A stretch of 45,346 bases of DNA from Bacteroidia bacterium (GTDB lineage Bacteria > Bacteroidota > Bacteroidia > SpSt-205), in the NCBI GenBank assembly GCA_026413325.1, contig JANZYW010000012.1, positions 1 through 45,346 of the forward strand, given 5' to 3'. The notes below the pieces were generated by a model that made no database searches, was not told the DNA's origin, and saw nothing but the letters and a program-made list of their open reading frames with translations. Both the position numbers and the translations under genes were made by a program. Positions 1 to 45,346 of this stretch are shown here, piece by piece; the first letter of the stretch is position 1, and each line of letters opens with the position of its first letter.

Positions 1-19
1 AGATGTGTATAAGAGACAG
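1..19 (+). other. Tn5/Nextera mosaic-end adapter (artefact)
   Basis: The first 19 bases, AGATGTGTATAAGAGACAG, are an exact copy of the Tn5 mosaic end used in tagmentation libraries. This is not genomic sequence. Genomic sequence begins at about base 20. Confidence 0.97.
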
Positions 20-20
20 C

Positions 21-179
21 TCCCCCTCTCCCTTGGAGGAAGCAGAGCAATTGGAGCAGCTTCGGTGGTTGTACCATGGCTATACGGTATGGGTTAGGGA
101 AACTTCTCACCGGAGCTTTGCTATAGATACGAGCGAGGAATATGAGCTGGCTCAACGATTGGCGGAGATGTTTTTGTGA
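21..179 (+). CDS. kdsB: 3-deoxy-manno-octulosonate cytidylyltransferase, C-terminal fragment
   Basis: An open frame enters from the adapter and stops at TGA 177-179, giving about 52 residues. It contains [18 protein letters not shown] followed by an [10 protein letters not shown] segment. This matches the conserved C-terminus of CMP-Kdo synthetase (KdsB: PLE.AE.LEQLR.LE.G, then ..IDTPED). KdsB activates Kdo with CTP in the cytosol for lipid A/core assembly and supplies the substrate of WaaA, which lies at 13220-14476. The 5' part is missing because the fragment ends here. The 3' end overlaps the following protease gene by 38 bases. The family match is by recognition of the motif, not by alignment. 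Confidence 0.8.
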
Positions 180-960
180 ATGGGTAGGGGTAGGCGCCTT
201 TCTCATAGGATGCCGTCCTATTTCCTCCCCTGTTCGTGAAAAGCCTCCTCAAGAGCCTACTACCCCTTCTGTACTTCTTTCTGCCGAGGACCCTTTCGTG
301 GCATGGGAGCGGAGGCGAGAAGAAGTTGCGGCTCTGTTGGGGGAGAAAGTTTTCCGCTTAGAGGTGAAGGTTCGGTACAAATATGGTCATGAAACCTATA
401 GGGGAACGGCGTGGCTCTGGGATTCGGAGGGGTATGTCGTCACTTGCCGTCATCTTATTCCTTCCTCGCCTGCCTGGGTAGAAGTGGAGTTGTGGGATCG
501 GTCAGGTTCTTGTAGACCCGCTCAGGTTCTTTGGTGGGACAGTCTCGTGGACGTAGTTTTTCTGCGTAGTGCAGGTTTGGAAGGAGAGGGCTTGCCTTTA
601 GCGGAAGAGAAACCCTCTATAGGGGAGGGAGTTTTTTCTGTGGGTGCACCGTGGGGACTGTTGGGAACTTTACAGGAGGGCTTTGTCTCAGGAGAAGAGC
701 GGTATATCGAGACGAGTCCGGGGAAACGTCTGCCTTTTCTTCAGCTTTCTTTACCAGCGCAGCCGGGGAGTTCGGGCAGTCCTGTGGTTGATAAAAGAGG
801 TCGGGTATGCGGAATGATCTCGGACATAGCCAGTATTTCTGGTACGTATGAGGGGATTGCTTTTGCTATACCTGCGCAGCTATTGCAAGAAGTCTGGGGG
901 CGCTATCGTAGATTTGCACTTGGATATGACACGGCAGGAGCTCGTACGAGCGATAAGTGA
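142..960 (+). CDS. trypsin-like serine protease, putative lipoprotein
   Basis: The 272-residue protein starts inside the kdsB end; no later ATG, GTG or TTG fits the signal sequence. Residues 8-24 form a short basic then hydrophobic stretch ending in LIGC, a lipobox with Cys24 as the lipidation site. The chymotrypsin-fold protease domain shows the full triad: His104 (TCRH), Asp137 (SLVDVVFLR) and Ser213 (GSSGSP). It resembles the protease domain of HtrA/DegP-type enzymes (S1C), but no PDZ domain follows. It probably acts in the periplasm, anchored to a membrane, in protein quality control or processing; the substrate is unknown. The 3' end overlaps the HU-like gene by 35 bases and carries that gene's promoter. 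Confidence 0.85.
909..916 (+). promoter_or_regulatory. -7 promoter box of the HU-like gene
   Basis: TAGATTTG matches the Bacteroidota -7 consensus TAnnTTTG and lies 9 nt before the ATG at 926. A TTG at 883-885 is a possible -33 box (spacer 23). It lies inside the protease coding region. Confidence 0.6.
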
Positions 961-1234
961 GCGTACAGGACTTTCTCGAGCGGACGCTTCCGCTGCGGTG
1001 GAAGCGTTTTTGTCTGTAGTCCAAGAGTCTCTCATGCGAGGAGAGTCCGTTACTCTGAGAGGATTCGGAGCCTTTGCCTTGCGTTTTCAACGAGCACGCA
1101 AAGGGCGCATCATTCATACGGGAGAGCCTGTGGCTATCCCTCCTCGTTTGCGCATCGTATTTCAACCCTCCGCTCACCTGCAAGAACGGATACAAAACGA
1201 TCGCGATCTGCTGCGTCGCTTTGCAGAGAAATGA
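926..1234 (+). CDS. HU/IHF-family DNA-binding protein
   Basis: The 102-residue protein begins [17 protein letters not shown], the usual first helix of HU/IHF proteins. It continues with a dimerisation region and the GESVTLRGFGAFALR segment, equivalent to the family's V.L.GFGTF..R. The β-arm carries RKGRIIHTGEPVAIP, with Pro at the DNA-intercalating tip region. It bends and compacts DNA in the nucleoid. An open frame extends upstream to 848, but ATG 926 fits both the family start and the -7 box 9 nt upstream. The gene overlaps the protease 3' end and the start of the TPR gene. Confidence 0.9.
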   Translation: MTRQELVRAISERTGLSRADASAAVEAFLSVVQESLMRGESVTLRGFGAFALRFQRARKGRIIHTGEPVAIPPRLRIVFQPSAHLQERIQNDRDLLRRFAEK

Positions 1235-1790
1235 ACGATTGCGCTGGGGACTCTGGCTCCTCTCGGCGGTAGTCGTACTGGTTGGGCTCTGGTACCCCAA
1301 ACGGCATTCTTCTCTATCACCTGTTTCTTCAGTAGAAGAGAGAGTGGTAGAGGCGTTTTGGCTCTCTGAAGCGGGAGATACATTATCCCCTGCGGAGAGA
1401 GCTCGTATTGCGTCTCTGGTAGCGCAGGTTTCCGATAGTTCTCCTTCTGCTTATGCCGCTGCTGTTTCCTTCTTACTTCTTTATGCAGGGGACCATCTGA
1501 GCGGCCCTCCCATGGTATATATCCAGCGCCTACAACAAATGCGGGAGGATCCCTGGGTGTTGGCTTATTTAGGTCGGTTGGCCTGGCATACGGGGCAGAA
1601 AGAAAAGGCTTATAGATACCTTAGGGAGGCTATTCAACAAGATGCCTCTTGTGGGCCCGCTTATCTTTTCTTAGCAGAGATGGAGGAGGACTCTGCTTGC
1701 GTCTGGCTTTCTCGTGCAGCGGTTGCTACGTTTCCCATCGGGGCTCAACGGCTTCGTGAGCGCCTTATTTCTCGCTTTCGTTGCTCATAG
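1224..1790 (+). CDS. membrane-anchored TPR-like protein
   Basis: The 188-residue reading frame probably starts at TTG 1224, overlapping the HU stop by 11 bases; TTG 1242 is an alternative and there is no ATG near the right place. The N-terminus is basic, then has one hydrophobic segment (about residues 9-22, GLWLLSAVVVLVGLW). The rest is helical. Around residues 110-165 it resembles TPR repeats (LAYLGRLAWHTGQKEKAYR, then the second repeat AIQQDASCGPAYLFLAEM). Its function is unknown; TPR proteins usually mediate protein contacts. The last 26 bases overlap, tail to tail, the gene on the other strand. Confidence 0.65.
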   Translation, partial: QRNERLRWGLWLLSAVVVLVGLWYPKRHSSLSPVSSVEERVVEAFWLSEAGDTLSPAERARIASLVAQVSDSSPSAYAAAVSFLLLYAGDHLSGPPMVYIQRLQQMREDPWVLAYLGRLAWHTGQKEKAYRYLREAIQQDASCGPAYLFLAEMEEDSACVWLSRAAVATFPIGAQRLRERLISRFRCS

Positions 1791-3603
1791 GATTTTCCTC
1801 TTCCTGCCCCCAGCTTTCTTCTCGCAGGAGTTCTCCTTTTGGAGAGAAATATCGCCATCGTCCTACTTTTTGTCCTTGCTCGTAGTATCCTTGCACTTTT
1901 ATCACACCATTTGGATGATACTCCCAGTATTCCCCCTCTGGTTGTCCCTCTACATACGTGATCCTACGTTTGACTACTCCGTTCGGATAGTACTCTTCTT
2001 GAGTTCCTTCTAAAGTGGTATCTGATGCGGAGAACGGGAGGGAAATAGAGGGGGGGGAGGAAAAAGAAGAATCTCGAGGGGAGCCTCCTTGTGGTTGCCA
2101 AGACAGCTGTAGGGCGCAAGTGAGTCGATGGGTAGGATTGGTGCTGATGGCTATATACAGGGTATGCCATGGGGCTAACTCGGCTTTCCACTTGAGATAA
2201 CGGGCAGAAGGTAGCCAAGACTGGAGCCAGCCAGGGGGGGTTGGTTGGAAATAGGCCAGCAGTACGGGCTTCGTGGGAAGCGAAGGGATAGTACTGGAGA
2301 AATCTTCTTTCTCATATAAGGTGCGGCGATGTATGTAAGCGTCTATCCATTCTTGAAGGATGAGAGGTGAGCGGGCTACGATTAGCCATTCTCCTACTTG
2401 GAGAAAATAAGGGTTTTCCCAGCCGGTAAAAGCAGGACCTAAGAACCACCGCAAAAGTCCTCCTACTGGGACTTGTTGGAGGGTATAGCCACGATAGAGG
2501 AGTCGATGTAAAGGTTGACGACGTGCTCCATAGGCGACTTTTTCTCGAAGGGTCGTGAGATAATGCTGGAGTTTTTCAGGTTCTTTCAGGCGAAACAAGA
2601 GGAAGGGATACTCACTTTGTGCTATCCCCATCTCTCCGGTGAGATGAGAAAAGAATAGTTCCTCGACGGAGAAACTGCCGGCTTTTTCCATTGTTTCTAT
2701 TTCTTGGGCATGGAGGGGTCTGAGATGACTGCGATAAAAGGTAAGTGGATCGGTGATGTGGAAGCTAATAAGGGCTTGGGTTCGGGTGGGACATAGCTCT
2801 GCGAGACCAAAGGAAGAAGGGGCGGTGTACTCCCAGAAGCTGGGCTCATATAGCCATTCACCAGAGCCGTAGAGACCCTCCTCTGTTAGTCGCAAGTGGA
2901 TTTCGCCCCAGAGGATTTTATCTAAGAAAACGAGGGTAGGATGAGAAAGAGCCTGATACAGTAACTTTCCTTGCCATCCGATACTTAGCCAGGGTGGGGA
3001 GTCTCCCCAGGTGGTTTCATCCCAGCGCCAAGGAGGAGAAGCCGCTTCATTCCCTCTGAGAAATCGAGTTAGAAGTGTCGTGTTGGTAGAGTAAGCGAGC
3101 ATCTCCCCAGCGGGAGCTAAATAACCCGTAGGAAGTTTCCAGAATGCATAGCCCTCTTTTTCGACTAAGGTTACCTCCCAGTTGTGTTTTTTAGCGGTTT
3201 CTTGCATGAAAGTCCGCCAGTCGCCTATCTTGGCGAGGAAGGGGGCTTCGATGAGGTAGAGTTTCCCTTCTGGATGCAGACTTAGGAGGACTCCCCGATT
3301 CCCTACCCATTCGAAGAGTTGCGGAGCTTCTCGCAGCACAGAATCCCAAAGCTGCCCCATGCGGAAGGGTTCTGCGAGGTGGGGGCTTTTAGACCATATT
3401 TCTGCCAGAGGACTATGGCGGAGCTGTTTCCAAGATCGGATAAAAGAGGGAGTATATACCACTAATTGAAAGTCTTTGGGTATATTTTGCCATAAAGCGG
3501 GACTTCGAGGAGGGTGAATAAACTGGCGATACATCCAGATCCCCCCCATTGCAACAAGCAGCAGGATGGCTATCGCTCCTATGATACGCTGCGATTTAGC
3601 CAA
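1765..3603 (-). CDS. membrane-anchored protein of unknown function with C-terminal MORN-like repeats
   Basis: The 612-residue protein has an N-terminal membrane anchor (about residues 7-25, IIGAIAILLLVAMGGIW), so most of it should face the periplasm. The long middle region (about 30-510) was not recognised. The last 80 residues hold three YwqK/MORN-type repeats: EYYPNGVVKRRITYVEGQPEG, EYHPNGVIKVQGYYEQGQKVG and RYFSPKGELLREESW. Such repeats form β-hairpins in many Bacteroidota surface or antitoxin-like proteins. The start overlaps the superoxide dismutase stop by 8 bases, so the two are probably co-transcribed. The 3' end overlaps the convergent TPR gene. Confidence 0.7.
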   Translation of the reverse strand: MAKSQRIIGAIAILLLVAMGGIWMYRQFIHPPRSPALWQNIPKDFQLVVYTPSFIRSWKQLRHSPLAEIWSKSPHLAEPFRMGQLWDSVLREAPQLFEWVGNRGVLLSLHPEGKLYLIEAPFLAKIGDWRTFMQETAKKHNWEVTLVEKEGYAFWKLPTGYLAPAGEMLAYSTNTTLLTRFLRGNEAASPPWRWDETTWGDSPPWLSIGWQGKLLYQALSHPTLVFLDKILWGEIHLRLTEEGLYGSGEWLYEPSFWEYTAPSSFGLAELCPTRTQALISFHITDPLTFYRSHLRPLHAQEIETMEKAGSFSVEELFFSHLTGEMGIAQSEYPFLLFRLKEPEKLQHYLTTLREKVAYGARRQPLHRLLYRGYTLQQVPVGGLLRWFLGPAFTGWENPYFLQVGEWLIVARSPLILQEWIDAYIHRRTLYEKEDFSSTIPSLPTKPVLLAYFQPTPPGWLQSWLPSARYLKWKAELAPWHTLYIAISTNPTHRLTCALQLSWQPQGGSPRDSSFSSPPSISLPFSASDTTLEGTQEEYYPNGVVKRRITYVEGQPEGEYWEYHPNGVIKVQGYYEQGQKVGRWRYFSPKGELLREESWGQEEENPMSNESEK

Positions 3604-4312
3604 TCAGAGACTCTATTTTTTCCCAGTTAAGGAGGCTCCAGAGTGCAGAGAGGTATTCCGTACGTCGGTTTTGGTATTTGAGGTAGTATGCGTGTTCCCA
3701 CACATCTACTCCTAATACGGGGGTTCCTTGTACTTCTGCGTAGGGCATGAGGGGATTATCTTGATTGGGAGTGGTGATGATCTGGAGTTTGCCTGCTGGA
3801 GTTTTGATAAGCCAAGTCCATCCTGAGCCGAAGAGGCGAGCAGCGGTATCCAGGAACTGCCCTCGGAAAGCATTCCAGCTGCCAAACTCTGACGAAAGTC
3901 GCTTTTGGAGGGCGAGAGAGGGCTCTTGAGTTTTAGGACTAAGGAGCGGCCAAAAGAAACTATGGTTCCAGTGTCCTCCTCCCTGGTTGCGGATGGCTGT
4001 CCGGTGAGAAGCGGGAAGCTTATCGATACGCGCGAGTAGCTCTTCCAATGGTACCTGTTGTAGAGAAGGTAGCTCTGCGAGCGCCTTATTGAGGTTGCTC
4101 ACATAAGAAGCATGATGGCCCTGGTGATGGACCTTCATGGTCTGCGTATCTATGGCGGGTTCTAAGCTTTCATAGGGGTAGGGAAGAGAGGGAAGCTCAT
4201 AGGGGTATGTTTGCCCGAGCAGAATCTCCGGGTAAAAGGAAGTTGGACGATTCCAACGCCACCCCCCTAAAGCAAGGGCTCCGAGGGAGGTCAGGAAAGT
4301 GCGCCGATCCAT
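3596..4312 (-). CDS. Fe/Mn superoxide dismutase, probably Tat-exported
   Basis: The 238-residue protein has the complete metal site of the Fe/Mn-SOD family: His62 (KVHHQGHH), His117 (GGGHWNHSFFW), Asp203 and His207 (DVWEHAYY). The Gln in TTPNQDNP is the pattern typical of Mn-type enzymes, so Mn or cambialistic use is inferred. It converts superoxide to O2 and H2O2. About 33 residues precede the catalytic domain and begin MDRRTFLTSLGALALGG, a twin-arginine (RRxFL) signal followed by a hydrophobic stretch. Export already folded with its metal is therefore likely. It sits 24 bases after mntH, which imports Mn, and also has its own -7 box. Confidence 0.93.
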   Translation of the reverse strand: MDRRTFLTSLGALALGGWRWNRPTSFYPEILLGQTYPYELPSLPYPYESLEPAIDTQTMKVHHQGHHASYVSNLNKALAELPSLQQVPLEELLARIDKLPASHRTAIRNQGGGHWNHSFFWPLLSPKTQEPSLALQKRLSSEFGSWNAFRGQFLDTAARLFGSGWTWLIKTPAGKLQIITTPNQDNPLMPYAEVQGTPVLGVDVWEHAYYLKYQNRRTEYLSALWSLLNWEKIESLIG

Positions 4313-4317
4313 CTCTA

Positions 4318-4325
4318 CAAAAGTA
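4318..4325 (-). promoter_or_regulatory. -7 promoter box of the superoxide dismutase gene
   Basis: On the minus strand TACTTTTG lies 5 nt before the ATG. A TTTG -33 box at 4351-4348 gives a 22-nt spacer. This promoter spans the end of mntH, so sod can be expressed independently. Confidence 0.7.
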
Positions 4326-4336
4326 CGGGGCCTTCT

Positions 4337-5527
4337 TTAGAGTGTTACAAAGAGATACGAGTTCAGTGCGATGAGGGAAATGCTGATCACATAGGTAAGT
4401 ATCAAAGCAAGGCGACTCGGGCTCGCTTGAGGTACCTTGTGGAGGAAGTACAACATGGGCAAGAGAACGAAGGGGAGCTGAAGGGATAGGATAACCTGAG
4501 AAAGGACTAGCAGGTCACTTACATGCTTTTCTCCCCATAAGCTTAGCGCTAAAAGGGCAGGGAGCAGGCTTAGAGTACGGAGGGCGAGGCTCCGCAAGGT
4601 CGGGGACAGGCGACGGGGAAGGAGGTATTCCAATACTATCTGCCCCGTGAGGGTACTGGTTAGGGTAGCATTATGCCCCGAGAGTAGTAGAGCCACGCCA
4701 AAAGCTGCCATAGCGGCTGTTCCTAAGGCAGGTTCAAAAAGACGATAAGCCTCTTCTATGCCCCATCGCTCGAGGGGGTTTGGAGTCCCTCGAAGCGCTG
4801 CCGCTGTAATGAGAAGGGCAATGTTCACGAAAAAAGCAAGGCTGAGACTACTGGTGGTATCTCGGGTAATGGCTTGAGTTTGGCTATAGATATCTCCACT
4901 GAAGCGTTTCCTGATCCATGCACTGTGTAAATACAAGTTATGGGGCATGATGGTAGCCCCAATGAGCCCCAGAGTGAGATAAAGGGCTTCTTTTTCTTTT
5001 AGCACAAGAGCAGAGGGCTTAAGCCCTTCTACGATTGAAAAAAAGGGGGGACGAAGAAGAAAAAGCTCAAAAATGAAGATGAACACGATCGCTAAGGTTA
5101 ATATCCCGACGAGACTTTCAAGCGCTCTGGGGCGACGAGAGGTCCAGTACAAGATGAATACCACTTCTACCAGGGCCAGGACGGCTCCGACACTCATCGG
5201 TAGCCCAGTTAGGAGACGGAGAGCCAAAGAAAACCCCAACACCTCGGCGAGATCGGTGGCGATGACAGCGATGAAGGCTGTGAAAGCCAGAAATTTGCCC
5301 ATTCGTGCGCCTAAAAAGCGATAGCCAAGCCCTACTAAATCCATTTGGGTACAGACTCCTAATCGCGCTGCGATTATTTGCAGCAGAATAGCGGCTGTGC
5401 TTGAGACCAAAATGACCCAGGCCAAACTATACCCATATCCACTGCCAGCTTCGATCCCCGTGGCCCAGTTTCCCGGATCCATGTACCCTACGGCTACTAA
5501 GACTCCGGGCCCTATCCAGCGCCGCAT
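4337..5527 (-). CDS. mntH: NRAMP-family divalent metal (Mn2+) transporter
   Basis: The 396-residue polytopic membrane protein has about 11 hydrophobic segments. It carries the two NRAMP metal-binding signatures: DPGNW in the first segment (residues 17-21) and MPHNLYLHS in the sixth. It should import Mn2+ (possibly Fe2+) with protons across the inner membrane. The adjacent superoxide dismutase, likely Mn-dependent, supports a Mn role. The start ATG at 5527 is fixed by a -7 box 5 nt upstream. The name mntH is by family; substrate specificity was not tested. Confidence 0.93.
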   Translation of the reverse strand: MRRWIGPGVLVAVGYMDPGNWATGIEAGSGYGYSLAWVILVSSTAAILLQIIAARLGVCTQMDLVGLGYRFLGARMGKFLAFTAFIAVIATDLAEVLGFSLALRLLTGLPMSVGAVLALVEVVFILYWTSRRPRALESLVGILTLAIVFIFIFELFLLRPPFFSIVEGLKPSALVLKEKEALYLTLGLIGATIMPHNLYLHSAWIRKRFSGDIYSQTQAITRDTTSSLSLAFFVNIALLITAAALRGTPNPLERWGIEEAYRLFEPALGTAAMAAFGVALLLSGHNATLTSTLTGQIVLEYLLPRRLSPTLRSLALRTLSLLPALLALSLWGEKHVSDLLVLSQVILSLQLPFVLLPMLYFLHKVPQASPSRLALILTYVISISLIALNSYLFVTL

Positions 5528-5532
5528 GAAAG

Positions 5533-5540
5533 CAAAGGTA
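5533..5540 (-). promoter_or_regulatory. -7 promoter box of mntH
   Basis: TACCTTTG on the minus strand, 5 nt before the ATG. The perfect palindrome AAAAATTTTT lies 13 bp further upstream at 5554-5563 and could be an operator or an AT-rich promoter element. Confidence 0.7.
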
Positions 5541-5563
5541 CTTTTTGTCTGTCAAAAATTTTT

Positions 5564-6166
5564 TCAACCACCAAAATACGTTCCGATGCTTATCACATAC
5601 TTGCTGGTCGTCCCAGGGGTGGGATAGAAGCTGTATCGGATAAAAACAGGCTCTAAGAAGACGAAAGTGCCCGCCTCAATCTGCAAGAGAGGTCGAAGTT
5701 GCTGATCCTGAAATGGCGTGCCCCCTTTGTCGTGTGTTCTAAGGATGTATCCATCTATGCCGGCTCCCACCTGAGCGTAGAGCTTCTCGGGGTCGGGAAG
5801 GCCTATTCTCCAGCAGAGCCCCAAGGTTCCCCCCGGAAAGACTGGGGGGAGGGAGGCCCCCAAGAGATAGGTCAAGCGAGCTTCGCCCCATGCAAGTAGC
5901 CGATGGGAACTTCCTGAACGAAAAATCTCCCACGTAGCTCCTCCCATCACACCTGTTCCTAAGAGAGGAGGAAGATACCCCCTATGGAAACGCAAAAGGA
6001 TAAGCTCACTTCCTCCAAATAGCTGGGTTGACCCCTGTGCGCAGAGGAGCTGGAGTGCTAAGAGAGAAACAAAGCCTATCTGCTGCTTTTGCCACAGCCA
6101 CAAGGTATCTCTCCAAACGGAAAGGGAATATGCTTTTTGAGAGATGCCTGACCTTGCAATACGCAT
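5564..6166 (-). CDS. probable outer-membrane β-barrel protein
   Basis: A reading frame of up to 200 residues. A hydrophobic signal segment, GFVSLLALQLLCAQG, sits at about residues 31-45, with likely cleavage at LCA|Q. The first 20 or so residues may not belong to the protein; a TTG at 6103 would give a normal-length signal peptide. The mature part has alternating aromatic and small residues (ATWEIFRSG, RLTYLLGAS, VFIRYSFYP) and ends ISIGTYFGG, a pattern typical of small outer-membrane barrels in Bacteroidota. No specific family was recognised. It lies 36 bases upstream of mntH on the same strand; no clear -7 box was found for it. Confidence 0.6.
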   Translation of the reverse strand: MRIARSGISQKAYSLSVWRDTLWLWQKQQIGFVSLLALQLLCAQGSTQLFGGSELILLRFHRGYLPPLLGTGVMGGATWEIFRSGSSHRLLAWGEARLTYLLGASLPPVFPGGTLGLCWRIGLPDPEKLYAQVGAGIDGYILRTHDKGGTPFQDQQLRPLLQIEAGTFVFLEPVFIRYSFYPTPGTTSKYVISIGTYFGG

Positions 6167-6322
6167 TGTGAAATATTACGAAAAAATTCTTTTGCTTGTT
6201 TCGACAACTAAGGAGGGGGGTGTTACTACTTGCTCCCATGGGGGGAAATGGGATGCATGGACTGCTATTCCTCGTAAGCCGTATCGGATAGAAGGGGGTG
6301 TTATGGATAGGAAAGGCTACCT

Positions 6323-8716
6323 CTATACCGTATTGCTTTTACGAACGATGGCTCCTTTCCCCTCCACTGCTGCGATAGCTTTGCGGAGAAAAGCATGAAT
6401 TTCTCCTTCTGAAAGGGTGTGATCTCCTTGTAGGTAAAGCCGAATCCCGTAGCTGCGTTTCCCTTCCGCATCTATGTAGAAATCGAAAGGTTCGATGTAA
6501 AAAAGATACGGGTCATTGAGGTCGCGCAAGCTCTGAAGGATATCTGCATAACTGAGCCCCTCCGTGAGGTAGATACTGAGGTCCTTTATAACGACGGGCT
6601 GATAGGAAATGCCTCTAAAGTGAGGGAGGTGGCGAGCATTATTTTCCCAGAAAAGAGGCAGGATTTCGGCGCAGGCTACTTGTTCTCCCTGTAGACCAAA
6701 TCTCTCCAGATAGATGTCGGAGAGTAAGCCCACCACTCCGAGGAAAGTCTCTTGGAGATACAGTTGCACTCCTTCTCGCCAGAGACCCTGTGGAGATGAA
6801 AAAGGTTTTTCTCTATAGGGTACACTCAGCCGCTGCAGTAAAGCTCGGACAAGGGCAGAGAAGTGGGCTAAAGGAGAAGAGTCTTTCTCTAATGAAGTAT
6901 ACGGGGGGCGGCCCCAACCCCACAAAGCCAGGTGCTGCTGTTCTCCTTCGGGAGTGTATACTTTCCCCCATTCATACCCCCAGAAGCCTTGGCTACCGTG
7001 ATTGCGGTTGTGGGAGAGAACTTCTAATCCAGAACCAATAAGGGTGGGACGAAGGTAAGCCAGCTCTTCGTAAAGAGGGTTGGCAAGCCGTATTGGAAGG
7101 AAAGGAAGTTCCGGGGGGAAATGGTGGGGACCGACAAGGGAGTTAGTACGAATCTCCCATAATCCCATCCCCGTCAGAAACTCTGATATAGCCTGTTGGA
7201 GCTGATATTGAAAATCTACCCTCGTTGGGAGAAGGTAAGGAACAGCAGCCTGGCTTCGCATACGAGGGACTTTATCCCATCCTTCTAACCGAAGGAGTTC
7301 TTCTGCGATATCTGCGGGACGGGTCACATCCAGTCGATAGCGGGGCACGCTTACTTCCCACTCCTCTGCGCTCAGAGGAGTTACCGTTATCTCTAGCCGT
7401 TCCAGTCTTTCTTGGAGAATAGAAGAGGAGAGGGGGAGCCCCGTTACCTGTCGGATTCGCTCTATCTGAACAGGGAAACGCCGATCTGCAGTGTGCGATT
7501 CTGAATGATGCTCTCCATACATTGACACCTCTGCCGTAGGGTAGATTCGTTGCAGGAGAGAAGCCGCCGCTTCCGCAGCCCAGGGTACCTGTCGGGGATC
7601 GGTACCGCGCATGAAGCGATAGCCACTTTCCGTATGAAGGCCCAGCCGGCGCCCCGTTCGTCGAATACTGGTGGGTGAGAAATAGGCAGATTCTATGAAG
7701 ACCGTATGGGTATAGCCGGTCACAGCAGTTCTTGAGCCCCCTATTAGACCGGCAAGGCAAGCAGGTCCCTTTCCATCTGAGATAACGATGTCACCCGGCT
7801 GTAGCTGGAGCTTCTGACCCGAAATACTTTCAAATAGAGCTGGTTCTTCAAGGGGGGCGACGTGAAGGGTACTTCCCTCCAGCTGCTCTACATCGAAAGC
7901 GTGAAGCGGCTGGCCCCACCCTATTAGAAGGTAGTTCGTTACGTCTACTATGGGATGGATACTCCGCAGGCCAGCCGCTTCCAATCGATGTCGGAGCCAA
8001 CCAGGAGAAACGGGCTTTTCGACCAGACCTGAAATATACACACCTCCGTAACGGGGACAAGCGACTTCGTTGGGTACTCTTATCTGGAGGGGTAGGGGCT
8101 TTCTCTCCCCCTCGATCCTGTGTGTAGGTCGGTGAAGCCGTGCTCCCGTGAGGACATGATATTCTCGAGCGATACCCCAGTGACTGAGGGCATCACCTCG
8201 GTTGGGGGTGGGGCTGATCTCTAAGATCGTATCGGTGTAATCCTCTAATACCTCTGAGAGACGGCGTCCTACGGGGGCCTCTGGAGCAAGAAGAAAGATA
8301 CCTTCTGAATCAGAACCTATGCCTAACTCGCTCTCAGAGCAGAGCATACCCTCAGAGAGGATGCCCCGTAGGCTGCGGGCTTGTAGGGGAATCCATCTGC
8401 CATCGATTTTTACTTCAGCACCCGGTAGAGCTACTGGCACCTTAGCCCCGACATCGATGTTAGAGGCACCGGTCACGATGACAACAGATTTTTCGGGGGC
8501 TATTCGTACCTCACACACAGTCAGTCGGTCGGCAGCCGGATGCCGCTCACATCGAGTTACCTCGCCTACCCAGATGCGATCCAGTGCAGAAGGGAGTCTT
8601 CGATAAGAAAAGATACCTTCCACTTCAATGCCTGCTCGGGTGAGCTTATCGGCTACCGCCTCCGGACTTTCCGTGATTTCGACCAGCTCCTGTAGCCAGC
8701 TCCATAAGATACGCAC
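6323..8716 (-). CDS. pheT: phenylalanyl-tRNA synthetase β subunit
   Basis: The 797-residue protein has the usual PheT layout. The start reads (V)RILWSWLQELVEI. A tRNA-binding EMAP-like domain follows at about 39-148 (VGEVTRCERHPAADRLTVCEV). Next are the B3/B4 editing domain, the B5 region, the catalytic-like core, and a C-terminal FDX-ACB anticodon-binding domain (about 700-797, VVIKDLSIYL to the end). With PheS it charges tRNA-Phe in the cytosol; pheS is not in this window. The GTG at 8716 is chosen because it matches the family start and has a -7 box 6 nt upstream, although the frame is open to 8800. It appears to be a single-gene unit. Confidence 0.95.
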   Translation of the reverse strand: MRILWSWLQELVEITESPEAVADKLTRAGIEVEGIFSYRRLPSALDRIWVGEVTRCERHPAADRLTVCEVRIAPEKSVVIVTGASNIDVGAKVPVALPGAEVKIDGRWIPLQARSLRGILSEGMLCSESELGIGSDSEGIFLLAPEAPVGRRLSEVLEDYTDTILEISPTPNRGDALSHWGIAREYHVLTGARLHRPTHRIEGERKPLPLQIRVPNEVACPRYGGVYISGLVEKPVSPGWLRHRLEAAGLRSIHPIVDVTNYLLIGWGQPLHAFDVEQLEGSTLHVAPLEEPALFESISGQKLQLQPGDIVISDGKGPACLAGLIGGSRTAVTGYTHTVFIESAYFSPTSIRRTGRRLGLHTESGYRFMRGTDPRQVPWAAEAAASLLQRIYPTAEVSMYGEHHSESHTADRRFPVQIERIRQVTGLPLSSSILQERLERLEITVTPLSAEEWEVSVPRYRLDVTRPADIAEELLRLEGWDKVPRMRSQAAVPYLLPTRVDFQYQLQQAISEFLTGMGLWEIRTNSLVGPHHFPPELPFLPIRLANPLYEELAYLRPTLIGSGLEVLSHNRNHGSQGFWGYEWGKVYTPEGEQQHLALWGWGRPPYTSLEKDSSPLAHFSALVRALLQRLSVPYREKPFSSPQGLWREGVQLYLQETFLGVVGLLSDIYLERFGLQGEQVACAEILPLFWENNARHLPHFRGISYQPVVIKDLSIYLTEGLSYADILQSLRDLNDPYLFYIEPFDFYIDAEGKRSYGIRLYLQGDHTLSEGEIHAFLRKAIAAVEGKGAIVRKSNTV

Positions 8717-8722
8717 AGCGTG

Positions 8723-8730
8723 CAAAAATA
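8723..8730 (-). promoter_or_regulatory. -7 promoter box of pheT
   Basis: TATTTTTG on the minus strand lies 6 nt before the GTG start of pheT. It supports the GTG start over upstream ATGs, which would lie before the transcript start. Confidence 0.65.
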
Positions 8731-8959
8731 CTCCCCTAAGGCTTTCCTCTCCATGGCATATAGAAGGGCTGGGAGATTCTTTCTTTTTGCATAGTCCCAA
8801 AATGAACGTTTTCGGCTCTGTCTCTTCCGCTTAGGCTCCCGTGAGGGGTGGGGCACAAGGAAGGAAGGCATCACAGCGACTACCGTCCACGTCGCCGTAC
8901 TAACAAAGTCTCATGGTTAATCTGAACCCCTTCCTTTGCTACAAATCGTGGCAAAGGCC
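8731..8959 (-). other. intergenic region between rnhB and pheT, nothing confident
   Basis: This 229-base stretch holds no gene I can support. On the minus strand one frame runs from about 9030 and ends INHETLLVRRRGR at about 8882, with no credible start. Another, from an ATG near 8873, gives a basic peptide (PKRKRQSRKRS) that runs 60 bases into pheT. Neither has a -7 box, and neither matches a small ribosomal protein that I know. A weak hairpin (GCGAC/GTCGC around 8873-8895) has no T-run. Confidence 0.4.
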
Positions 8960-9535
8960 CTAACAATAACTTCTCTGGAGGATTTTCTGCAAGAAGCTCA
9001 GTCGATGCAGTATGGAAGGTCCATACTCAATGAGGGCTTTCTTATGGGCGGGCGTGGGGTAGCCCTTATTCTGTTTCCAGTCATAACAGGGAAAATCCTT
9101 GTGCAGTTTCTCCATCAGTCGATCCCGTAGTACCTTAGCCACAATAGAAGCTGCGGCGATCTCGGGATAAGTTTTGTCCCCGCCGATGTGGGTTTCAGTC
9201 TGGAAGGGGAGGGGGGGAGCATGGGGTCCATCGATTCGAACGAGGTGAGGGATAAGGGGGAGAGACTCTACCGCCTCCTTCATGGCAAGGAGGGTGGCCC
9301 TGAGTACATTTTGCCGGTCAATGGCTTCGGGCCCTTGGATGCCTACTCCCATGGCTACCGAATGTGATAACAAGAAATGAAAAACCTCCTCCCTCGCATA
9401 GGGAGTAAGCATTTTGCTATCTTTCAAGAGAGGGTGGGAGAGAGCCGATGGCAGGATGACGGCGGCTGCCACGACGGGACCCGCTAAGCATCCCCGTCCG
9501 GCTTCATCCACTCCCGCTATCAGGGGCCCTGCCAT
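8960..9535 (-). CDS. rnhB: ribonuclease HII
   Basis: The 191-residue protein starts MAGPLIAGVDEAGRG. Catalytic acidic residues are Asp10 and Glu11 (DEAGRG), Asp102 (RIDGP) and Asp120 (GGDKTYPEIAAASIVAK). It cuts RNA in RNA-DNA hybrids and at single ribonucleotides in the genome. The frame is open further upstream to 9655, but ATG 9535 gives the family's normal N-terminus. It overlaps the preceding gene by 16 bases, so it is the last gene of the ugd run. Confidence 0.95.
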   Translation of the reverse strand: MAGPLIAGVDEAGRGCLAGPVVAAAVILPSALSHPLLKDSKMLTPYAREEVFHFLLSHSVAMGVGIQGPEAIDRQNVLRATLLAMKEAVESLPLIPHLVRIDGPHAPPLPFQTETHIGGDKTYPEIAAASIVAKVLRDRLMEKLHKDFPCYDWKQNKGYPTPAHKKALIEYGPSILHRLSFLQKILQRSYC

Positions 9536-10557
9536 GAGAGTTGAAGGCCCGGTAGTTGATTCCAGAGCTGTTCTTTCCATCGTCCGAAGGCGCTTTTCGG
9601 GCCTGGCTCGTTTGTCCCAGAAAAAAATAACTGTACCGAACGAAGCACGGCCCATGCCGTCACGACATACGGTTGAGGAGTGCGAATATACAGCCTTTCA
9701 GACCCTCCTTCTGCTTCTACCAGCGTACAGCTGGTTGTATTGAAGTCCATTTTGCGAGCGAATCGAGCCCTCTGGCTATCTAAGAGACGCAGGAGACCGT
9801 CGAGAAAAGGCTCCCATGCAAATACTTTTTCTAAAAAGGGGACCCAGCGGATATACCGCTTCGGGAGGGCCACCCAAGTGGAGAGGGCTTCTAAGTCGGG
9901 GTTCCATGCAGGGAAAGTGATGAGCTCCGCAAGAGTAGCGCTCCAAAAAAGATATTTCTTTTCTGTGTAAAGTGGGCGCTCTGAACTACCAAAGGGGATA
10001 GGGTGAAGTCGTCCTTTCTCCCACCGGTAGTATCCCTTCGGCAGAGTGACAAGGGCAGAGCGTACTGTCCCGGTGGAAAACCCGCCACGAGTGTATACCC
10101 CCAAATGCAACCGCAGAGCTTCTGGGTAGCGTTGACGGAAAAAGTAAAGGGCGCCCTCTCCTATCACCGTGTCGTATCCGGCTCCATGGATCAGAGGTAT
10201 CTGGGCCGAAAGATAGAGGCTTGCACTTTCGTAGATGTGATGGAGGACTTTCCATTCTCCGCAAATATCCAGGTAGGCTAACCCCTTTTCTGAGCAATAC
10301 TGCAGCCACGGTTGTGCTGTACTTTCGTAGGGGCCTGCGAAGTTTGCGATGAGGCGTACTTCAGAGGGGAGCGATACTCGAGGTAATTCTTCTAAGCTGA
10401 AGCATAAGTAAGGGAGGCCGTACAACTCTCCGAGAGCTTGAAGAGCGGAGGGATTCCGACCAGCTAAGATGGGGGGAACCCCATCGCCCATTCCTTTTCG
10501 CCATATCTCTAATAACAGGCGTCCTGTAGTACCGTTAGCGCCGTACAGTAGCCACAT
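9520..10557 (-). CDS. saccharopine dehydrogenase-like NAD(P)-binding protein
   Basis: The 345-residue protein opens with WLLYGANGTTGRLLLE, a GxxGxxG-type Rossmann dinucleotide-binding motif. It continues with AGRNPSALQAL and NFAGPYESTAQPWLQYC, a pattern of the saccharopine-dehydrogenase-like/trans-acting enoyl reductase family. HGAGYDTVIGEGAL and the TRGGFSTGTVRSAL segment also fit that family. The likely activity is NAD(P)H-dependent reduction, possibly of a lipid or polyketide-type substrate; the real substrate is unknown. It overlaps the preceding gene by 23 bases and rnhB by 16. Confidence 0.8.
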   Translation of the reverse strand: MWLLYGANGTTGRLLLEIWRKGMGDGVPPILAGRNPSALQALGELYGLPYLCFSLEELPRVSLPSEVRLIANFAGPYESTAQPWLQYCSEKGLAYLDICGEWKVLHHIYESASLYLSAQIPLIHGAGYDTVIGEGALYFFRQRYPEALRLHLGVYTRGGFSTGTVRSALVTLPKGYYRWEKGRLHPIPFGSSERPLYTEKKYLFWSATLAELITFPAWNPDLEALSTWVALPKRYIRWVPFLEKVFAWEPFLDGLLRLLDSQRARFARKMDFNTTSCTLVEAEGGSERLYIRTPQPYVVTAWAVLRSVQLFFSGTNEPGPKSAFGRWKEQLWNQLPGLQLSWQGP

Positions 10558-11101
10558 AGTGGTCGATATGTTTTTGAGAGGGATGAATGTACTGACCCTC
10601 AGAGGTTACGGTTCTCACAAGGGAACTTCTATTCCAGATGGTGGGCATGCTTTTGCGCAGTCGCTGGAGAGAGGAGAGAAAGGCATTGAGGGATTCTACG
10701 AGCTCTAAAGAGGGACGATAGTCGGACGAGAGAAGCTTCCAAGGAGGAGGAGGGCACCAGCCATGTAGGGCAGGGAGGATATGGGACGCAGAAATAGGCA
10801 ACTGAAGTTCTGCTGCGATACCGCTGTGGTAAAGCAGAAAGTCAAGACCCCAGTCCTCCCCATAGGCGAATCCTATGGGCCAGTAAGTGAGATGAAAACC
10901 GATTAAACTGTTAGGAGCCTTTCTCCGTATTTCCCAGAGCAGTACTTCTACTTCTACCAGCAGCTCTCCACTCTGTATCTCGACAGGATCGATCAGGATC
11001 CAAGAAGGAAATGAAGCTGGGATATCTTCACGTCGGCGAAGCAAATAGCCGTGAGGGGGAAGAGGGGGCTCAAGAGGAGGGAGCATGGCTGGAGTAGGCA
11101 T
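10535..11101 (-). CDS. conserved-looking protein of unknown function
   Basis: I do not recognise this protein. From ATG 11101 it has 188 residues; ATG 11086 and an upstream start at 11134 are alternatives, all overlapping the end of ugd. It is Pro-rich at the N-terminus (PPLEPPLPPHGYLLRRRED), then apparently globular and rich in Trp, Leu and Ser. No signal peptide or membrane segment is seen. The C-terminal segment is polar and basic, ending DHYVATVRR. It is translationally coupled between ugd and the saccharopine-dehydrogenase-like gene. Confidence 0.6.
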   Translation of the reverse strand: MPTPAMLPPLEPPLPPHGYLLRRREDIPASFPSWILIDPVEIQSGELLVEVEVLLWEIRRKAPNSLIGFHLTYWPIGFAYGEDWGLDFLLYHSGIAAELQLPISASHILPALHGWCPPPPWKLLSSDYRPSLELVESLNAFLSSLQRLRKSMPTIWNRSSLVRTVTSEGQYIHPSQKHIDHYVATVRR

Positions 11102-12437
11102 ATACAGGTGCTCGTCCGACAGAGATATAATCAATTCCTATTTTTTCCATTTCTTTGGGATCATATAAGTTTCTTCCATCGAATATAACAGGAAGCTTCA
11201 AATTCTGCTTGAGTGTGTCCCAGTCAGGCTGGCGAAACTCTCCCCACTCTGTTAAGATAAGAAGGCCTTCTGCTTCTCGGGCTGCTTCATACGCGGAAGG
11301 AGCGTAGTAAAGAGGCCACTCGGGGTACTGTTTCTGCAAGTTGGGTAAGGCGACAGGGTCGAAAACTCTTACAGTGGCCCCTTCGGTGAGGAGCCACTGC
11401 AGGATATCCAGAGCAGGGGCTTCCCGTATATCGTCGGTATCGGGCTTGAAAGCGACGCCCCACACAGCCAGAGTTCGCCCTCGTAAGTTTCCCCTGTAGT
11501 AAGTCTGCACTTTTTCCCAGAAGTACTTTCGCTGGAGGTGATTTATTTGAATGGTAGCTTCTACTAAGCTCAGCGATAGGTTGTACTGTCGGGCAGTGGC
11601 AGCCAGGGCTCTCGTGTCTTTGGGGAAGCAAGAGCCACCGTAGCCCACGCCTGCAAACAGATAACGACGTCCGATACGGTTATCTGCTCCCATTCCTAAA
11701 CGTACCCAATCGATATTGGCTCCTACTTGCTCACAGAGGCGGGCCAGCTCATTCATGAAGCTGATTCGGACCGCAAGGAAGGCATTTGCGGCGTACTTTG
11801 TAAGCTCTGCGCTCTCCCAATCCATCAGGTAGATGGGATTTCCCTGACGAGTGTAGGGGAGGTAGAGTTGGCGCATTTTCTCTAAAACAGGGGGATGTAC
11901 CGCTCCGATGACCACCCGATCGGGTTTTAGGAAGTCTTCCACTGCGTATCCTTCTCGGAGAAACTCGGGGTTAGAAGCTACATAGATCTGGTTGGGGAGT
12001 CTTTCATCAAAAAACCGCTGCAGGCGTCGGGCTGTCCCGACAGGGACAGTGCTTTTACTCACGATAATGCGAGGAAATAGAATGCCCTCTTTCTCCGCTA
12101 TCTGACACAGGTTGGCTGCGATCGAGTCTGCTGCCTGGAAGACGAAAGAAAGGTCTGCCTCTCCCTCAGTCCCGGATGGGGTGGGTAGGGCGAGGAAAAT
12201 GAGTTCTGCGTGAGTGATGGCCTCTGCTAACTGATTAGTGAAAGAAAGACGGCCTTCTTGCAGGTTTCGCTCAAGCAACCGATCTAACCCCGGCTCGTAT
12301 ATCGGCGACTTGCCCTGACTCAGCTTATTGACTTTCTGGGGATCGATGTCGTAGCCTATGACGATATTTCCTGTTTCTGCTAAACCTGCGGCTGTCACAA
12401 GTCCCACATATCCTACTCCAATGACTGCGATGCGCAT
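11070..12437 (-). CDS. ugd: UDP-glucose 6-dehydrogenase
   Basis: The 455-residue protein begins MRIAVIGVGYVGLVTAAGLA, the NAD-binding motif. It has the catalytic nucleophile Cys270 in GYGGSCFPKD, the active-site segment SNPEFLREGYAVEDFLKPDRVVIG, and the C-terminal substrate domain (WGVAFKPDTDDIREAPAL). It oxidises UDP-glucose to UDP-glucuronate in two steps, feeding surface polysaccharide or LPS synthesis. It heads a four-gene run ending with rnhB and is divergent from an outer-membrane-protein/waaA pair. A closely related UDP-N-acetyl-hexosamine dehydrogenase is less likely given the motifs. Confidence 0.93.
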   Translation of the reverse strand: MRIAVIGVGYVGLVTAAGLAETGNIVIGYDIDPQKVNKLSQGKSPIYEPGLDRLLERNLQEGRLSFTNQLAEAITHAELIFLALPTPSGTEGEADLSFVFQAADSIAANLCQIAEKEGILFPRIIVSKSTVPVGTARRLQRFFDERLPNQIYVASNPEFLREGYAVEDFLKPDRVVIGAVHPPVLEKMRQLYLPYTRQGNPIYLMDWESAELTKYAANAFLAVRISFMNELARLCEQVGANIDWVRLGMGADNRIGRRYLFAGVGYGGSCFPKDTRALAATARQYNLSLSLVEATIQINHLQRKYFWEKVQTYYRGNLRGRTLAVWGVAFKPDTDDIREAPALDILQWLLTEGATVRVFDPVALPNLQKQYPEWPLYYAPSAYEAAREAEGLLILTEWGEFRQPDWDTLKQNLKLPVIFDGRNLYDPKEMEKIGIDYISVGRAPVYAYSSHAPSS

Positions 12438-12441
12438 ACTT

Positions 12442-12449
12442 TACCTTTG
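12442..12449 (+). promoter_or_regulatory. -7 promoter box for the outer-membrane protein/waaA unit
   Basis: TACCTTTG lies 18 nt before the GTG at 12468. It faces the ugd box at 12459-12452 with only 2 bases between; together they form the near-palindrome TACCTTTGTGCAAAAGTA. Confidence 0.6.
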
Positions 12450-12451
12450 TG

Positions 12452-12459
12452 CAAAAGTA
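12452..12459 (-). promoter_or_regulatory. -7 promoter box of ugd
   Basis: TACTTTTG on the minus strand, 14 nt before the ugd ATG. It faces the opposite-strand box at 12442-12449. Confidence 0.6.
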
Positions 12460-12467
12460 CACATCCC

Positions 12468-13223
12468 GTGCGCTGGACTATTTTATCCACTCTCCTTCCT
12501 CTCTGGGCCCAACAAAGTATCCGAGACTCTGTTATCCAATTCTTCATGCCATCTGTGGTATATGGTGGCTATGCTCCTGGGGGAGATTTGAAGCAGCGTT
12601 TTGGGTGGAGCAGTGTGCTGGGAGGAGAACTGGCCTTCAAAACACGTCAGAATCTGTACTTGGCTTTACAGGGGGGGGGATTGGTGGGAGATAAAGTACG
12701 AGAACCAGGCCTTCTGCAGGGGCTGCTCTTGCCGAGCTTAGCCTCTGCAGGTATCTTGGCTTTTGTGGATGAAAATGGGAAATTTTTCACCCCTAACTTC
12801 AGGCAACGCGGATGGACGGCCAATCTGCGATTGGGTTGGATTCTGTCCCGATGGCGGATCCCAGGCCAAAATCCCAACTGTGGCCCTTTTATCGAAGTGG
12901 GAGGAGGGTATCTTTCGCACCGTATCCTGATAGACAAAGCCCGTAGCGAGCGTTTACCCCTTCTCGAGGGAGAGTATCTGAAAGGTTTTGACAGACTCAC
13001 CGCAGGGTGGGGGCTCACAGAAGCGATAGGATACCGATTCTTTAGCAATAGAGGACTGATTAATTTTTTCATTGCTGTCGAAGGAGGTCAGTATTTTACT
13101 CGGAGCTTGCGGAGATATGTGTATGATCGCGCAGAGCGAGATGAGCGAAAAAGAAAGGATTTCTGGGCAGGGCTTCGAGTTGGGTGGAGCCTTCCCCTGT
13201 ATGAAAAAGCTTCGGTAGAATGA
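12468..13223 (+). CDS. probable outer-membrane β-barrel protein
   Basis: GTG 12468 gives a 251-residue protein that begins with a compact signal peptide, MRWTILSTLLPLWA, with cleavage expected before QQ. An upstream TTG at 12447 overlaps the promoter box and is unlikely to be used. The mature part alternates glycine and aromatic residues (VVYGGYAPGGD, LGGELAFKTRQNLYLALQGGG, NLRLGWILSRW, GLRVGWSLPLY), as in outer-membrane barrels of Bacteroidota. No named family was recognised. The stop overlaps the waaA ATG by 4 bases, so it may serve in, or just be expressed with, LPS assembly. Confidence 0.65.
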   Translation: MRWTILSTLLPLWAQQSIRDSVIQFFMPSVVYGGYAPGGDLKQRFGWSSVLGGELAFKTRQNLYLALQGGGLVGDKVREPGLLQGLLLPSLASAGILAFVDENGKFFTPNFRQRGWTANLRLGWILSRWRIPGQNPNCGPFIEVGGGYLSHRILIDKARSERLPLLEGEYLKGFDRLTAGWGLTEAIGYRFFSNRGLINFFIAVEGGQYFTRSLRRYVYDRAERDERKRKDFWAGLRVGWSLPLYEKASVE

Positions 13224-14476
13224 GCTGGTGGTATCCCTTCTACATGTTTTTCCTCCTCATAGGAGCAGGCATCGTCCCAGTGCTGAGCCTATTTCATACT
13301 AAAGTGCGCGCTTGGTGGCGGGCTCGTCGAATCCCTCCTCCCAATCCCCCTCAGGATACCCCTGTCTTCTGGCTTCACTGTGCCTCGGTGGGAGAGTTCG
13401 AGCAAGGACGTCCTGTATTGGAAAGCCTTATAGAAAAGTTAGCCGTACGGCCCTACGTGATTGTCACCTTTTTCTCTCCGTCCGGCTGGCGCCGCTACCA
13501 GCAGAGTTATCCCGTGGCGGATTGGATAGGCCCTGCTCCTCTGGATCTTCCCTGGATTGTACGAATGTGGGTGCAGACGATCCACCCTACAGCGGTCTTC
13601 TTTGTCAAGTACGACTTGTGGCCTAACTTCCTGCGGGAGCTGTATCGACAGGGCTCTCCGTGTTATCTGTTGGCCGCTCATGTAGAACCGTTGGAAGGGG
13701 TGCGCTGGTGGTGGAGGAGACAGCTTCTTCCCTACATGCGCCACATCTTTGTCCAAACAGCTGCTGATCAGCTTCGCTTGAGCATGGCAGGATTTCCTCA
13801 AGTCACAGTCGCAGGAGATAGCCGTCTCGTACGGGTTCGACAGCTCGTGGACAACTGGCTTCCTGTATCAGGCATAGCAGAATGGGTAGGAAATCATTTT
13901 TGTATCATAGCGGGAAGCATTTGGGAGGCAGACGTACGATTTTTGGCTCGAGCTTATGAACAGCTTCGGGGGCATCATATTCGATGGATTCTGGTTCCCC
14001 ATGAAGTCTCTTCCCGTCAGATAGAAATGGTGATGCGCTTCTGGCCGGTTCGCTGCGCAGTATATAGCCAACCTGAATGGGATATTGGAAAGGATACCCT
14101 GATCGTCGACACTATGGGGCTCCTCGCTTACCTCTATGCCTATGCACATGTTGCCTGGGTCGGAGGGGGGTTCGGGGCAGGGATCCATAACATCTTGGAA
14201 GCTATCGTATATAAAAAGCCTGTGTTTTTCGGCCCTAACTATGCAGATTTCTCCGAGGCGCGAGAGCTTATACGACTGGGCGCGGCAGAGAGCTGTAAAT
14301 ACCCTGTCAGTTTCTCCAACTCTGTGAGGAGCATGATAAAAGACAAAAGGAGGATAAAAATAATAGCTGAAAAAATAGATAAATACATAGGATCCCAACC
14401 AGATACACCTGCTATTGTTTGGTCGAAACTGCACAAAGAATCTTGGTTAGCTAAGTGGATAGCTCCTACAGCTTAA
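13220..14476 (+). CDS. waaA: Kdo transferase (3-deoxy-D-manno-octulosonic acid transferase)
   Basis: The 418-residue protein has one N-terminal membrane segment (residues 4-24). The GT30-family signature HCASVGEFEQGRP follows, including the catalytic Glu of the GE motif. The C-terminal glycosyltransferase half carries HEVSSRQIEMV and a GGGFGAGIHNILEAI donor-binding region followed by PVFFGPNYADFSEA. It attaches Kdo from CMP-Kdo to lipid A precursor on the cytoplasmic side of the inner membrane. The partner enzyme KdsB ends at base 179. It is coupled (ATGA) to the preceding gene and overlaps the convergent MFS gene by 4 bases. The last 50 codons are noticeably richer in A and T. Confidence 0.95.
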   Translation: MSWWYPFYMFFLLIGAGIVPVLSLFHTKVRAWWRARRIPPPNPPQDTPVFWLHCASVGEFEQGRPVLESLIEKLAVRPYVIVTFFSPSGWRRYQQSYPVADWIGPAPLDLPWIVRMWVQTIHPTAVFFVKYDLWPNFLRELYRQGSPCYLLAAHVEPLEGVRWWWRRQLLPYMRHIFVQTAADQLRLSMAGFPQVTVAGDSRLVRVRQLVDNWLPVSGIAEWVGNHFCIIAGSIWEADVRFLARAYEQLRGHHIRWILVPHEVSSRQIEMVMRFWPVRCAVYSQPEWDIGKDTLIVDTMGLLAYLYAYAHVAWVGGGFGAGIHNILEAIVYKKPVFFGPNYADFSEARELIRLGAAESCKYPVSFSNSVRSMIKDKRRIKIIAEKIDKYIGSQPDTPAIVWSKLHKESWLAKWIAPTA

Positions 14477-15687
14477 CCCTCCTCGACAAAATCCAAAGAA
14501 GCTCCGAAGGTTTCTTGGAGCCGGAAAGCGCAGAAGATTGCGATTCCATACACAATGATTCCTGTGAGAAGAGCACTTCCCCGCAAAGTGAGAAAGGACT
14601 GAAATGTGTTCCATAACAAGGTGGAGAGAACCAGGGAACCTCGTATCCAGTTCGGCACGCTTGTAGCGACCGTAGCTCGGAGGTTAGTCCCAAACTGTTC
14701 TGCTGCTCCTGTGATCAGCACTGCCCAGTAGCCAGAGAAAAAACCCAGGAATATGCAGAATAAGTACACTTCTCCACTTTGAGAAAAAGGCAAAGTATTG
14801 TACCCCAGGGTAAGCACGGCAGCTGTTCCTAACCACAGAAGTATAGGTTTCTTCCGGCTGCGGAGTGCTTGACTGAGGATTCCAGCACCGAGGTCGCCGA
14901 GGGAAAGTCCGATGTAGGCGTACATTACTGCTTGGCTGGCTTTCACCTCACCAGAAAGGCCTGCGGTTCGAAAAAGGTCTGGAGCGAAAGTGATGAGGAT
15001 ACCTATCACATACCAGATAGGTATCCCTGTAACAATAGCGTAAAGATACCGCAGAAATCGCTTTCTCTGCCGAAAAAGCTGAAAAAAATCCCCCATCGGT
15101 ACTTGTTTCTGGTTCTTGAGCTGGGTGAAAAGCCCCGATTCTCCCAGGCCTATTCGGAGAAAGAGCAGGAGAATGCCCATTCCGCCGCCGATAAAATAGG
15201 CTACTCGCCACGGGAAAAACTCCCCGATCAGACTGGCTACCACAGCTCCCAATATCCCCACCGTGGCGATGAGTGTGGTACCCCATCCTCTCAAATGAGC
15301 AGGCATAAGCTCTGCGACCAATGTTACCCCCACTCCAAGTTCACCTGCTAAGCCGACCCCTGCGATAAACCGCCATATCCCGTAGCCATAAGCACTGCTC
15401 ACTAATCCATTCATGAAATTAGCTACAGAATAAGTCAAAATCGAAGCGAAAAGGACCGATAGCCGTCCGCGTCTATCTGCCAAGATCCCCCACAGTACTC
15501 CCCCGAGAAGCATGCCCAGCATTTGTAGGTCTAAGAGCAAAACCCCATAGCGAAGCCTTTCTTCGGGAGTATATCCAAGCTCGGTCAGACTGACTTCCCG
15601 AACTACAGAGAAGAGAATCAGATCATAGATGTCTACAAAATATCCCAACGTTGCTACGAGTACTGCTAACCAAGCCTGTCGAGTCAT
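14473..15687 (-). CDS. MFS transporter
   Basis: From ATG 15687 the protein has 404 residues and 12 predicted membrane segments. It shows the MFS loop signature GILADRRGRLSVLF between segments 2 and 3. The DIYDLILF segment, ELGVGVTLVAELMPAHLRG and a second-half loop resemble the metabolite:H+ symporter branch. The substrate is unknown. The frame is open to 15768, but ATG 15687 matches the usual MFS N-terminus (MTRQAWLAVLVATLGYF). It also has a one-mismatch -7 box 6 nt upstream. Confidence 0.85.
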   Translation of the reverse strand: MTRQAWLAVLVATLGYFVDIYDLILFSVVREVSLTELGYTPEERLRYGVLLLDLQMLGMLLGGVLWGILADRRGRLSVLFASILTYSVANFMNGLVSSAYGYGIWRFIAGVGLAGELGVGVTLVAELMPAHLRGWGTTLIATVGILGAVVASLIGEFFPWRVAYFIGGGMGILLLFLRIGLGESGLFTQLKNQKQVPMGDFFQLFRQRKRFLRYLYAIVTGIPIWYVIGILITFAPDLFRTAGLSGEVKASQAVMYAYIGLSLGDLGAGILSQALRSRKKPILLWLGTAAVLTLGYNTLPFSQSGEVYLFCIFLGFFSGYWAVLITGAAEQFGTNLRATVATSVPNWIRGSLVLSTLLWNTFQSFLTLRGSALLTGIIVYGIAIFCAFRLQETFGASLDFVEEG

Positions 15688-15693
15688 GGGCAG

Positions 15694-15701
15694 CGAAGTT
15701 A
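15694..15701 (-). promoter_or_regulatory. possible -7 promoter box of the MFS gene (one mismatch)
   Basis: TAACTTCG on the minus strand differs from TAnnTTTG at one base and lies 6 nt before the chosen ATG. Confidence 0.35.
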
Positions 15702-15856
15702 GATATCTGTAAAGAGTGTGAAAATGTATCCCTGCTATGGATTCTCTTTCTCGGAGCAAAAGGGCCATCCTCGAGCATGCAAGAGAGAAAGGCCCCGTTT
15801 CTATAGCACTTGTATTTAGGGCAGATATAGGATGCGTATGGTAGTCTTTCCCAGGA

Positions 15857-16918
15857 TTAGCGAAGGGGGGAAGTGTGATTTTGCGTAGAGGGGGAGGTGT
15901 CCCTAAGCTTGCGAAGATAGGCTAACGCCCCTGCGAAGTCTTCGGGCAAGGGGGCTTCGAAAGACAACCATTCTTCGGTGATAGGATGAGTAAACCCAAG
16001 ATAACGGGCATGGAGAGCCTGTCGAGGCATGAGTTGTAGAAGGAAATGGGCTTCCTGGCTCACCTTGGGAGTCCACAGAGGAATCCGGGGGCGGTCTCCG
16101 CCGTATACCCTGTCTCCCACTAAAGGATGGCCTATGTGCGCCATATGGACTCGAATCTGATGGGTTCGGCCCGTTTCCAACCGGCACTCTATCCAGGTGG
16201 CGAGAGGAAACCGCTCCACTACCCGCCAGTGTGTAATCGCATGCTTACCCTGTTCTCCTTGAGGGTAAGCCCTGTATTTCTTTCTTTGGTAGGGGTCTCG
16301 ACCAATGTGAGCAGAGATGGTCCCGTGCTCTTCACGGGGCTGCCCCCATATAATAGCCCAATAGCGACGTTCCGCTGTATGGGCAAAAAATTGCTTGGCA
16401 AGTCCAAAATACGCTCGCTCTTCTTTGGCCACCACAAGGATCCCTGTGGTATCTTTGTCTATCCGATGGACGAGTCCCGGACGGGAAGCGTTCTGTTCTG
16501 AACTGGGGAGTTTCTCTCCTTGAAGGTGGTACAAAAGGGCATTTAGCAGGGTACCTGAGTACACGCCTGCTCCTGGGTGACAGCTCATCCCCGCTGGTTT
16601 ATTTACTACGAGTAGGTATGGGTCTTCATAAGGGATGATAAGAGGTATCGGTTCAGGAGTGAGCTCTAAAGGAGGAGGATAAGGTAGTCTAACTACAATC
16701 GTTTGCCGGGGACGAACCCGAGCACTCGCTTTAGTGGGTTTTCCATCGATGGTGATCAACCCTACCTCTATCGCAAGCTGTAAGCGAGAACGGCTGAGAT
16801 GGGGTAGGCGCTGAGCAAGGTACTGGTCCAAGCGGATGGGGGTTTGCCCCGTATCCACGACAAACACATGATGCTCATACAGAGAGGGTTCATCCTCCGT
16901 CTGCTCAGTACTGCTCAT
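15857..16918 (-). CDS. rluD: RluA/RluD-family 23S rRNA pseudouridine synthase
   Basis: The 353-residue protein has an N-terminal S4 RNA-binding domain (about 25-80, IRLDQYLAQRLPHLSRSRLQ). The catalytic domain carries Asp154 in LVHRIDKDTTGILVVAK, the conserved HRxDxxTSG motif, and ETGRTHQIRVHMAHIGHPLVGD. It should isomerise uridines in 23S rRNA (RluD-type sites in helix 69 are inferred from the family). The start ATG 16918 overlaps the stop of the leucine-rich-repeat gene as ATGA. The frame is open upstream to 17092, but that part is shadow coding of the preceding gene. Confidence 0.92.
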   Translation of the reverse strand: MSSTEQTEDEPSLYEHHVFVVDTGQTPIRLDQYLAQRLPHLSRSRLQLAIEVGLITIDGKPTKASARVRPRQTIVVRLPYPPPLELTPEPIPLIIPYEDPYLLVVNKPAGMSCHPGAGVYSGTLLNALLYHLQGEKLPSSEQNASRPGLVHRIDKDTTGILVVAKEERAYFGLAKQFFAHTAERRYWAIIWGQPREEHGTISAHIGRDPYQRKKYRAYPQGEQGKHAITHWRVVERFPLATWIECRLETGRTHQIRVHMAHIGHPLVGDRVYGGDRPRIPLWTPKVSQEAHFLLQLMPRQALHARYLGFTHPITEEWLSFEAPLPEDFAGALAYLRKLRDTSPSTQNHTSPLR

Positions 16919-18057
16919 GGAGCATCGACCATTACCCCCTTTTTCCGCAGTCGGCTTACGAGAGCTTGAAGGCGCTCGGGGGGGAGATCTTTCCGACTTA
17001 GCATGACGTACGTGAGAGCAGGCATCTCTAATAGCTTCTCCCAGTCCTGGATAGGATTCTCGTAGCAGTATAAATAGGCTAAACGAGGACACTGGATTAG
17101 AGGTGCCAGAGAGGTGACTCGATTTTTCCCGACGGAGAGCTTCACGAGATAAGGAAGGCCCGCCAAGGGGGAGAGATCGGGGACAGAGCAGTGATGGATA
17201 TCTAAGTACAAGAGTTTACGAAGGAGTCTGACGAAACTCAAGTCTCGGATGGCAGCATTTTGTCCCAAGGTGAGTTCTTCCATTTCGGTGAGAGTGCCCA
17301 GCGCTGCCAGCGAAGCACTTTCCTGTATGATCCCCTGGGCTTGTAAGACTCGAAGTCGAGGGAATAAACCGATCTGAATCAGCATTTTACGTGCTGCTTC
17401 TGGTCGGGTGTGAGAGATATTCAGGAGTTCGAGTTGACTGTGCACGAGGAGCGGGGAGAAATCTTCGATAGCTGTACAGCGAAAAAGGGCAAGCATCCGT
17501 AAACGAGAGAGACTGCGCAGGGGAGTCAAATCCCGAATAGCAGTTTCGCTTAGGTCGAGGGCCTGTAGGCTGGATATCTGAGCTAATGGGCTGATGTCCT
17601 GGATGGGGGTTCGAGCTAAACTCAGAAACTGAAGGTCTGCAAGACGAAGAAGAGGAGAGAGGTCCGTTAGAGGATTGCCATCTAAGAGAATACCCTGAAG
17701 GGAAAGCTCTGCGAGAGGTGACAGATCGGTTATTTCGCAGTCTTCTAAGGCAAGGGCCTTTAGCTTAGGACAATACCGTCGGATTTGACGGGTGAGAGCT
17801 TGAAGGTCTATTTCTTCTATTTCGGAAAGGTGAAGCGCCTGTAGGTGAGTAAAACGTTCCAGAGGAGGTAGATTCCCCGATGCTCGGAGATAAAGAACGG
17901 TGTCTGGTCGAGTGGTAAGAGAAGTCGTGGTCCAGCTTCTTATCTGAAAAAAGCGGTCAAAAAGCTCATCGTACACGATGAGCCGAAGGGGGCTGCCCTC
18001 CTCCTGAGCATAGATAAAGCCAGCGAGTAAAATCCCTACCTTTGTCCAGCTCTGCAC
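16915..18057 (-). CDS. secreted leucine-rich-repeat protein
   Basis: GTG 18057 gives 380 residues starting with a signal peptide, [17 protein letters not shown], cleaved before QEE. At least ten internalin-like repeats follow, of the form L..L.L..T.I.DLSPL..L..L (about residues 60-370). Examples are [20 protein letters not shown] and [19 protein letters not shown]. No catalytic domain or T9SS sorting domain is visible, so it is probably periplasmic or outer-surface and binds protein. A TATATTTG box lies 4 nt upstream, supporting GTG over the upstream TTG at 18072. The ATGA overlap with rluD implies coexpression with an rRNA-modifying enzyme, which has no obvious reason. Confidence 0.8.
18037..18044 (+). 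promoter_or_regulatory. -7 promoter box of the rfaE2 unit
   Basis: TACCTTTG, 27 nt before the rfaE2 ATG at 18072. It lies inside the start of the divergent LRR gene. Confidence 0.5.
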
Positions 18058-18061
18058 TCGG

Positions 18062-18069
18062 CAAATATA
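18062..18069 (-). promoter_or_regulatory. -7 promoter box of the LRR/rluD unit
   Basis: TATATTTG on the minus strand, 4 nt before the GTG. A TTTG at 18090-18087 would be a -33 box with a 17-nt spacer. Confidence 0.65.
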
Positions 18070-18071
18070 CA

Positions 18072-18554
18072 ATGTACGAAACGCGGCAAAAGATACTCTC
18101 CTGGGAAGAGTTAGATAGATGGGTAGCCTATTGGCGCTTTTTAGAGCAACGGATCGTCTTTACGAATGGGTGTTTTGACCTGTTACATTTGGGCCATGTA
18201 AGCTATCTGGAGGAGGCGTCGAGGTTAGGAGACATCCTATTTGTGGGGCTTAACTCAGATGCCTCTGTCCGTCGGCTCAAAGGGGTCGGTCGTCCGATTC
18301 AGACCCAGGAAGCTCGGGCCCGGTTGCTGGCTGCCTTAGAGTTTGTGGATGCGGTATTGGTCTTCGATGAAGATACTCCGGAGCGACTCATCCAAAGGAT
18401 AACGCCGGATGTGCTTGTGAAAGGAGGCGACTACACCAGGGATAGGGTTGTAGGACGGGAATGGGTAGAGACCCATGGAGGTGAGGTGGTGATTCTTCCG
18501 CTTCTGGAGGGATACTCTACCACGGATCTCATCCGTCGCGCATGTGGAGTTTGA
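18072..18554 (+). CDS. rfaE2: D-glycero-β-D-manno-heptose 1-phosphate adenylyltransferase
   Basis: The 160-residue protein is a single nucleotidyltransferase domain. It has the signature [17 protein letters not shown] (HxGH type) at about residues 31-47, then [25 protein letters not shown] and the C-terminal YSTTDLIRR. It matches the stand-alone adenylyltransferase half of HldE/RfaE, which makes ADP-heptose for the LPS core. A related cytidylyltransferase role cannot be fully excluded. Its 3' end overlaps the penicillin-binding protein gene by 13 bases. Confidence 0.9.
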
Positions 18555-20740
18555 ATCCTGCGTATCGCAGAGAAAGAAGAGCGATAGCTCTCACCATGGC
18601 GGCTCTCCTATGGGGCTTGCCGCTCATCCTCGTCCTGTATGCGCTGATAGATATGCCTTCTTTTCGAACCTTAGAAGATCCAACCCCCGAGCTGGCAAGT
18701 GTCGTCTACTCTGCGGATGGGAAGATCCTGGGGACGTTTTACCGCAGTAGTGACCGGGTACGTGTACCTGCTAATGCCATCCCTCCTGTGGTCAAGAGGG
18801 CACTCATTGCGGTGGAGGATAGGCGTTTTTATGAACATTCAGGCATCGACCCTTGGGGTATCCTTGCTGCTTTTTTCTCCACGTTCACGGGAAAGCCTCG
18901 TGGGGGAAGTACCATCACCCAGCAGCTCGCACGCAACCTTTATGATGCAGTGGGGGTGGAGCGCTCCCTATCTCGGAAACTCAAAGAAATGGTCGTAGCT
19001 CTCTTCCTCGAGTACCGATACAGCAAAGAGGAAATTTTAGCTATGTACCTCAATACAGTTCCTTTCGGGGGGGTTACTTACGGGGTACAAGCTGCCAGCC
19101 GCTTTTATTTTGGGAAGGATGTCCAAGAACTGAGTCTATCTGAAGCCGCTCTCCTTATCGGTCTTCTAAAAGGGCCTTCCTATTACAGTCCATTCAAGCA
19201 TCCTAAGCGAGCCCTGTCCCGACGAAACCTGGTTTTAGATCTGATGGTGGAAGCGGGATACCTTTCTCCGGCGGAAGCAAAGGCGGCTCAAAAAGCCCCT
19301 CTGGGAGTGGGGAGCAGCCCCTATACAGCGAGTCAGAGCCAAGGATTAGCCCCCTATTTTCGTGAGCATCTTCGTCTGTGGCTGACTGAATGGGCTCGGA
19401 GCCGAGGGTATGATCTGTATCGTGATGGGCTCCAGGTGTATACTACATTAGATAGTCGTCTGCAGATGCATGCAGAATCTGCGGTTGTAGCTCATCTGCG
19501 CGTCTTTCAGAAGGTTTTTGAGAAAGAACTTGCTACCCGTCCGCTCCCGTGGGAAAAGGACTCTATGATTCTTCTGAGAGCCATGTGGCGCAGTGAGCGG
19601 TACAATGTGGCCAAAAGTGTTGGTCTGGCTGAAGCAGAGATTCGGAAACAATTTCATCATCCTGTACAGATGCGTCTTTTTTCGTGGGACCCCCCTGGCT
19701 ACATCGATACGACCCTTACCCCGTGGGATTCTTTACGATATTATCTTCGATTTCTCGAGGCAGGTGTCGTAACTATAGATCCCCATACAGGGGAAATAAA
19801 AGCTTGGGTAGGTGGTATCAATCATACCTACTTCAAATATGACCATGTCGCCCAGGCTCGCCGTCAGGTAGGTTCCACCTTTAAGCCTTTTGTGTATACC
19901 GCAGCGATGGACAATGGATACTCTCCCTGCTACGAGGAGCTCAACATTCCTGTAGAAATACCTGTCCGGGTAGAAGGGCGGGATACAGTTTGGAGCCCGC
20001 GTAATGCAGATCGAGAGATAGGAGGGAAGGTTCAGCTTAAGAAAGCTTTAGCTCTCTCTCTGAATATCATCACCGCTCGTCTAATGAAAGCACTGGGGCC
20101 TCAAGTCGTAGTGGAGTATGCTCGTCGCATGGGCATCCAATCAGATTTAGAGCCAGTCTATGCGTTAGGGCTGGGCGTCTGTGATCTAAGCGTATTAGAG
20201 CTCACCAGTGCATACGGATGTTTTCCGACATTGGGTATCTGGAGAGAGCCGCTATTTGTGCGCGAGATTCGCGATCGAAGGGGTAATATCTTAGAAAGTT
20301 TTACCAGTACGAGTCGAAGGGCTCTTAGTGAGAGGACGGCTTACCTCATGGTAGATATGTTGCGTTGGGTCACTATCGCTGGTACAGCGGGTGAGCTGCG
20401 GTGGCGATATGGCTTAGCAGATCTGGATATAGGGGGGAAAACAGGTACTACTCAAAATCATGCAGATGGCTGGTTCGTGGGTTTTACGCCTGAATATACT
20501 ACTGGGGTCTGGGTGGGTACTGCCGACAGGGCTGTTCACTTTTACTCGATCGTCCAAGGGCAGGGCGCCCGCATGGCGATGCCCGTATGGGCTTATTACA
20601 TGAAGGCCGCCTATCGGGATTCTTCGCTGGCACTGCCACGGCGCCGCATCCTCCCTTCTGATGGGGTCCAGCTGCCTGACTGTCAAACTCAGGCTACAGA
20701 GGGTAAAGAGGGAACCGATATCGGAGATTATTTACGGTGA
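18542..20740 (+). CDS. class A penicillin-binding protein (PBP1A type)
   Basis: The 732-residue bifunctional peptidoglycan synthase starts with a membrane anchor (about 17-38). The GT51 transglycosylase domain shows Glu92 in [24 protein letters not shown], and [15 protein letters not shown]. The transpeptidase domain has Ser445 in GSTFKPF (SxxK), SLN in ALSLNIIT, and Lys633 in GGKTGTTQN. All key residues are present. It polymerises and cross-links murein in the periplasm. It is translationally coupled to rfaE2 upstream and overlaps the following gene's start. Confidence 0.95.
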
Positions 20741-21354
20741 TGCGGACACTCCAAGAAGGGGTGTGGTTTGCTCGTTGGTGGTGGCGGTTGGAGTCTCGTA
20801 GGGGGTATAGTTTGGCTACCGCTTTCTTGTTTGCTTTTCTCCTCCTAATAGTAGGAGGCCTTGGCTATCGGAGACAGCTATTGGACCCTATTCAGCTGCG
20901 CTTCTTTTTCTGGTTGGTCTATTTTTTTTCTCTATTCCAGGGTATTCCTCGTCCTCTTTTGGATAGACGCTCAGAAGAATGGCGTTGGATCTATAGTTTG
21001 GTATCGGAAAAAGGAGGACTTTTCGGACTGTGGTTGTATGGGTTGTCCCTTTCCAGTCTCCTGGCTTTTTTGTTGATGGGGGGGAGCCTTCTTTTTTGGG
21101 GGTATGCTCCTTCGGTCAGAGAGAGTCTTTTCACAGGTTTCGCATGGGCGGTTCCTCTCCTGCTCACTGCATTCATCACGAAGCGAGTAGAGGCTTCCTA
21201 CACGCTGACCGCTGTCCTGGTTTTTCCTCTGTGCCTTTTTCCACTCTTATGGGTAACTCTTCGGCCAGAAGCTCCTGTTCTCCCTCTTTTGATATTGTGG
21301 GGGGCGGAATCCCTCTTATATTTTTCATTGGGGCCTTTTGTGTGGCGAGGCTGA
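20740..21354 (+). CDS. six-segment membrane protein, CcmB-like
   Basis: ATG 20740 overlaps the PBP stop (TGATG) and gives 204 residues with about six hydrophobic segments. The layout resembles CcmB, the membrane subunit of the heme exporter used in cytochrome c maturation. After two N-terminal segments comes a loop DRRSEEWRWIYSLVSEKGG, where CcmB has a conserved Q/E-rich loop before LVSP..., followed by four more segments. No ccmA or ccmC is next to it, so CcmB is a suggestion from topology and loop pattern only. A general ABC-2-type permease is the alternative. Confidence 0.55.
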   Translation: MRTLQEGVWFARWWWRLESRRGYSLATAFLFAFLLLIVGGLGYRRQLLDPIQLRFFFWLVYFFSLFQGIPRPLLDRRSEEWRWIYSLVSEKGGLFGLWLYGLSLSSLLAFLLMGGSLLFWGYAPSVRESLFTGFAWAVPLLLTAFITKRVEASYTLTAVLVFPLCLFPLLWVTLRPEAPVLPLLILWGAESLLYFSLGPFVWRG

Positions 21355-21453
21355 CACACTCCGAATACTCTCTTACCCCGAGCATTTCAGTATTTGTCGC
21401 TCTCTATCAGGATTTTATTTTATTTGGAATGCTTTTTGTCTACTGGCTTGGAT

Positions 21454-21930
21454 ATGAGCCGAGAGGAAAGTTTACTTTGGAGCGATCTGGGTTTTTCGCT
21501 GATGCGGCTATACAGCAACCTTCAAAAGGAGGAGAAGGAGCTCGCCATACGTTATCAGCTGGGGAGTACTCATTTAGAGATGTTGTTTCTTTTGAGTCGG
21601 TTAAATGAGGGAGGGTGGATTCCTGTTCGTCAGCTGTATCCATTTTTTCCCTTGACGCAGCCTGCTGTAGGGCGTATTCTTCGGCATTTGGCGTATTGGC
21701 GTTTTGTAGAGCTTCGGCGGGATAAGGTTGATCGACGCTGTCTGTTGGTGCGTCTGCTTCCCAACGCTCACAAACTTTTGGAGGAGGTAGAGTCTCTCCG
21801 GGCTCAGGTATTGCGCACCTTCTTTCCTACTGTGACTCCCCAGCAGCTGAAATCGTGGGTGGAAGCCTTGAGAAATACTACCTTTGTACATCGACCTGAT
21901 GTGGAAGCGTCTATGGGTGTACCTATCTGA
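21454..21930 (+). CDS. MarR-family transcriptional regulator
   Basis: From ATG 21454 the protein has 158 residues; a TTG at 21394 would add 20. It has a winged-helix fold pattern: LEMLFLLSRLNEGGWIPVRQLYPFFPLTQPAVGRILRHLAYWRFVELRRD, then DRRCLLVRLLPNAHKLLEEVE, equivalent to the MarR wing D.R...V.LT..G. The effector and targets are unknown. The nearest candidates are the upstream PBP/CcmB-like genes and the downstream PASTA gene, whose promoter lies inside its 3' end. It overlaps the PASTA gene by 32 bases. Confidence 0.75.
   Translation: MSREESLLWSDLGFSLMRLYSNLQKEEKELAIRYQLGSTHLEMLFLLSRLNEGGWIPVRQLYPFFPLTQPAVGRILRHLAYWRFVELRRDKVDRRCLLVRLLPNAHKLLEEVESLRAQVLRTFFPTVTPQQLKSWVEALRNTTFVHRPDVEASMGVPI
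21879..21886 (+). promoter_or_regulatory. -7 promoter box of the PASTA gene
   Basis: TACCTTTG lies 12 nt before the ATG at 21899, inside the last codons of the MarR gene. Confidence 0.6.
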
Positions 21931-22690
21931 GCGAGAAGCGTGGATTTTTATCGGCATCCTCGTCGCCGTAGGAGTGGTATCGTATTTTGTTTTCTTCTCG
22001 CTTTTTTTGCCGACTCTCACCCGTCATGGAGATGAGTATCTACTGCCCTCTCTTGTGGGGCGGAGCTATGCTTCTGTGGTTCGTTCTCTTGAGACAGCGG
22101 GATTCTCGGCTGTGGTCATTGATTCCCAATATGTACCTGATAAATCTCCGATGACCGTTTTACTTCAGGATCCGCCTCCGAAGACTCGGATCAAGCGGGG
22201 GCGCAAAATTTATCTCACTGTCTCGAGTTACGTTCCTCCTCAGGTTCCGCTCCCACGGGTGCAAGACCTTCCCTATGAACAAGCCTACAGACTTTTGAAG
22301 GAAAGTTATGGGTTTAGCATAGGGGAAGTTATTTATGTGACGGGCAATGTGCCGGACATAGTGGTAGAGGTTCGTTATCAGGGGCGGGCCGTACCTGCAG
22401 GAACTCCTGTTCCGAAATATGCCTCTCTTGCTTTGGTAGTGAGTCGCGGACTCAGTGAGCAGAAAGTACCTTTCGTATCTGTGGTGGGCCTTCCCGTGGA
22501 GCAGGCTGTGGCTAAGCTCAATGCGGTCGGCCTTGCTGTTGGTCATATTCGATATAAGCCCGCCCCGAATACTCCCCTCGGGCATGTGTATAGGCAATAT
22601 CCCGATCGGGTGCCAGGAGATTCCCTTCCGATGGGAATGGCCATCGACCTTTTTGTGAACAGTGAGCCTCCTAAGGGTGCATCTGAATGA
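21899..22690 (+). CDS. membrane-anchored PASTA-domain protein
   Basis: The 263-residue protein has a short cytoplasmic N-terminus, one membrane segment (about 16-40, WIFIGILVAVGVVSYFVFF) and three PASTA repeats. These run at about 49-117 (LPSLVGRSYASVVRSLETAGF), 118-190 (VQDLPYEQAYRLLKES) and 195-258 (VSVVGLPVEQAVAKLNAVGL). PASTA domains bind peptidoglycan fragments or β-lactam-like ligands. Unlike Gram-positive PASTA kinases there is no kinase domain; free-standing PASTA proteins are common in Bacteroidota. The start at ATG 21899 fits the promoter better than an upstream one at 21884. The stop overlaps the next ATG by 4 bases. Confidence 0.88.
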   Translation: MWKRLWVYLSEREAWIFIGILVAVGVVSYFVFFSLFLPTLTRHGDEYLLPSLVGRSYASVVRSLETAGFSAVVIDSQYVPDKSPMTVLLQDPPPKTRIKRGRKIYLTVSSYVPPQVPLPRVQDLPYEQAYRLLKESYGFSIGEVIYVTGNVPDIVVEVRYQGRAVPAGTPVPKYASLALVVSRGLSEQKVPFVSVVGLPVEQAVAKLNAVGLAVGHIRYKPAPNTPLGHVYRQYPDRVPGDSLPMGMAIDLFVNSEPPKGASE

Positions 22691-24228
22691 CCTACCTATT
22701 TCTCCTGTGGGCTCAAGTTTTTCTGGGTACGGAATGGGGGGAGCGCTCCCCTGCTAAGTGGGTATTCTACGGGGCGGAGATACGAAAGACTTCTGCCTAT
22801 CAAGCCCCTCGTGCCTATGCCCTTCTATTGAATGGAGCTCAGCAAAGCGGTCTTCCTTATCAGACGGATGACACGCGTCTGCAGAGCTGGGGAGATAGTG
22901 CACTTACGGATTGCATAGATGTGTATGGGGCTGCCCCGTTGTGTGTCTCTTTTGCTTATCAACGAGGAGGCCTTATGGATCCCCCCGAAGCGGATGATAC
23001 CTTGATGTTGTGGGGCCTAAGTGCGCAGGGTAGCTGGGAACCTCTGTGGTATACTGTTGGGACTTCCCGTCCAGATACGGCTTTCACGGTGGTACATCTC
23101 TTCCTTTTTGATCCGCAATGGTATCACTCTTGCTTCCGTCTCAAGTGGGCGGTATGGGGGAGTACTTACGGAGCCTATGATAACTGGCTGATTGCCTACA
23201 CGTACATTCGCTCAGATACTACGGAAAAAGAGATATTCTGGAAACAGTTACCTCGGGTATACGGGGGCCGGTTCAGTGCGTGGCCTTTCTTTTTTAGCCC
23301 GAATGACAGTGGGTATGCATTAGTTCAAGGTAGAGCGGGACTATTTGCAGAGGCAGAAGTATGGATGGGGGGACAGCTACTAAAGTCTTGGTCTGGGACC
23401 TGCTCAGGTGGAGGAGATTCGGTTTGGGTATCTCCCCCTACTGTTTCGGTGCCGGGGACATATCCTATTAGATGGTCGATTCGCACTCCTACGGGATATA
23501 CGGTTTCTTTATGGGATACTTTCAAAAGTGGAGTCTCGGAATGGGCCTATGACGATGGAGAGATGGAGACAGGCTATGGTCTTCGGCAGGCGGGACGCCC
23601 CTTCTGTCAGGTCTTTGATATTGATACACCTCAGATAATCGAACGAGTGGGAGTTCGTTTTTTCCCCCTACCGACTCAGTATGGGAAGCCTTTTCAGTTA
23701 GGGATTTGGCGTATGGAAGAGGGCATCTCTCCTGTATATGTGAAGTTTGAGCGGGTCTTAGTGGATAGCATGGGGGGGCTTGTTTGGTACACGATCGATA
23801 CGCCTCTGGTCCTACAGGGAAAGGTGGGGGTAGGCTTCATACAGGCGGATGCTCAGCCCTTAGGGGTCGGATGGGATGCGAGCTGCCCTGGACAAGGACG
23901 AGTATGGTTGGATGCAGCAGGGAGCTGGACTCCTTCTCAGCTCTCAGGATGTCTGATGGTACGCATTGCGACGCAAGTTGCTTCGCTGAGTTTACTTGCT
24001 GGTGAGCCCTCGAAAGGGTGGAGCCTTGTACCCTCCACTCCCCCTGCGGGAGGAAAGGTCCTCATACAGGGTCATCGACGAGGCTCCTTGCGAATATGGG
24101 ATATCCAAGGCCGATGTGTGGCGGTATGGGGAGCGGATCAAACAGAGGGGATGGCGCCTACTGTAGCTGGGCTGTATGTGTGTGTGGATGAAGAGGGGCG
24201 ATTTGCGCGATTATTCGTTACTCCGTAA
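22687..24228 (+). CDS. secreted protein with type IX secretion sorting domain
   Basis: The 513-residue protein begins with a short signal, MTYLFLLWA, followed by Q. The body is β-rich and rich in Trp, Tyr and Gly, without a recognised enzyme domain. The last 80 or so residues match a T9SS type A C-terminal sorting domain: LVPSTPPAGGKVLIQG, LRIWDIQGRCVAVW, AGLYVCVDEEGR and a final β-strand FARLFVTP. It should be exported by Sec and moved across the outer membrane by T9SS, with CTD cleavage and surface attachment. It is coupled (ATGA) to the PASTA gene; its function is unknown. Confidence 0.82.
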   Translation: MTYLFLLWAQVFLGTEWGERSPAKWVFYGAEIRKTSAYQAPRAYALLLNGAQQSGLPYQTDDTRLQSWGDSALTDCIDVYGAAPLCVSFAYQRGGLMDPPEADDTLMLWGLSAQGSWEPLWYTVGTSRPDTAFTVVHLFLFDPQWYHSCFRLKWAVWGSTYGAYDNWLIAYTYIRSDTTEKEIFWKQLPRVYGGRFSAWPFFFSPNDSGYALVQGRAGLFAEAEVWMGGQLLKSWSGTCSGGGDSVWVSPPTVSVPGTYPIRWSIRTPTGYTVSLWDTFKSGVSEWAYDDGEMETGYGLRQAGRPFCQVFDIDTPQIIERVGVRFFPLPTQYGKPFQLGIWRMEEGISPVYVKFERVLVDSMGGLVWYTIDTPLVLQGKVGVGFIQADAQPLGVGWDASCPGQGRVWLDAAGSWTPSQLSGCLMVRIATQVASLSLLAGEPSKGWSLVPSTPPAGGKVLIQGHRRGSLRIWDIQGRCVAVWGADQTEGMAPTVAGLYVCVDEEGRFARLFVTP

Positions 24229-24234
24229 AAGTCG

Positions 24235-24242
24235 TATCTTTG
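24235..24242 (+). promoter_or_regulatory. -7 promoter box of the tRNA pair
   Basis: TATCTTTG, 16 nt before the 5' end of tRNA-Lys. Confidence 0.6.
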
Positions 24243-24258
24243 TCCCCGCTGAGAGAAG

Positions 24259-24331
24259 GACTCCGTAGCTCAGCCGGTAGAGCACTTGCCTTTTAAGCAA
24301 GGGGTCCTGGGTTCGAGTCCCAGCGGAGTCA
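24259..24331 (+). tRNA. tRNA-Lys (anticodon TTT)
   Basis: The acceptor stem GACTCCG pairs with CGGAGTC, with discriminator A at 24331. The anticodon arm CTTGC-CTTTTAA-GCAAG carries TTT, and the TΨC loop reads GGTTCGAGTCC. CCA is not encoded. It is 73 nt long, with a 1-base gap before the next tRNA. Confidence 0.96.
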
Positions 24332-24332
24332 C

Positions 24333-24416
24333 GCCCAGATGGCGGAATTGGTAGACGCGCCGCTTTGAGGGGGCGGTGGCCGAAAGGCCGTAGGAGTTCG
24401 AGTCTCCTTCTGGGCA
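24333..24416 (+). tRNA. tRNA-Leu (anticodon GAG)
   Basis: The acceptor stem GCCCAGA pairs with TCTGGGC, with discriminator A. It is a class II tRNA with a long variable arm (GGCC-GAAA-GGCC). The anticodon loop TTGAGGG carries GAG, with a T-G closing pair. The TΨC loop is AGTTCGAGTCT. CCA is not encoded. Confidence 0.94.
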
Positions 24417-24439
24417 CTCTCTCGAGATAGCTATCAGCG

Positions 24440-24479
24440 GAGAAAAGCCGCGCAAAAGTTATCGAGGCTCTCTTTTCTC
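24440..24479. repeat. inverted repeat downstream of the tRNAs
   Basis: GAGAAAAG (24440-24447) and CTTTTCTC (24472-24479) are perfect 8-base complements separated by 24 bases. A second short palindrome, GATAGCTATC, lies at about 24426-24435. They sit in the 97-base gap between the convergent tRNA pair and ispE, where transcription should end. Long loop and weak stem make this an uncertain terminator. Confidence 0.35.
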
Positions 24480-24513
24480 AGAAGGAGTACCGAAGGTCCT
24501 GCCTCAGGGAGTA

Positions 24514-25296
24514 TCAGTTTTTGGGAAAAAGACCGTATAGGCTACTCCCGCTACCGTTCATACTTGCATATGCTGCTCCCGCTTCATAGAGAGACTTCTT
24601 TAGAGTAAGCAAGCTTGGATATATTTGAAATGAGACTTGCTCGAGGTCGTTGTGCAGGTGTGTGGGCCAAGCAGAGATACCTTCTTTCAGGATGGGCTCG
24701 ATCGGGGTCCGGCTCCAGTGGAGAGGCCTCAGTCCCCGATAAATATGCTTTGTGGAGCAAGGAATAGGAGGGGTCAGAAGCACGATCTCGTAAGCTTCCA
24801 GAGAAAAAGGATAGGGTTCCATATCTGTTCCAGTCCCTCGGGCCAACATCGGAGAATCGTACAAGAAAAAGGGAACATCGCTTCCGACCTGAGCGGCTAC
24901 TTCGTGGAGGAGGGGCAAAGGGGGAGGAGGATCTATCAGCTGTGCCAGTATTCGAAGGAATGTCCCGCTATTGCTGGAGCCTCCGCCAAGTCCTGCACTT
25001 ACGGGTATGCGTTTATGGAGACGTACTTCCAGAGCGGGTAAGGGAGTAGATATTCGAGCTTGTAAGAGGCGATAAGTGGTCTCCAAGTAGTTTTCTTCTG
25101 TATCGGGGATTTCAATCCCCGTTAGTCGAAGCTCCAAGCGATTCTGTCCCGGGAGGACGCTCACCTCCAGATTATCGTAGAGATCGGGATAGGCCACTAA
25201 TAGGGTCTCTAAAATATGATATCCCTCTGGCCATCGACCGAGGATGTGAAGTCCTATGTTGATTTTAGCGGGACTTATAGCTTCGATTCTTCTCAT
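24514..25296 (-). CDS. ispE: 4-diphosphocytidyl-2-C-methyl-D-erythritol kinase
   Basis: The 260-residue protein is a GHMP kinase. It opens with SPAKINIGLHILGRWPEGYH, the IspE substrate-binding segment. The ATP-binding motif PVSAGLGGGSSNSGTFL is at about 96-112, GSDVPFFL contains the catalytic Asp, and NGSGSSLYG is near the end. It phosphorylates CDP-ME in the MEP isoprenoid pathway. The start overlaps the DUF58 stop by 4 bases. Confidence 0.95.
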   Translation of the reverse strand: MRRIEAISPAKINIGLHILGRWPEGYHILETLLVAYPDLYDNLEVSVLPGQNRLELRLTGIEIPDTEENYLETTYRLLQARISTPLPALEVRLHKRIPVSAGLGGGSSNSGTFLRILAQLIDPPPPLPLLHEVAAQVGSDVPFFLYDSPMLARGTGTDMEPYPFSLEAYEIVLLTPPIPCSTKHIYRGLRPLHWSRTPIEPILKEGISAWPTHLHNDLEQVSFQIYPSLLTLKKSLYEAGAAYASMNGSGSSLYGLFPKN

Positions 25297-26198
25297 GGCA
25301 TTTTTTGTCTTTTGAGAAGATACTTTCTCAAGGGGGAAAAAAAGTTCTCCGCTATATCGACCTCGACCCAGTCTATGCGATGCTTATAGCAGAAGTTTTT
25401 TAGTTTCTCCTCCCATCTCTGAAAGAAGTCTCGGTATATTGCTTGGATCTCAAGCGGATGGATTTTTACCGCCCTTTGAGTCTCGACATCTATAAGTCGG
25501 AGAGGTTCAAGTGGGAGTTCAAATCGTTTCTCTGATCTTTCTTCCCAGATGCGGAAGAAAAGGATTTCATGTCCCCGGTAGTGTAGATGGGCCAGGGCCT
25601 GCTGGAAAGAGTGTTCTTCTGAAGGATCAACGAAACCATCGCTGAGGAGGAGCAGAAGGCTTCTCCGCTTGAGTTTTTCAGCTAAGGTGTGGAGGGTAGT
25701 GGGTAGAAGAGAGAGGCGAGGAGCTGAGGGAGCATTTCGGAGCGGTTCCATTTCCATGAGGAGCCGTCTAAGCCACGAGCGTCGGGAGCGGGCGGGGAGA
25801 GCGGTGTGAATCTGTTCGTCAAATAGGTAGAGACCGACGGCGTCTCTTTGCTGCAATAACAGATAAGCAAGAGCAGCACCGAGGAAGAGAGCATAATCTA
25901 ACTTGGTATGGGTAGATTTCAGGGGGTATCGCATCGAGCCGCTCGTGTCTATCAAGAGATAGGCTTGTAGATTAGTTTCTTCTTCGTATCGGCGGACGTA
26001 TAGCCTTTCTGTCCGTGCAAACACCCGCCAGTCGATCTGGTCAGGGGTATCTCCTGGTTGGTAGGGACGGTATTCCGAGAACTCGACCGAGAAACCTTGA
26101 TAAGGGCTTCGGTGGAGCCCTACGAGGAATCCTTCTACGATCTGCCGAGCGATAAACTCTAAATTCTCGAGCTGAGCTGCTTCTTCTGGTCGGATCAC
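25293..26198 (-). CDS. DUF58/vWA-like protein
   Basis: The 301-residue protein has the DUF58 signature in its first 75 residues (SPYQGFSVEFSEYRPYQPGD, then IDWRVFARTERLYVRRYEEE). A von Willebrand A-like domain follows, with a MIDAS-type LLIDTSGSMRYP at about 82-93 and LLLLLSDGFVDP. It has no membrane segment. In Bacteroidota such proteins usually occur with a MoxR ATPase and BatA/BatB proteins; none is seen here. Function is unknown, possibly in assembly of membrane or periplasmic complexes. It is coupled at both ends by 4-base overlaps. Confidence 0.9.
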   Translation of the reverse strand: MIRPEEAAQLENLEFIARQIVEGFLVGLHRSPYQGFSVEFSEYRPYQPGDTPDQIDWRVFARTERLYVRRYEEETNLQAYLLIDTSGSMRYPLKSTHTKLDYALFLGAALAYLLLQQRDAVGLYLFDEQIHTALPARSRRSWLRRLLMEMEPLRNAPSAPRLSLLPTTLHTLAEKLKRRSLLLLLSDGFVDPSEEHSFQQALAHLHYRGHEILFFRIWEERSEKRFELPLEPLRLIDVETQRAVKIHPLEIQAIYRDFFQRWEEKLKNFCYKHRIDWVEVDIAENFFSPLRKYLLKRQKMP

Positions 26199-26836
26199 AG
26201 ATCGTCACCGAAATCTAACTCATCCAGTTCAATGTCTTCTTCTGGCATGAGCTCCTCCTCTGGAATATCCATGAGTGAATCTAAGTCCTCCTCTAAAGGT
26301 TCCTCTAAAGCAGGGCTGGAAGACTCAGGGGGTAAAAGCGCATCGGAAGGAAGCTCTAATATCTCGAGAGCTGTTGTATCGATCTGAGAAAGTGTGCCTT
26401 CAGAGACTCCCCCAGGAGGGGCGAGCTTTTGAGCGCGGTGTCTGAGAGAAGCGATAGTAGGATGCTGGGCATCCATTATATACGCCCGGACTCGCCCTAA
26501 GAGCAACCGCGACTGTCGAGGGGGGGTAATGGTGAGCACATAGATTCCCGCTTGGCGGAAAGCGATTTTACCTCTATAGAGATTTTTATCATTTTTGGTG
26601 CGAAACACTGCAAAGGTGCCGTGGAGCCTATCAATAGTGCGGAGAGATACCCAAAGCGTATCCCATTCTGCTGGTTGCCTGAGTTTGATCTCTATCCAGG
26701 TGTAAAGGGTTGGATTGCGCAAATGAAATGCCGTATCAATCCGCAGGAGGCCGGCTTGAGGAGAAAAATCTGCTCCGAGGCGCACTCGGGTCTGGCCGAA
26801 CAAAAGCAAAAAAGCGGCGATCCCCACCCATTGCAT
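26195..26836 (-). CDS. secreted protein with acidic C-terminal tail
   Basis: ATG 26836 gives 213 residues beginning with a signal peptide, MQWVGIAAFLLLFG, cleaved before QT. An upstream ATG at 26854 would lie before the promoter box. Residues 20-125 look like a single β-sandwich domain. From about 165 on, the chain is very acidic (EEPLEEDLDSLMDIPEEELMP, then DELDFGDDL). It starts an operon with the DUF58 gene and ispE. No family was recognised; the DUF58 linkage suggests a periplasmic partner of that protein. Confidence 0.7.
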   Translation of the reverse strand: MQWVGIAAFLLLFGQTRVRLGADFSPQAGLLRIDTAFHLRNPTLYTWIEIKLRQPAEWDTLWVSLRTIDRLHGTFAVFRTKNDKNLYRGKIAFRQAGIYVLTITPPRQSRLLLGRVRAYIMDAQHPTIASLRHRAQKLAPPGGVSEGTLSQIDTTALEILELPSDALLPPESSSPALEEPLEEDLDSLMDIPEEELMPEEDIELDELDFGDDL

Positions 26837-26841
26837 CTGGC

Positions 26842-26849
26842 CAAATATA
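26842..26849 (-). promoter_or_regulatory. -7 promoter box of the 26195-26836 / DUF58 / ispE unit
   Basis: TATATTTG on the minus strand, 5 nt before ATG 26836 and just after the lgt stop. Confidence 0.65.
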
Positions 26850-26857
26850 CGCACGGT

Positions 26858-27637
26858 TTACTTTCTTCGAAATAAAAGATATAGGCCTATCAAGAAGAAC
26901 GGTATGCTGAGAATCTGCCCCATATTTAGAGGGAGACCTAAGTAAAAAGCCTCCTGTGGTTCTTTTACCCACTCTACCACCCATCGCCAGCCAAAGACCC
27001 ATATCAGAAAGAGTCCTAAGGGCCAGCCTGCTGGCTTCGCTTCATATCTTCCTCTTCGGTAGAGAATCAGTAAGAGACCAAATAACACGGCATAGAGGCT
27101 TGCTTCATAGAGTTGAGTGGGATGTCGGGGATGGGGATCGACCCTCTCAAAGATGAACGCCCAAGGGACAGTCGTGATCTTTCCGAAGATTTCCGAGTTG
27201 AAAAGATTTCCCAACCGAATCAAAGTAGCAGTTAAGGCAGTAGGTATAGCCAATCTATCTGCAAGCCAAAGAAAGGGCTGGTCCGCCTTCTTTCGAGTAT
27301 AAAGATACAAGGCAATCAAGACGCCTATCGTCCCTCCGTGGCTGGCTAGTCCCCCTTCCCATACCTTGACGATATCGAGCGGATTTGCAAGGTAGTAGCT
27401 CGGCTCATAAAAGAAACAATGTCCTAAACGAGCACCTACGACCGTCCCTATAAGGATGTACCATAAGAGGGTGTCCAAGTCTTTCTCTGGACGACCTTCT
27501 CGGCGGTATATCCCTCGCATGAGATAGAATCCGATAAAAAAACCCAATGCGAAAAGGAGGCCATACCATCGCAGGGCGATGGGGCCTATCCGAAGTATTT
27601 CAGGTGAGATGTTCCAGTTTACGTAGGTCCAGATCAT
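26858..27637 (-). CDS. lgt: prolipoprotein diacylglyceryl transferase
   Basis: The 259-residue polytopic membrane protein has the Lgt features LASHGGTIGVLIALYLY (the HGG signature), RLGNLFNSEIFG and HPTQLYEA. It moves diacylglycerol from phosphatidylglycerol to the lipobox Cys of preprolipoproteins, such as the protease at 142-960. ATG 27637 overlaps the lipase stop as ATGA; an upstream start at 27658 is less likely. It is expressed from the lipase promoter. Confidence 0.95.
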   Translation of the reverse strand: MIWTYVNWNISPEILRIGPIALRWYGLLFALGFFIGFYLMRGIYRREGRPEKDLDTLLWYILIGTVVGARLGHCFFYEPSYYLANPLDIVKVWEGGLASHGGTIGVLIALYLYTRKKADQPFLWLADRLAIPTALTATLIRLGNLFNSEIFGKITTVPWAFIFERVDPHPRHPTQLYEASLYAVLFGLLLILYRRGRYEAKPAGWPLGLFLIWVFGWRWVVEWVKEPQEAFYLGLPLNMGQILSIPFFLIGLYLLFRRK

Positions 27638-28470
27638 AGCTGATGGAGAAAGTGCCAAATATCTTGGAAAACCTGTTCTCTGAAAGTTTCTTGTAAAGGC
27701 TCATGATAGCCCTCCGGATAGGTGACGAGCGTTTTATCTGAAGCGGGGAGAAGCTCATACAGCCGTTGGGTCGCTTTGCTATCGCAGATAGGGTCGTCTT
27801 CTGGTAGGAGAAAGAGATACTTCCCCTCATTCAGGAGAGGGAGTTCTTGCCATAGGAGGATTTGAGCTTGCTGGACCGCAGCAAACCAGCCAGCCGTAGC
27901 AGTTCTAAAAATCATGGGATCTTCTGAATAGGCTTTTACTTTTTCTGGGTCGTGACTAAGTTGACTGGGTTGGAGACCGGAAGGCAAACTCAGAGTAGGA
28001 AACAATCGAGCTGCAACTTGGCCGAGAGCTTTTTTCCAAGCGGGGACTTCCAATCGCAGTTGGACAAGAGGGGCACTGAGAATCGTCGCAGCCGGTTTCC
28101 ATAACGCTGCATACTTCTGACGATAGCGCAAAGCGATGAGTCCTCCCAAGGAATGCCCAAAGAGAACGACCGGGACGGGTAGTTTCTCTCTCCAGTGGGT
28201 CCAGACAGCCGTTAAGTCGTATAAGTACTCCTCTACATCTGTGATAAAGCCTCTTCTACCAGTGGAGCGTCCATGCCCTCGTAAATCCCAGGCTAAACTT
28301 CCCCATCCTCTTTCACCGAGAAAGCGAATAACTTCTGCATAACGCTCACTATGTTCTGCATAACCATGCACCCAAACTATACTGCCTCGTGCGACCGGTT
28401 TGGGGGGATACCAGGCTGTGTAGAGTCTCTCTCCCTGGTATCCAGCGATGGTATGGGCATGAAACTCCAT
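27634..28470 (-). CDS. α/β-hydrolase, monoacylglycerol lipase-like
   Basis: The 278-residue protein starts MEFHAHTIAGYQGERLYTAW at ATG 28470, exactly 4 nt after a -7 box; the frame is open upstream, but not used. It has the oxyanion-side motif VWVHGYAEHSERYAEV and DLRGHGRSTGRRGF. The nucleophile Ser lies in LFGHSLGGLIAL, Asp in LLPEDDPIC and His in PEGYHEPLQE. This is the pattern of serine aminopeptidase-like/monoglyceride lipases, which release fatty acids from monoacylglycerol or lysophospholipid. No signal peptide is present. Confidence 0.88.
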   Translation of the reverse strand: MEFHAHTIAGYQGERLYTAWYPPKPVARGSIVWVHGYAEHSERYAEVIRFLGERGWGSLAWDLRGHGRSTGRRGFITDVEEYLYDLTAVWTHWREKLPVPVVLFGHSLGGLIALRYRQKYAALWKPAATILSAPLVQLRLEVPAWKKALGQVAARLFPTLSLPSGLQPSQLSHDPEKVKAYSEDPMIFRTATAGWFAAVQQAQILLWQELPLLNEGKYLFLLPEDDPICDSKATQRLYELLPASDKTLVTYPEGYHEPLQETFREQVFQDIWHFLHQL

Positions 28471-28474
28471 AGCG

Positions 28475-28482
28475 CAAAGGTA
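28475..28482 (-). promoter_or_regulatory. -7 promoter box of the lipase/lgt unit
   Basis: TACCTTTG on the minus strand lies 4 nt before ATG 28470. TTTG at 28505-28502 (-33) has a 19-nt spacer measured from TTG. This is the best full promoter in the window. Confidence 0.75.
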
Positions 28483-28511
28483 GTATGTGACTTTTGCCAG
28501 CCAAAGGAGAT

Positions 28512-29726
28512 TCACTCGTATCGTAGCGCCTCTACAGGATTGAGCTGCGATGCCTCCTGAGCCGGTTGATACCCCGCCAATAACCCGACACAAGCACTCA
28601 GGCTCACAGCTATTATTACCCATTTCCAAGGCATTACGAAGGAGCTTCCAATGAGCCAAGCTACCCCATTCCCAATAGCTATCCCCAGTAAAATGCCTAT
28701 AGCTCCTCCTAAAATGGCAATAACCAGTGCTTCGGATAGGAACTGAAGTCGAATATCTCTTCTTGTTGCACCTATTGCCATTCTCAGACCTATCTCATGG
28801 GTACGCTCTTTCACGATCACGAGGAGGATATTCATGAGGCTCAGCGTGGCTCCAAATAGGGTGATGAGGCTGATCCCGAGCGTGGTCCAGGTGACAATCT
28901 GAAGCTGGTCCAGGACGAAATCAGCCAGCTGCTCACCGCGGAAAAGATGAAAAGCATCGGCATCCTTTGGGCGTAGCTGTCGCAGTGCCCGTAGAAGAGG
29001 ACGGGCCGCTTGCATAGCGGCTGGTACCTCCTGCACAGAGGGGGCCCCTACATATAAACTAAACTCGGACTGAGCCGCCCGGGTGAGCGCCACACTCCAG
29101 GGGATAAAACATTCTACATCCAAGTTCATTCCGAAGAGTCCTCCTCTTTTCTTAAGGACTCCGATGACTCGATAATAACTCTCTCCTACTCGTATCCACT
29201 TTCCTATGGATGATTCTTTTGGGAAAAGGTATGCTGCAATGTCAAATCCGATAACTATAACGGGTATTTTTTTCTTTACTTCTTCTTTATTAAAGAATCG
29301 ACCCTCCTTAAGGGAGAGCTCTTGTATCTGAAAGTACGCAGGGTCTACGCCGAAAACCCGTAGCTGTGTGGGAGTTTTTCGTCCTTGGTATTCCGCCTGA
29401 GCAGAGGGGGTGAGGAGAATATGTCGAGAGATGCGAGCGCCGGGATAATTGTACTGCTGTTCGAAGGCTTCTGTCTCCCACAGCCGAAGGCCTTTTTGCT
29501 TTCCCCAGGAGCTTTTTCTGCGACCGATTTGAATGGTCACTTCTCCTCCAGTGATAACGAAAGTTTGAGTTCCTAAGCCTGCCAGGTCCTTTGCTATGAA
29601 GCCCCGCAGGGCCTCAAGGGTAGTGAGGATGCCAACCAGTGCAGTGATGCCAAAAGCGAGAATGGTCAAGGTGAGGATAGCCCGCAGCCGATATTCCCAC
29701 AGGGCCTTCAGGGCCTCTCGGATCAT
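28512..29726 (-). CDS. MacB/FtsX-type ABC transporter permease
   Basis: The 404-residue protein has an N-terminal membrane segment (about 17-38) and a periplasmic MacB-PCD-like domain (about 45-270). Three C-terminal segments form an FtsX fold, with VKERTHEIGLRMAIGATRRDIRLQFLSEALVIA between segments 2 and 3. It is a type VII ABC permease; such proteins couple cytosolic ATP hydrolysis to work in the periplasm, for example lipid, lipoprotein or peptide handling. The ATPase partner is not next to it. It overlaps purD by 4 bases. Confidence 0.9.
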   Translation of the reverse strand: MIREALKALWEYRLRAILTLTILAFGITALVGILTTLEALRGFIAKDLAGLGTQTFVITGGEVTIQIGRRKSSWGKQKGLRLWETEAFEQQYNYPGARISRHILLTPSAQAEYQGRKTPTQLRVFGVDPAYFQIQELSLKEGRFFNKEEVKKKIPVIVIGFDIAAYLFPKESSIGKWIRVGESYYRVIGVLKKRGGLFGMNLDVECFIPWSVALTRAAQSEFSLYVGAPSVQEVPAAMQAARPLLRALRQLRPKDADAFHLFRGEQLADFVLDQLQIVTWTTLGISLITLFGATLSLMNILLVIVKERTHEIGLRMAIGATRRDIRLQFLSEALVIAILGGAIGILLGIAIGNGVAWLIGSSFVMPWKWVIIAVSLSACVGLLAGYQPAQEASQLNPVEALRYE

Positions 29727-30994
29727 GAAGCGGCGATATCAGTTCGATAGTATCTCCCCTCGAAAGGAAGCTGTTCGAGACCTTCATAGGCTCTTTTTCG
29801 AGCCTCTGCGAGGGTATCCCCCAGTCCGACTAACGTATAGGTGCGTCCTCCTGTAGGAAGGAGAGTTCTATTTCCAGCAGAGGCCACTCCGGCCCAATAC
29901 ACGTATGTTTTTTCTTGGAGGCGCGAGCCTCCTTCTTCGAGAGGAGGCAAGTGTAGGGGCCCCCCCTGCTGCGGAGTTTCGGGGTAGCCGGCGGTGGCGG
30001 TTACGACCCCTACAGCGTATCCTTCATGGGTCCGAGGCTTCAGCTCACTCAGTTTTTGGATGCGATAGTAATACAAGAGTTCGTCCATTTCGATAGCTAA
30101 TAAGGGAAGGATGACCTGTGCTTCGGGATCTCCGAGTCGCACATTGTACTCCAATACATAGGGTTCGCCTGCGACTTTCATGAGGCCGAGATACAGAAAG
30201 CCATGGTAAGGAGTTCCTGCCTTTTTTAGGGTGGAAAGAGTGGGTTCGATGATGCGCTCTTGAACGAGGGCGAGCCATTCGGGGCTGTCTACTGGGGCAT
30301 ATACTCCCATGCCCCCAGTATTAGGTCCTTGGTCCCCATTTAGCAAGCGCTTATAGTCTTTTGCAGGGGGGAGGAGCATATATCCCTTTCCATCTGCCAG
30401 GAGGAAAACGGAGCGCTCTTCCCCTTCCAGGAACTCTTCGATTAGGAGAGTTTGACCCGCCCCATCGAATCGCTCTCCTCTGAGACAGCTGCGGGCAAAA
30501 GAGAGGGCTTCTTCGACAGAAGTCGCAACTAATACTCCTTTTCCACCCGCTAAGCCACTGGCTTTCAGTACTATAGGATAAGAAGCACCTCGTAAGTATG
30601 CTTCTGCTTCTGCCTGGCGAGCCTGGTCGAAAATCATAGCTGCTGCTGTGGGGATACCGGCTGACTCCAAGAACTGTTTGGCCTTTGCTTTGCTGGCTTC
30701 AAGGAAACTCAGTTTCTGTGGAGGACCGATGACAGTGCTTAGGTCGTGAAGGTCGTCGAAGATCCCTCTGGCAAGCGGGAGCTCTGGTCCGATGATGACG
30801 TAGTCGATTTTTTGGAGCTTTATGAAATCTCGCAAAGCAGCGATGTGATCTTCTTGGATAGGTACCCTTTCAATGGGAGGGAGCATTCCCGCATTTCCAG
30901 GAGCGACGAAAACTTGGAGCCTGCCTGTACGCAAAGCCTTATGAGCTAAGGCATGTTCTCTCCCCCCTCTGCCCACAATCAGGACTTTTTCCAT
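29723..30994 (-). CDS. purD: phosphoribosylamine-glycine ligase
   Basis: The 423-residue protein opens with MEKVLIVGRGGREHALAHKA. It has the ATP-grasp region IVLKASGLAGGKGVLVATSVEEA, GEERSVFLLADGKGY, KRLLNGDQGPNTGGMGVY, and a C-terminal NVRLGDPEAQVILPLL. It joins glycine to phosphoribosylamine in purine synthesis. A -7 box lies 5 nt before the ATG. It drives an operon with the permease gene. Confidence 0.97.
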   Translation of the reverse strand: MEKVLIVGRGGREHALAHKALRTGRLQVFVAPGNAGMLPPIERVPIQEDHIAALRDFIKLQKIDYVIIGPELPLARGIFDDLHDLSTVIGPPQKLSFLEASKAKAKQFLESAGIPTAAAMIFDQARQAEAEAYLRGASYPIVLKASGLAGGKGVLVATSVEEALSFARSCLRGERFDGAGQTLLIEEFLEGEERSVFLLADGKGYMLLPPAKDYKRLLNGDQGPNTGGMGVYAPVDSPEWLALVQERIIEPTLSTLKKAGTPYHGFLYLGLMKVAGEPYVLEYNVRLGDPEAQVILPLLAIEMDELLYYYRIQKLSELKPRTHEGYAVGVVTATAGYPETPQQGGPLHLPPLEEGGSRLQEKTYVYWAGVASAGNRTLLPTGGRTYTLVGLGDTLAEARKRAYEGLEQLPFEGRYYRTDIAAS

Positions 30995-30999
30995 CGGGG

Positions 31000-31007
31000 C
31001 AAAGTTA
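31000..31007 (-). promoter_or_regulatory. -7 promoter box of purD
   Basis: TAACTTTG on the minus strand, 5 nt before the ATG. Confidence 0.65.
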
Positions 31008-31023
31008 CCTCGATATCTAAAGC

Positions 31024-31066
31024 AAAAACCCCCGGGGACTCTACCCGAAGGGAATCAACCCGGGGG
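31024..31066 (-). terminator. intrinsic terminator between paaD and purD
   Basis: On the minus strand, CCCCCGGG (31066-31059) pairs perfectly with CCCGGGGG (31036-31029), and is followed at once by TTTTT (31028-31024). The 22-nt loop holds a small CCCTTCGGG hairpin. It could end the paa operon, or the short transcript from the box at 31093-31086. Confidence 0.85.
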
Positions 31067-31081
31067 CCTCTCTGCTGGGCT
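31024..31081 (-). ncRNA. candidate small RNA or leader
   Basis: The predicted transcript starts around 31081, some 5 nt after the -7 box, and ends at the T-run at 31024. It is mostly one GC-rich hairpin with a nested UUCG-type loop. It would be a short independent RNA, since purD has its own promoter further downstream. Alternatively the box is fortuitous and this is only the paa operon terminator. Confidence 0.35.
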
Positions 31082-31085
31082 GCTA

Positions 31086-31093
31086 CAAAGGTA
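31086..31093 (-). promoter_or_regulatory. -7 promoter box upstream of the terminator (possible small RNA)
   Basis: TACCTTTG on the minus strand; a TTG at 31118-31116 gives a 22-nt spacer. There is no start codon with a useful frame before the terminator at 31066-31024, so the product would be an RNA of about 60 nt. Confidence 0.5.
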
Positions 31094-31187
31094 GAAAGTT
31101 TTTCTCCAACAAAAGCAAGTATTCCCTTCCGCTACACCTGAGTCGTGAGGATGAAAGGTTGAAAAGGCACTTTCGATGCTTGAGTGG

Positions 31188-31667
31188 TTAGATGGGGGGC
31201 TTGAAAAGTTCGAAAGCTTCGCCACAGGTGTGACAACGGAAGAGGGCCCGACAGGCAGTAGGGCCGAAAGGAGAGATCAGGCTTACCGCTTCGGAGGAGC
31301 ATCTCGGACAATGTACGTGAGATAATATTTCGGCTGGGTCCGAAGAAAGGTGGGTGGGCAAAGCAAAACCTGCTTTGCGGAGCCCTTCCCATCCTTCTGG
31401 AGTCATGTCCTCAGGACGCCACGGACGGCGATAGCTGACTTGTACCACCGCTTCTATACCGTGGTCTTGCATCTTTCTTTGGATTTGTTCTTGCAGGAGG
31501 GTGATGGCAGGGCATCCTGCGAAGGTGGGGATGAGTTCTATATATGCCTTCTTGTCCTCGAGATGAATTTCCCCGATCATGCCCATGTCCACGACCGATA
31601 CGTGGGGTATTTCAGGGTCTGGAATGGTTTTTAGCCATCCTCGGATGGTTTCAACGGAGGGTGTCAT
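31188..31667 (-). CDS. paaD: phenylacetyl-CoA epoxidase subunit PaaD
   Basis: The 159-residue protein has an N-terminal MIP18/DUF59-type domain (PDPEIPHVSVVDMGMIGEI, then TFAGCPAI) and a C-terminal zinc-ribbon-like Cys cluster (HCPRC, then CRALFRCHTC). This is the PaaD/PaaJ layout. PaaD is thought to mature the metal centre of the epoxidase. ATG 31667 or 31682 both overlap the arsC end. It is the last gene of the operon; the reductase gene paaE is not seen. Confidence 0.9.
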   Translation of the reverse strand: MTPSVETIRGWLKTIPDPEIPHVSVVDMGMIGEIHLEDKKAYIELIPTFAGCPAITLLQEQIQRKMQDHGIEAVVQVSYRRPWRPEDMTPEGWEGLRKAGFALPTHLSSDPAEILSHVHCPRCSSEAVSLISPFGPTACRALFRCHTCGEAFELFKPPI

Positions 31668-32055
31668 GTAGTGCTTCTGCAAACTGCTGGGCCCACTTTT
31701 TTATTGCATCGCGGACTTGTCGGAAGGTGGAGATATCCCCTTTGGAAGGGTCGATGAAGCTAACATGCAAGTTATGTTGAGCTGGTAAGTGAGGACAGGC
31801 TTCTTTCGCGTGGTCGCATACCGTGATGACATAGTCCCACTTTTCATGAATGTACTTTTCTATGGGGTCTGAGGTGTGGTGGCGGAGGGAGATTCCTTCC
31901 TCTTCCATGACAGTGAGGGTGTGGGGATGGATGCCCCGAGGCTCAGTACCTGCACTTTTGACGGAAGCCTTGTCTTTGAGGAAGTGCTGTAAATATGCCT
32001 CAGCCATCTGACTGCGGGCGCTATTATGTGTACATAGGACAAGTATCTTTACCAT
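31651..32055 (-). CDS. arsC: thioredoxin-type arsenate reductase
   Basis: The 134-residue protein has the LMW-phosphatase-like P-loop CTHNSARS with nucleophile Cys8, and the redox pair Cys80 and Cys87 (VCDHAKEAC). The spacing is the same as in Gram-positive-type ArsC, and the FIDPSKGD segment carries the general-acid Asp. All catalytic parts for thioredoxin-coupled reduction of arsenate to arsenite are present. It overlaps paaC by 7 bases and paaD by 17-32, so it is co-translated with the paa genes. No arsR, arsB or acr3 is nearby. A protein tyrosine phosphatase-like role is possible but less likely given the Cys triad. Confidence 0.9.
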   Translation of the reverse strand: MVKILVLCTHNSARSQMAEAYLQHFLKDKASVKSAGTEPRGIHPHTLTVMEEEGISLRHHTSDPIEKYIHEKWDYVITVCDHAKEACPHLPAQHNLHVSFIDPSKGDISTFRQVRDAIKKWAQQFAEALHDTLR

Positions 32056-32813
32056 TCGGCTTCAGGTTCAGAAGCAGATACTTCGGTGAGCTCCTGTAGA
32101 AGGGATTCGAAGAAGGGGCTTCGGTGTCCTTGACGTCCTCCTCTAACGGCCAATAGTGTCTCTTCGGTGGGGGGGGACAGCCACAGATTTGTTTCTTCCA
32201 AGATAGGTTGGATGAGATTCACCCATTTCTCCCGGAGCGAAGCAGAGGGAGCTATCCAGCCAGCTTCGACCATTTCTGTTTCCATAGGCATTGGTTCAAA
32301 AAGGGCCCATGCGTAAGGCCAGAGCTGTTGCATAGCACTTCTGAGCCTCAGATGCGCCTCTTCGGTCGAATGGCCCAGCCGTTGGATCCAAGTGGTAGCA
32401 TGGAGCCAGTGGTATTTTTCCTCGCGAAGGAGGCGGTCCGCTAAGCCTGCCAGTGGATCATAAGTTCCCTCACGCAGTGCCTGGAGGCGTACTTGCTCTG
32501 CGGCATCATAGAGAAAGTGTCGCATGAGGGCTACGGCATAGTCATAATCGAAGTTGGGTAGCTCAACCAGATGGGCGCATCGAAAGGCCGAGGCTTTCCG
32601 CTTGAAGGCGTATTCATCGGGTGTTGAGAGCCCAAGGTCCGTGAGAAGCTGATAATAAGCTTGTGCATGGCCTGTTTCATCCTGGGCGATGGAAGCAAAT
32701 GCAATGTCTTCCTCCAGGATGGGCCCCAGTCCTATCCATTCTGCGTGGCGATGCCCCATGATCAAGTCGTCGTCTGCCAGAGAGAGGACAAGAATTTCTA
32801 ATGCTTCTATCAT
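32049..32813 (-). CDS. paaC: phenylacetyl-CoA epoxidase subunit PaaC
   Basis: The 254-residue, all-helical ferritin-like protein has the PaaC signature LADDDLIMGHRHAEW, IAQDETGHAQAYYQLL and EEKYHWLHATTWIQRLG. PaaC pairs with PaaA as the non-catalytic structural subunit. The start overlaps paaB by 4 bases. Confidence 0.95.
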   Translation of the reverse strand: MIEALEILVLSLADDDLIMGHRHAEWIGLGPILEEDIAFASIAQDETGHAQAYYQLLTDLGLSTPDEYAFKRKASAFRCAHLVELPNFDYDYAVALMRHFLYDAAEQVRLQALREGTYDPLAGLADRLLREEKYHWLHATTWIQRLGHSTEEAHLRLRSAMQQLWPYAWALFEPMPMETEMVEAGWIAPSASLREKWVNLIQPILEETNLWLSPPTEETLLAVRGGRQGHRSPFFESLLQELTEVSASEPEAEW

Positions 32814-33196
32814 GAGGATGAGGTGGGTGTGAGGCGATCTCGGTATTTTTCCAAGCGTTCTCGGGTGTGCAGGTACCCCTGCGGTTCTCTGTAGGTTTTG
32901 TCAGTAGCGGGTTGAAAGAGGTCCTCGTCTTCAGGGCTGGTCCAGTGAATAGCCTCAGTTGGGACGACCCAGAGAGCTACACACTGGCTTCTGCGAGCGT
33001 ATTGTTCTTTTGCAAGAAGGAGGGCGATTTCTGGATTAGGGGCATGCAAAGAGCCCACATGTTGGGCGTGGCTTCCGCGTGTGCGCTGTACGAACACTTC
33101 ATAGGTGGGCCAGTGCTCCAGCGCTTGGAGGGGGGAATCAGGAAGCTGCCACAGCTCAGGTTCTGCCCGTCGAATGCGAGGGTCTAAAGAGGACAT
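32810..33196 (-). CDS. paaB: phenylacetyl-CoA epoxidase subunit PaaB
   Basis: The 128-residue protein contains WPTYEVFVQRTRGSHAQHVGS and LHAPNPEIALLLAKEQYARR, then CVALWVVPTEAIHW, which match PaaB. It has a longer N-terminus than the roughly 95-residue E. coli protein. ATG 33196 lies 2 bases after the paaA stop; an upstream start at 33256 is unlikely. PaaB is needed to hold the complex with its reductase. Confidence 0.93.
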   Translation of the reverse strand: MSSLDPRIRRAEPELWQLPDSPLQALEHWPTYEVFVQRTRGSHAQHVGSLHAPNPEIALLLAKEQYARRSQCVALWVVPTEAIHWTSPEDEDLFQPATDKTYREPQGYLHTRERLEKYRDRLTPTSSS

Positions 33197-33198
33197 GA

Positions 33199-34194
33199 TT
33201 AGGCTAAGGGAGTTACATATCGAGCTTGTGGGGTCAAGAGTGCTTTCCGCACCCATCGTCCCTTTTCTTCGGCAAATCGGCGTACCGCCAGCCTCTCTTT
33301 ATTACAGGGGCCATTCCCGCCGATCACTTGCCAGAATTCTTCCCAGTTAGGGTCGCTATATTCCCATCGGCCTGTTTCTGGATCCTTTCGGAGGTTGGGA
33401 TCAGGTATAGTGAGCCCTAACTCCCATATTTTGGGTACATACATGTCTAAGAACTGCTGGCGCATTTCATCATTGGTGGCGAGCTTGACTTTCCATTTTA
33501 TGAGTTTCTCGGTATGGACGGAGACGGTGTCGGGTGGACCGAAAAAGTGCATGATAGGCCTCCACCAGCGATTGAGGGCGTCTTGGAGGAGGGCGCGCTG
33601 CTTAGGTGTGCCAGTTGCTAAGTACACGACGCTATCGTAGCCGTATTTTAGGTGAAAAGACTCTTCCCAGCAAATGCGTTCAAGCGCCCGTCCATAAGGT
33701 CCATATGAGCCCTTGGCATTGGTGGTTTGATTGATGATGGCCCCTGCATCGATGAGCCAGGCAATCACAGCGGTATCTGCCCACGTCTCTGCAGGATAGT
33801 TAAAAACGTTAGAGTACTTGGACTTTCCAGAAAGGAGATCGTTGATCATTTCCTCTCGAGATTTTCCGAGGGTTTCCGCTGCGCTATAGAGAAGCTGTGC
33901 ATGGCCTACTTCATCCTGTACTTTGGCCATGAGGGCTAACTTTCGACGGAAGTTAGGGGCACGAGTAATCCAGGTGCCTTCGGGTAAGGCACCGATGATC
34001 TCAGAATGTGCATGCTGTTCGATAAGACGGATGAGCTGACGGCGATACTCGAAGGGCATCCAATCTTGCGGTTCTATTTTTTCCCCTCGTTCTATGCGGG
34101 CTTCGAACTCAGCCAGCCTATCGGGATCTTCTTGCTCTACTTTCTTTCCCCAGTTCTCAATGTCCTCTGGACGTATCGTAAGATTGCCGTACAT
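33199..34194 (-). CDS. paaA: phenylacetyl-CoA epoxidase catalytic subunit PaaA
   Basis: The 331-residue ferritin-like protein has the di-iron motifs: Glu65 (HSEIIG), Glu95/His98 (DEVGHAQ) and Glu178/His181 (EESFHLKYG). It inserts oxygen into phenylacetyl-CoA to give the ring 1,2-epoxide, the first step of aerobic phenylacetate breakdown. It heads the operon paaABC-arsC-paaD. A -7 box is 4 nt upstream. A palindromic candidate operator covers its -33 region, and a TetR gene lies directly upstream, suggesting PaaR-like repression relieved by phenylacetyl-CoA (inferred). Confidence 0.96.
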
Positions 34195-34198
34195 AGCT

Positions 34199-34206
34199 CA
34201 AATATA
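34199..34206 (-). promoter_or_regulatory. -7 promoter box of the paa operon
   Basis: TATATTTG on the minus strand, 4 nt before the ATG. TTTG (34227-34224) is the -33 box with a 17-nt spacer, lying inside the palindromic operator. Confidence 0.7.
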
Positions 34207-34221
34207 CAACTTTTTTTATCT

Positions 34222-34235
34222 ACCAAACGTTAGGT
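34222..34235. promoter_or_regulatory. candidate TetR/PaaR operator over the paaA promoter
   Basis: ACCAAACGTTAGGT is a 14-base palindrome with one mismatched pair (positions 4 and 11), built on the core AACGTT. It overlaps the -33 TTTG of the paaA promoter, an ideal site for repression. GGTCGACC (34233-34240) is an overlapping perfect 8-base palindrome. Confidence 0.6.
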
Positions 34236-34248
34236 CGACCAAGATCTG

Positions 34249-34272
34249 CTCTCTTCCGATAGGGGAAGAGAG
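34249..34272. repeat. perfect inverted repeat between tetR and paaA
   Basis: CTCTCTTCC (34249-34257) and GGAAGAGAG (34264-34272) pair perfectly over 9 bp with a 6-base loop. No T-run follows on either strand. It could be a second regulatory site or help end the tetR transcript. Confidence 0.55.
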
Positions 34273-34377
34273 GATGCCGACAGCAGAAGAAGGGGCTGTA
34301 CAAAAGATGGAGAATAGAACTTTTCTAAGTTTAGATAGGGATTTCCCTTTCAAGGAGAGTCGTTACCCTTGTGCTTT

Positions 34378-34950
34378 TCACCAGCTGCGGATGAGGCCTT
34401 TTAGAAATAGTCCAGCGAAGGTGTGACCGATTTCTGTGGGGGAGAGAGGTCCCCCTGGCTGATACCAAGTAGCGGTCGCATTGAGAGCAGCCAATAGGGA
34501 AACAGCTATGAATCGGGACTCAATCTCTCGAAATAGATTTTTTCGTATGCCTTCTTGCAGGATACGTTCGAAGCGGGCTTCATATGCCTTCTGACGCTCA
34601 AGGAAGGCAGAGCGCCGGGGCTCAGACAGATATTGGGGGGCTTCTCGAAGGAAGATAGCCGCTTGGGTAGGTTTTGCCAAGAGGGCTTGAAGATGGGCTA
34701 CACAAAACCGTTCTACTTTGTGGGTTACTTCCCAATCGCTTTCGGCTATACCCGCTGTTGCCTTCTCAAATCGCTCAGCGACTTCATGTGCGAGCGTCTC
34801 TAATACACATTCTTTGGTGGGGAAGTAATGGTAGAGTGAAGGAGGTGTAAGTCCTACGGCTTGAGCGAGCTGTCGCAGACTGACCCGTTCAAATCCTCTA
34901 CGAGCGAAGAGGTCTAATGCCACTTCTAAAATCCGCTGCCGTTGATTCAC
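34378..34950 (-). CDS. TetR-family transcriptional regulator (candidate PaaR)
   Basis: From GTG 34950 the protein has 190 residues. The N-terminal helix-turn-helix reads LFARRGFERVSLRQLAQAVGLTPPSLYHYFPTKE (about 12-45). The C-terminal ligand-binding domain has FLREAPQYLSEPRRSAFLERQ and a Pro-rich end. It lies 183 bases upstream of paaA in the same direction, so control of the paa genes is inferred; FadR-like control of acyl-CoA metabolism is an alternative. A -7 box lies 5 nt upstream of the GTG. Confidence 0.87.
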   Translation of the reverse strand: MNQRQRILEVALDLFARRGFERVSLRQLAQAVGLTPPSLYHYFPTKECVLETLAHEVAERFEKATAGIAESDWEVTHKVERFCVAHLQALLAKPTQAAIFLREAPQYLSEPRRSAFLERQKAYEARFERILQEGIRKNLFREIESRFIAVSLLAALNATATWYQPGGPLSPTEIGHTFAGLFLKGLIRSW

Positions 34951-34955
34951 TTTTG

Positions 34956-34963
34956 CAAAGCTA
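34956..34963 (-). promoter_or_regulatory. -7 promoter box of the tetR gene
   Basis: TAGCTTTG on the minus strand, 5 nt before the GTG. The direct repeats CTACGG at 34961-34966 and 34972-34977, 11 bp apart, overlap it. Confidence 0.65.
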
Positions 34964-35225
34964 CGGGATGCCTACGGAACTATGGTCGGATGAAGAAAAC
35001 ATTCCTGATCAGCTATCCCTGAGGAGGTTCTGGGCTTATTTTCTTTTTGAGCATTTGTGCGGTAGTGCATCGGCTGTCTCCTGTATGAAAGAATGGTCTA
35101 TTTTGTGTTAGAGTGAAGGCGGCTGCTGCCGTGAGCAATTTGCTTTATGGTTTTGTCTCGATCTGGGAAAGGGGAGCATTTTCTTTCGTGGTCTATCTGA
35201 AGGGAGCGAGGAAGGAGAGGTATAT
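34964..35225. other. intergenic region upstream of tetR, nothing confident
   Basis: A 262-base stretch between the M16-like gene and tetR. Short open frames exist on both strands (for example 34969-35111 plus), but none has a -7 box or recognisable sequence. No clear terminator was seen. Confidence 0.4.
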
Positions 35226-36248
35226 CTATGGAGTGAGGGAAAGGGGCAGGAGAGAAACGTCCCACTTGTAATGGATTCGCTGCCAGCGACGGCTTGGCGG
35301 TGCAGGGGGGGTAGAGGGGAGGCCAGAGATTCCCCATACGCAGGCCCACCAACTGCTCAGAAGCTGGCTATCAGCTGCGTGTAACCAAGAAAAGAAAGAG
35401 CTCGCTCCGTGTGGGGGAAGTAAGAAGGGACGAGAAAGAAAGTCTTGAGCGGCCTGATAGGTTGCACTAGGGAATCCTGTTTCGATCCAGAGTTCTGCTC
35501 CTTGTGGAAGGGGTATCCATGTAGCTTGACAGGCCAGCTGTTTCTGGTCACACAGGTATCGGATGAGCTCCCGCCCTTGATTCCATAAAGCCATGTAAGT
35601 CGAGATGTCTGTCGTTTTTACCCTCCACCGTACATACAACACGCCGGTTCCTTGACGAGCAAGGGGATAGGGGTTAGAAAGGGGAAGGGGAGGGATGTAA
35701 GAGGGAAGTGGCTGACTTTCTCCAATAAGCTGACGAGTGATGCGGATCAAGGGACTGGATATCCGCCCCCGAAGTACACAGCGAAGCTGCCCTTCCCTCC
35801 AATACCGAAGGAAAGCCTGGCTGAGCGTTACAGGAGAGACAGACACGTCGGCTGTATCCTCATACACCTGGCGATAAGACCAAGCGAGGGGATTCTCGGG
35901 AAGGATCGGTATAGGTACTCCTCTTTGGAGGCGTTGAGGAAACCGCTGCAGAGCACCTGATAAGGCACTGAAGAAAGCATACAGTCCTTCTGGAGTGGCC
36001 TGTCCCTCTATACAGAACCAGGGTCCTGCCCTTCTGAGCCGATATCGGATGCTATGGATATACGATATTTCCTTCAATACAGAGTCGCTGAAAAGGAGTT
36101 CTGCTACGATATGGGCGATTTTTTCCCCTCTTCCTCGGTCAAGAGGGTGATACAGATTCCAGACTACATTTCCTCCTTCTTGCGGGAATGTGCATAGCCC
36201 TCCTTGAGCCCAAAGTACAAGGGGGAGCCAGCTCAGGGACCGTAACAT
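35226..36248 (-). CDS. secreted M16-like protein, degenerate (second of pair)
   Basis: The 340-residue protein has a signal peptide, MLRSLSWLPLVLWA, cleaved before QGG. The remainder has no zinc motif (HxxEH). Its arrangement (VVWNLYHPLDRGRGEKIAHIVAELLF, then a helical central part and GVLYVRWRVKTTDISTYMAL) only loosely resembles M16 peptidase-like domains. I do not recognise it otherwise. It overlaps the preceding gene by 16 bases, so the two probably form a pair. It ends the lepA run. Confidence 0.65.
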   Translation of the reverse strand: MLRSLSWLPLVLWAQGGLCTFPQEGGNVVWNLYHPLDRGRGEKIAHIVAELLFSDSVLKEISYIHSIRYRLRRAGPWFCIEGQATPEGLYAFFSALSGALQRFPQRLQRGVPIPILPENPLAWSYRQVYEDTADVSVSPVTLSQAFLRYWREGQLRCVLRGRISSPLIRITRQLIGESQPLPSYIPPLPLSNPYPLARQGTGVLYVRWRVKTTDISTYMALWNQGRELIRYLCDQKQLACQATWIPLPQGAELWIETGFPSATYQAAQDFLSRPFLLPPHGASSFFSWLHAADSQLLSSWWACVWGISGLPSTPPAPPSRRWQRIHYKWDVSLLPLSLTP

Positions 36249-37690
36249 CGCAGACGAATCGCTTTCTCAGGAAAATCAGGTCCAGCCTTTTGTAAAGTAA
36301 CCCGAAGGAGAAAAGCTGGAATCTTATAGCGGTTAATGAAAGTACGGCGAAGCTCATGGAGCTCCTTCCATCGACGGTTTCGACTACGAGTCTGGCGGTA
36401 GTAGCCAATGAGTTCAAAAAACGCTTCAGGAAATCGGTCGTGATACAACTGCATACTGGCAGCCCATTCCGCCACGGGAAGGGAACCCTTGCCTTCCCAG
36501 AAAAAATCGGGAGGGGAGGGTGGCGGCAGAGTGTCGGGAGGAGAGAGCACTTGCAGAGAAGAGAATGTATCCTCTGTAACAGCTTCATTGTAGAGCCAGG
36601 TGCCTACTGCGTGGAAAGGCCACCCTTTTTTCCATAGGTCTTCTGGGAGGGTGTCAGGGAGAGCGACCGTATCTCCTCGGAGAGAAGCAGCTATCCAGAC
36701 ATCGGGATATAAATCTGGATAAGCATAAAGGTTGGAGCGAGCTAAGGTGTAAGCCGCTTTCCAGGCTTTGATTTCGGTAGTGTCTCGTGGAGTAAGCCAA
36801 GCGAGTCCACGAAGGAAAGCGTAGCTTTTCCCATCCACGCGAGCGAAAAGAAGATAGGTATGCTTTCCCCAAAACTCCCCTTGCCAGCGGAGGGGAGCCG
36901 CTTCTTCTCTCCAACGAGTGAGGAAGGCTTCGATAAAAGCGATTTTCTCCGCCCAAGAGGGAGGAGTGGTGAGTTGTAGAGCTACGTAGGCGGGGTAGGC
37001 CCAGAGATTTTCTTCGGTCGTATCAGAGAGAGAAGGGGGGGGAGGAGAAGGAGGGGAGTTTCTGTCACCTCCAGAAAATGGAGAACGAAAAGTGAGCTTG
37101 CGAAGCTGTATTTTTTCTCTGACAGAGAGAGCTCCTCCGATAATCAGATAAAGGGAGTCTGGTTGGAGATATCGCTGTACATACAAAGCAGCCTCTTCTT
37201 GGGTGAAGCCACCCGGGGCTTTCGTCGCCCCTTTCAAGCGCCACTTGAGTTCTTGCTCGAGTGAGAATCCTTCCCACTGACGGAGGTACTTTCGCTTGTA
37301 CCCTTCCCATGCGATTGGGTCGCCGATGGGTAGGTGGGTTAGGGTGGCATAGAGTCCCTCTACGGCTTCTATAAGAGAAGATCGGGGGACGGTGAGGAAA
37401 ATGGCAGCCCCTTCGGGACCGCTCCAGGTAGCAAGGGTGGCTCCCAGGCGAGAAGCCCAGCTCTGGGGCCAGTAAGCGTTCTTGGTGGTATACCCTCTGC
37501 CGGTGACCATCCAGCCTATGAACTCGCCCAGTTCTCTTTGATGGGGAGCGTGTGGCCATGCTATGGCTACCCAAATGACGGCTCTTTTCGTGCCGAAGTC
37601 TGGAAAAGTGATAAGTGTTGGTTGTCCAGAACGGGTCTCTCGGATTTGCCCCCACAGGATTCCTATGAGGGTGACAAGGTGGGTTGCCAT
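36233..37690 (-). CDS. secreted M16-like protein, degenerate (first of pair)
   Basis: The 485-residue protein has a short signal-like start, MATHLVTLIGILWG, followed by QIRE. The order AVIWVAIAWPHAPHQRELGEF, AAIFLTVPRSSLIEAVEGLY and WAYPAYVALQLTTPPS resembles the alternating halves of M16 peptidases. The catalytic HxxEH motif is absent, so it is probably not a protease by itself. A Pro/Ser-rich linker lies at about 210-225. The start overlaps the phosphatase gene by 28 bases. Identification is tentative. Confidence 0.65.
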   Translation of the reverse strand: MATHLVTLIGILWGQIRETRSGQPTLITFPDFGTKRAVIWVAIAWPHAPHQRELGEFIGWMVTGRGYTTKNAYWPQSWASRLGATLATWSGPEGAAIFLTVPRSSLIEAVEGLYATLTHLPIGDPIAWEGYKRKYLRQWEGFSLEQELKWRLKGATKAPGGFTQEEAALYVQRYLQPDSLYLIIGGALSVREKIQLRKLTFRSPFSGGDRNSPPSPPPPSLSDTTEENLWAYPAYVALQLTTPPSWAEKIAFIEAFLTRWREEAAPLRWQGEFWGKHTYLLFARVDGKSYAFLRGLAWLTPRDTTEIKAWKAAYTLARSNLYAYPDLYPDVWIAASLRGDTVALPDTLPEDLWKKGWPFHAVGTWLYNEAVTEDTFSSLQVLSPPDTLPPPSPPDFFWEGKGSLPVAEWAASMQLYHDRFPEAFFELIGYYRQTRSRNRRWKELHELRRTFINRYKIPAFLLRVTLQKAGPDFPEKAIRLRCYGP

Positions 37691-39234
37691 GCCAGCTTTA
37701 GAGTGAAACGCCTATTGTAACTTCTCTCAAAAAAATCCTGAACCTCCGTAGAAATGGCATGGATATATCTTCCTGCGCTATTTTCCGTGGTATCGGCGGA
37801 CACTTCTATTTGTGTGTCGGTCCATTTCGTGGAGACCTGGAGAGGACCGTGTCGAAGATACTTGGCCAGCTGGTCGGAGAGGCGTAAAATAGGAGCCAAA
37901 GCCCCGATAATTTTCTTCTGTGCACGAGGGAGAGCGCTGTAGTGGAAGTGCTCGGAGGAGGGAAAACCCTTTCTATGATACCGAACAAGATTGGCGATGA
38001 GGAGAAGTTCCTCGGGGGTGAAGCCGGGCATGGGACTATTGAGGACGATGTAAAGTCCATGTTTGTGATGACCACTGGGGTTGATAAAGTGACCGATATC
38101 ATGGAGATAGGCCGCATAGGCAAGCCATTCTTTCTCCAGGGCTCCTAAGTGGTGGAGAGGGCGAAGGAGTTCGAATAATTTTTCTGCCCAAGCACGGGTA
38201 TGTTCCGCATGTTCTGTGGACAGCTGGTATTTCTCTCCCAAACTGCGAATAGTACGCTCGCGCAAGGGACGCTCCGAGAGATGAGTAGAACCCAAGAGAT
38301 GGCTGGCGTAATCGTAGAGGATGCCTTCCCGGAGGGAATAGTCACTGACTATGAGAGTTTGAATAGGGAAAATGTTCAGAATGCTTTCGATCAGGATAGC
38401 GCCGTATGGCATAAGGGGAGCCCTTTCGGCCTGCATACCTTTGAGACGGAGGCGCTCCGATAGAGGGAGAGAGATGAGCTTCTGATAAACGGGGTAGAAG
38501 AGCAGGGGACTAAACCGGTACCCATGGATGGTCTGAGCAGCCAACCCATCTCCGGAATGATGAGCTACTAATCTCCCCATGGTCTTGAAAGTTCCTGAAC
38601 TTCCAATAAGATAATGCACTTTCTCTCCTGCTATCGCAGTGAGAAGCGGTGATAGGGTTTTTTCAATATGGGTGCGAAGGGCTCCTAAGATGGGAGAAGA
38701 GAGGGGGTCGCTGTCAGGGAACTGTTTTTGTAAGGTTGTAACGCCGAGAGGTACGCTTATGAGATACCGAATTTCTCCTTTATCTCCCAAAATAAACTCT
38801 ACAGAGCCCCCGCCAATGTCCATCACGAGGTACGGTTCTTCTGGCAGCGGCAGGCCGTGTTTGACTCCTTCATGGATGAGGCGAGCTTCTTCGGCACCGG
38901 TTAGAATCCGTATCTCGATGCCGAGTTCATGACGTACTGCCTCTATGAAAGTATGGGCATTTAAGGCCTGGCGAAATGCCTCGGTCCCACAGGCAAGTAT
39001 TTTTTCCACTCCTGACTGGCGAGCTATCCCGACGAAGGTGCGAAGTACCTCTATCCCTCGCTCCATTGCTTCTTCGGAGAAGGCAGGAGGAGTCCCTTCC
39101 AGCCCTCTTCCTAAAAAGACAAACTCTCGTAGCTTGCGCTCAATACGGATTTCCTGTCTCTCTTCGTCAAGGCGAGCGAGCACCAAGTGAAAAGAGTTGG
39201 TTCCGAGGTCTAATGCAGCGATGCGTCTATCCAT
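37663..39234 (-). CDS. Ppx/GppA-family phosphatase with HD domain
   Basis: The 523-residue protein has an N-terminal ASKHA ATPase-fold half: AALDLGTNSFHLVLA (phosphate 1), MDIGGGSVEFI (phosphate 2) and LIGSSGTFKTMG. The C-terminal helical half carries an HD-type YAAYLHDIGHFINPSGHHKH. This matches exopolyphosphatase/guanosine pentaphosphate phosphohydrolase. Which of polyphosphate or pppGpp is the main substrate cannot be told. It overlaps the TerB-like gene by 8 bases. Confidence 0.93.
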   Translation of the reverse strand: MDRRIAALDLGTNSFHLVLARLDEERQEIRIERKLREFVFLGRGLEGTPPAFSEEAMERGIEVLRTFVGIARQSGVEKILACGTEAFRQALNAHTFIEAVRHELGIEIRILTGAEEARLIHEGVKHGLPLPEEPYLVMDIGGGSVEFILGDKGEIRYLISVPLGVTTLQKQFPDSDPLSSPILGALRTHIEKTLSPLLTAIAGEKVHYLIGSSGTFKTMGRLVAHHSGDGLAAQTIHGYRFSPLLFYPVYQKLISLPLSERLRLKGMQAERAPLMPYGAILIESILNIFPIQTLIVSDYSLREGILYDYASHLLGSTHLSERPLRERTIRSLGEKYQLSTEHAEHTRAWAEKLFELLRPLHHLGALEKEWLAYAAYLHDIGHFINPSGHHKHGLYIVLNSPMPGFTPEELLLIANLVRYHRKGFPSSEHFHYSALPRAQKKIIGALAPILRLSDQLAKYLRHGPLQVSTKWTDTQIEVSADTTENSAGRYIHAISTEVQDFFERSYNRRFTLKLAWQPTLSPS

Positions 39235-39778
39235 GGGAGCGATCTAATAACTTGCGAAGGTACTGTAGTGCTTCTGGAGCTTGCTCAAAATCGAGCTCCC
39301 GAATCAGGCGTTCTATCTCATCCCGTTCTTTTGGGGATATAAGTTCTTCAGACTCGCCTGGAGGTAACTCTGCTCGTCGGAGTCGCAGCAAGAGATTTTG
39401 AACGATATCGCCTGTACTGGCAGCGGCTATAGCGAAGAGGAACTCGGCCTGTTCGCGGTATAGCTCGGGCCTTGCGGAGAGGAGGGCTCGGAGAGCCGCC
39501 AGGAAACGCTCTCGCCAGAAGTCCATGTCAATAGCCAGATATCGCATCTCCGAGCGCCAATCCAAGTTGTGGGGAGATACACCCTCTATTTTACAGAGGA
39601 ACTTCACCATTTCTTCTAAACGGTACACTTCGGAAGTATCGGTGAAACCATCTGCCTGGGCCACGATCACGGAGGGGAAGATTCGAAGTAGGAGCTCAAA
39701 CGCTTTTTTATCCAGGCGAGTGCGACGCTCCCGTTGGTAATCGCTCCACGCCTGTTCTACGATTTCTATCGAGGCCAT
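39227..39778 (-). CDS. TerB-like helical protein
   Basis: The 183-residue protein is all-helical, without signal or membrane segments. IVAQADGFTDTSEVYRLEEMVKFL at about 37-60 resembles the acidic ADG motif of TerB-type metal-binding domains, but the match is partial. Function is unknown. It begins 7 bases after the lepA stop and continues directly into ppx. Confidence 0.6.
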   Translation of the reverse strand: MASIEIVEQAWSDYQRERRTRLDKKAFELLLRIFPSVIVAQADGFTDTSEVYRLEEMVKFLCKIEGVSPHNLDWRSEMRYLAIDMDFWRERFLAALRALLSARPELYREQAEFLFAIAAASTGDIVQNLLLRLRRAELPPGESEELISPKERDEIERLIRELDFEQAPEALQYLRKLLDRSHG

Positions 39779-39785
39779 AGTTTGG

Positions 39786-41567
39786 TCAATCTAACTTGAG
39801 CACGGCCATGAAGGCTTCTTGCGGTACTTCTACGGACCCTAACTGGCGCATGCGCTTTTTCCCTTCTTTCTGGCGCTCCAGTAGCTTTCGTTTTCGCGTG
39901 ATGTCTCCTCCGTAGCACTTGGCCGTCACATCTTTTCGGAGGGCTTTTAGGGTTTCACGAGCGATCACCCTTCCGTAGATAGCTGCTTGTATGGCGATTT
40001 CAAACTGCTGGCGAGGAATGAGTTCTTTTAGCTTTTGGCAGAGCCTTCGGCCCCAGTCGTAAGCTTTATCTCGGTGAATGATGCAGCTGAGGGCATCGAC
40101 TTTGTCACCATTGAGAAGAATGTCCATGCGTACCAGCTCGCTGGGTTGATACCCTATCAGTTCGTAGTCTAATGAGGCATACCCTCGGGACAAAGACTTA
40201 AGTCGGTCGTAGAAGTCAAATATGACCTCTCCCAGAGGCATCTCAAAAATCAGTTCTACTCGAGTCGGGGAGAGGTAGGTCTGGTTTTTGAAAGTACCTC
40301 TTCGGCTGATGCATAGCTCCATGAGGGGGCCGATAAAAGCGGTATCCGTGATGATTTGGACTCGAACGAAAGGCTCTTCTAAGTGGTCGAGTTTGGCTGG
40401 GTCGGGCATCTGAGCAGGATTGGTCACCACTACCATCTCACCCGTTCGAAGGTAGGCATGGTAGGGAACATTTGGGACAGTAGCCAGCACTTCCATACCA
40501 AACTCTCGCGACAGGCGTTCCTGGACGATCTCCATATGCAGAAGCCCCAGGAATCCTACACGAAATCCAAATCCCAAAGCAGCGGAAGTCTCAGGCTCGA
40601 ACTGGATAGCAGCGTCATTCAATCGGAGCTTCTCCAAGGCTTCTCGGAGGTCCTCGAACTGGTTTGCATCTACAGGATAGAAGCCGGCAAAGACCATAGG
40701 CTTCATCTCTCGAAATCCCTTCAGCGGCTCAGAAGCGGGACGTTGCGCATCGGTTAGAGTATCGCCTACTTGGATTTCTCGGATATTTTTGATGCCTGCT
40801 ATCAGATATCCTACGGAGCCGCAGGGAATGCTTTCCTGCGGTTGTCTTTTAAGTTGAAAAATCCCCACTTCTTCCACGAGATATTCCGCTCCTGTCGCCA
40901 TGAGTCGGATCCGTTGCCTGGGTTGGAGGTACCCTTCCTTCACGCGCACATAAGCGATGGCTCCTCGATACGGGTCGAATTGAGAGTCAAAAATGAGCGC
41001 CCGTAGGGGTGCTTCTCCTCGATCGGGGGGAGGGGGGATGCGTTCAATGATCGCTTGGAGGATCTGATCGATACCAATGCCTTCTTTAGCACTGGCGTAG
41101 ATAACTTCTTCGGGCCGGCACCCGAGCAGCTCCACCACTTGGTCTCGTATCTCGTCTGGCCGAGCGGCGGGCAAGTCTATCTTGTTGAGAACGGGAATAA
41201 TCTCTAAGTCCTGTTCTAAAGCTAAGTAGAGATTGGCAAGTGTCTGGGCTTGAATGCCCTGGCTGGCATCAACGACCAAGAGGGCACCTTCACATGCTGC
41301 GATGGCGCGAGATACTTCATAGGAAAAATCCACATGTCCGGGTGTATCTATAAGGTTGAGGATATATCCCTTGTACTGCATCTGAACGGGGTGGCTCTTG
41401 ATAGTGATCCCTTTCTCCCGCTCGAGGTCCATGCTGTCTAACACCTGATCCATCATCTCCCGCTGAGAGAGGGTCCCTGTCGCTTCGAGAAGCCGGTCAG
41501 CCAGCGTACTTTTCCCATGGTCTATATGAGCAATGATGCAGAAGTTCCTGAGATGATGGGTGGACAT
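39786..41567 (-). CDS. lepA: elongation factor 4 (LepA)
   Basis: The 593-residue translational GTPase has G1 [10 protein letters not shown]3 DTPGHVDF and G4 NKID. The EF4-specific C-terminal domain includes [24 protein letters not shown]. It acts on stalled ribosomes by back-translocation or during subunit biogenesis. ATG 41567 is chosen because the GTG at 41573 lies only 2 nt from the -7 box. It heads a run with the TerB-like, Ppx and two M16-like genes. Confidence 0.96.
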
Positions 41568-41575
41568 GTACACAG

Positions 41576-41583
41576 CAAAGGTA
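41576..41583 (-). promoter_or_regulatory. -7 promoter box of the lepA run
   Basis: TACCTTTG on the minus strand, 8 nt before ATG 41567. Confidence 0.65.
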
Positions 41584-41651
41584 AGAGATATTTGGAGCGT
41601 GTGGAGTCTATAGAAACATGGCCACGACTTAGGGGAAGAACGGGTGAAACT

Positions 41652-42758
41652 TCATAAAAGCTCCCCTTTCTGCAAAACTTTTGAGGAAAATATTCTCCCT
41701 TTCCATGAAAACTGAGGTCTAAGGAGAGAGAGAAGGCTTACGCCGACCACATAGAGAGGATAGAGGAGAACGCTTACCCCCCAATACAGGAGGGGTGGGT
41801 TCTCTGAACGTGTCTGGCTAAGGCCTTTTCGGGCTATGTAGCTTTGCCACATACCTAATCCGATCCATCCTATTGCGCCGAACAGAGGATATAGCCAGAG
41901 AGCGATGGGCAGGGAGGCTTGGGTGAGGGCGAGGAGGGCCAGTCCTATCCGAGGAAAAGAGAGTCGATACAATCCCCTTTTGGAGAGCCATCGCAACCGC
42001 TGTTGAAGAAAAGCTTCCCATGTGGGAGCTGCTTGGGTTTCTACGATAGCTTCACTGAACAAAAGACTGGAAGGACCATAGCGTAGGTATATCCGCTGAA
42101 CCAGAAGGTCATCGTCTCCACTTGGATGTAACTGAGCAGGTCCCCAGCCATCTACCTCCCAGAAGGTGGACCGCCTGTAAGCCAGAAGGGCACCATTGGC
42201 AGTGATGGGCTCTCCTCTCTTCCAGCTTCCTGCTGTAAGCGTTAGGAGTCCCGCTACCTCGATCCGTTGAAAAGCATTTAGCAATCCAGAAGCTGCTTTC
42301 AGACGCACCCATCCTCCTACTGCCTGCACAGCAGGATGAGTGAAAGGTGCGGCCATCTTTTCGACGGTATCTGGCTCGTGACGGGTATCTCCGTCGGTGG
42401 TCAAAATCACATCTGCCGATGCGTGCTGGATCCCCAGTCGGATGGCTTCTTTTTTGCCCCATTTCGTGGGGGGCAAGGAAAGGACGCGTATGCGTGGCTC
42501 CTTCTCTGCATATTGGTGAGCGAGAAGGAGAGTACCATCTTCGCTATGGTCATCGATAACCCAGATCTCAGTGGGCGGGTATGTTTGCTGGAGCAAAGAA
42601 TCCAGACAAGTGGCTAAATTTTTTTCTTCGTTTCGGACGGGTATGATGATAGCTACGGTCGAGGCAGAGCCAGAAGAAAAGGAGGGTGGGGCCCATCTAC
42701 TCCATCGCCAGAGGAGATAGCCATATATCCCCCAGCAGAAGAGGAAAACAAGAAACAC
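41652..42758 (-). CDS. membrane glycosyltransferase, family 2
   Basis: The 368-residue protein has an N-terminal membrane segment, then a GT2 domain. It has VAIIIPVRNEEKNLATCLDSLLQQ, the DXD-like TTDGDTRHEPDTVEK, and a QQRLRWLSKRG segment (QxxRW). Two or three C-terminal membrane segments follow. It probably transfers a sugar in surface polysaccharide or glycolipid synthesis; the sugar and acceptor are unknown. GTG 42758 is the start, with a one-mismatch -7 box (TAAATTCG, 42769-42762) 3 nt upstream. Confidence 0.88.
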   Translation of the reverse strand: MFLVFLFCWGIYGYLLWRWSRWAPPSFSSGSASTVAIIIPVRNEEKNLATCLDSLLQQTYPPTEIWVIDDHSEDGTLLLAHQYAEKEPRIRVLSLPPTKWGKKEAIRLGIQHASADVILTTDGDTRHEPDTVEKMAAPFTHPAVQAVGGWVRLKAASGLLNAFQRIEVAGLLTLTAGSWKRGEPITANGALLAYRRSTFWEVDGWGPAQLHPSGDDDLLVQRIYLRYGPSSLLFSEAIVETQAAPTWEAFLQQRLRWLSKRGLYRLSFPRIGLALLALTQASLPIALWLYPLFGAIGWIGLGMWQSYIARKGLSQTRSENPPLLYWGVSVLLYPLYVVGVSLLSLLRPQFSWKGRIFSSKVLQKGELL

Positions 42759-42761
42759 AAG

Positions 42762-42769
42762 CGAATTTA
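42762..42769 (-). promoter_or_regulatory. possible -7 promoter box of the GT2 gene (one mismatch)
   Basis: TAAATTCG on the minus strand differs from TAnnTTTG at one base, as does the box of the MFS gene. It lies 3 nt from the GTG. Confidence 0.35.
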
Positions 42770-42784
42770 CAGGGGAGAGTCTTC

Positions 42785-42792
42785 TACATTTG
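42785..42792 (+). promoter_or_regulatory. -7 promoter box of the GT39-like gene
   Basis: TACATTTG lies 7 nt before the GTG at 42800, which supports that start. Confidence 0.6.
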
Positions 42793-42799
42793 TAAGGAC

Positions 42800-44011
42800 G
42801 TGGAGGTGCTTCGAAGGCTGTGGATAGAACAGCCCATGCGCTTTTTCTTATGGTTGGCGATAGTCCAGGTGGGGGTGCGGTGGACTTTTCACCTTGGTAT
42901 ACGACCTGCTATTTCCTATGCAGAAGACTTAGATATTGCCCTCCACCTTGTGAAAGGAGAGGGTTTCTCGATATACGACAGGGGACCTACTACAGCAAAA
43001 GGGCCTATTTATCCTCTTTTTCTCTCTCTGTTTCTGATGTTAGGATTTTCTCCCGCAGACTTATGGCCCGTACCCCTTGTTCAGCATTTCTTTCTGGCAT
43101 GGGTGCCCCTCTTCCTTTTTCGGTTGGGGAAGGCACTGGGCCTGGGTGAGGCAGCCAAGGTGGCAGCTCTGCTTTTTGCAGCGCATCCTTCTTTCTTATA
43201 TTACCCTACAGTTCTGGAGAATACGAGTCTCTATATCTTTCTGGTGCTTTTGTGGGCTCTCGCTATGGTGAAGCTCCGAGAGCAGTTCTCGTGGGGGAGG
43301 GTGATAGGAGTGGGGGTAGGATTGGGCCTGACTTGGATAGAAAAGCCAGTAGCCTTTTTCCCGATGATGGCTGCAGTTTTCCTCCTTCTCCCGTGGCGGG
43401 AGAGGGGGATCGTATTAGCGGTAGCATTCTTACCTGTTTTGTTTTGGGCTTTTCGGGGCTACAGGACATTTGGGTACTTCACGTGGACGAAAACCTATGC
43501 CTCCCAACATGGTTTTGCTCTCTCGTGGCACCCGAAGTTGGCCGTTTATCCACGGTATGCAGTGTCAGAGATAACAGCGCACCAGATGGATTCTTTGTTT
43601 GTTTTACCAGAGCAGATCGGAGGGCCAGCTTTAGCGAGCTTAGGGAGAAAAATAGCGAAAGAAAAAGGATTTTGGTGCCTCGTAGAGCGAACTCTTCTTC
43701 ACGCAGCGATATTTTGGTGGATCCCTCCTCGATATTGGGGTGATACCTCCCTTAAGGTCTGGATAGGGCGTCGGCTCCCCGTCATCGTGATAAATGCACT
43801 TTTTCTCCTGGGCCTTTTCTGGGGGTGGAAATATCATAGAGCTTTCACACTGTATGTCCTCCTCACCAGCTTGTTCTGTACATTTTTCTATGCCCTGAAT
43901 CATGTGCTCAACGCCCGATATCGAATGGATGTGGAATGGCTCCAGCTTTATGTTTGCGCTTTTGCTATTCTATGGATGCGGCGTGTGAATCCCCTTTCCT
44001 TTGTGGGGTAG
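42800..44011 (+). CDS. GT-C (ArnT/PMT-like) membrane glycosyltransferase
   Basis: From GTG 42800 the protein has 403 residues and about 10-11 membrane segments. The first loop has EDLDIALHLVKGEGFSIYDR followed by KGPIYPLFLS. This is the GT39/ArnT-like pattern of a catalytic acidic loop after the first segment. It would use a polyprenyl-phosphate sugar in the periplasm. The frame is open back to 42686, but a promoter box supports the GTG. It is divergent from the GT2 gene, suggesting both act on one envelope glycan (inferred). Confidence 0.78.
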   Translation: MEVLRRLWIEQPMRFFLWLAIVQVGVRWTFHLGIRPAISYAEDLDIALHLVKGEGFSIYDRGPTTAKGPIYPLFLSLFLMLGFSPADLWPVPLVQHFFLAWVPLFLFRLGKALGLGEAAKVAALLFAAHPSFLYYPTVLENTSLYIFLVLLWALAMVKLREQFSWGRVIGVGVGLGLTWIEKPVAFFPMMAAVFLLLPWRERGIVLAVAFLPVLFWAFRGYRTFGYFTWTKTYASQHGFALSWHPKLAVYPRYAVSEITAHQMDSLFVLPEQIGGPALASLGRKIAKEKGFWCLVERTLLHAAIFWWIPPRYWGDTSLKVWIGRRLPVIVINALFLLGLFWGWKYHRAFTLYVLLTSLFCTFFYALNHVLNARYRMDVEWLQLYVCAFAILWMRRVNPLSFVG

Positions 44012-44070
44012 CCGTGGAGCTGGCTGGGAAAGGTAGAGTTTTTCCGAGCAATTGGTTAAGAAGGTAAGAC

Positions 44071-45337
44071 ATGGGCAGATTACCGGGAATACAAGAAGTA
44101 GGAGCACGAGAAGCCTGGCGGATTTTGTGGCGGTTGAGGAAAGGAAGTAGAGGTTTGGCAGGCGCTTTGGAGCAGCTTCGAATGCGGTTAGGAGATATTT
44201 TTTCTGTCAAAATCGGAAAGTTTGAGTTGGTAGTCGTGGCGCATCCGCAGGGGCTTCGAGAGGCACTGGTAGAGAAGAGGGAGGCATTTGCCTGGCGTGT
44301 GGAGGGGGAGCCGATCGTGAAACTCCTGCGGAGGGGAGTTCTGGTTCAGGATGGAGAAGCCCATAGATTTACCCGTGGGGTGATGGAGCTTAGTAATCGG
44401 CGAGCCCATCTTTTCCCTCGCTTAGAGAGTCTCTACGCAGAAGTAGACCGGGTAACGGCTCTATGGCGAGAGGAGGCTGTATACGACATGCGGGTAGAAA
44501 TGCGTAAAGTGGCCTTATTCGCTTTTGAAAGGGTGTACTTTAGTCATGATATCGCACCAGAGCTGCCAGGGCTGTGGGAGCCGATATTGAGCTTGATTCG
44601 GTATATCGGGCCGGGTATCTGGCTTTTTTGGGGGGCTGTTTCGCCTCCTCGATCCCTCTCGCGTGTAGATGCACATTTGTTTCAGCTTATCCATAAAAGA
44701 AAACGAGACAAAAATCCCCCCGATGATATGCTCACTCATTTGCTACAGGCATTTCCCGAAGACGAGGAGAGGATTCGAGATCAAATGCTTACCATGCTTA
44801 TCGCGGGTCATGACACCAGCACAGCTGCTTTGGCCTGGAGCTTGTATATCTTGGGAAGAGAACCTCGATGGCAAGAGAGGCTGCGAGAAGAGATTCGGGA
44901 CCACCTTGGGGGACGGCCTCCCCTTCCGAGCGATGTGGCTGATCTGATTCACATGGATGCATTTGTGAAAGAGGTTTTGCGTCTGTATCCTCCCATTCAT
45001 GCGGGTAATCGACGCGTGCGGCATGCGGTGGAACTGATGGGATTTCCTCTCTTTGAAGGCCAGCGGGTGCTCCTCAGTTACTATTTAGTTCACCGTCATC
45101 CTCGATACTGGGAGGGCCCATCGTCCTTCATGCCGGAGCGATGGCTTAGAGGGGAAAAGAGGGACTCTTTTGCATACCTCCCCTTTGGTGGGGGACCTCG
45201 TATGTGTATCGGAGCTCCTTTTGCCCAGCTCGAGCTACGCCTCATTTTGGTGCGTCTTCTCCAAACTTTTCGTTTTTCCCTTGTCAAATCCGGCGTAACA
45301 CCCGATATGGGGGCGACTTTAGAGCCATATCCAGGAG
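44071..45337 (+). CDS. cytochrome P450, truncated at the window end
   Basis: ATG 44071 is the first start after an in-frame stop (44065); an AAGAAGG lies 7 nt upstream. About 422 genuine codons remain before the adapter. P450 motifs are complete: I-helix AGHDTSTAAL (residues 245-254), ExxR as EVLRLYPP (Glu301, Arg304), PERW, and the heme loop FGGGPRMCIGAPFAQ with Cys379 as the iron ligand. It is probably a soluble monooxygenase for a fatty acid or terpenoid-like substrate; redox partners are not visible. Only the last residues of the C-terminus are missing. It follows the GT-C gene by 59 bases and may be co-transcribed. Confidence 0.95.
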
Positions 45338-45346
45338 CTGTCTCTT
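45338..45346 (-). other. Tn5/Nextera adapter remnant (artefact)
   Basis: CTGTCTCTT is the first 9 bases of the reverse complement of the mosaic end present at 1-19. The last P450 codons read through it are not genomic. Confidence 0.85.

Follow-up and report, generated by a model that had tools for sequence, protein, structure and literature searches.

Facing sigma-A -7 boxes between ugd and a waaA gene set as a probable bidirectional promoter in a genus of Bacteroidia

Descriptions of bidirectional promoters rest on the symmetric TATAAT-type -10 element. The locus considered here raises the question of what two head-on -7 boxes do between two divergent envelope gene sets, and whether they act as one promoter used in both directions, as two promoters that overlap without consequence, or as the site of a shared regulator. 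The window, by which we mean the whole stretch of 45,346 nucleotides (nt) that was analyzed, corresponds to contig C33 of a genome that totals 2.19 Mb over 135 contigs. At positions 12442 to 12459, a motif scan of the window found TACCTTTGTGCAAAAGTA, which reads as TACCTTTG-TG-CAAAAGTA, i.e., two exact, inverted copies of TAnnTTTG, the "-7" box of Bacteroidota sigma-A promoters. The box on the plus strand (TACCTTTG, 12442 to 12449) points toward the gene for an outer membrane (OM)-like protein and waaA, and the box on the minus strand (TACTTTTG, 12452 to 12459) points toward ugd, so that they face each other across two bases as the original prediction had described. The same prediction called the 18 bases a near-perfect palindrome with one box on each strand, which is accurate: of eight box positions, only one is not shared by the two copies, and the TG in the center lacks symmetry.

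The start codons of ugd and the OM-like gene are separated by 30 bp, and the facing boxes lie inside this gap. The ugd gene (11070 to 12437, minus strand) carries domains PF03721, PF00984, and PF03720 and scores above the cut-off of NCBIfam TIGR03026; its product is a member of the UDP-glucose/GDP-mannose dehydrogenase family. Its ATG has its first base at 12437, and the palindrome begins 4 nt to the right. Its closest named relatives (71 to 76% identity) are found in the Bacteroidia metagenome-assembled genomes KatS3mg026, SKYG57, SKYG92, and SKYB87, which presumably come from hot-spring samples. The gene behind ugd (10535 to 11134, minus strand; start called at 11086) overlaps the end of ugd, has no Pfam match, and is probably cotranscribed with it. 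On the other side, the OM-like gene (12468 to 13223, plus strand) starts with a GTG at 12468 and encodes a protein of 251 amino acids that had no match in Pfam and NCBIfam; with its signal-like N terminus, as read by eye, it looks like a secreted or outer membrane protein. A TTG inside the palindrome (12447), given as the start of this gene in a mechanical list of open reading frames, was rejected because the gene caller picks 12468, a conserved start where relatives have (A/G)TG. The gene for a waaA-like Kdo transferase follows (13220 to 14476, plus strand; PF04413, E value of 5.8e-33) and overlaps the OM-like gene by 4 nt.

The placement of TAnnTTTG before genes marks it as a promoter motif of this lineage. 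We sampled 20 stretches of 20 kb from one complete genome, together with the window; of the 362 gene starts called there, 118 had the box within the preceding ∼100 nt. Its first T stood at position -12 for 36 of these and at -13 for another 20. The reversed motif, as a control, matched 4 times upstream of 318 starts. In the window itself, TAnnTTTG is enriched, with 29 matches compared with a shuffle mean of 17.4 (standard deviation, 3.5) and none of 100 shuffles reaching 29. Both boxes at the ugd junction match the Bacteroidota consensus (TAnnTTTG, -12 to -5) exactly (PMC9723704, PMC7366714). The -33 TTTG found in Bacteroides is absent here, and among 108 aligned box-bearing starts the -33 region held less than 0.1 bits per position, which counts against the promoter reading and means that promoter strength cannot be judged. 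The missing element is not decisive, however, because a -33 TTTG could likewise not be identified in Flavobacterium johnsoniae, according to PMC7366714. Scans of positions 11000 to 15000 with E. coli-type models were uninformative (1 promoter-like site versus 2.7 expected; 3 terminator-like sites versus 3.8 expected). Both boxes look like functional promoters of their gene sets: the facing pair is exact in 10 of 11 genomes, and no other exact TAnnTTTG box was present on the plus strand from 6383 to 12442 or on the minus strand from 12459 to 18062.

In the sample, the first T of the box stands 11 to 16 nt before the start codon at 83 of the 362 called starts, with a peak at -12, and many genes of the genus are therefore predicted to be leaderless. 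This would be unusual for Bacteroidota: 3.7% of Bacteroides 5′ untranslated regions are under 10 nt (PMC7366714), 5.5% is given as the leaderless share in Flavobacterium psychrophilum (PMC9723704), and among 37 Bacteroidetes/Chlorobi genomes, a single one is listed with leaderless genes (2.4%; PMC3160421).

The arrangement of the two boxes is far from what the control patterns yield. TANNTTTGNNCAAANNTA matched at a single place in the window and nowhere in 100 shuffles, and the exact 18-mer occurs only once in the genome. Across 11 genomes of the same genus, the form with a 2-base spacer was found at 9 places and the form with a 3-base spacer at 15, and the reversed-pattern control gave 0 for both; these 24 places comprise the ugd junction (9), the junction of an ankyrin gene (9), recQ|kdsD (2), and 4 others. 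With spacers of 0 to 30 bases (TAnnTTTG-N0-30-CAAAnnTA), 171 places were found in the 11 genomes, compared with 10 for the reversed pattern. This genome holds 23 such pairs, of which 14 lie between divergent genes, 4 inside a gene, and 5 in other contexts, with gene starts and contexts assigned by our own gene caller.

Three further junctions carry the tight layout. The names recQ, kdsD, recA, and ankyrin are those that we take to apply from recognizing the sequences, not from a family search. The divergent pair recQ|kdsD has facing boxes in all 10 genomes in which kdsD was found (11 searched), with a spacer of 1 in 8 genomes and 2 in the other 2. In 9 of 11 genomes, the 3-base form lies between an ankyrin-like gene and a small membrane gene that diverge from each other, and a form with a single base between the boxes lies at recA in this genome. 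It may be added that kdsD is a Kdo-synthesis gene and has the same facing-box layout as the waaA junction. Facing boxes are nevertheless a minority layout, which counts against our reading: in the sample and window together, they occur at 4 of the 14 divergent pairs that have both boxes, and among these 14 the ugd junction alone has a spacer of ≤3.

Conservation upstream of ugd in relatives, which the original prediction had proposed as a check, was found. The head-to-head order ugd|OM-like gene-waaA is present in all 10 relatives (9 from the same genus and 1 from the same family), as are orthologues of the OM-like protein, and an exact facing pair with a spacer of 2 or 3 bases is present in 10 of the 11 genomes including this one. 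The spacer is 2 in G000, G004, G006, G008, and G010 and 3 in G002, G003, G005, G007, and G011; when G009 is counted, the numbers are 6 and 5. G009 keeps the ugd-side box and has a waaA-side box that is one base short, which counts against the best reading. The ugd-side box is thus found in 11 of 11 genomes and the waaA-side box, in exact form, in 10. Box columns are 0.82 to 1.0 identical among the 11 genomes, except for one n position (0.55), and the adjacent flanks are 0.36 to 0.64 identical; the distances from box to start codon vary from 3 to 10 and from 5 to 12 nt. Two genomes were left out of this count, G001 (81% complete, with only a paralogue of 28% identity) and G012 (with only a partial match of 25%). 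Conserved boxes with a varying spacer, flanks, and leaders appear to fit two conserved promoters and not one rigid site.

We consider it probable, on these comparisons, that the site is a conserved bidirectional housekeeping promoter for ugd and the OM-like gene/waaA set. RNA polymerase with the primary sigma factor would bind the same ∼18 bp in either orientation, the left box serving the OM-like gene and waaA and the right box serving ugd and the genes behind it. If the box occupies -12 to -5, as described for Flavobacterium in PMC9723704, transcription toward waaA is predicted to start at an A at 12454 (plus strand; leader of ∼14 nt) and transcription toward ugd at an A at 12447 (minus strand; leader of ∼10 nt), 7 bp apart. 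Among the 11 genomes, the predicted starts are 7 bp apart where the spacer is 2 and 6 bp apart where it is 3. In this facing arrangement, the A that starts each transcript would come from the T-run of the opposite box, read on the other strand; all 11 genomes have A as the predicted start base in both directions, which follows from this geometry and is not independent evidence.

The explanation that competes most closely is a weaker form of this one and compatible with it. Here, two active divergent promoters would overlap through nothing more than short gaps in a compact genome, and the overlap would have no functional consequence; we give this somewhat less than an even chance. Divergent genes in the sample often lie close together (of 50 pairs, about half have gaps below 60 bp), and a search for a preferred spacer in this genome found facing spacers from 1 to 24 with no clear peak. 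Basal E. coli bidirectional promoters without competition, as reported in PMC12825309, point the same way. On the other hand, the tight layout has been kept at ugd in 10 of 11 genomes and at kdsD in 10 of 10 while the flanks change, and drift could have parted the boxes; yet compactness alone could explain their retention. Activity of one box alone seems unlikely: the shortened box toward waaA in G009 would agree with it, but 10 of 11 genomes keep both boxes in exact form, and no further exact box was found near either gene. Least probable, and very unlikely, is an operator for a dimeric transcription factor that coregulates ugd and waaA, which the symmetry and conservation of the site, its place between two envelope gene sets, and a similar site at kdsD, another gene of the Kdo pathway, would suit, but which we rejected since fixed half-site spacing failed at ugd (2 or 3) and at kdsD (1 or 2), each half is a sigma-A box, and the layout recurs at unrelated divergent pairs, among them ankyrin|membrane gene, and at recA. 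The shared regulator put forward in the original prediction fares no better, as nothing that we found points to one.

The best reading of a bidirectional promoter makes the site a likely equivalent, in Bacteroidota, of the symmetric E. coli promoters. As described in PMC12825309 and PMC10268837, the E. coli and Salmonella promoters resemble the ugd junction in that a pseudosymmetric core is common to two orientations of the polymerase, in that the A at which one transcript begins is paired with a T belonging to the opposite promoter (here predicted), and in that simultaneous binding is excluded (here presumed from the closeness of the boxes). They differ in that they share a TATAAT-type element, whereas two full facing TAnnTTTG boxes are found here. 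Start separation differs as well: the E. coli values are 18 bp, with 10 and 23 bp also given (PMC12825309), and 6 to 7 bp is predicted here. The working definition of Warman and Grainger (PMC10268837) takes divergent starts 7 to 25 bp apart on opposite strands, so that the predicted distance lies at or just below the limits of the E. coli work; as for the reciprocal overlap of core elements and starts in that definition, each predicted start lies inside the opposite box, a statement about sequence.

A site of this kind would hold one polymerase at a time, and strong firing in one direction should therefore come at the expense of the other; at low activity, the two directions would run independently. 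According to PMC12825309, two polymerases cannot occupy an E. coli bidirectional promoter together, and activating one direction can repress the other; all five promoters tested there were too low in basal activity for competition. Mutual exclusion of polymerases is thus likely here on steric grounds carried over from E. coli, and to this extent the idea that a polymerase bound for one direction blocks the other stands. Its extension to a regulatory switch that makes ugd and waaA mutually exclusive is not supported, given the weak basal activity of the E. coli promoters.

A wider proposal is offered tentatively and is, in our judgment, possible but less likely than not: head-on -7 box pairs 1 to 3 bp apart could form a distinct class of bidirectional promoters in this genus. 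Such a pair would use the T-run of one box as the start site of the other and would set the direction anew each time a polymerase binds; exclusion would balance the supply of nucleotide sugars (ugd) against the transfer of Kdo (waaA), and kdsD has the same layout. If so, a different box geometry would give bidirectional behavior with starts 6 to 7 bp apart instead of 18, and the role of polymerase exclusion would become testable in another phylum, with a layout conserved at several gene pairs. In the openly licensed PMC literature, which does not include the 2021 paper that founded the work on symmetric promoters, we found no paper on bidirectional promoters in Bacteroidota; prior coverage is possible.

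Beyond the genus and family, we fetched 20 relatives among the class genomes with a ugd match, for which homology rests on tblastn. Of these 20, 14 have a homologue of the OM-like gene, 14 have waaA, and 13 have both; without exception these lie on the opposite strand from ugd, in most cases more than 1 kb away; in both class loci that were tested (2), a DegT/DnrJ/EryC1/StrS aminotransferase gene lies between ugd and the OM-like gene/waaA. The OM-like gene and waaA divergent from (aminotransferase-)ugd thus constitute a widespread Bacteroidia cluster. A facing pair directly upstream of ugd was found in none of 19 class loci, and across 247 class genomes the compact pair was, outside the genus, often no commoner than the control and without clear enrichment (forward versus control, 6 versus 8 in G015 and 2 versus 5 in G017, although some genomes stood well above the control, such as G123 with 16 versus 0), both of which count against the best reading; for the eight same-genus genomes in that table the numbers are 31 and 0. 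These distributions suggest that the divergent pairing is old and that the tight overlap, seen only in this family, is younger.

Wider facing pairs precede the OM-like gene in 2 of 14 class relatives, G040 (spacer of 9) and G043 (spacer of 16). Others lie in the window at 18037 to 18069 (spacer of 17) and in two other loci, L130 (2001 to 2024; spacer of 8) and L131 (2001 to 2027; spacer of 11). In L130, the start codons of both genes lie between the boxes, and the genes therefore overlap head to head, each with its promoter in the first codons of the other.
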